This document shows, in pieces, positions 1 to 29,470 of a DNA stretch of 29,470 nt. The position numbers and the translations under genes were made by a program. Under the pieces are notes generated by a model. It was not told the origin of the DNA, made no database searches, and saw nothing but the letters and a program-made list of their open reading frames with translations. Every line of letters begins with the position of its first letter. The first letter of the stretch is position 1. The DNA is from a virus: positions 1-29,470 of the IMG/VR virus record IMGVR_UViG_3300009474_000006. The stretch is one strand, 5' to 3'.

Positions 1-54
1 CCGATATTCAACGTGCAATGCGCGGCGCCGAAGTAACCACCAAGATTCGCAGGA

Positions 55-456
55 TTATTCCACGGCGAAATTTTCTAATTTTGGGTGGAGCGGCTGCTGC
101 GCTAGTCGCACTAATTTCGCGCGGTTTATGGTGATGTTATTAGTAGCTGCATCCCCTTTACCGTCCATGATGAAATATAACTGCTTGTCAGCACCGGCTG
201 GGAGGTTAATCGTAACCGCTCCAGCTACTGTCAAGTCACTCACTACAACGCAATCTGTCGTCGCTACCACTGCGATAGGCGACGATACAGCTACGCGTAA
301 TGCAAATTTTTGAAAGCTTGTACCCTGAGCACTGTCAGCTAACGCTTGTAGGAAAGTCGTTAGGCTAGTCCAGTTGAGCTCTGTGTTCAGAGGTATTTGA
401 TAAGTTGTTGGGGTTGGGCTTGTCCCACCGCTTGGCCATGTTTTTGAAATCGGCAT
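55..456 (-). CDS. small virion protein, probably head fiber/decoration type, 3' end possibly frameshifted
   Basis: A 133-residue protein downstream of the capsid terminator. The start ATG at 456 has AGGG about 9 nt upstream. The middle (TINLPAGADKQLYFIMDGKGDAA, split here only by description, about residues 83-105) has the beta-rich NLPAG...DGKGDAA..NITIN pattern seen in many phage surface proteins. In such proteins the chain normally continues as a beta-strand tail after NITIN. Here it turns into an unrelated Leu/Gln/His-rich end. Coding-like text continues in other frames (see findings), so the 3' end may carry indels or the gene may be decayed. Function beyond a virion role is not known. 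Confidence 0.6.
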   Translation of the reverse strand: MPISKTWPSGGTSPTPTTYQIPLNTELNWTSLTTFLQALADSAQGTSFQKFALRVAVSSPIAVVATTDCVVVSDLTVAGAVTINLPAGADKQLYFIMDGKGDAATNNITINRAKLVRLAQQPLHPKLENFAVE

Positions 457-475
457 ACTGGAAAACCCTCATAAG

Positions 476-527
476 TATAAAAGACTGATTGCCCAGTGCA
501 CAAGGAGTAATGCACGGGCAACCAGTC
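476..527 (-). terminator. rho-independent terminator after the major capsid gene
   Basis: On the minus strand a long hairpin pairs positions 527-511 with 500-483. The arms read GACTGGTTGCCC-G-TGCA and TGCA-C-TGGGCAATCAGTC, with two mismatches and a 10-nt loop. Four U residues (482-479) and an A/U-rich tract follow. It sits 9 nt past the capsid stop codon and before the next start codon, so it would lower expression of the downstream gene relative to capsid. Confidence 0.75.
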
Positions 528-535
528 ACCCCAAA

Positions 536-1867
536 TTAGCTAGCGGCTTCGTCGTTAATGTTGTAGAAGTAAATTTGTTTAGCTGGCTCATGGTTAAAGA
601 TATATTGGTCACTGTAAGACCTGAAGGCGTACCCGGCTTGGTTTTGAAGAGGAAAGATAACATCCTGAGCAATTCCAGGCACTTGGAACGAAACTTCAGC
701 GGAACCAGAGCGGCTCCAAGAGGGCGAGTGAAGCGCAATCGCGATACCTTCACGCACTTGACGGTGAGGACGAAAAGTCGCTTTACCGGCTTGGGTGTAG
801 AAACATACGGATTCAAATCCTTGCTCGGCTTCGGAAGACTTGTAGCTACTATCGTATACACGAAGGCCAGCCTCAGTGGATGCAATGGTCGCCCAGCTAC
901 GTGGGTTTAGCCATACATCAAGGTCACCTTCCAAGCCGCCTTTGTTGACTGCGCCGGCTACTGCCTCTTGGAATTTTTGGAGCGACAGCTTTTGGTTTTG
1001 ACAGTCGTACTGGTTAGCAGACCAGAGGGAATATTCGGTGTTATCGATACCGAATAGGTTACCTGTTTTGGTAAGGATATATTCGATACCGAAGTATTCT
1101 TTACCAGAGCCTTGCATACCGTCGAAACAGATGCGGCTGGAAGTGGTAGAGGATGCGGCTACAGGAGTGAAGTCTACTTTCAAAATCCCGTAGGCACTGT
1201 CTACAGCTACCAATTTTCCAGAAGCTTGGATTACTCCAGCGCTAGAAACTTGGTTGATCTTTACACCTTCGAGGCCTAACCAAATGCCTGCGGCAAATTG
1301 GCCTGGTCCAAACAAGATATATTTCCCAGCCGCATTGATACCGTTGGTGAAGGTCAGCGAGCCGAAACGGGTGTTAGGAAGTGTTCCAGTTCCGTTCGTG
1401 AAAGCAACGCCGCGGTAAACTTGAGATGCATAAGAAACCCCGCCCAAGAGATAAGGCGAACGTCCGTATAATCTCAATGTTTCCTGCAACCTAGCGTGGG
1501 AGCGGAGGTTGTTTTTAACGACATATTTCGTAGCGTCTAGGAACGCTTTATCGCTACCTCCAGCACTTCGCGACATGACAGCCCAAGGAACAATCGAGGG
1601 CAAAACTGTAATGTAGGGCACTACTTCAGTTTGACGAACAGCGCCGGCAATTGCAGGGTTGAGCTCAAATGCATCAGTAGAATCTGAAAGGGTCCAACCC
1701 ACTTCATTGGTTAGGCATACCGCTTCTACATACTTCTCACCGACTTTTTGCTTTTGGCTGAAAGGAATATATTTCGCCAAAGGGAAATCGTCAGGGAGGA
1801 GGTTGGTGAGGTCGCCGTAGACCCGTTTAAACGCCTGGAGGACATCAGCATTACTTGTTTGTGACAT
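536..1867 (-). CDS. major capsid protein (HK97-fold type)
   Basis: A 443-residue protein following scaffold and a head protein, as expected for a major capsid gene. The N-terminal part is helical with many charged residues (VLQAFKRVYGDLTNLLPDDF). It is followed by mixed alpha/beta sequence, a Gly/Ala/Ser/Thr-rich beta region in the middle, and a C-terminal beta part ending in YFYNINDEAAS. No Cys cluster or enzyme motif is seen. The assignment rests on size, composition, position after scaffold and the strong terminator just behind it. The fold is inferred, not proven from motifs. The start ATG at 1867 follows a short 28-nt gap after the previous gene. Confidence 0.8.
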   Translation of the reverse strand: MSQTSNADVLQAFKRVYGDLTNLLPDDFPLAKYIPFSQKQKVGEKYVEAVCLTNEVGWTLSDSTDAFELNPAIAGAVRQTEVVPYITVLPSIVPWAVMSRSAGGSDKAFLDATKYVVKNNLRSHARLQETLRLYGRSPYLLGGVSYASQVYRGVAFTNGTGTLPNTRFGSLTFTNGINAAGKYILFGPGQFAAGIWLGLEGVKINQVSSAGVIQASGKLVAVDSAYGILKVDFTPVAASSTTSSRICFDGMQGSGKEYFGIEYILTKTGNLFGIDNTEYSLWSANQYDCQNQKLSLQKFQEAVAGAVNKGGLEGDLDVWLNPRSWATIASTEAGLRVYDSSYKSSEAEQGFESVCFYTQAGKATFRPHRQVREGIAIALHSPSWSRSGSAEVSFQVPGIAQDVIFPLQNQAGYAFRSYSDQYIFNHEPAKQIYFYNINDEAAS

Positions 1868-1895
1868 ATGTAAACCCCATTATATTTTTAAATTG

Positions 1896-2378
1896 TTATT
1901 TGGATCGGAAGTAGAATTTAATTACCAAGATTCCAGAAGTCAGTGCGTCAAGGCCAGCAAGCTCAACTTTGGTCGCAATGTTGCCTTCAGCGCCCTTCGC
2001 ACACTGGGTAACCAGGGTGGAGCTCGACAATGTTGCTACAGCGGGATAGGAAGCCTCAACCCGAGTGCTCAAATCGTCGACATAAGCTTCGCACATATAC
2101 AGTTCATCAGCTTGTTTTCCAAAGTTGACGATACATGCAAACATGTCGGTGCCCATGGAGGTTGCGTCAAACTGAGCTACCAAAAACTCGTTCACAGTGC
2201 CCAAAAAGGAGTCAATCACTGCTTGGGATGCAATTGCATCAAACGCAGTGAGGACTGGGGTCCCTTGGGGGAGTTGGGAAACGGTCTTTGCAGCCGTGAT
2301 TTGAAACATAAATTGGACGACATGGGGGTTGTTTTTCCCAATCCGGTCCTGCCAGAAAAATAGTCCAGGTGAACTCAT
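1896..2378 (-). CDS. head protein between scaffold and capsid (function unknown)
   Basis: A 160-residue soluble protein with mixed beta strands and Ala/Thr/Ser-rich stretches. It has no signal peptide or membrane segment. The start ATG at 2378 lies 3 nt past the scaffold stop. A gene of this size between scaffold and capsid is often a capsid decoration or stabilisation protein, but no motif decides that here. It shares the capsid operon and probably its expression level. Confidence 0.6.
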   Translation of the reverse strand: MSSPGLFFWQDRIGKNNPHVVQFMFQITAAKTVSQLPQGTPVLTAFDAIASQAVIDSFLGTVNEFLVAQFDATSMGTDMFACIVNFGKQADELYMCEAYVDDLSTRVEASYPAVATLSSSTLVTQCAKGAEGNIATKVELAGLDALTSGILVIKFYFRSK

Positions 2379-2381
2379 AGT

Positions 2382-3221
2382 TTATCCCTTAATTTTTTTG
2401 TCTAGGTTGTTGAAATACTCGTCTAACGATACTTTTTTGGAGCTCTTGGAAGGCGCTGGTTGACTTTTGTCAGATTGGCGGGAGTAAGGATTACTTTCCC
2501 TCGCTTCCGAAACAAAATGTTTTCTGAGTGCCGCCATTTGTTCCCTACTTAGTAGCTTAATGACTTCCTGAGGGGAGGTTACATTGAGGAATTCTTGAAT
2601 GTCCTCTGTCAGGCTTGCCTTGGCTCGGTCTAATGCCTTCGTAGACGACAACGGCTCCTGGTTAGTTTCCAGGTTGGCATACATTGCTTCAGCGACGCGG
2701 CGGATTAATCTCGGTGTTTTTTTACCTTTGTAAGATTCTAAAGCCTTGGCTATCTCGTCGTCAATCTCACTAAACGCTTTTTCGGCGATTTGGGCTTCAA
2801 CTTGCGCTCTTTCTTTGGCACTTAGTTCTTCTAACTGCTTTTCGAGAGCCTCGCGCTTTTGTTTCTCAGTCCGGTAGTTTTTCTCAGGCTCGGGTAACTG
2901 TTCAAATTCAATGAGGTCAATGAGCTCTTTTTCAGCCCACTTTAAAACCTCATTCTTTGGAACCCCGTATTCCTGAAGCCAAGAGAAGTCGCCCTTCTTA
3001 GCACGCTCCTTTCGGGCCTCCTCAGCCTTACGGATTGCAGCGGCCTCCTGCATGCGCTTACTCGCGGCCCTGCTATGGCTGTAGCCACGCTTGAGCTCGT
3101 CAAGGTCCACTTCTAATTCTTCACCGTCAACTGGCACTTTAAAACGCGATGGGGGAGAGACTGGTTCAGGTGAATTCGCGGAAACTTCCGACGAACCACT
3201 GCCCAATGCAGATTCAGTCAT
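2382..3221 (-). CDS. capsid scaffolding protein
   Basis: 279 residues starting at the ATG at 3221, which has GAGG 10 nt upstream. The longer reading frame would need a TTG at 3260 with no ribosome site. Near the N-terminus is the hallmark VPVDGEELEVDLDELKRGYS, a form seen in scaffold proteins of many phages. The rest is highly charged and mostly coiled coil (Glu/Lys/Arg/Ala-rich, roughly residues 50-190). A basic tail (SKKVSLDEYFNNLDKKIKG) resembles the capsid-binding C-terminus of scaffold proteins. It should guide procapsid assembly and then leave or be degraded. No protease gene is visible in the window. Confidence 0.85.
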   Translation of the reverse strand: MTESALGSGSSEVSANSPEPVSPPSRFKVPVDGEELEVDLDELKRGYSHSRAASKRMQEAAAIRKAEEARKERAKKGDFSWLQEYGVPKNEVLKWAEKELIDLIEFEQLPEPEKNYRTEKQKREALEKQLEELSAKERAQVEAQIAEKAFSEIDDEIAKALESYKGKKTPRLIRRVAEAMYANLETNQEPLSSTKALDRAKASLTEDIQEFLNVTSPQEVIKLLSREQMAALRKHFVSEARESNPYSRQSDKSQPAPSKSSKKVSLDEYFNNLDKKIKG

Positions 3222-3282
3222 ATAATTTTGGCCTCGCCATGTTTGGTTAGAGTTGCCCAAATTATAAGACTAAGCATTTAAT

Positions 3283-3666
3283 TTAGTAAAGGATTATTAT
3301 CTCTACTTGCACGGGTGCGGTGGGCGTGGGACTGAATTTACCCGTGATAGTCACCGACCCATTGTTTGTAAATCCCCATGCCAGAGGGGCAGATAAGGCA
3401 GTCGTGGAAGTTAAGAGCCTTCTCACTCGCACCTCCCTCGCCTTTTTTGAAGTGGGGGCGATTACTAAGGGCGTATTGTCGGTGAGCTCGACCACTTTAA
3501 TGGTGCAATCGGTATTATCCTCATCAGTCAACCCATTGCGTAGCGCTCTGATTGTTATTTCGGCAAACTGCGCTTGAAATTGTATAAAATCTTGAAGCTG
3601 TTTCCCCGCCTCAGTCGATAAGGCGCGGGCAGTCTCAAAGATCCGACTGATTGTAATTTTAGCCAT
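3283..3666 (-). CDS. small virion-like protein next to terminase
   Basis: 127 residues, start ATG at 3666 overlapping the end of the terminase gene by 8 nt. The first 50 residues are helical (ISRIFETARALSTEAGKQLQ), and the rest is beta-rich and ends in QVEIIILY. The beta half (TPLVIAPTSKKAREVRVRRLL...WGFTNNGSVTITGKF) resembles the small beta-sandwich virion proteins elsewhere in this genome. Function is unknown. The coupling to terminase suggests a head or portal-vertex role. Confidence 0.6.
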   Translation of the reverse strand: MAKITISRIFETARALSTEAGKQLQDFIQFQAQFAEITIRALRNGLTDEDNTDCTIKVVELTDNTPLVIAPTSKKAREVRVRRLLTSTTALSAPLAWGFTNNGSVTITGKFSPTPTAPVQVEIIILY

Positions 3667-5071
3667 TGCGGAATTTCCCAAAGCGAGCGGGACCAGGGTA
3701 TTTATTTACCGGTGCCAGGTTTTCCAGTGTGACGGTTTCCGTTTCGGCTTTATTATTATAAATAAAAATCCTTTCGTCATTCCCAAACCTATCTCGAGCA
3801 TTTGGATTCTCACGGCTTTGCACCCTATTAGCGTACATCAGAGCGGCTATTGCATCACAGTGCCCAATCTCTGGAAGGCGCTCAAAATCGGTCCGATTCT
3901 TATTGAAAACTCCAGCCCTACAGGACTGAATGAGGAATTTGCAGCGTGGGTGGATCCAAATTTGGTCCATTTCAAACAGGTTTGACATGCTCTGGACTGT
4001 AGCCAGCCAATCAGACTTGGGGGGAGTAGCGAATTCAGCCCCTAACTCAAATAGGTCAATCAGCACCTGGCCCGCTACGTCAGCATGTTTCGCAAACCAG
4101 TTGAATTCCAGTGTGTCGAGCTCCTTCTTGATATTCACGCTCGGGGTATTGGCTGGAAACCAGCGTTCATCCCAAATCAGAAGGCGGTTATGGAGGTAAT
4201 CGTAGGTATGGACGAGAGCTACAGTCATGTCTCTAGTCCCGCCCCAGTCTGCAGTCAGTTGGATATGGCATTTTGCGGGTAGTCTAAAATCTTTCACGTG
4301 TATCTTGGGGTCAAATCCAGGTATGACCACTTTCGACATGACCCTGATTATCTGCGCTAGGTATTCCCGCTTGAACGCATCCGTGTGTGTCCCCCCGCAT
4401 CGCCTTGCAGCTTCCAGGATCATTTCAGGGCTGATACTTGGGGAATCATAGACTGTGTATTGGAACAAAGTCCCGAGCATGTCAGCTTCAGGTAGGACCC
4501 TGGTATGCAGTGGGTGATCAGGTTCTTCACTGGGGGAGCTAACGAATATCTCCATACCCTGAGACCTGAGAAGTTGAGGCCCCATCACGCTATCGACCCC
4601 ATAATTGAAGTCGTCAGCGGTCACAAACCCGCATTCTTCATAAATGATCAGGGAGGCATTCCCCCCCCGATTCCCGTCAACGTAAGCCCTTTCCAATGCT
4701 CCCAGGCGAAGGCTTGAACCGTTGAACAGATTGTATCTATACTCAGTCTTAGACCGCCTTAGCAAGCCCTCAGGCGCGTCAGCGAGAATTATGCTGAGGT
4801 TGTCATTCACAAGGTCCTGGCACTGCTTGAATGTCGGGGCAATCACTCGAGCAATCTTTTTGGGATTCTTAAGCAGGTATTCCAGAGCAAATACGCAAGC
4901 CCAGAAGGTTTTCCCAATTTGACGTGACGAGAGAATGCAGACTTTTCGAGAATCTGCATTCTGCCTTACTGTGGCGCTGATTCTTCTTTGTAAGGTATCT
5001 AACTTATAAGCTAGTTCCCCCCTACTCCACAACGCATTTTTTAAATCTCGCTCTGTTATTTGTTCTTGCAT
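3659..5071 (-). CDS. terL: terminase large subunit
   Basis: 470 residues. The N-terminal ATPase has an atypical Walker A, SSRQIGKT (residues 48-55), Walker B LIIYEE (141-146) with the catalytic Glu, and the coupling motif VSSPS (about 177-181). The C-terminal RNase H-like nuclease has LTADWGG with the first metal-binding Asp at about 275 and a late acidic site, GHCDAIAAL. It packages DNA into the procapsid through the portal. The ATG at 5071 has no clear Shine-Dalgarno site. Length and motif order are normal for the family. Immediately upstream lie a 53-residue ORF and the structured RNA. Confidence 0.95.
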   Translation of the reverse strand: MQEQITERDLKNALWSRGELAYKLDTLQRRISATVRQNADSRKVCILSSRQIGKTFWACVFALEYLLKNPKKIARVIAPTFKQCQDLVNDNLSIILADAPEGLLRRSKTEYRYNLFNGSSLRLGALERAYVDGNRGGNASLIIYEECGFVTADDFNYGVDSVMGPQLLRSQGMEIFVSSPSEEPDHPLHTRVLPEADMLGTLFQYTVYDSPSISPEMILEAARRCGGTHTDAFKREYLAQIIRVMSKVVIPGFDPKIHVKDFRLPAKCHIQLTADWGGTRDMTVALVHTYDYLHNRLLIWDERWFPANTPSVNIKKELDTLEFNWFAKHADVAGQVLIDLFELGAEFATPPKSDWLATVQSMSNLFEMDQIWIHPRCKFLIQSCRAGVFNKNRTDFERLPEIGHCDAIAALMYANRVQSRENPNARDRFGNDERIFIYNNKAETETVTLENLAPVNKYPGPARFGKFRNG

Positions 5072-5120
5072 ACTGCTTAAAATAACAGATTTTAATTTTT
5101 ATTAAAGTGGGAAATTAATA

Positions 5121-5282
5121 TCAGCGAGTATTCTTAAAGCACGCAATAATATTCTTCCTATCGAGCGCTGTCCCCTCCAGAACTAGGCAGTCAAACAGCT
5201 TATCTTGACACATCCACTTGGACCTATCGTCTACATTGCCAGCGCACCATGCTGATACCAGCATTAAAGCTTCATCAAACAT
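5121..5282 (-). CDS. small ORF upstream of terminase, possibly the 3' part of a split gene
   Basis: A 53-residue frame (MFDEALMLVSAWCAGN..., ending IIACFKNTR) with ordinary amino-acid composition, directly after the structured RNA. AAAGG directly precedes the ATG at 5282, which is too close for a normal ribosome site. An upstream stop at 5294-5292 closes the frame. It looks coding, but the start is unconvincing. It may be the tail of a gene whose first codons (ATG at 5681, with GAGG 6 nt upstream) are on the other side of the RNA. No family is recognised. Confidence 0.45.
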   Translation of the reverse strand: MFDEALMLVSAWCAGNVDDRSKWMCQDKLFDCLVLEGTALDRKNIIACFKNTR

Positions 5283-5294
5283 CCTTTCGGGTCA

Positions 5295-5672
5295 GCAAAG
5301 CGGCGGAAACCTTCCCCTTCAGGGGGAGGAGGAAGCCGCCACTCGTTTTTAAAATAGGGTGCCGGTCTTTCCCGGCTGTCAGTCTCGTGAGAGACGGTCT
5401 TGGGTTACCCCAAGATACTCTGGTTTCCCAGGTAAATGTCACCTTGCCGATGTTATAGAGAGGTTTACATGTAAGAAGCACTGGCCTAATCCCCTTAATC
5501 CTGTTTAACCACTTACCGCAGAGCTTGGAACTGGTGAAGCATCCCAAGGTGCCTATACATTCTCTCCTAACGTAGATCAGAGGATTACTCCCCATCTCTC
5601 GGGCGGGACAACATGAGACTTGCTTGGAACGACTCCTTACAAGCCTGCCCCTTTAGGGGCGGGTAGTTGACA
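5295..5672 (-). ncRNA. HEARO/omega-RNA-like structured RNA without an IscB gene
   Basis: A 600-bp stretch without a convincing gene holds a chain of strong hairpins. On the minus strand from the 5' end they are: 5663-5644 (8 bp with one G-U pair, 4-nt loop), a possible one at 5548-5524, 5414-5399 (6 bp, 4-nt loop), 5395-5382 (5 bp), 5376-5361 (5 bp) and a two-part stem at 5340-5302. Its opening (CAACTACCCGCCCC), the AAGACCGTCTCTCACGAGAC segment and the final GC-rich bipartite hairpin resemble, from memory, HEARO RNA. HEARO is the guide RNA scaffold (omega RNA) of IscB elements of the IS200/IS605 group. There such an RNA lies 5' of the iscB gene; here the next genes are a 53-residue ORF and terminase. 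Orientation matches the surrounding operon. A group I intron or another large structured RNA is the alternative. Confidence 0.6.
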
Positions 5673-5689
5673 CAGAGACATAGCAAGCC

Positions 5690-5806
5690 TCACTTAATTC
5701 TGCCTGTAATTACTCTAATAGCATAACAAAGACCCCAGAGTGCTAACACAATCGCACTCCAAGATACAATCACATATGCTATGGCTTCGATTCGGTCTGT
5801 GGACAT
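5690..5806 (-). CDS. 38-residue single-pass membrane protein
   Basis: The ATG at 5806 has GGGGGAG 4 nt upstream, a strong site. The protein begins MSTDRIEAIAYVIVSWSA and has one hydrophobic helix at about residues 8-32, followed by a basic tail ending RVITGRIK. It is too small for a usual ORF caller. It lies in the tiny-gene cluster between the 13-residue peptide ORF (11 nt upstream) and the structured RNA. A holin-like or other membrane role is possible but not shown. Confidence 0.6.
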   Translation of the reverse strand: MSTDRIEAIAYVIVSWSAIVLALWGLCYAIRVITGRIK

Positions 5807-5816
5807 TTGTCTCCCC

Positions 5817-5858
5817 CTAGCATTTCGGGCGTGGTTTCGGCTTAGGCTTTTTCTTCAT
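5817..5858 (-). CDS. 13-residue Lys/Pro peptide ORF, copy A
   Basis: Encodes MKKKPKPKPRPKC and then TAG. It lies in the 35-bp repeat and overlaps the 3' end of the zinc-ribbon gene in another frame, so it could be translated by coupling. There is no clear ribosome site. The next start codon (38-residue membrane protein) is 10 nt past its stop. The near-identical copy B at 6091-6132 has a good ribosome site, which supports a real peptide; otherwise this is simply part of a duplicated DNA element. Confidence 0.4.
   Translation of the reverse strand: MKKKPKPKPRPKC
5818..5852. repeat. 35-bp direct repeat, copy A
   Basis: Identical over 35 bp to 6092-6126 and in the same orientation. On the minus strand it encodes KKPKPKPRPKC and the first bases of a stop codon. 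The two copies flank the zinc-ribbon gene. Confidence 0.9.
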
Positions 5859-6087
5859 TTTTATGTTCTTTTTTTGATATATAATTTACAGAAATTGAGC
5901 ACTCTAACTGAAACTCTTGTTCACATTCACCGCAAATAACCACCGTTGAATCACCGTCCCTGAGATTGTATTCCCAAGCGTCTTCGTCCTCTTTAAAACA
6001 AAAAGGACATATTACGCAGGATTCTAGTATTTCACCTGTATATTCTAACTGTCTTTTATAATTTTCATTCATCCTTAATAAACCCAT
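5842..6087 (-). CDS. small zinc-ribbon protein
   Basis: 81 residues from the ATG at 6087, or 76 from the ATG at 6072; neither has a well-spaced ribosome site. It has two Cys pairs, CPFC and CGEC, about 24 residues apart, with a short acidic beta region between them, and a further Cys. This is the classic small phage zinc-ribbon layout for nucleic-acid or protein binding. The C-terminus is charged (KKEHKNEEKA), and its last codons overlap copy A of the 35-bp repeat. The role is unknown. Confidence 0.7.
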   Translation of the reverse strand: MGLLRMNENYKRQLEYTGEILESCVICPFCFKEDEDAWEYNLRDGDSTVVICGECEQEFQLECSISVNYISKKEHKNEEKA

Positions 6088-6090
6088 TTT

Positions 6091-6132
6091 TTAGCATTTC
6101 GGGCGTGGTTTCGGCTTAGGCTTTTTTGCCAT
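6091..6132 (-). CDS. 13-residue Lys/Pro peptide ORF, copy B
   Basis: Encodes MAKKPKPKPRPKC and then TAA. GGAAG lies 5 nt before the ATG at 6132, a good ribosome site. The stop is 3 nt before the zinc-ribbon start, so it could act as a coupled leader for that gene. The alternating Lys-Pro body with a C-terminal Cys is unusual. It differs from copy A only at residue 2. Confidence 0.5.
   Translation of the reverse strand: MAKKPKPKPRPKC
6092..6126. repeat. 35-bp direct repeat, copy B
   Basis: Identical to 5818-5852. The flanks diverge immediately on both sides except where coding is similar. Confidence 0.9.
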
Positions 6133-6134
6133 GG

Positions 6135-6145
6135 TAGCTTCCTTT
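6135..6145 (-). promoter_or_regulatory. repeated ribosome-binding cassette AAAGGAAGCTA, copy 1
   Basis: The exact 11-mer AAAGGAAGCTA occurs on the minus strand just before three small ORFs: here, at 6246-6256 and at 6413-6423. GGAAG is the Shine-Dalgarno core. This copy serves the 13-residue peptide. Confidence 0.6.
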
Positions 6146-6164
6146 CTTTGTTAATTTTAATCAA

Positions 6165-6242
6165 CTACATTCCTAGAGATGTTAATTTTTCTATTAAATC
6201 TCTTATAATTTTTTCCTGTGATTTTTCTATTTCCAATTCCAA
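6165..6242 (-). CDS. 25-residue helical peptide ORF
   Basis: Starts at a TTG at 6242, placed 6 nt after the GGAAG of the repeated ribosome cassette. It encodes an amphipathic helix (MELEIEKSQEKIIRDLIEKL plus five residues). The peptide is rich in Glu, Lys, Ile and Leu with a heptad-like spacing. The non-ATG start lowers confidence. No family is recognised. Confidence 0.4.
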   Translation of the reverse strand: MELEIEKSQEKIIRDLIEKLTSLGM

Positions 6243-6245
6243 ATT

Positions 6246-6256
6246 TAGCTTCCTTT
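6246..6256 (-). promoter_or_regulatory. repeated ribosome-binding cassette AAAGGAAGCTA, copy 2
   Basis: Exact copy of the 11-mer at 6135-6145. It precedes the 25-residue ORF and is the main support for its TTG start. Confidence 0.5.
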
Positions 6257-6270
6257 TTCTGGTTGAAAGT

Positions 6271-6411
6271 TTAATCCCGACCCCAATCTCTCAGCTTTTC
6301 CATAGTAATCCGCTCCGCCTCCTCCCTAGTAAATACCACTTCGCCCCTATCGTCGACAATAGTCCCATCAGGCTTTTTAATTAGCTTGGGGAAAAACGAT
6401 TTTTTAGGCAT
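6271..6411 (-). CDS. 46-residue basic small protein
   Basis: The ATG at 6411 has GGAAG 4 nt upstream and lies 15 nt after the stop of the preceding large gene. The protein begins MPKKSFFPKLIKKPDGTIVD and ends ITMEKLRDWGRD. It is basic at the N-terminus, with a DGTIVDDRGEVVFTREEAE hairpin-like middle and a C-terminal helix. This looks like a real small phage gene that is too short for automatic calls. Function unknown. Confidence 0.65.
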   Translation of the reverse strand: MPKKSFFPKLIKKPDGTIVDDRGEVVFTREEAERITMEKLRDWGRD

Positions 6412-6412
6412 T

Positions 6413-6423
6413 TAGCTTCCTTT
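6413..6423 (-). promoter_or_regulatory. repeated ribosome-binding cassette AAAGGAAGCTA, copy 3
   Basis: Exact copy of the 11-mer at 6135-6145. It serves the 46-residue gene and lies just past the stop of the 514-residue protein. Confidence 0.6.
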
Positions 6424-6425
6424 AC

Positions 6426-7970
6426 CTAACTTTTAAGTCCCAACAACTTATTTATCCGCTCTTGTATTACATTAAAGTTTGGATCTTTTCGATCCATTCT
6501 ATTTAATTCAAAATATAAATTGTCAACTTCATCTAATTCTCCTGGAGTTAAATATTTCTTACCACGATTAGGATATGAAGTTTTTAACCTTTCTTCGTGA
6601 TTTTTAACAGATTGATCCCATAATGCCCGACCTTGGTTTTGTTCACTTACTCCGCCTGGTAACAACTTGTCGGCCGGTTTTCTTTGGTCCATTTGAGACT
6701 GTATTCCAGGGAAACGGGAGGAGGACGCTTCGGGGGTTCCTTTGGGAGGCTTCGGCGGCTCGGCTAGCTTCAGGGGATTCTTTGGAGGCTCTACTTTTGG
6801 AGGTTCAACCGATCCTGGCAAGCCCTTTAACTCCTTCATGAGTTGGCCTATTTTAGTCAGGGATTCTTTTATTGCTAGCCCCTTTTCGCCAAATTGCTCG
6901 TCCTCTCTCTCAATCCGTTTACGCTCCAAGTTTGCCTTTAACGCATCTTGTCTGTCTTTGAGACTTGGATCCGCCTTTGGCTTTTTCGTTTTCATCGCTT
7001 GCACGAAGGGAGTCTCGTCTATCGGGATCGCGCCAGACAGTCCCATGATGTCCATGTATTCGTCGTGTAAAACACTTATGGTTTTATCACCATTGGTGAT
7101 GTCTATAACGTAGCCTTCTTTTCCTGAGGCATCACTAGTTCCGAGATAACTCTCTGCTTCGTCGTCGACCATTGACCAAAAGTGGTTATCACCTTTTAGT
7201 CCATATTTCTTTGCAATTTGTTTTTCAATTTCCTTTTCTGAAAAACCATGCTTGTCAAAAAAATCACTCTCTTGTTTGAATCTCCTTCTCTCGTCCCTCA
7301 GGTCCTCCTTCGCATTCGCTTCATCAGCCTTCCGCAACATCTCCTTCTCGTCGATCGAGCGGACTTCGGCTTTTGGCCTCTCAGGTCTCGGCGGTTTACC
7401 TGATAGGTCATCAATTTTATCCTGTATTTTTACAAACTCGGGATCATCTCGAGACATGCGATTTAATTTAAAATATAAATCATCAATAACATCCTCTTTA
7501 TCAGCTGCTTTTCCCGCCTGTTTTGCGATTATCTCACCCACCTCCTCAGGGCCCTCAGCCTTCATCGCATTGCGAATCTTGCGAAACTTCCCCTTTTTCA
7601 TCAGCTTCGCGACACCCGGCAGAGGCACAATCGTCCCCGCTACATCCAAGTTAGTTTGCGGAACTAACATCTCATGCGCCGCGCTACTCACTGCCCCCAA
7701 TCCAGCACCTAGATTCTCATACCCTGCTTTATAGAGAGGGTCGACAATGCGGTTTTGCAGCATGTCGTCATAGGCCTCTTGCATCGCGACTCCAGGAGGG
7801 AAGGGCTGTATCAAATCGTCCTCCTTCCCACGCATCATTTCAGGCGCTTCAGGGCCCACAGACATTTCCGATTCTTGCGGTATGTCTGCTAGGTTTTCCT
7901 CCTCGTCAATATTCCGCATCCGATTATTAGAATTAACGCCCAATTTCGACTTAATGCGCGGGAATTGCAT
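6426..7970 (-). CDS. large charged helical phage protein with an internal repeat
   Basis: 514 residues from the ATG at 7970 (AGG 7 nt upstream); a GTG at 8009 would add 13 residues. After an acidic N-terminus comes a hydrophobic/Gly-rich stretch (AGLGAVSSAAHEML...TIVPLPGVAKLMKKGK, about residues 90-130). Long Glu/Lys/Arg coiled-coil regions and a Pro/Lys-rich linker (VEPPKVEPPKNPLKLAEPPK) follow. A motif of the form D-x-L-Y-F-x-L-N-R-M-x-R-x-D-P-x-F occurs twice, about 320 residues apart, the second near the C-terminus. The layout resembles the ejection-type proteins of the right-hand operon, but the gene lies away from them. Role unknown; a virion or DNA-ejection role is the best guess. Confidence 0.6.
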   Translation of the reverse strand: MQFPRIKSKLGVNSNNRMRNIDEEENLADIPQESEMSVGPEAPEMMRGKEDDLIQPFPPGVAMQEAYDDMLQNRIVDPLYKAGYENLGAGLGAVSSAAHEMLVPQTNLDVAGTIVPLPGVAKLMKKGKFRKIRNAMKAEGPEEVGEIIAKQAGKAADKEDVIDDLYFKLNRMSRDDPEFVKIQDKIDDLSGKPPRPERPKAEVRSIDEKEMLRKADEANAKEDLRDERRRFKQESDFFDKHGFSEKEIEKQIAKKYGLKGDNHFWSMVDDEAESYLGTSDASGKEGYVIDITNGDKTISVLHDEYMDIMGLSGAIPIDETPFVQAMKTKKPKADPSLKDRQDALKANLERKRIEREDEQFGEKGLAIKESLTKIGQLMKELKGLPGSVEPPKVEPPKNPLKLAEPPKPPKGTPEASSSRFPGIQSQMDQRKPADKLLPGGVSEQNQGRALWDQSVKNHEERLKTSYPNRGKKYLTPGELDEVDNLYFELNRMDRKDPNFNVIQERINKLLGLKS

Positions 7971-8053
7971 ATTGACACCTAAATTCTTTGATTGTAAAAA
8001 TCGAATCACCCTAAGAAGTTTAAACTACTTTAGCAATCCTTGAAATAGATGCA

Positions 8054-8569
8054 TTAGGGTGGGCCTTCGCCCTCCTTAGGAGTTACATCCATAACGTCTT
8101 TCGGCAGACTATCGAGGAGCGCCAAGATCTTTTCAGTCGGGATAGTGCGCATCTCGTCTAACTGCTCCGGCTTCTCTTGAGCCGCCTTAACCTTCCCGAT
8201 CATTCTGTTTAGAATAAACTCAATCTTTTGCACATCCCCATCACCTGCAGCTTTCACAAGAATAGCCGCAAGAGTAATCTCCCCCATGCTTGTATTGGGG
8301 TCAGAGACCATTCTTTGCAGTTGCCAGCGATTCATTTTCCACATCCGGCTAAGGACCCGCCGAATCATAAGCGGGGTCAGCATTCCAGGTATGGGACCGT
8401 TGGATCCTGCTTGTCCGGGTTGAAACTTGCTGGCCTTGAATGCCTCGTCCTCTTTGTGGGCGATGAACGGGTTAACCGCCTCCCCCTGGTCCATAACCTG
8501 AGGGGGGTCCGGGACCTTCCCGTGGGATGGGTCCCTGATGGGGCTCTTTTTAGACCTGCCTCGGCTCAA
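8054..8569 (-). CDS. putative small terminase subunit-like protein
   Basis: 171 residues from a TTG at 8569 that overlaps the previous stop (TTGA). A start at the ATG at 8494 is also possible. The N-terminus is basic (MSRGRSKKSPIRDPSHGK). The centre (LTPLMIRRVLSRMWKMNRWQ, then ITLAAILVKAAGDGDVQKIE and FILNRMIGKVK) matches the pattern of phage proteins in which a helical region ends in F-hh-x-R-h-x-G-K-hK, typical of small terminases and DUF5681-like DNA-binding proteins. It would recognise phage DNA for packaging. It lies about 3 kb upstream of the large subunit on the same strand. Confidence 0.5.
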   Translation of the reverse strand: MSRGRSKKSPIRDPSHGKVPDPPQVMDQGEAVNPFIAHKEDEAFKASKFQPGQAGSNGPIPGMLTPLMIRRVLSRMWKMNRWQLQRMVSDPNTSMGEITLAAILVKAAGDGDVQKIEFILNRMIGKVKAAQEKPEQLDEMRTIPTEKILALLDSLPKDVMDVTPKEGEGPP

Positions 8570-8919
8570 TTGACGCTACGAGCCGTTTCTACCCACACAG
8601 AGCCCGTCCAGACCAGTCGGAGGGTTCCGTTAAGGACCGGGGTCCAAGCGGCGCTTAAAGCCACGTTTCCGGCATCCAGGAGCTGTGCTGTCGTGGAAGC
8701 CCCCGAGGTGAACACAATCACGAGCTCTTGACCCACGACATATCCAGGTTGGAGCGTGAACGTCCGGTTAGCCGCGGTCGTGTTGTCCGACTGCAGCCGT
8801 AACAGCGAAGTCTTGGGGTTGAGGACGAGTGAGGTATCGTCAGCCACCAAAATCACATCTTGGGGAAGCATTCCAAGTGGTTGACCAGCGTCTAAATAGC
8901 CGTCTCTAAAGTTGCTCAT
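8566..8919 (-). CDS. small beta-rich virion protein
   Basis: 117 residues from the ATG at 8919, which has AGAGGA 6 nt upstream; the longer frame to 8979 has no ribosome site. The sequence (MSNFRDGYLDAGQPLGMLPQ..., then LQSDNTTAANRTFTLQPG and LNGTLRLVWTGSVWVE) is a typical small all-beta phage surface or tail-fiber-like protein. It ends within a TTGA overlap with the next gene. Confidence 0.6.
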   Translation of the reverse strand: MSNFRDGYLDAGQPLGMLPQDVILVADDTSLVLNPKTSLLRLQSDNTTAANRTFTLQPGYVVGQELVIVFTSGASTTAQLLDAGNVALSAAWTPVLNGTLRLVWTGSVWVETARSVN

Positions 8920-8947
8920 TCTGTATCCTCTTGAATTCGTTGTATGT

Positions 8948-9199
8948 TTACTTTTTCCCTTGATTCTTATAAAAGTCAAGGACTTTCACGCTGTCTTCAA
9001 TAGTCTCAACCTTCATCGCTAACGCTTGATTAATACTACTCGCAGTTTTTAAGGATTCCTTAGCATCATCAATCACTTTCAATGATTGTGCCTTTAAATC
9101 TTTAACTTCTTTAATAAAGACATAACAAAATACCGCGACCATTATCATGCTTATCAGCGATAATGAAATACACACGCCTAGTAATACAGCTTCGATCAT
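8948..9199 (-). CDS. small membrane protein with a coiled-coil tail
   Basis: 83 residues. The ATG at 9199 overlaps the previous stop (ATGA), and GGAG lies 9 nt upstream. A strong hydrophobic segment spans residues about 3-30 (VLLGVCISLSLISMIMVAVF). A charged helix with heptad spacing (EVKDLKAQSLKVIDDAKESLK to the end) follows. This single-pass membrane protein with an extended helix resembles spanin-type or small membrane-anchor proteins. Function not determined. Confidence 0.55.
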   Translation of the reverse strand: MIEAVLLGVCISLSLISMIMVAVFCYVFIKEVKDLKAQSLKVIDDAKESLKTASSINQALAMKVETIEDSVKVLDFYKNQGKK

Positions 9200-9450
9200 T
9201 TGGGGGAGCTCCGACACATTTTCGCGAGAGTTAAAGCACAATCATAGTCGCTTTTCCCCTGAAGGTCATTAGCTATTTCCCTCCAACGGTCCATAGTTAT
9301 GCGGAGTTGCGTGCGAAAATAGGTCGACCCCTTCCACGCCTTTTTCTGTACGACTACCCGGGTCCCATCACTGGTAACTCGGTATTCCCACCCCCCGATA
9401 GGGAGCTTGGTTTCCAGGATTGGGGCCCAGCCCGCGGGGTTGCCCTTCAC
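9196..9450 (-). CDS. 84-residue unknown protein
   Basis: The GTG at 9450 is chosen as start because GGAGG lies 7 nt upstream and it overlaps the preceding stop (GTGA). The ATG at 9471 lacks such a site. The protein is basic and Trp-rich (GWEYRVTSDGTRVVVQKKAW..., then MDRWREIANDLQGKSDYDCA). A beta hairpin followed by helices is likely. No family recognised. It ends in RSSPK with an 18-bp stretch shared with the Gp157-ERF junction. Confidence 0.6.
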   Translation of the reverse strand: MKGNPAGWAPILETKLPIGGWEYRVTSDGTRVVVQKKAWKGSTYFRTQLRITMDRWREIANDLQGKSDYDCALTLAKMCRSSPK

Positions 9451-9635
9451 AATTGCACCTCCAGAGCACAAAGGACCTCGCCTATTGACTCCTTCACAAT
9501 AAAAATCAGCTCTGATTCTAGATGGATAAGTGTTCCATCGGGGTGTACTCCAACGGCTTTAATGTGATGGGGATTTATCCATACTGGCGAGCCCTGTTCG
9601 GGGATACCTATCTCTGTAAATTTGACCAAATCCAT
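9447..9635 (-). CDS. FlbD-like small protein
   Basis: 62 residues from the ATG at 9635 (AGGAGT about 10 nt upstream). The core VWINPHHIKAVGVHPDGTLI, then HLES..FIVKESIGEV, follows the plan of FlbD-like proteins and related phage proteins: start with a target residue, h-x-N-x-x-x-h, a turn, T-x-I-x-L, then V-K-E-S. FlbD-type proteins are small all-beta regulators of unknown exact activity. In this phage it is the first gene after the iteron region. Confidence 0.5.
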   Translation of the reverse strand: MDLVKFTEIGIPEQGSPVWINPHHIKAVGVHPDGTLIHLESELIFIVKESIGEVLCALEVQL

Positions 9636-9662
9636 GCGCTTTATAACTCCTATTTTTAGGTA

Positions 9663-9671
9663 GTTATAGCA
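9663..9671 (-). promoter_or_regulatory. candidate extended -10 promoter for the 9635-leftward operon
   Basis: Minus-strand TGCTATAAC (TG, one base, TATAAC) lies about 28 nt before the start codon at 9635. No -35 box is clear, so this is an extended -10 at most. Confidence 0.35.
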
Positions 9672-9737
9672 TTCCAGGGTAGGGGATGGCGACCTCAATC
9701 TTGGGGGTTTGGTACCATTACTGTGACAGTTGGTACC

Positions 9738-10006
9738 GTTACCAGATAAACAAATTTTTCTCTATTGTAACTTTCTGATTCTCTATTATTATTATATGGT
9801 TAGTTATTTTTGTAACAGTAGTAACAGTAGTAACAGTATATAATAGAATATAATTAATAAATATATATATAGAGCTATAGAGAGAATATGCGCGAACAGG
9901 TTGCTCTATAGGAAACCCGTTACACCTGTTACAATCAGTTACAGGCATGAATTCATTGACATTTTTTACCGTTACAATACTGTTACGCACTGTTACACAC
10001 TGTAAC
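9738..10006. repeat. GTTAC/GTAAC iteron region, candidate replication origin
   Basis: The 418-bp intergenic stretch between the helicase gene and the next operon has twelve GTTAC or GTAAC words: 9738, 9767, 9812, 9821, 9830, 9919, 9928, 9938, 9971, 9982, 9992 and 10002. Three are perfect tandem copies of GTAACAGTA (9812-9838). Most of the others are 9-11 nt apart, about one helical turn. Between the two clusters is an A/T-rich tract at about 9837-9890. Orientation is GTAAC in the left cluster and GTTAC in the right, so the array is inverted overall. Iterons plus an AT-rich core next to primase and helicase genes suggest an origin or a repressor array. No other gene is seen here. Confidence 0.6.
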
Positions 10007-10053
10007 ATTCTGGGTGTTATAGTGTGTTTTTCAGTATTTCAGTATAATGTTAG

Positions 10054-11625
10054 CTACTTAAATCTTCCGGTCATTAAATCGGCATATTGGTCTTCATTAC
10101 GTCTTCGCAGAATAGCATAACTTTCTTTGTCTGCCTGTATTTCTGCAAACCAACATCCACGCATCACAGCCGCTCTTACTCGAACAGTCTTTTCAATGGG
10201 GATCATTCCCGATGCGAGACACAGCTTTTTAATAACCTTTCCATTAAAACCTTCATTACTTTTAAATCTAACGCCCTTAAATTCATAATACCACTCACTT
10301 AGTATATGATTTGATATAAATACATTATATTTTTCTGGGGTGAGCATAATTCCATCACCGACTTTATAACTTATTATCCTACCATATATAAAATCTTTAA
10401 AAGCCTGATGTTCTTCACTCCTATCCTGAAGCCTCTCTTGGTCGATTTTTATGCTGTCCCCAATATCGTGACCCAGCTTGTGAAGGATCGTCCTCTCCCA
10501 CCCTGGAAACCTTGTCGCGCATGGGCGATTGTCTCCCACCTCGGGCAGCGTCAGGTAGTAGGCGCATTCCGCCAAAACATCCGCTCTCTTGTCTTCAATC
10601 CAAGAAAGAGCATTCTCGTCCAGCCAGACATGGTTGGGCTTTGGAAGGCCCAATCTGATCACCACAGACCGACTTGCCAAATCCACAGTTAGGTTGGGGT
10701 CATTGGCGGTCACAATAAAGGTCGTGTGATTCTCAACCTGCTTGTTCCCCTTGCCGTGATCATGGCCCTGGAAGTAGGGGGAGGTCACAAAGCGTTCCAG
10801 TAGAGCGCTATCGAACCCTCCACGCACGTTGTCAAACCTGATAACCCTCTTGTGGGCGTTTGCCATTAAGTCTGTCACAAGGCGACCGGGGTTACTCCTA
10901 TTGGGCTCTAGACCTACGTCACAGATACTCTCAAAAAGGTGCTGGACCATAATTGCAAAGGTGGATTTGCCAATCTGGATTGTCTTATCTGCATCATGGG
11001 GTCCAGCAATCACAAAGATGGGACGTTTCCCCTGCCCCTGACTCCAGGCTACGGTTACGACCAAAGCCTTCATCAATAAACGGTCGTTTTCAGTTAGGGG
11101 GTTAAATAAGGCTACAAACTGATCGAGAGCCCCATTCTGAGCGGGCTCGATGGGGGGGCTTAATATAATCTGACCCTGTAATATTGGCCATGTCGGGTAA
11201 TCGCTTATTACTTTAACGTGCCTTGCATTGTTTTTAACCGCTATAAAGAATGGCTTAAATTTGACATTAAAAGCTAGCTCTCTGCTTTTAAAATCAACAA
11301 ACATACCCTGTTCATTAATCTCAGCTTCAAGATTCTCAGGCGCTTCTAAAAACCTTATTTTGCGCCAATTCTCGCGGTCTTCATGAGGAATGATGTGACA
11401 TAGGCGATTAGTGTAGTTCACCATGTCGGGGAATTTTTCTTTAAATTCACCTAGAATTAAAGGCAAAGTCCTTGGGATATAGTGTGGACGTTTTTCCCCT
11501 TCACTCGTAATTTCTATGTAGTTCCTAAGCACTGGAAAATCTGGAGCGTCTTTTGGTTTTTTGTTTTTTGCACTTTTTAGTTGCAAAAGTGCGCCCTTTT
11601 TGGGAGCATCCTCAGTGCTTGTCAT
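10054..11625 (-). CDS. phage replicative helicase/ATPase (primase C-terminal, D5/P4-like)
   Basis: 523 residues. The central ATPase has a long-loop P-loop ending DKTIQIGKST, Walker B-like KRVIRFDNV, and a sensor-like TTFIVTANDPNLTVDLASRS with the Asn expected at the tip. The N-terminal 150 residues match the linker that follows primase domains in fused primase-helicases. The C-terminal part is a probable winged-helix-like region (FKDFIYGRIISYKVGDG onward). It should unwind DNA at the origin, working with the primase encoded just upstream by a separate gene. The start ATG at 11625 has AGGA about 10 nt upstream. The P-loop lacks the first Gly of the textbook motif, though related phage ATPases also have an extended loop here. 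Confidence 0.75.
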   Translation of the reverse strand: MTSTEDAPKKGALLQLKSAKNKKPKDAPDFPVLRNYIEITSEGEKRPHYIPRTLPLILGEFKEKFPDMVNYTNRLCHIIPHEDRENWRKIRFLEAPENLEAEINEQGMFVDFKSRELAFNVKFKPFFIAVKNNARHVKVISDYPTWPILQGQIILSPPIEPAQNGALDQFVALFNPLTENDRLLMKALVVTVAWSQGQGKRPIFVIAGPHDADKTIQIGKSTFAIMVQHLFESICDVGLEPNRSNPGRLVTDLMANAHKRVIRFDNVRGGFDSALLERFVTSPYFQGHDHGKGNKQVENHTTFIVTANDPNLTVDLASRSVVIRLGLPKPNHVWLDENALSWIEDKRADVLAECAYYLTLPEVGDNRPCATRFPGWERTILHKLGHDIGDSIKIDQERLQDRSEEHQAFKDFIYGRIISYKVGDGIMLTPEKYNVFISNHILSEWYYEFKGVRFKSNEGFNGKVIKKLCLASGMIPIEKTVRVRAAVMRGCWFAEIQADKESYAILRRRNEDQYADLMTGRFK

Positions 11626-11665
11626 TTTTTCTAATCCTGAAAATGATGGGTTGATGTTAAGTGCT

Positions 11666-11739
11666 GTCCCCGGAACCCTTCACACGGGTGTCTTGTTTAA
11701 ACCGGGGACGAATGGGAGATAAGTTTGACGACTTATCTC
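11666..11739. other. two strong hairpins between primase and helicase genes
   Basis: The 107-nt gap holds an 8-bp stem (11666-11673 with 11702-11709) enclosing a small inner stem, and a 9-bp stem (11716-11724 with 11731-11739) with a 6-nt loop. On the minus strand these lie between the two replication genes and could set their expression ratio or guide RNA processing. The U-run that follows on the plus strand (11742-11749) is the Lys codons of the primase gene, so a plus-strand terminator is not claimed. Confidence 0.5.
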
Positions 11740-12554
11740 TCTTTTTTTTCAGCACTTTTAATAGACGATCTAATCTCTGCATACCCGAATCCGATCCGAT
11801 CAAAAGGCGACTTCTCAATAATCTGTTCAACTTCTGCTATTGTGAGCCCCTTTTGTATCAGAAGGCGGGCGGAAGTGTAAACACTAACATTTCGGGAATC
11901 CCCAAATACCTTTCCAGTTGTAAGAAAGTCAACCACGTGCCCTGGTAGGGGGTTTCTTACCTCTGCCGCCCTTTTGTACTGATTAGTCCATTTGATTTCA
12001 GCTATCTCCTGAGGCGTGGCGAGTGACACCGGCATTTTTTCACCTGGACCTGCAGAATAGAGGACTTCAAAGGATGGGTAAAACTGACGGGCTATGTCTT
12101 TGGTCTTTTTATCTGACCCCTCACATAGTCCTTGAGCGTATTTTATGCTCTTTTCATAGCTGAAGGGGCAGGTGATGCGGGTTTCCCATGGGATTAAAAT
12201 GCGAAACCGAGGCGCTACGATCCCATGCTTTTCCAGGTTATGACTGCGCGTGGAAGCTACCAGTAGCGTACAATCCTGGAAATCTCTTACCGCATGTTCC
12301 ACCGTATATATTTCAGCCCCCTCTACATCGTTATCAACGTCCAAGATGCAGAGGTCACTGTAAATATAATTTTCACCCAGCCGGTGATTGTTTTGAAAAA
12401 TAATTGGGGAGTAGGTTCTTTTGCGAATGATAGCCCATAATTCAGCGGCATTTTTGTACTCTACGGGGTGAAACCCTTTAGCCTCGTTATTGATGCCTAA
12501 TCTATTGATCTTTGCCGAAATAGTGATATCATTCCCCCTCAATAGCAAACACAT
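11733..12554 (-). CDS. primase-polymerase, archaeo-eukaryotic primase (AEP) type
   Basis: 273 residues. AEP signatures: LDVDND with the catalytic D72-x-D74, then STRSH (101-105), and APRFRILIP (114-122) with basic residues of the nucleotide site. This is the pattern of phage primases that are normally fused to a helicase. Here the helicase is a separate gene downstream. It would make primers at the fork. The ATG at 12554 has no good ribosome site, and the divergent resolvase gene starts 21 nt away, so both may be leaderless or use overlapping promoters. Confidence 0.8.
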   Translation of the reverse strand: MCLLLRGNDITISAKINRLGINNEAKGFHPVEYKNAAELWAIIRKRTYSPIIFQNNHRLGENYIYSDLCILDVDNDVEGAEIYTVEHAVRDFQDCTLLVASTRSHNLEKHGIVAPRFRILIPWETRITCPFSYEKSIKYAQGLCEGSDKKTKDIARQFYPSFEVLYSAGPGEKMPVSLATPQEIAEIKWTNQYKRAAEVRNPLPGHVVDFLTTGKVFGDSRNVSVYTSARLLIQKGLTIAEVEQIIEKSPFDRIGFGYAEIRSSIKSAEKKER

Positions 12555-12575
12555 CTATATTACGAGTGTGCAATT

Positions 12576-13031
12576 ATGTCAATTATTGCGGGCATTGATC
12601 CTGGAAAGTCAGGGGCCATTGTAATTCTTAAAGACGGCAAAATCATACACAAATCCCTTCTGTCTCAAATAATCCCGAAGTTTTACCTCCAGCAAAATGG
12701 TGTGAAAATAGTATGGTGCGAGAAGGCGCAAGTCATGGGGAAAGAAAGCGCACGCTCCATGTTTAATTACGGTCGTGATTACGGGTATATGCTCGGTACC
12801 CTGAATGGATGCGGGTTTGACATTAATTTCATTCACCCAGCCATTTGGACTAAAGAGCTCCACAAAAAATCACCAACGTCATTTGACAATCCGAAGGCAA
12901 CTAGTTTATATGTAGCTCGGCAGATTTGGCCCGATGTAGACATGAGAGCAAACGACCGTTGCAGAGTGCCTCATGACGGGATAGTAGACGCTGCATTAAT
13001 CGCATATTATGGGTGGTTACAAGAAAAATGA
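12576..13031 (+). CDS. RuvC-like Holliday junction resolvase
   Basis: 151 residues. It has the RNase H-fold resolvase core GIDPGKSGA with D8, the second acidic motif VWCEKAQ with E49, and C-terminal HDGIVDAALIAYYG with D134 and D138. HPAIWTKELH is the usual substrate-side motif. It cuts four-way and branched DNA before packaging or during recombination. Size is typical for phage RuvC-like enzymes. It leads the plus-strand operon and ends in an ATGA overlap with the next gene. No clear ribosome site precedes the ATG; a TATATT at 12556-12561 could be a -10 giving a very short leader. Confidence 0.9.
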   Translation: MSIIAGIDPGKSGAIVILKDGKIIHKSLLSQIIPKFYLQQNGVKIVWCEKAQVMGKESARSMFNYGRDYGYMLGTLNGCGFDINFIHPAIWTKELHKKSPTSFDNPKATSLYVARQIWPDVDMRANDRCRVPHDGIVDAALIAYYGWLQEK

Positions 13032-13240
13032 GTAAAGCAAATGAGTATGCAGAACAACAAAAACTTTTGCAATTTTTAGTTCAAAAAGCACGGGAAGACG
13101 TTCCAAAATTTGGGAGTACAGCGTTTATTCAAATTGACGGGAGTCTTATGACCTACCAAAACAGCCTTAAGCCAGACGAAGCCTTAAAACTCGCGGATTG
13201 GATTTATGAACATTACAGAGAGGAAAACCAAGAAAAATGA
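13028..13240 (+). CDS. small helical unknown protein
   Basis: 70 residues. The ATG overlaps the resolvase stop (ATGA). The protein is mostly helical and charged (MSKANEYAEQQKLLQFLVQK...), with an ALKLADWIYEHYREENQEK C-terminal helix. It ends in an ATGA overlap with the following gene. No family recognised; likely a phage regulatory or accessory DNA-metabolism protein. Confidence 0.6.
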   Translation: MSKANEYAEQQKLLQFLVQKAREDVPKFGSTAFIQIDGSLMTYQNSLKPDEALKLADWIYEHYREENQEK

Positions 13241-13422
13241 GAATCGTAAAAGCAAGAGACAGACTGGAAGCTATGGAAAAGGCACCTCGGGCGAGGGTCC
13301 TGCGCAAAAGAAATGAACGGGAATATGAAGCCTTTGATTCAAAAGACGACTACTACTCCTATCTTATGAGTATTGGAAAAAGAGTTGACAAAAGGTGGCT
13401 CGCTAAAAAAAAGGAGGCCTGA
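13237..13422 (+). CDS. small basic unknown protein
   Basis: 61 residues, start coupled to the previous stop (ATGA). Rich in Arg and Lys (MRIVKARDRLEAMEKAPRAR...), with a Tyr/Asp-rich middle and a KRWLAKKKEA tail. It is probably a nucleic-acid-associated helix bundle, but this is not shown. Its 3' end carries the GGAGG that serves the next gene. Confidence 0.6.
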   Translation: MRIVKARDRLEAMEKAPRARVLRKRNEREYEAFDSKDDYYSYLMSIGKRVDKRWLAKKKEA

Positions 13423-13423
13423 A

Positions 13424-13807
13424 ATGAGCCAAGGACTGCCTGATATTCCTACACCTGGAGTGCTGTACAAAACGGCATTTGGTGAAAAGGCCTTTTACGT
13501 TGGCATAAATGAGATGGGCGATTACGTCTACGAAGTTGGGTCACACAAAAAGTATTTTAAGAAATACGCGACCCCCTACCGCCTTAGCTTTGATCCTAAG
13601 TATCATTCAGACTACGATATTGTAGGCTTTTGGGATGATTTTATAAACTTTTGGGAAGCCCGACACGCGGCGCTTAAGGGCAAAAAAGTTCGGAGGGTCA
13701 TTGATCCTGGAGTCGAGTTTTCCGCGGCTGATTTTGACGTGCAAGCGGCTAGCTGGCCCAATCAGTTTATCAATAGCATATGGGAGCTAGCGGAGGAGCC
13801 CGTTTGA
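13424..13807 (+). CDS. 127-residue unknown protein
   Basis: ATG at 13424 with a consensus GGAGG 6 nt upstream; the longer frame from 13373 overlaps the prior gene without a ribosome site. The protein is aromatic-rich (FYVGINEMGDYVYEVG, HSDYDIVGFWDDFINFWEAR), mixed alpha/beta and acidic at the end. No recognisable domain. The last 21 nt overlap the convergent minus-strand gene, which may cause mutual transcription interference. Confidence 0.65.
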   Translation: MSQGLPDIPTPGVLYKTAFGEKAFYVGINEMGDYVYEVGSHKKYFKKYATPYRLSFDPKYHSDYDIVGFWDDFINFWEARHAALKGKKVRRVIDPGVEFSAADFDVQAASWPNQFINSIWELAEEPV

Positions 13808-14092
13808 TTCCAGTAGGTCAATGAGGTCGTTCCCGTTTACGAGCACATCGCAGAAGTGCCCCCCCTCGGGGTCCCAATACATCTCAACTACGATATTCTC
13901 AGTGGTATTTAGAATGTGCTCAAGCCTACGCTTTACAAAAATCTTTTGCGTATGATCGTAGGTCTGGCTGTATTCCACCCCGATCGGAGTTTCCAGGGTA
14001 ATACCAAAGCCCAAGTTGAGGCTAAACAGAATTTCGTCCGCATCAAGGACCTTCACGACTTTTGCAGGGTAAGTGCTGACCCAAGCCCTCAT
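13787..14092 (-). CDS. degenerate SNase-like (thermonuclease-fold) protein
   Basis: 101 residues. The N-terminal AKVVKVLDADEILFSLNLGFG follows the VV-V-DGDT-x-h-h-D-GFG strand plan of SNase-like OB-fold nucleases. The C-terminal LVNGNDLIDLLESNGLLR fits their final helix (g-din-x-Lh-x-xGl). The catalytic set is missing: the R-x-x-GIDxPE loop is replaced by ETPIGVEYSQ, and the GR of the second Arg site by EGGHF. It is therefore probably an inactive SNase-fold DNA-binding or adaptor protein. The start overlaps the membrane protein gene (ATGA). Confidence 0.5.
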   Translation of the reverse strand: MRAWVSTYPAKVVKVLDADEILFSLNLGFGITLETPIGVEYSQTYDHTQKIFVKRRLEHILNTTENIVVEMYWDPEGGHFCDVLVNGNDLIDLLESNGLLR

Positions 14093-14319
14093 AGGCTCAC
14101 CCCCGTGCTTTTGCAGGGGACAGGCTCACCATTGGGCTGAACGTGTAAAACCATAGCCCCTCCCTTGTCAAAATAGAGGTATTCGCTCCCTGACCTGGAA
14201 CAGAAATATTGGACATTTCCTAAAAATGGGATGTACTCGTACTGATGAAACCCGTACTTAGCCACTAAAAAGGCCCAGACTAGAATCAAAAGCGCAATAA
14301 ACGCTAAAAATGTCTTCAT
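14089..14319 (-). CDS. small membrane-anchored exported protein
   Basis: 76 residues. The first 20 residues (MKTFLAFIALLILVWAFLVA) form a strong hydrophobic anchor. The rest is polar with two Cys (C39 and C69) that could pair outside the cytoplasm. The ATG overlaps the stop of the 43-residue gene. The layout fits an inner-membrane spanin-like or other envelope protein; identity unknown. Confidence 0.6.
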   Translation of the reverse strand: MKTFLAFIALLILVWAFLVAKYGFHQYEYIPFLGNVQYFCSRSGSEYLYFDKGGAMVLHVQPNGEPVPCKSTGVSL

Positions 14320-14447
14320 TTAGGCTCGGAATCGATTTTCAACTGGACCCAGCCAGCGAGTTTGACGAAGGGGGTTAAAATCAATTTGGCTACCAAACAG
14401 CAAACACAACTCAAATGCATTGCCGTGATCTTTAAATCTCTCAGCAT
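14316..14447 (-). CDS. 43-residue small protein, Cys-rich hydrophobic centre
   Basis: The ATG at 14447 has AGGA 7 nt upstream, and the stop overlaps the next start (ATGA). It encodes MLRDLKITAMHLSCVCCLVAKLILTPFVKLAGWVQLKIDSEPK, described in two parts: a moderately hydrophobic helix with three clustered Cys, then a Lys/Asp-containing end. Too short for normal gene calling. Function unknown; probably membrane-associated. Confidence 0.6.
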   Translation of the reverse strand: MLRDLKITAMHLSCVCCLVAKLILTPFVKLAGWVQLKIDSEPK

Positions 14448-14488
14448 TATAAATTCCTTTTATTGTTTTCTTTTATGATAACAAAGTT

Positions 14489-14581
14489 TTATAAGGCTAT
14501 CAAGAAACGCGCAAACCAAATGCTATACATGACTAGCGCGGCGCACACAATTATAGCTGTCGTTCTTTCATCAATCGTCAT
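14489..14581 (-). CDS. 30-residue single-pass membrane peptide
   Basis: Starts at the ATG at 14581, overlapping the 3' end of the 93-residue gene by 11 nt. It encodes MTIDERTTAIIVCAALVMYS and then ten mostly hydrophobic residues. One transmembrane helix covers residues 8-30. The ribosome site is weak, so coupling is assumed. It is one of several tiny membrane genes in this cassette. Confidence 0.4.
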   Translation of the reverse strand: MTIDERTTAIIVCAALVMYSIWFARFLIAL

Positions 14582-14852
14582 ATTTATGAATGTCCACCAA
14601 AACCGCTTGCCCTTCCCAATTCCGGTAAAGCGCTTCACTCCAGTTTTCCCTCACCACAAGGCGGATTATGCGCGGAAACTTAAACGTTTGAAACATTATA
14701 ATGCCAAATCCAATTTCCTCCCCTGAAAGAGTTTCAACCCGATCAAAACGGTCAAGGACGGCCATACGGTATATGCCGTTGGCCATCATGCGCACATTAA
14801 TAATCTGTGGCTTTTGATAAGGGAGTTTTAATTCGATTAAAAATTCTCTCAT
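14571..14852 (-). CDS. 93-residue unknown soluble protein
   Basis: The start ATG at 14852 overlaps the CAP-protein stop (ATGA). Mixed alpha/beta with several Arg (IINVRMMANGIYRMAVLDRF, FKFPRIIRLVVRENW). No signal peptide or membrane segment. No family recognised. Its place right after a secreted CAP protein and before tiny membrane proteins suggests a cassette-specific function. Confidence 0.6.
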   Translation of the reverse strand: MREFLIELKLPYQKPQIINVRMMANGIYRMAVLDRFDRVETLSGEEIGFGIIMFQTFKFPRIIRLVVRENWSEALYRNWEGQAVLVDIHKYDD

Positions 14853-15304
14853 TTACTAATGACCATGACCCAGTTACCTCCAATCCTAGCGCCGCCAATC
14901 GCATATGCTGCAGGATCTAAAAGCACGTCCCGGTGACTCTTATCCTTTAACCATGCTAGCACTACCGCGGTAAACTCGGAATATCCACACGCAATCACCT
15001 CCCCACTCGCCACACCACCGCACAATCGGGCTCTAAGGGTAAAGGATTGACCTAGTGGCCCCTCGTGTATACAGGCATTTCGCAGGTTTATGTAGGTCGC
15101 TTGGATCGAGCTCGCGCAGGTGAGTTGATCGCTGAAGCGTAGGGGGTTAAGACCTAACTGCATTCTTTGAAGGTTAACATAAGAGACAAGGTTTTCCCCC
15201 TCACTACCTGGAATTGCAGGATAGCTAGGCACGGGCTCTGGCATGGTCTGAGCCATGGAATCACAAGACATACAAAACATTAATAAAAATGTGAAAAATC
15301 GCAT
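14849..15304 (-). CDS. secreted CAP-domain (SCP/PR-1-like) protein
   Basis: 151 residues. A signal peptide is clear (MRFFTFLLMFCMSCDSMA), with likely cleavage after SMA; a lipoprotein signal is less likely. The CAP pattern follows: helical NLQRMQLGLNPLRFSDQLTC, H80 in CIHEGPLG, GEVIACG with E102, then AWLKDKSHRDVLLDP with H124, and GGARIGGNWVMVI. These fit the His-Glu-Glu-His cavity of the CAP family, though one Glu is not obvious. Bacterial CAP proteins bind ligands such as lipids or act as Ca-dependent proteases. GGAGG lies 6 nt before the ATG. It heads the minus-strand moron-like operon. Confidence 0.75.
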   Translation of the reverse strand: MRFFTFLLMFCMSCDSMAQTMPEPVPSYPAIPGSEGENLVSYVNLQRMQLGLNPLRFSDQLTCASSIQATYINLRNACIHEGPLGQSFTLRARLCGGVASGEVIACGYSEFTAVVLAWLKDKSHRDVLLDPAAYAIGGARIGGNWVMVISK

Positions 15305-15338
15305 AAAAACCCTCCCGACTAATAGTGCTTAAACACTC

Positions 15339-15347
15339 ATTATAACA
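15339..15347 (-). promoter_or_regulatory. extended -10 promoter for the CAP operon
   Basis: Minus-strand TGTTATAAT is a perfect extended -10 element (TGn-TATAAT). A TTGACA lies nearby, but with a 12-nt spacer that is too short to act as its -35. The start of transcription would fall near 15332, giving a leader of about 28 nt before the CAP ATG. Confidence 0.6.
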
Positions 15348-15450
15348 TACAGCTTTTGTCAAGGAGGTATCTTAGGAGGCATTCAAACAAAATCCCCCAT
15401 AAAGATGCAATAAGAGCGCAAAAAAAGGCAAAAAGAAGTGCGTATCTCAT
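15340..15450 (-). CDS. 36-residue membrane peptide upstream of the CAP gene
   Basis: ATG at 15450 with AGGAG 11 nt upstream, a long but usable spacing. It encodes MRYALLFAFFCALIASLWGI and continues to LLRYLLDKSCML, mostly one hydrophobic helix. It ends inside the CAP promoter. It may be a leader or an independent membrane peptide; its own promoter is not clear. Confidence 0.5.
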   Translation of the reverse strand: MRYALLFAFFCALIASLWGILFECLLRYLLDKSCML

Positions 15451-15453
15451 GGC

Positions 15454-15482
15454 TTGGCAAACTCCTAAGTGTGTGTTATACG
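15454..15482 (+). promoter_or_regulatory. sigma70-type promoter for the recombination operon
   Basis: Plus-strand TTGGCA (15454-15459), 17-nt spacer, TATACG (15477-15482), with TG one base before the -10. Transcription would begin near 15489, about 40 nt before the ATG at 15529. It overlaps the upstream region of the divergent 36-residue ORF, so the two directions may interfere. Confidence 0.55.
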
Positions 15483-15528
15483 AAACAGCTACATAAGTAT
15501 CTGTGTTGAATGCCAAACGGGAGTTTTT

Positions 15529-16035
15529 ATGAATTTTGAGGAATTAGTACACGCACTAAAACAAGGCGACGACTGCCTTTTAGAGGATCTTGATCCTAGC
15601 GTTACAGATAATTTAATGGATAAGATTGATAGTATCAAATATGTGATCGATAGGCTACACCGTGACATAGCATTTTTAGGCGAGGAAATAAGCAATCTCC
15701 AGAGCCAGAAAAAAAAGCTGGAAAAGAATCTTGATTACCTGGAATACAATGTCGCCCGCGTCATGCTTGATCAAGCTGAGGATCAATTACCTGGAAAATC
15801 TTGGATCCTGAAACTCCGCCCGAACCCACCCAAAGTGGTAACCGCAAGAGAGCCTAGCAAAGAAGACTGGCTGGAGGCTCCAGGTGCTGTGAGCATGAAA
15901 GTGTCTTACTCCTGGGATAAAAAGGCGATTAAGGAAGCCCTGCAGAATTGCTCGGCCCCACAAGTGATAAGAGATATTGCTCATGTCGAGCAAAACTATA
16001 CGCCCGTGTTTGCAAAAAGGAGCTCCCCCAAATGA
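15529..16035 (+). CDS. Gp157-like recombination-module protein
   Basis: 168 residues from the ATG at 15529 (GGGAG 5 nt upstream; the longer frame has none). It has an N-terminal acidic part, then a long coiled coil (about residues 25-75, IKYVIDRLHRDIAFLGEEIS). A beta/helix tail with SWILKLRPNPPKVV and DKKAIKEALQNC follows. This is the architecture of siphovirus Gp157 proteins, which sit beside single-strand annealing genes and whose role is poorly known. Its stop overlaps the ERF start (ATGA). Confidence 0.75.
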   Translation: MNFEELVHALKQGDDCLLEDLDPSVTDNLMDKIDSIKYVIDRLHRDIAFLGEEISNLQSQKKKLEKNLDYLEYNVARVMLDQAEDQLPGKSWILKLRPNPPKVVTAREPSKEDWLEAPGAVSMKVSYSWDKKAIKEALQNCSAPQVIRDIAHVEQNYTPVFAKRSSPK

Positions 16036-16790
16036 TTACCAGTGAAAACATCGATCTTTTATCAGCCGCGCTGGCTAAGGCTCAAGGCGAGATGAATCCT
16101 GCCCTCAAAGATTCTACAAACCCGCATTTTAAATCCAAATACGCCGATCTTTCCAGTGCATGGCTCGCCGCGCAGGGGCCCGTCACCCGCAATGGGTTGG
16201 CTGTCGTCCAAGGGTTTGAACCTGGACCTGAAAAATCCCTGCTTATTAAAACGAGACTTGTTCACTCAAGCGGGCAGTGGGTTGAGAGCACGTTGCCCTT
16301 TTACCCCCTCGACCAAAAGCCCCAGACCCTAGGATCCTGCATCACCTATGGTAGGCGCTACTCACTTATGGCTATCCTAGGCATAGTCCCCGACGACGAC
16401 GACGATGGGAATGCAGCTTCCAGGGTAGGAATTCCTAAGCCTGAAACTTTCGATATAAATAACGAAGCGCACAAAGTTGGATTTAGAGAGCTCATGGAAA
16501 CCCGTTTTCCTGATGCCCCAAAGACCCTCTACCGCTCACTGGCCGAGGCTTGCGTAGGGGCTGAAGCGAATAACGATGTTTTAGCAAAAATTATCATCAA
16601 TAATTTACAAAAAGCAGATAGATCTTTAAAAATCCCGCATGGTATGATGCAGTCACTAATCGAAAGACTGGAAGCTACGGGGCAATCTACGGCGAAAGTG
16701 ACGGGGAAAACCCCCATGGAAATTTTAGACATGCAGGATGGGCCTGGCCTTAGCATGATTGTCAAAAAGATTCAGGCGGCCTTGGGATGA
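16032..16790 (+). CDS. ERF-family single-strand DNA annealing protein
   Basis: 252 residues from the ATG at 16032, with GGAG 9 nt upstream and an ATGA overlap with the previous gene. The ERF core is clear: ALKDSTNPHFKSKYADL at residues 24-40 and GSCITYGRRYSLMAILGIVP with an Asp run (101-125). It anneals complementary single strands during phage recombination and end repair. The C-terminal third is variable and helical, as usual for the family. Genes for an exonuclease and single-strand binding protein are not seen in the window. Confidence 0.9.
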   Translation: MITSENIDLLSAALAKAQGEMNPALKDSTNPHFKSKYADLSSAWLAAQGPVTRNGLAVVQGFEPGPEKSLLIKTRLVHSSGQWVESTLPFYPLDQKPQTLGSCITYGRRYSLMAILGIVPDDDDDGNAASRVGIPKPETFDINNEAHKVGFRELMETRFPDAPKTLYRSLAEACVGAEANNDVLAKIIINNLQKADRSLKIPHGMMQSLIERLEATGQSTAKVTGKTPMEILDMQDGPGLSMIVKKIQAALG

Positions 16791-16793
16791 AAA

Positions 16794-17096
16794 GTGACAA
16801 TCAGCAAGAAAAAACTCCATGCACTGCGCCGGCAAAGGACCACAATGTCCAGGCTGGAGTTGGCCAGACAGTTCTATTGGTGTGACGAGCTATCCTTCTA
16901 CAAGATGCGAACCCCCCTCAATGAAGCCATGGCTTTTGCTGAGGCCCTTTATGACTTCCGCGACGACATGCCAGAAATTCCCAAGTTTTTAGATCGCCTT
17001 CAAGCTGCCCAAGAGCACGCTGCAAGCTATGTCCGCGGGCGGCTGGCTTGCACTGTGCGTGTAGAGCACCCTGAAGAAGTTTATTTCGATAAATGA
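16794..17096 (+). CDS. 100-residue helical unknown protein
   Basis: Starts at a GTG at 16794, just past the ERF stop; GGATGA lies 3-8 nt upstream. Basic N-terminus (MTISKKKLHALRRQRTTMSR), then helical with several Trp/Phe/Tyr. No catalytic motif. Last gene of the recombination operon; its 3' end overlaps the convergent endolysin gene by 16 nt. Confidence 0.55.
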   Translation: MTISKKKLHALRRQRTTMSRLELARQFYWCDELSFYKMRTPLNEAMAFAEALYDFRDDMPEIPKFLDRLQAAQEHAASYVRGRLACTVRVEHPEEVYFDK

Positions 17097-17512
17097 TGCC
17101 AGAATCCAAGCACATTCGATTCCATCATGATTCTTTTTGCTTCGGCCAAACTTGGAAGTTTTGCCCATTGATAATGCGGGCCGTCATTAATCCCCCCCCA
17201 AGTCACATTGAGCCCTTCAAAATACTTGGAGATAGCCTTCGGATCGAATTGCCAGGACCACATGCCGTCCTTTTTCAGGGCTAGGTCCATAGCAACGCCA
17301 TAATGGTGCCAAGAATCGCCTCGCTTGGCTTGGGTCACTATTCTACCTGGAGTCGTCCTCCCCTGCATGTAGAGCTCATGCTGACGCGCAAAGGACCGAT
17401 AGGTCTCAAAGGGGTGCATGTCAAACCCTGCTTCGCGACACCTCTTAAGGCCCGCTTGCATCTCCAGAAGAAAGGGCGGGTATAAAAGATCAGTAGATCT
17501 TAAGACGCTCAT
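17081..17512 (-). CDS. M15-family peptidoglycan peptidase (endolysin)
   Basis: 143 residues. The M15/VanY-like zinc site is visible: SWHHYGVAMD with H69 and D76, then GINDGPHYQW with catalytic Asp (about 110) and H113. FETYRSFARQHELYMQGR is the usual substrate-side helix. Enzymes of this type cut L-Ala-D-Glu or D-Ala peptide bonds in murein. No signal peptide or cell-wall-binding domain, so it needs a holin. GGAGA lies upstream of the ATG. It is the last gene of the late operon. Confidence 0.9.
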   Translation of the reverse strand: MSVLRSTDLLYPPFLLEMQAGLKRCREAGFDMHPFETYRSFARQHELYMQGRTTPGRIVTQAKRGDSWHHYGVAMDLALKKDGMWSWQFDPKAISKYFEGLNVTWGGINDGPHYQWAKLPSLAEAKRIMMESNVLGFWHHLSK

Positions 17513-17981
17513 AGCGCAACTTCTCCAAGATTAAGGTTTCTAGTGACCTTAATGTTAGCATGGAGTCGGGCTTGCCGAAAATACCAAGGCTTACAAACTC
17601 AGTACATATAAAGTGATTACGGTTTTGCCATATATTTTTTTTAGGTAACTTAATTCCAACGCGATTCGCCATTAAAAATAGGGCTAAATAGGCTATGCCG
17701 TTATAGTCGTAAGGCCTATCTTCATAATTGCTGATCAGATGCCAGAGTAAATCAGCTTCATTTTTGTGCGTCGATTCTAACCTATAGACTCTCTTAACAT
17801 CAAATTTACGGTTAAAAGCCGCCCTTGTGCATATCTTTACCCCGCTCGTCACACTGTGGAACATCAGATTGTTCCCACCGACTCCAGGACTGGAAAGGGC
17901 TACGTGTGACACGTCCGTTTCGTCAAGGGCCGCTATGACCCGAGACATAAGAGACTTCCCCTTACTGAAGTATATATCCAT
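17490..17981 (-). CDS. permuted papain-fold (YiiX/NlpC-P60-like) hydrolase
   Basis: 163 residues. The circularly permuted order is visible: His first in SHVALSSPG (H26), a linking YDYNGIAYLALF helix, then the Cys nucleophile in FICTEFVSLG (C126). Members cut amide or thioester bonds in peptidoglycan or lipid-modified substrates. The ATG overlaps the preceding stop (TAATG), and the gene overlaps the M15 peptidase by 23 nt. A role in lysis or in entry through the envelope is likely; the exact substrate is unknown. Confidence 0.75.
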   Translation of the reverse strand: MDIYFSKGKSLMSRVIAALDETDVSHVALSSPGVGGNNLMFHSVTSGVKICTRAAFNRKFDVKRVYRLESTHKNEADLLWHLISNYEDRPYDYNGIAYLALFLMANRVGIKLPKKNIWQNRNHFICTEFVSLGIFGKPDSMLTLRSLETLILEKLRYERLKIY

Positions 17982-18388
17982 TACCAGAGGACCTTATGTA
18001 ACCCGTAATTTCCCGCTACAAACGTAGGGGCCGTGGCGTTGACGCTGACGTAAGAGGCTCTAAGGATTAGCCCCGCTATTAACTTGGCGGGATAAGCTAT
18101 TTGGTAGAATGCTCTAAAGCTGGAAGTCCCCAAATACCAGCGTTCAACAAATACGTTTAACACTGTCCCGCTTGGATGAACTACAGACAGCACCATGTAG
18201 TCACCTGCTTGGGGGGCTTCTACCACGAGCTCAATAGCTGTAACTAGCATGTCGTCAGCAAACGTGCAGTCCAGGTTTGTCGTGGCGTTGGGAGTAACAG
18301 CCCCCGTGACACCATACCCGTTATATTTTAAGACTGAGGAGTTAAACTCCTCGGCTTTTGTAGGCGCGAATAACGTTCCGGTAGGCAT
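17981..18388 (-). CDS. beta-sandwich virion protein
   Basis: 135 residues, all-beta in appearance (NLDCTFADDMLVTAIELVVE, YMVLSVVHPSGTVLNVFVER, NYGLHKVLW). No charged coiled coil, signal or enzyme motif. GGAG lies about 10 nt upstream of the ATG, which directly follows the previous stop. It belongs to the run of small surface-type proteins preceding the lysis genes, so a tail-spike accessory or decoration role is likely. Confidence 0.6.
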   Translation of the reverse strand: MPTGTLFAPTKAEEFNSSVLKYNGYGVTGAVTPNATTNLDCTFADDMLVTAIELVVEAPQAGDYMVLSVVHPSGTVLNVFVERWYLGTSSFRAFYQIAYPAKLIAGLILRASYVSVNATAPTFVAGNYGLHKVLW

Positions 18389-18991
18389 TTATTCTTCGCT
18401 CCAAACTATAGTCGCTCTAGCCGAGTTACCGTTGAGAGATACACCACCCATATTGACTGAAAATAGCTGGTTTATTCCACGAAGAATAATAGGTTGTTCA
18501 ATTGCATTATCGATGAAATATGAAAAAGGAATAGATCCAATAGTACCACCACCAGAGACATAAACACCGAATGTTAGCATATTGCCGACCAAAGTCCCAA
18601 GGGTTGGATTTGCCGTGTAACTTCTAACTATAGCGGTTCCAGCTGGGTTGTTGGTATCATTTGCTACATTTGTTAAAAGTGTCGATGTGCCACCCGTATT
18701 TAAGCTTGATCGCCTTACTCCAATAATTGTGGTGTTTCTACCTGTAGTCGCTGTTAAGTAAAATAATAGGCTTAAGATCTTGATTGTTTTTGTTGATGAT
18801 CCACTGATTGTGAATACATCAGTAGCAGAATTTGCAAATGAAAATTCCTTTGACGCGCTATAGGTAGGTACGTTTCCAGATTGCACAAAATTTACAACTT
18901 TAAGACTATCGCCTTGGTTACCAATAATGGTGCCATCGGTCCCACCACTTAACTGCATTGTGCTGTCTAGATCACCGCCGGAATTACTCAA
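18389..18991 (-). CDS. virion surface/tail-associated beta protein
   Basis: 200 residues from a TTG at 18991; GGAGG 9 nt upstream and the TTGA overlap support that start. Rich in Gly, Ser, Thr and Asn. It carries the pattern seen in many phage surface proteins: ATDVFTISGSSTKTIKILSL, then GVRRSSLNTGGTSTLL, ANPTLG, and C-terminal IILRGINQLFSVNMGGVSLN with WSEE at the end. It is probably trimeric or capsid/tail decorating. No enzyme motif. Confidence 0.65.
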   Translation of the reverse strand: MSNSGGDLDSTMQLSGGTDGTIIGNQGDSLKVVNFVQSGNVPTYSASKEFSFANSATDVFTISGSSTKTIKILSLLFYLTATTGRNTTIIGVRRSSLNTGGTSTLLTNVANDTNNPAGTAIVRSYTANPTLGTLVGNMLTFGVYVSGGGTIGSIPFSYFIDNAIEQPIILRGINQLFSVNMGGVSLNGNSARATIVWSEE

Positions 18992-19230
18992 GGCTCAGAG
19001 CCTCCAGGGTGAATCGCTTTGACCGTGAACCCCTCCTCTTTTGAAGGCTCTTGGCTTTTCGCGTAAATCTGAGCCATGCCTTGCGCCAAATCCTGGAGCC
19101 AGCGCACGCCGTCAGCAAAGGCCATAATTTGCGGCAAACCCGCCTCGGGCAGTTTGGCTACCCGAAGCGCGTTAATGAAGTTGGCAAGTGCCAAGCAGTC
19201 TTCTTTTGATACTTTTGGAAATTCTTTCAC
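18988..19230 (-). CDS. small helical protein among virion genes
   Basis: 80 residues from a GTG at 19230, 3 nt after the previous stop. Helical and acidic-basic mixed (MKEFPKVSKEDCLALANFIN, then GVRWLQDLAQGMAQIYAKSQ). No membrane segment. It is the only clearly helical small protein in this beta-rich run; it may be an assembly factor. Family not recognised. Confidence 0.5.
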   Translation of the reverse strand: MKEFPKVSKEDCLALANFINALRVAKLPEAGLPQIMAFADGVRWLQDLAQGMAQIYAKSQEPSKEEGFTVKAIHPGGSEP

Positions 19231-19233
19231 TTA

Positions 19234-19983
19234 TTAGCTCATTTCTAAAACGGCCACGTCTTTCCCTGCTGCATCAGCAATCCCGTATACAGCGACTGAA
19301 GGGCCTACGTCAAAGTTAACAAATCCACCCTTACCGAGTTGAACGCCTCTGGTAGCTCCAGAGCTAGTGACGGTAGCGGATCCAACATAAAGCTGTCCAC
19401 CGGAAAGCATTTGCACCATAAGGGATTTGCGGTTAGCCAAAGCCGCGGTAGGCAGCGCTACTGCGGTTGTTCCTACAGTAATAACTTGCTGAAGAATAGC
19501 AGTCTCAGACTTGTTAATTACGCGCAATTCACCAACGGCGTTTTGTTGGAACCATGCAGCGTCACCGTCAGCGGAAACGAGTGTTCCTGCCGTGTCCGAC
19601 CTAACGGCACCAATCATAGCTAAGATTTGGCCGCTTACTGCCGCAGAATCCTCTGCTAGGGTAAAATCTTGAGTAGAAGGCAAGGAAGCTGCAGTCCAAA
19701 GCTTTCCAGTTGAGTCAACAGACAGACCGGAATAGTCACCGTCGGCACTAACCAGCGAGGTTCCTGCGTCATTTCTGACAGCCAGCATGAAACCACCGAG
19801 GTCACCCGTTGTATGGGCAATGTCCTCAGCAAAAGTCGTAACGGGATAAACATCAAGCTTCCCGGCTTGGGAAGTGAGAAGTGTACCAGCCGCATCGACT
19901 AGGTAACTGGCAATGTTGTCGCCGTTGGCGATTGCGCCAGTGTTTGCTGCAATTTGTGTCTTACCGCCTGCTACAATACCCAT
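19234..19983 (-). CDS. phage surface protein with two internal repeats
   Basis: 249 residues; GGGGG 6 nt before the ATG. Two repeats of about 45 residues: FAEDIAHTTGDLGGFMLAVR...SADGDYSGLSVD and LAEDSAAVSGQILAMIGAVR...SADGDAAWFQQN, each with an S-A-D-G-D turn. A final beta domain (ITVGTTAVALPTAALANRKS onward) resembles the neighbouring 113-residue protein. Such proteins are common as phage surface or fiber-type components. Role inferred from composition and position. Confidence 0.65.
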   Translation of the reverse strand: MGIVAGGKTQIAANTGAIANGDNIASYLVDAAGTLLTSQAGKLDVYPVTTFAEDIAHTTGDLGGFMLAVRNDAGTSLVSADGDYSGLSVDSTGKLWTAASLPSTQDFTLAEDSAAVSGQILAMIGAVRSDTAGTLVSADGDAAWFQQNAVGELRVINKSETAILQQVITVGTTAVALPTAALANRKSLMVQMLSGGQLYVGSATVTSSGATRGVQLGKGGFVNFDVGPSVAVYGIADAAGKDVAVLEMS

Positions 19984-19998
19984 GAGAATCCCCCTAAG

Positions 19999-20340
19999 TT
20001 AGGCTATTTCTTCTATGATTACAGACACCGTTCCAGACCCTGGAGCGGCTTTTGCATAAATTGGAATTGCATCTGTTATATCATAATACCTTTCGCCTTC
20101 GATTCCCATTTTTACCCCAACATAACCAACTACTGTTGGGTCGTACTGTAATTTTATCTCAAATCCCGCTGTATTTTGTATACCTATGGCATTTCGACTA
20201 GCCAATGGGACGAGTGGCAGGGGGGTCCAGGTTGTATCGTCAATAGTGACTTGTGTAACTCTCCCCCCAATAGTCAAACCCGACACCTTTAGGGTGCCGG
20301 TGATATAATTACCCTGGATAATGCAGTCGACTTCGGTCAC
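19999..20340 (-). CDS. beta-sandwich virion protein, paralogous to the end of the 249-residue protein
   Basis: 113 residues. TWTPLPLVPLASRNAIGIQN, KLQYDPTVVGYVGVKMG and YYDITDAIPIYAKAAPG give the same strand order as the C-terminal domain of the neighbouring 249-residue protein (LPTAALANRKSLMVQ..., VAVYGIADAAG). Start ATG at 20340 overlaps the previous stop (ATGA-type). Likely a surface-exposed capsid or tail component. Confidence 0.65.
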   Translation of the reverse strand: MTEVDCIIQGNYITGTLKVSGLTIGGRVTQVTIDDTTWTPLPLVPLASRNAIGIQNTAGFEIKLQYDPTVVGYVGVKMGIEGERYYDITDAIPIYAKAAPGSGTVSVIIEEIA

Positions 20341-20711
20341 GGGTTATTCGCCCTTCGTCTTTTTGCAAAGCTTAAAATCTTGGCAGTTCCAGCCGTACAA
20401 CCATTATGTTGGAAGTAGACGCGCTGGTAAATCCACCCTACCCCATCGAAGGTGTACATCAAACAGCCATCGGTAAGGGTAATTTTTTTAACTGCAGTGT
20501 CTGGGAAAATATTGCAAAAATTAATACCGTCCAGACTGCCCTCGACCCATACTTTTGCTGGACTTAAAACCAGCCCATTCGCCCCAGTCCAGACTACTTG
20601 CAGACACATAATATCAAAGGTTCGCATGTCTTGGGATTCGGTGTAAAAATCCGTGGCCATGCTTTTATCTGAGGCTAAGGATACCAGTTGAAAGTTGTCG
20701 GTAACGAACAT
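20337..20711 (-). CDS. small virion protein, discoidin-like beta sandwich
   Basis: 124 residues. FQLVSLASDKSMATDFYTES then LQVVWTGANGLVLSPAKVWV and EGSLDGINFCNI match the WTG-x-x-x-G-x-h-x-V-x-GS-x-DG-x-x-F plan also seen in the 111-residue protein at 21555-21890. Start at 20711 overlaps the previous gene by 37 nt; alignment to the paralog supports this long start over the ATG at 20660. Probably a surface or binding module. Confidence 0.65.
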   Translation of the reverse strand: MFVTDNFQLVSLASDKSMATDFYTESQDMRTFDIMCLQVVWTGANGLVLSPAKVWVEGSLDGINFCNIFPDTAVKKITLTDGCLMYTFDGVGWIYQRVYFQHNGCTAGTAKILSFAKRRRANNP

Positions 20712-21091
20712 TCTGAGCCATCATAAAAAAAGGTGATTGCGAAAACGAGACTAGCAAATATCGCTGTATTCGCAAACAAAATTAAAGCAATGGGCCAGAT
20801 ATTCAGGGGGGCGGGCCGTTCAATGGTGATGTTAGGCACTGGAACGGTTATATTGATGGCGGGCTCTGGTACTGTAAAAGTATAGGAAGCTGGCTCAACC
20901 TTGACTTCGATTGTTGGGTTGAGCGGAGGGAGTTGGGGCTGGAAAACAGGGGAAAAGGACGGGCTGAAATGTATATCCTGTGCTGGAGCATTCTGCACGG
21001 GGAATTTTAATTCTTCTGGAAAATTCACTACGGGGTGAGGACTAAGTCCCCGCCCCACCGCCGAATAAGTTAGCTGTACCTCTTCGCCCAT
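20675..21091 (-). CDS. Pro-rich bitopic membrane protein
   Basis: 138 residues. The first 95 are Pro-rich with repeated I-x-V-x-V-P units (EVKVEPASYTFTVPEPAINI, TVPVPNITIERPAP). A hydrophobic helix (WPIALILFANTAIFASLVFA, about 98-122) lies near the C-terminus. The start ATG at 21091 lies inside the upstream gene, 22 nt before its end, implying coupling. The membrane segment in the late operon makes it a candidate for a lysis or DNA-entry component. Family uncertain. Confidence 0.5.
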   Translation of the reverse strand: MGEEVQLTYSAVGRGLSPHPVVNFPEELKFPVQNAPAQDIHFSPSFSPVFQPQLPPLNPTIEVKVEPASYTFTVPEPAINITVPVPNITIERPAPLNIWPIALILFANTAIFASLVFAITFFYDGSECSLPTTFNWYP

Positions 21092-21558
21092 ATTGCACCG
21101 GCATGTTGCGGCGATCCACTTGTATAGAAAAACCGCGTATTTAAATAATAATTAGTATTGGCAGTAATACTAACGCGCACTACCGGAGTCAATAAGTATA
21201 TTGGCGTTCCCGATAAAAATGGCGCGGCTTGCTGTATCTCAAATGGCTGGACAGTCGCCCCGCTCACACTATCCGATATAGAGACGGATAAATTGTCGGT
21301 TAAGACCGCCGCATTCTCAGCTAGGGTTGCCACACCCTGGAGCTCCCAACGGCCAGCATCGAGGGTAATCTGCGTGGCGTAGCCCCATAGCCCTGTCGCA
21401 CCGATGTTGGTGCTTGATAGCGCCGGGGTTTCGGCATACACGACTTCAAATAGCTGTCCGGCTGAGGGGAAAGTCCCGTCAGTGATCGGTATGATATTTG
21501 CGGGCGTAATAGGCCCCCCGCTACCTCCGCCTTGCGGCGATACAACTATGTAGGTCAT
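21070..21558 (-). CDS. beta-rich virion protein
   Basis: 162 residues. N-terminal Gly/Pro-rich linker (MTYIVVSPQGGGSGGPITPA), then beta strands with DAGRWELQGVATL and SVSISDSVSGATVQPFEIQQ. This is the form of C1q/TNF-like or receptor-facing domains in phage proteins, with alternating hydrophobic strands and an aromatic last strand (NTRFFYTSGSPQHAGAIWAK). Start overlaps the preceding stop (ATGA). Confidence 0.6.
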   Translation of the reverse strand: MTYIVVSPQGGGSGGPITPANIIPITDGTFPSAGQLFEVVYAETPALSSTNIGATGLWGYATQITLDAGRWELQGVATLAENAAVLTDNLSVSISDSVSGATVQPFEIQQAAPFLSGTPIYLLTPVVRVSITANTNYYLNTRFFYTSGSPQHAGAIWAKRYS

Positions 21559-21890
21559 GCGCCGCTCACTACGTTATTTTTGGTGAAACAAAGAACGGTG
21601 ATATTGCCAGCACCTGAAGTGTAGGTCCAAGCGACCCTAAAGTATCTCACTCCAGTAGGGTTTAAATCGTAAATGTGACCCGTACTTGCTGTTACAGCTT
21701 GTGTGGCGTTGGGGTAGTTAAAGAAGGCTGTCCCGTCTACTGAGCCTTGGAGGTTCAGTGTCCCCACTACGTTTGCCCCAGTGAACGCAATGTAAAAGCT
21801 TCCAGTCGTGAGGTCTACAAGATCCAAAACCCCAGAGTTGAGGTTTGAAGCCGCTGACTGGGTTTCAAGTAAAGTAAAAGATTTTGCCAT
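21555..21890 (-). CDS. small virion protein, paralog of the 124-residue protein
   Basis: 111 residues. FTLLETQSAASNLNSGVLDL, YIAFTGANVVGTLNLQGSVD, YDLNPTGVRYFRVAWTYTSG follow the same strand plan as the protein at 20337-20711. It begins 6 nt after the stop of the large ejection-type protein. Likely a minor surface protein. Confidence 0.6.
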   Translation of the reverse strand: MAKSFTLLETQSAASNLNSGVLDLVDLTTGSFYIAFTGANVVGTLNLQGSVDGTAFFNYPNATQAVTASTGHIYDLNPTGVRYFRVAWTYTSGAGNITVLCFTKNNVVSGA

Positions 21891-21895
21891 ACGGA

Positions 21896-23974
21896 TTATT
21901 CCTCGTTGAAAGCTTTACGGTATTCAGGATCATTATTATACAAAAGCTGGTGATAAAACAGTATCCCTTTGGTGCCATGCTCGGCGGCTTTATCAAATAC
22001 TTTTAGATAAGGCATTATTTTTGGACTTGGATTTGCTAGTTTTGTGGCAATCGCTTTACTTAAATTCTGGGCAGCAAAACCCGTATCAATTGCGGACCTA
22101 GCAATAGTCCCTCCCATTTTATCCATAGTAGCGCCAGCGACGGCTCCAGCTGGAATGCCTAACTCGCCACCCAACCAACCGCCTAAAGCACTCCCTAAAA
22201 GAGTCGCTCTGGCCCCCATAGGACGCTCCACGCTAAATGCGTGCAAAACCCCCTCGTCACGCACTCTCTGTGGATAATTTTCTTCTGGAAAATTCTTTTG
22301 TAGACTAGCCATGGCTTGCTGATTTTGCGGATTACCGCCGTGAAACATTCCAGTATCTTTTACGATCCGGTGTGTCCCCTTATCGGTAAAATCCCGCAAT
22401 TCCTGCGCTCGATATTGATCAGTAAGGGCTTTTCCACCAAGATCGGCAATCTCTTGCTGTTCATTCGGGAAGGCTTGCATGTAACCTTCCTTGTCCAGCA
22501 TTTCCCGCCTTTTCCTGAGGTCCTCATAATTTTTTAGAACATCGAGCATTTCAGGTTGTTCTGTGGTCTCAGCGTATTTGGCCAGATCTCTTTGCACTAA
22601 TGCCCGCGTGCCAGGGTCTTTATCTTGGGTTTTGCGTAAATACCTCATGCCCTTAGCTTCGTCGGCAAAATTACCCCGTATATCCTCATTAGCCCTGCTT
22701 CTTTGGCTCATTTGGTTCATGACTTTTCTATATTCTGGAGCCGTGTCTTTTAGAGAATCGCTCACAAATTCAGTGACGCTTTGTAGGGCCTTATCCAAAT
22801 CTCCAGTGTATTCGCCCGCCCCCCTCTTAAACTCGATTTCTTTTCTGACTGTGCGCATCCAATCTCGTAATTGCGGGCCATTCAAATAGTCTGAATAATT
22901 CTGATCAAGGCCATTCCTTATAAATGTCAAGCTATTTTGTGTAGCCTGATTGCCCTGAGTAATTGCTGGATATTCCTTAATCAGTTCATCGAGTTTTTTT
23001 ATTATTGTTTTTTTCGGCGCAGTTATTGGAAGTGAACCAAGAATTTCGTCAGCTTCAGCGCTTTTCATTGCCTGCCATTTTTTATCTAATTCTAAACTTT
23101 CTTGCCACGGCTCTACATGTTCAGCGTCTATCATGTAATCAGGACGCATTTGTTGTTTTAAATCGTCAGCTTTGGACTGTAGGCCAGCGGTAGCAGAATC
23201 TACTGCTTGCTCTGATAGAGCCGCTTGCCCCTTTACCCCTTGGGTATCGCTGATAATATCGCGGACTATTGGCCCGGTGCCTTGGGTTGTTTGGCCCTTT
23301 AACCTTGGTTGATTGGCTACATAATAGTCAAAATCTTGGGGTTTTACCGACATTCCAACATGCATACCTAGGCGAGCTCCAGGCTTTATAACCCCGCTTT
23401 TTACCAGGCTACCCCCCTCTGCAGCGGCTTTACCAAGGAGGCTTGCAATCTTTTTACCTGGAACCCACCCGGTAGGATCCATAGCAGCGCCCATCACCCC
23501 TCCGCCTATGTCTGCGCTGCTTACGTTGGTTTGTTCAAATCTTGCGTTGGGGGAAAATGGCTTTTTTACTGTAGGGAAAGGGATATCCCTTTCTTGTGAA
23601 AGACCGTATTGGCTAGCCAGGCTTTCCCAACTAGGAGCCTTTGAAGGATCCTCACCAAATTGTTTATAAGCCGCTTCGATAGGCCTAGGCGAAACAACTG
23701 GGCTAACAAGCCCCTCCCGCATTGATTCATTACGTTCGTTTATCGTTTCCTGTAGTCCAGCGCGAATAGGCGCGCCTACGTAGGGGTCTACAGCATTAGA
23801 CAGCTTTACAAGGGGCTCTGCTAGGGCTGTCCAGGCTCTTGCTGGACCTACCTCTTGGAAGGACTCTTGTTGTGGCTTTGAATATTTTGCGCGCAGTCTT
23901 TCCAGTTCCGCTCGGTCCTCATATGGATCTTTGTATTTTGCTCTAAGGCGTTCTAATTCTGCGCGGTCACTCAT
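21896..23974 (-). CDS. large internal virion/DNA-ejection protein
   Basis: 692 residues. A 17-residue duplication opens the protein (DRAELERLRAKYKDPYE, then DRAELERLRAKYSKP). Long charged helices fill the middle. A Gly/Ala-rich hydrophobic segment (ATLLGSALGGWLGGELGIPA, about residues 595-630) lies near the C-terminus. This composition, position after the portal and the hydrophobic glycine-zipper-like stretch fit podovirus ejection proteins that insert into the envelope. No lytic transglycosylase motif is seen. Confidence 0.65.
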   Translation of the reverse strand: MSDRAELERLRAKYKDPYEDRAELERLRAKYSKPQQESFQEVGPARAWTALAEPLVKLSNAVDPYVGAPIRAGLQETINERNESMREGLVSPVVSPRPIEAAYKQFGEDPSKAPSWESLASQYGLSQERDIPFPTVKKPFSPNARFEQTNVSSADIGGGVMGAAMDPTGWVPGKKIASLLGKAAAEGGSLVKSGVIKPGARLGMHVGMSVKPQDFDYYVANQPRLKGQTTQGTGPIVRDIISDTQGVKGQAALSEQAVDSATAGLQSKADDLKQQMRPDYMIDAEHVEPWQESLELDKKWQAMKSAEADEILGSLPITAPKKTIIKKLDELIKEYPAITQGNQATQNSLTFIRNGLDQNYSDYLNGPQLRDWMRTVRKEIEFKRGAGEYTGDLDKALQSVTEFVSDSLKDTAPEYRKVMNQMSQRSRANEDIRGNFADEAKGMRYLRKTQDKDPGTRALVQRDLAKYAETTEQPEMLDVLKNYEDLRKRREMLDKEGYMQAFPNEQQEIADLGGKALTDQYRAQELRDFTDKGTHRIVKDTGMFHGGNPQNQQAMASLQKNFPEENYPQRVRDEGVLHAFSVERPMGARATLLGSALGGWLGGELGIPAGAVAGATMDKMGGTIARSAIDTGFAAQNLSKAIATKLANPSPKIMPYLKVFDKAAEHGTKGILFYHQLLYNNDPEYRKAFNEE

Positions 23975-23977
23975 ATG

Positions 23978-24976
23978 TTAATTCCCGCCATTTTCAAGTG
24001 ATTTTAGTCTCTTTAATTCTTCTAGCTCCTCAGGAGTGAGAGGGGCAGAGCTCGCTGGTTGACTGGAATTTTTCTGAGGCAGATTTTGCAAGGGTGACGC
24101 TCGGTTTTTCAATTGAGGGCTAATAGGTTTATTAAAATCTATTGGCGATAAACCTGCAGCAAGTCTTTTTTCATTAACAATCGATTGGACTTCCTTTTCA
24201 AGGCCTCTGACTTTAGATTCAAATAGCGCTCTTGTTTGGCCTGGACGAGGCAAATTCCCCTGTAACCGCTTCATCTCTGAGGCTGAGGCGCTTGCCCCAG
24301 TAATCTCTTTGATATATTGGTTCGTCATTGACATAACGTTTTGGTTTAAAGCGTCAAAATCTTTGTTAACGCTTAAACCCCGCTCATTCATGAAAGAGCC
24401 AACATTACCCATAACTGGACCAGTGAATATTCCAGCATTGTCATATTGGGACATTAAATCAGTATAAAGGTTATTTTTTTGCACATAATTAGCTTCAGCC
24501 TCGTCCGCGGCCAACGCTCTTTTATCTACTGGAGGCAGTTTTCCAGGTGAAGCTGGGGGCACTCTTACTTTAAAGCCCGTGTCCTCGTATTCGCCCGTTT
24601 GGGGATTGTAATTGGACGCGGTATTGTTGGGGGTAATCGGACCCTTTTGATAGGCAATCCCCTGAACGCCTTTAGGGTGTTTCATTTTAGTCTGTAAATA
24701 CTGCATCACTTGGGGATCGATAACTGGCTCTTTGGCCAGGGTCCCAAGCCCCTGAAGGGATTTGTTAGACGAATCCACGAAGGATTCAGCGCTGGGCGAT
24801 TTCCCATGAACAGTCCCCATTTGGGCCATACCTCTGGCCATACCCTGGAGGCCAGCGGTTTCAATAGCCCCCTTGCCAAAGATATATTGGGGGTCGTCTT
24901 TATCGGGTTTACCTAGATTTTGGAAGTAATTCTTGATGCGCTCGTCAACATTATAAGGGTCGTCACCATTCACCAT
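23978..24976 (-). CDS. ejection-type virion protein
   Basis: 332 residues. The N-terminal half has Gly/Met-rich helices (IETAGLQGMARGMAQMGTVH). The second half has TNQYIKEITGASASASEMKR then LPRPGQTRALFESKVRGLEK, a helical motif common in phage ejection-associated proteins. The C-terminus is Pro/Ser-rich and then acidic (TPEELEELKRLKSLENGGN). Start ATG overlaps the previous gene by 14 nt. Probably an internal virion protein delivered with DNA. Confidence 0.65.
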   Translation of the reverse strand: MVNGDDPYNVDERIKNYFQNLGKPDKDDPQYIFGKGAIETAGLQGMARGMAQMGTVHGKSPSAESFVDSSNKSLQGLGTLAKEPVIDPQVMQYLQTKMKHPKGVQGIAYQKGPITPNNTASNYNPQTGEYEDTGFKVRVPPASPGKLPPVDKRALAADEAEANYVQKNNLYTDLMSQYDNAGIFTGPVMGNVGSFMNERGLSVNKDFDALNQNVMSMTNQYIKEITGASASASEMKRLQGNLPRPGQTRALFESKVRGLEKEVQSIVNEKRLAAGLSPIDFNKPISPQLKNRASPLQNLPQKNSSQPASSAPLTPEELEELKRLKSLENGGN

Positions 24977-26291
24977 AATATTTTTCCCTTTCTTTGCGCT
25001 CTTTGTCGCTCATCCAAGACCCCTTGCTATACATTTGCGCCCGGTCGTCCTGCGCCGCTTGACCGCGGTTATAATCTCGACTGCGACCGTATGCATCGAC
25101 TGCAGACATTCCAGTGTTAGCAAAGCCCTGGACCGCTGAAGCCCTGTCCTGATCACGCTCTCTTGAGGCATTACGCTCCATACCTAAAGCCCCAGACATG
25201 CCGGAAGCCCACTTGTATTGGTCGTCAAATTGATTGCTTCGCATTTGATTGGATAAAGCCCTCTGCTTAGCCGCCCAATTCGCTTTGGATTCTGCTAGCT
25301 GATTGCGGTAGTCACGCTCTCTTACATCGCGCTGATATTTGTCAGTGGTTAAATCGTCCATACGGTTACGCTCTTTTGTTCTAAAATCAGCCCCGTAACG
25401 GGTCAATTCATCAGAGCGCCGCAAATTCTTCTCTTGAGCCTCATTGCGATTGTTTACGTTTTGATTCGCTAGACCCTGTTCAACTCCAAGATTAAGGCGC
25501 ATTGCATCGCTTATGTCCTGAGCCCGGCGATTCTCAAAGTTTTGGCGTGCTGAAGCCATGCGCTGGTTGAAGTTATTGATAATTCCAGTATTGGCTTGGG
25601 CTAAGTCCATTTCTTGCCCGTATATCTGCCCGCCTAATTGCGCTCCGCTCGCCAACGCTGCAAGTCGACGACGTTGCGCGTCCGCCGCGGCTTGCATTTG
25701 AGCCTGGGCTTGCATGTCGCTTGATCCTTGGGATGCGGCAAGTTGGGAAGCCATTTGTAGTCCAGCTCCGCCCTGACCACGCCTAGCAAAACTTTGCTGT
25801 AGAGCATCCAAGCGAGATTTAGCGTCCGCTCCAGCCCGTCTTTGAGCCATAGCAGTTTCTTGCGCAGATATCGCGTCATCGCCGGTCTCCCCCATTTGCA
25901 TATATTTTTGGAGTGCTGTTTTCTGGGCCTGTCTACCCTGGAGCGCTTCCCCTGATTGCTTGATTAACTCGGGGTTTTGCTCCGCGATATAAGGCGCTAA
26001 CTCAGGAGTATACTTGCCCACCATTTTGAGGTCTTCAGGTGATAGCCTGGAGGTGTCAAACTGTGGCGCTTGCTGAGGGTCTGAATACTTGGGCTGAGCT
26101 AAGGCCTCCTCATGATACTGTGGCGGCGCGTCTATAGACACATCGTATTCTGGAGGCTTTATCTTTTCAAATAAAGCACGAATCTCTTTTAAACGATTGC
26201 GGTCAGCCCCCCGCGCCTTTTCTGCGTTGTAGAGGTTGACCAAACCGCCTACTGCGGAAATGGCTGCTACGGCTGCGATTGCTGGAACCAT
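24963..26291 (-). CDS. ejection-type virion protein, Gln/Arg/Ala-rich
   Basis: 442 residues. The N-terminal hydrophobic helix (MVPAIAAVAAISAVGGLVNL) could insert in a membrane. The rest is helical and rich in Gln, Arg, Asp and Ala, with repeated QxxxQ and RxxD patterns (ALQQSFARRGQGGAGLQMAS, AQAQMQAAADAQRRRLAALA). This resembles P22 gp7/gp20-type DNA-ejection proteins in composition. No enzyme motif. Starts 13 nt after the previous stop. Confidence 0.7.
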   Translation of the reverse strand: MVPAIAAVAAISAVGGLVNLYNAEKARGADRNRLKEIRALFEKIKPPEYDVSIDAPPQYHEEALAQPKYSDPQQAPQFDTSRLSPEDLKMVGKYTPELAPYIAEQNPELIKQSGEALQGRQAQKTALQKYMQMGETGDDAISAQETAMAQRRAGADAKSRLDALQQSFARRGQGGAGLQMASQLAASQGSSDMQAQAQMQAAADAQRRRLAALASGAQLGGQIYGQEMDLAQANTGIINNFNQRMASARQNFENRRAQDISDAMRLNLGVEQGLANQNVNNRNEAQEKNLRRSDELTRYGADFRTKERNRMDDLTTDKYQRDVRERDYRNQLAESKANWAAKQRALSNQMRSNQFDDQYKWASGMSGALGMERNASRERDQDRASAVQGFANTGMSAVDAYGRSRDYNRGQAAQDDRAQMYSKGSWMSDKERKEREKYYGEW

Positions 26292-26304
26292 GCTTGTTTT
26301 CCCT

Positions 26305-28140
26305 CTAAAACTTTACTTTACCTTTTTTCAAATTCTTTACCGTCGCCGCCGCTTTTCTTGGCGTGACAGCATCAACTATATTTTGTGGCGCTTGATAAAC
26401 CTGTTTGCCAAAGTCAGCTACATCATTCCCCACCGCACCTATTTTGCCCATTGCTGCAGCTTGCTTGTCTAACATCCAATTACTGGAATTACTGCCCCCC
26501 TGCGCCTCTGGGGACCCTGGAGGAGGAGGCATAAGGGCCTGTAGCGCCGCATTGTATGCCGATTCATCGAAGGTGTAGTTGTTGGGATTATACCCCTCCG
26601 CAAACCTTCCAGCACTGGCTCTGCGAGGATCCATGAGCTCCTCATAGGCGGCGTTAAGATCATTGGCTTGCATCGCATCGATGAAATCCATGTCTTCCAG
26701 ACCTTGAGTTGGGGCTCCCTTGAAATACTGATTAATGTCTACGCCCATAAGCTTGTTAAGGTCGCCCCCTTCTCTGGAATAGCGCCCCACTAATGCGTCT
26801 CGCTTATCAGCTAAAAACTTGTCGTAATTGGCTTGTTTCAGGCGTTCCAGCCCTTGCTCTCTGCGAGCCCTACCAATCCCCATAATTTCTTCAATGCGCG
26901 CTCTAGCCGCCGCATTAGCCGCTTCATTCGCAGAACTGCCACGGCCAATGACATCCTTTAAATACCGATCTTGATCAAAGGTAGCCGCCGCTCCAGGTGC
27001 TAGACCTGCCATTTTCGCAGTCCCGCCCACTCCTAGCATGGTTTGAATACGGTTAAATCGATTGGCTTCATCTTGGTCATAGAAGTTTTCAGCCGTGTAA
27101 GTTTTATCGTCAATCTTGGCAAAATCTGCAGGATTAAGGCCAAATGCTGCAATCGCCTGAGGGGTGAGGTATTTACCTAACTCAGGATTCGCTGCAATGG
27201 CTTGCTGTAATCCTGTTTGAATTCCAGGATCGGCCATACCGGAACGGACAGCTTCCGCCCTCGCATTGGGGTCATTGCGTAATTGCTCAATCTTTTTATT
27301 AAACGCATCTAACTCAGCGGCGTTAGTTGTTTCAATCCCGCCACGTAACTGGTTGAGGTATGCTTTAGCTGCCTCTTGCGCTGCAGATAATTGACCTTCA
27401 CCATATTTCTTAACAGTGGCTTCGACCCCCTTTTCGGGGTCGTAAAACTCCGCGGCTTTTTTTGCCACATCTTGCTGTCTACCCTCTAAACCGCGCAGTT
27501 CAGTGTAAAAGTTAGGATCACTTTGAAGTCTTCCAATATCAAACTGCGCCGCGCCTCTCGAGTATGAGGGACCATACTGCGACCTAAAATACCCGGTTAA
27601 TCCTGGTTCGCTTTTGAATTTTTCAACATCAGCGACAAAAGGATCTGTCTGTTTGTAGGATCCATATGGATCAATCGTCTTTCGAGATACGAGACCACCC
27701 ACTTTGGCAGAGGTATCAGCGTCACCGCCGACTGCTTTATCAATATCGGCTGTCCCCACTGAATAACTTTGCTTCGCCTTCTCCCCGGCCACATAACGGT
27801 CGGCCTCCTCTTGCAAAGCAGTTTCATTAGCCTTGATCTTATCGCCAATATCTCTAAACGGTTTGAAATTACTTTTTGGCTGAGCCTGAGCGGCTTGGAA
27901 GGCTAACTGATTTGACTGTGTTCCGCCTTGTGATGAAACCGTTACGCTCGCTCCACCTGCAGGACCAGAAGACCCTCCACTAGACCCCAATTCCCCCTCT
28001 GTGGAGGTCTTTGGAGCACCTGAGCCTGAGGACGACTGGGATTGCACTTGCCCCTGATTCTGACCGCCTTGTTGTGGCTGGCCAAAAACATCGATTTTAT
28101 TATCCATTTGGCTCATAATTTTATCAAATGCGTAAGCCAT
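26305..28140 (-). CDS. large ejection-type virion protein with low-complexity N-terminus
   Basis: 611 residues. The first 85 are a Gln/Gly/Ser linker (QPQQGGQNQGQVQSQSSSGS). The remainder is helical (FRDIGDKIKANETALQEEAD, AAKAYLNQLRGGIETTNAAE) with a basic end (TPRKAAATVKNLKKGKVKF). Start ATG shares bases with the portal stop (TAATG), so production should match portal. Composition and place suggest an internal protein of the DNA-delivery apparatus. Confidence 0.65.
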   Translation of the reverse strand: MAYAFDKIMSQMDNKIDVFGQPQQGGQNQGQVQSQSSSGSGAPKTSTEGELGSSGGSSGPAGGASVTVSSQGGTQSNQLAFQAAQAQPKSNFKPFRDIGDKIKANETALQEEADRYVAGEKAKQSYSVGTADIDKAVGGDADTSAKVGGLVSRKTIDPYGSYKQTDPFVADVEKFKSEPGLTGYFRSQYGPSYSRGAAQFDIGRLQSDPNFYTELRGLEGRQQDVAKKAAEFYDPEKGVEATVKKYGEGQLSAAQEAAKAYLNQLRGGIETTNAAELDAFNKKIEQLRNDPNARAEAVRSGMADPGIQTGLQQAIAANPELGKYLTPQAIAAFGLNPADFAKIDDKTYTAENFYDQDEANRFNRIQTMLGVGGTAKMAGLAPGAAATFDQDRYLKDVIGRGSSANEAANAAARARIEEIMGIGRARREQGLERLKQANYDKFLADKRDALVGRYSREGGDLNKLMGVDINQYFKGAPTQGLEDMDFIDAMQANDLNAAYEELMDPRRASAGRFAEGYNPNNYTFDESAYNAALQALMPPPPGSPEAQGGSNSSNWMLDKQAAAMGKIGAVGNDVADFGKQVYQAPQNIVDAVTPRKAAATVKNLKKGKVKF

Positions 28141-29470
28141 TATCTTTGCTCCGCGAGTAGGTCGTCTGCAGGTTGGGCAGTCGGCAATGAAGGCATATTT
28201 GCTAGTTCTGAGCCTGGACCGCTAGGGCCTTGAGGCATGGGAGGGGCACCTTGAGGCTGAAGGCCTCCCTCTGGCATTTTCCCAGTCCGTATCATAGCAG
28301 TTAACGAGGGATCTTGCTGCAATGCTAGATCATAATGTTCTTCTATATGCGCCAAAAATAATTGAATCATATTGCCTTGTAGGCGTATTTTTGGATCGCT
28401 TAAAGCGGCTGCATGTTTTTGCATGTGCTTAGGGTGATCGTCAGTGATCAAACAAGGAACCCGCGTGCCCTTGGCTAACTCGTCATTCTCGGCTTCAATG
28501 AGGTCGTCTTCGGTTAATTCGTCTTCATACATTTTCTGAAGCGGCTGACCTTCCAGGATTGAGACGTACTTGCCCCAAAGATCCTTCGGCATTTGGAGGA
28601 GTTTTTCCCCTACTTCCAAACGGCCAGCTATGGTCTGCATAAGTGGGTTTTGTGTCGAGATTTTGACACCTGCAATGCTTTTTAACTGTTCCCCCGTATA
28701 CTCTCTTGGCTGGACTTGGTTGTTAGTTCCAGACATCATGACTTTCCTGGAAACATTGGGACCAAACACGATATAGCAGTTGATTGCATGTTTAATCGTC
28801 CGGCTCATGCAGTCGTCTAGGGATTCTTGAATACTGGTTGAAAACTCAAGGGCGTTGGCTGATAGGGTCGCGATTGCTACCCCCGACGAGGCCCCACTTG
28901 GCGGAGCTCCACGAAGGGCACCGTTGAGGTTCATCATTTCCATCATTTGCTCTTTGAGCATGTCAGCATACTTAAAGGTTTCAGGGCTTGATGCAGTAAG
29001 GTTGAGGGGCTCTGGCTTGCCTCCACCTGGAATGTTTTGAGGGGTGTAAAAGGTAAACCGCATCCCACCAATCTCTTGCACATTCACGTTAGCAGAGCGA
29101 GGGACCGCGATGTTTTGCACGGCGAATGCAGCTTGATTGCTCGATATTGCACTTATGGAGTTATCGTACATCTCTTGGCAAGCCATGAGGTTGGTAAACT
29201 GAGGGTAGCCTAATGTGCTCCCCATGATTTGCTCTGGGATCATGGGCTCTACAGGGATCGTTCCGTATGCGTTGTAACCGTCATAATAAACGCATTTTTC
29301 CCCGCTATACATCATCATGCGCCCCTTAGGCGCGGCTGGGCATGGCCTCACGTAGAGCTCAAAACAGTAAACCATGTCGTCATTCTGCGTGGAAGATATT
29401 AGAATAATCCTCGGAACCTTGGTGAGGCACTCTGACAGCAGGTATATTTGTCCGAACCATCGTTTGTCCG
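28140..29470 (-). CDS. portal protein, partial (5' end off the right edge)
   Basis: About 443 codons are visible, and the frame stays open past the ATG at 29375 to the window edge (KRWFGQIYLLSECLTKVPRI), so that ATG is internal. Portal features: mixed alpha/beta body, LKEQMMEMMNLNGALRGAPP and SGVAIATLSANALEFSTSIQ helices, SRTIKHAINCYI, and a Gln/Pro/Gly-rich C-terminus ending in LLAEQR. The SG-x-A-h-x-h-L-x-x-x-A-x-E-F-S-x-x-h-Q pattern is typical of phage portals. It forms the ring through which DNA passes. Confidence 0.8.
   Translation of the reverse strand, partial: DKRWFGQIYLLSECLTKVPRIILISSTQNDDMVYCFELYVRPCPAAPKGRMMMYSGEKCVYYDGYNAYGTIPVEPMIPEQIMGSTLGYPQFTNLMACQEMYDNSISAISSNQAAFAVQNIAVPRSANVNVQEIGGMRFTFYTPQNIPGGGKPEPLNLTASSPETFKYADMLKEQMMEMMNLNGALRGAPPSGASSGVAIATLSANALEFSTSIQESLDDCMSRTIKHAINCYIVFGPNVSRKVMMSGTNNQVQPREYTGEQLKSIAGVKISTQNPLMQTIAGRLEVGEKLLQMPKDLWGKYVSILEGQPLQKMYEDELTEDDLIEAENDELAKGTRVPCLITDDHPKHMQKHAAALSDPKIRLQGNMIQLFLAHIEEHYDLALQQDPSLTAMIRTGKMPEGGLQPQGAPPMPQGPSGPGSELANMPSLPTAQPADDLLAEQR

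Follow-up and report, generated by a model that had tools for sequence, protein, structure and literature searches.

Introduction

Omega RNAs are the ancestors of the CRISPR guide RNAs, and IscB is the ancestor of Cas9. Solo omega-RNA loci, lying away from iscB, are said to have been described by Altae-Tran in 2021 in Ktedonobacter racemifer; the copy presented here resembles them in its distance from any iscB, but it is carried by a phage, and the ends and target of the element can be defined. Insertion of HEARO elements beside ATGA or GTGA was reportedly described in 2009, and an NTGR-type target motif is probably not new in itself. HEARO nucleases are known from viral fragments (over 16% of fragments; PMC9755519), as are IS200/IS605 derivatives reduced to their ends (PMC7290912).

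The window analysed in this study is a stretch of 29,470 nucleotides, which constitutes the whole of one virus record (G000). The locus examined here shares with the Rfam family HEARO (RF02033) a full-length match in sequence and structure, well above the gathering score, but differs from the usual setting of this family in that no iscB lies downstream; further hairpins and a right end are found there instead. With the PATE/MITE elements of IS200/IS605 (PMC7290912) it has in common hairpin ends, the lack of genes and a presumed mobility through TnpA supplied in trans, whereas a complete guide RNA is placed between its ends. We are fairly confident that the locus is, in identity and origin, a non-autonomous IscB insertion element (ISC, IS200/IS605-like), composed of a HEARO/omega RNA left end, leftover leader hairpins of iscB and a right-end (RE) hairpin, with neither iscB nor tnpA. 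The literature searched, outside which lay the founding HEARO (2009) and IscB (2016/2021) papers, contains no report of a phage-borne non-autonomous element with a complete omega RNA.

Results and Discussion

A HEARO RNA without a nuclease gene in a phage packaging operon

A cmscan of the whole window with 4227 Rfam families gave a single match above the gathering threshold, HEARO, at 5671-5432 of the minus strand (119.9 bits against a gathering score of 83, E=1.5e-24), which covers the entire model (1-211 of 211) and is the only HEARO copy in the record. The folding energy of this stretch alone is ordinary (z=-0.25), and the evidence for HEARO is therefore the covariance model. That the locus belongs to another RNA family, or is a chance cluster of hairpins, is refuted by this sole, full-length match and retains practically no probability. 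The covariance-model search proposed in the initial annotation thus upheld its recognition of a HEARO/omega-RNA element.

The same annotation had taken the interval 5295-5672 as the RNA. HEARO does lie inside it, but is only 240 nt long, and the remainder consists of other parts of the element; besides HEARO, the interval takes in four short hairpins and the right-end hairpin, and is thus nearly an entire mobile element, not an RNA gene alone. The CAACTACCCGCCCC stem with which it opens belongs to the 5' end of HEARO; what had been described as a run of short perfect stems corresponds to the four hairpins (about 5431-5361) and the “bipartite final hairpin” to the right-end hairpin (5343-5299). 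The only longer frame inside (5595-5275, 106 aa) has no Pfam or PHROG match. The features of the locus, all on the minus strand, are as follows.

5690..5806, minus: ORF of 38 aa, transmembrane-like, just upstream of the element (relatives in L004, L005, L007 and L146)
5672..5691, minus: left flank, predicted guide/protospacer, 5'-GAGGCTTGCTATGTCTCTGT-3' (in other genomes, similarity between copies begins precisely at GTCA)
5432..5671, minus: HEARO/omega RNA scaffold, full length (RF02033 match)
5420..5431, minus: leader hairpin H1, CTGG-GAAA-CCAG (stem-changed counterpart before iscB in L016/L014, also in phage L012)
5398..5415, minus: leader hairpin H2 around GGTAAC, a GNRA-type loop (covariation in 7 elements)
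5382..5395, minus: hairpin H3, GTCTC-TCAC-GAGAC (fold; by eye, a hairpin of different sequence at the same place in L012)
5361..5376, minus: hairpin H4, GCCGG-GAAAGA-CCGGC (fold; L012 counterpart by eye)
5299..5343, minus: RE imperfect hairpin, outer stem GTGGCGG/CCGCC, inner CCCCTGAAGGGG (DNA fold)
5276..5671, minus: whole element with the favoured right end, ...GGATGTTTG/ATGA (ORF reconstruction and homologue)
5272..5275, minus: TAM-like ATGA of the right flank, adjoining the target (NTGR after the RE in the curated set; reported IsrB TAMs)
5121..5282, minus: small ORF upstream of the terminase, interrupted near its 5' end (joined flanks align with the L140-L143 protein)
3659..5071, minus: terminase large subunit of the packaging operon (PF03237 and phrog_2)

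The element, roughly 390 bp in size, has the subterminal imperfect hairpins typical of IS200/IS605 (the left-end hairpin CCCGCCCCTAAAGGGGC and the RE hairpin at 5343-5299), and hairpins of the same plan as the latter terminate most of the other HEARO elements examined. Its whole length (5671-5276) folds with z=-2.49, and the four-hairpin region (5431-5345) reaches -33.9 kcal/mol (z=-4.93; 0 of 200 shuffles equally stable). For H2, aligned across 7 elements, 5 of the 5 counted pairs change on both sides, with 97% of cells paired (0/500 shuffles), and for H1, in a smaller set of elements, 3 pairs are changed on both sides and 100% of cells are paired, both hairpins having been chosen manually, with the loops as anchors of the manual alignment.

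A domain search of the 29.5-kb record revealed neither an RRXRR/IscB domain nor a Y1 transposase, and tblastn downstream of the HEARO gave no IscB match. The RRXRR result can be trusted as a negative, for this query does recover IscB in other genomes. The RNA accordingly lacks the usual, not obligatory, position just 5' of an HNH/IscB ORF, and the locus is not a complete IscB/OMEGA system, which has iscB in cis; the absence of a Y1 transposase in cis is as expected for a non-autonomous element. The HEARO strand also carries the genes for terminase (phrog_2), portal and scaffold, which suggests that the RNA would be read through together with the packaging genes. We thus confirm the first proposal, namely that this is a HEARO/omega RNA which lies within the packaging operon of a phage and has no nuclease gene in its neighbourhood.

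These observations bear on a further explanation, namely that the copy is a dead, passively carried MITE/PATE, whose ends and RNA serve only as transposition substrates and whose omega RNA never guides in the phage. No enzyme is encoded in cis, and ends-only IS200/IS605 derivatives (PATEs) moved by TnpA in trans are known (PMC7290912). The two contigs that carry the element (the window and L008) show 100% identity across the 5.4 kb that were compared, and hence bear no sign of selection in either direction. On the other hand, the HEARO is complete (1-211), and compensatory changes have preserved the leader hairpins across elements, which suggests that the RNA has been kept functional in the family. 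A passive copy is, in our estimate, a serious possibility at somewhat less than even chance, and the insertion could be recent but dead.

Lying in sense orientation some 200 nt ahead of the terminase start, the RNA would also be well placed for a local regulator of the packaging operon, e.g. a terminase leader controlled by IscB or by ribosomes; moreover, the RE of some family members carries a Shine-Dalgarno (SD) sequence next to the downstream start. We nevertheless regard such a role as improbable, as relatives of the phage manage without the element and solo copies elsewhere precede unrelated genes (MurG-, SSB-, Cas1-, RelA- and GpsA-like, by eye).

In the same part of the window, a 13-codon micro-ORF, M[A/K/P]KKPKPKP[RK]PKC*, occurs in two copies (6132-6091 and 5858-5817, both minus), one of them with a good SD. 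It was also found in related phages (L003, L004, L005, L007 and L147), which suggests, from sequence comparison, a conserved tiny basic peptide.

Termini, target and interrupted gene

In multicopy genomes, the left flanks of the elements diverge exactly before GTCA, and the left end is therefore at 5671. This agrees with the earlier placement of the guide just 5' of the scaffold, from 5672 upward. The left flank GAGGCTTGCTATGTCTCTGT contains GAGG, 6 nt and the ATG of the interrupted small gene; it has one exact match in the window and elsewhere only matches with 3 mismatches.

There are two candidates for the right end, ...GGATGTTTG/ATGA (5276) and ...GCTTTG/CTGA (5296). Elements of the IS200/IS605 type characteristically insert beside a fixed short target and do not duplicate it. 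The RE hairpin is followed by ATGA, GTGA, ATGG or GTGG in 47 curated elements, and the TAMs published for IsrB are NTGA, NTG and NTGG (PMC9581776), which makes both candidates plausible targets. The spacer after the RE hairpin is unusually long for 5276, and 5296 fits the usual distance from hairpin to target better. Joining the flanks at 5276 yields ATG TCT CTG T/AT GAA..., the beginning of a 54-codon ORF (MSLYEALMLVSAWC...) with GAGG 6 nt upstream. This joined ORF aligns with a small protein (DLYRKIEIVSLWC...) encoded upstream of the terminase in related phages (L140-L143), scoring 46 (0/1000 shuffles) compared with 35 (29/1000) for the ORF in its present form, and its N-terminus gains an LY match to this homologue; against the proteins of L144 and L146 the two forms score equally. 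On the strength of the reconstruction and the homologue, the right end is probably 5276, and 5296 is kept as a less favoured alternative. The insertion point lies 10 nt inside the small gene, not exactly at its start codon, and the interrupted ORF could now begin at an ATG in the RE tail (MFDEALMLVSAWC...).

The reconstructed target followed by ATGA fits the published IsrB TAMs; cutting beside the TAM is only predicted. An uninterrupted allele would read ...GCTTGCTATGTCTCTGT directly before ATGAAGC (end 5276) or CTGACCC (end 5296). The search for alleles without the insertion, which the initial annotation had called for, brought none to light: a protein search of IMG/VR found no empty site, and exact DNA searches of the same database with the left flank and with the flank/intact target plus TAM returned only the identical contig, or nothing. 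Thirteen relatives identified by their terminase lack the HEARO and also have no close homology at the insertion site; direct alignment with such relatives was abandoned as a route to the empty site, the region upstream of the terminase being too variable.

Related elements in phages and bacteria

Pattern searches with conserved HEARO DNA yielded 19 bacterial loci and 5 viral contigs, among which was L008, identical to the window. HEARO elements of the same build, with no iscB beside them, are present on two other phage contigs and in many bacterial MAGs. On phage contig L012, HEARO is followed as in the window by four hairpins, an RE and ATGA; its HEARO core is nearly identical to that of the window, and the hairpin stems are changed yet still pair. 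In phage L009 (G002) the HEARO and RE are followed by ATGG. Neither phage record contained a match to RRXRR or Y1_Tnp.

An iscB-bearing element from a Rhabdochlamydiaceae MAG (L016) is like the phage copy in HEARO type, in H1 and H2 and in an RE followed by ATGA, but encodes a 427-aa IscB where the phage copy has about 100 nt with H3 and H4. Because the same two leader hairpins lie between HEARO and an intact iscB in L016, the simplest reading of the comparison is that the phage copy arose from an iscB element by internal deletion, and is a non-autonomous derivative of the MITE/PATE type in which the leader, the RNA and both ends have been kept.

A Selenomonadaceae MAG (G007; L033 and related loci) contains at least 20 HEARO matches and at least 3 intact IscB frames. 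Most of these matches have no iscB beside them, solo copies being multicopy in MAGs, and no Y1 transposase was detected in this MAG. It shows that IscB partners can coexist with solo HEARO copies.

In a Thermotogales MAG (L046, G004:C581), a solo HEARO element is placed exactly at the start codon of a cas1-like gene (MKRMLYLFTSGKLLRMNNTLVFE..., by eye). A second class of HEARO elements (L089, L125, L156, L161, L162 and L164) has an RE ending in ...TTCTTGCC; the right flank in this class appears to be of an NWAAA type, similar to the TAM of OrufIscB (NTAAA).

Insertion between Shine-Dalgarno sequences and start codons

The boundaries of the 47 elements were set by eye, with the RE hairpin as the landmark, because automatic detection of right ends missed many loci, including known ones. 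A start codon was scored when the joined site opened an ORF that ran for at least 60 codons and was preceded, no more than 20 codons upstream, by an in-frame stop. By this measure, the NTGR opens an ORF in 25 of the 45 curated copies with both flanks, a set that comes from few genomes, is dominated by G007, G004 and G124 and was assembled after the pattern had been noticed. The control values are 6.7% for NTGR sites at large (n=4145, p=3e-18) and 15.9% for intergenic ones (n=395, p=1.3e-9). For copies without iscB the proportion is 18/26. At least 5 SD consensus bases occur in 19/45 left flanks, against 10% and 17% in the controls. A later Chlamydiota set, with hand-set boundaries, gave start codons in 5/11 elements versus 4.9% (p=1e-4) and SD in 5/11 versus 6%. 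In HEARO elements with another right end (...TTCTTGC), SD was found in 0/10, compared with 24/56 (p=0.007).

A survey of IMG/VR with a 16-base pattern was set aside, most of the loci it brought up lacking a left or right end that could be recognised and being, in all probability, matches by chance. Only 11 of these viral loci were usable in an automatic test, in which gene starts showed no significant excess (1/11, p=0.52) and SD a borderline one (4/11, p=0.02).

Unexpectedly, then, NTGR-type HEARO elements are located between SD and start codon much more frequently than chance would predict. Besides any true preference for the target, survivorship may contribute to this excess. The literature searched, which excluded the founding HEARO and IscB papers, holds no report of such a preference. 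In G490:C108 and G490:C130 (L152 and L171) and in L009, the HEARO element ends in a TAAGGAG- or GGAGG-like SD a few bases before the downstream start, as if resupplying the displaced ribosome-binding site.

A possible homing mechanism

The element presumably entered the phage by single-strand transposition, with TnpA supplied in trans, and inserted beside an NTGA, 10 nt into the small gene upstream of the terminase. Read-through from the late phage operon would then produce an RNA that begins with the ribosome-binding region of the interrupted gene as its guide. By analogy with IscB, the guide would be GAGGCTTGCTATGTCTCTGT (5691-5672), just 5' of the scaffold, and the TAM would lie 3' of the target. 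As there is no iscB in cis, a guide against the element's own empty site would be usable only if IscB acts in trans. Target and TAM stand side by side only in the uninterrupted site, from which we infer that the RNA with IscB from the host or a co-infecting element would attack the empty allele (guide match plus ATGA) and spare the occupied one, and carrier phages would convert or out-compete non-carriers. We hold the identification of the element with much more confidence than this homing step, which we consider tentative and somewhat short of an even chance.

A broader proposal, at present speculative and rather unlikely, is that NTGR-target HEARO/IscB elements are specialised to insertion between SD and start codon, that host mRNA gives them both promoter and guide, that some right ends resupply the ribosome-binding site, and that solo phage copies are minimal RNA homing elements borrowing the IscB of the host.

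To conclude, since this phage copy has no nuclease and its target can be read, it offers a way of testing whether a guide RNA can by itself spread as a homing element on a borrowed nuclease. A preference for start codons, in turn, would explain how a guide RNA that depends on an outside promoter is transcribed without the destruction of genes.
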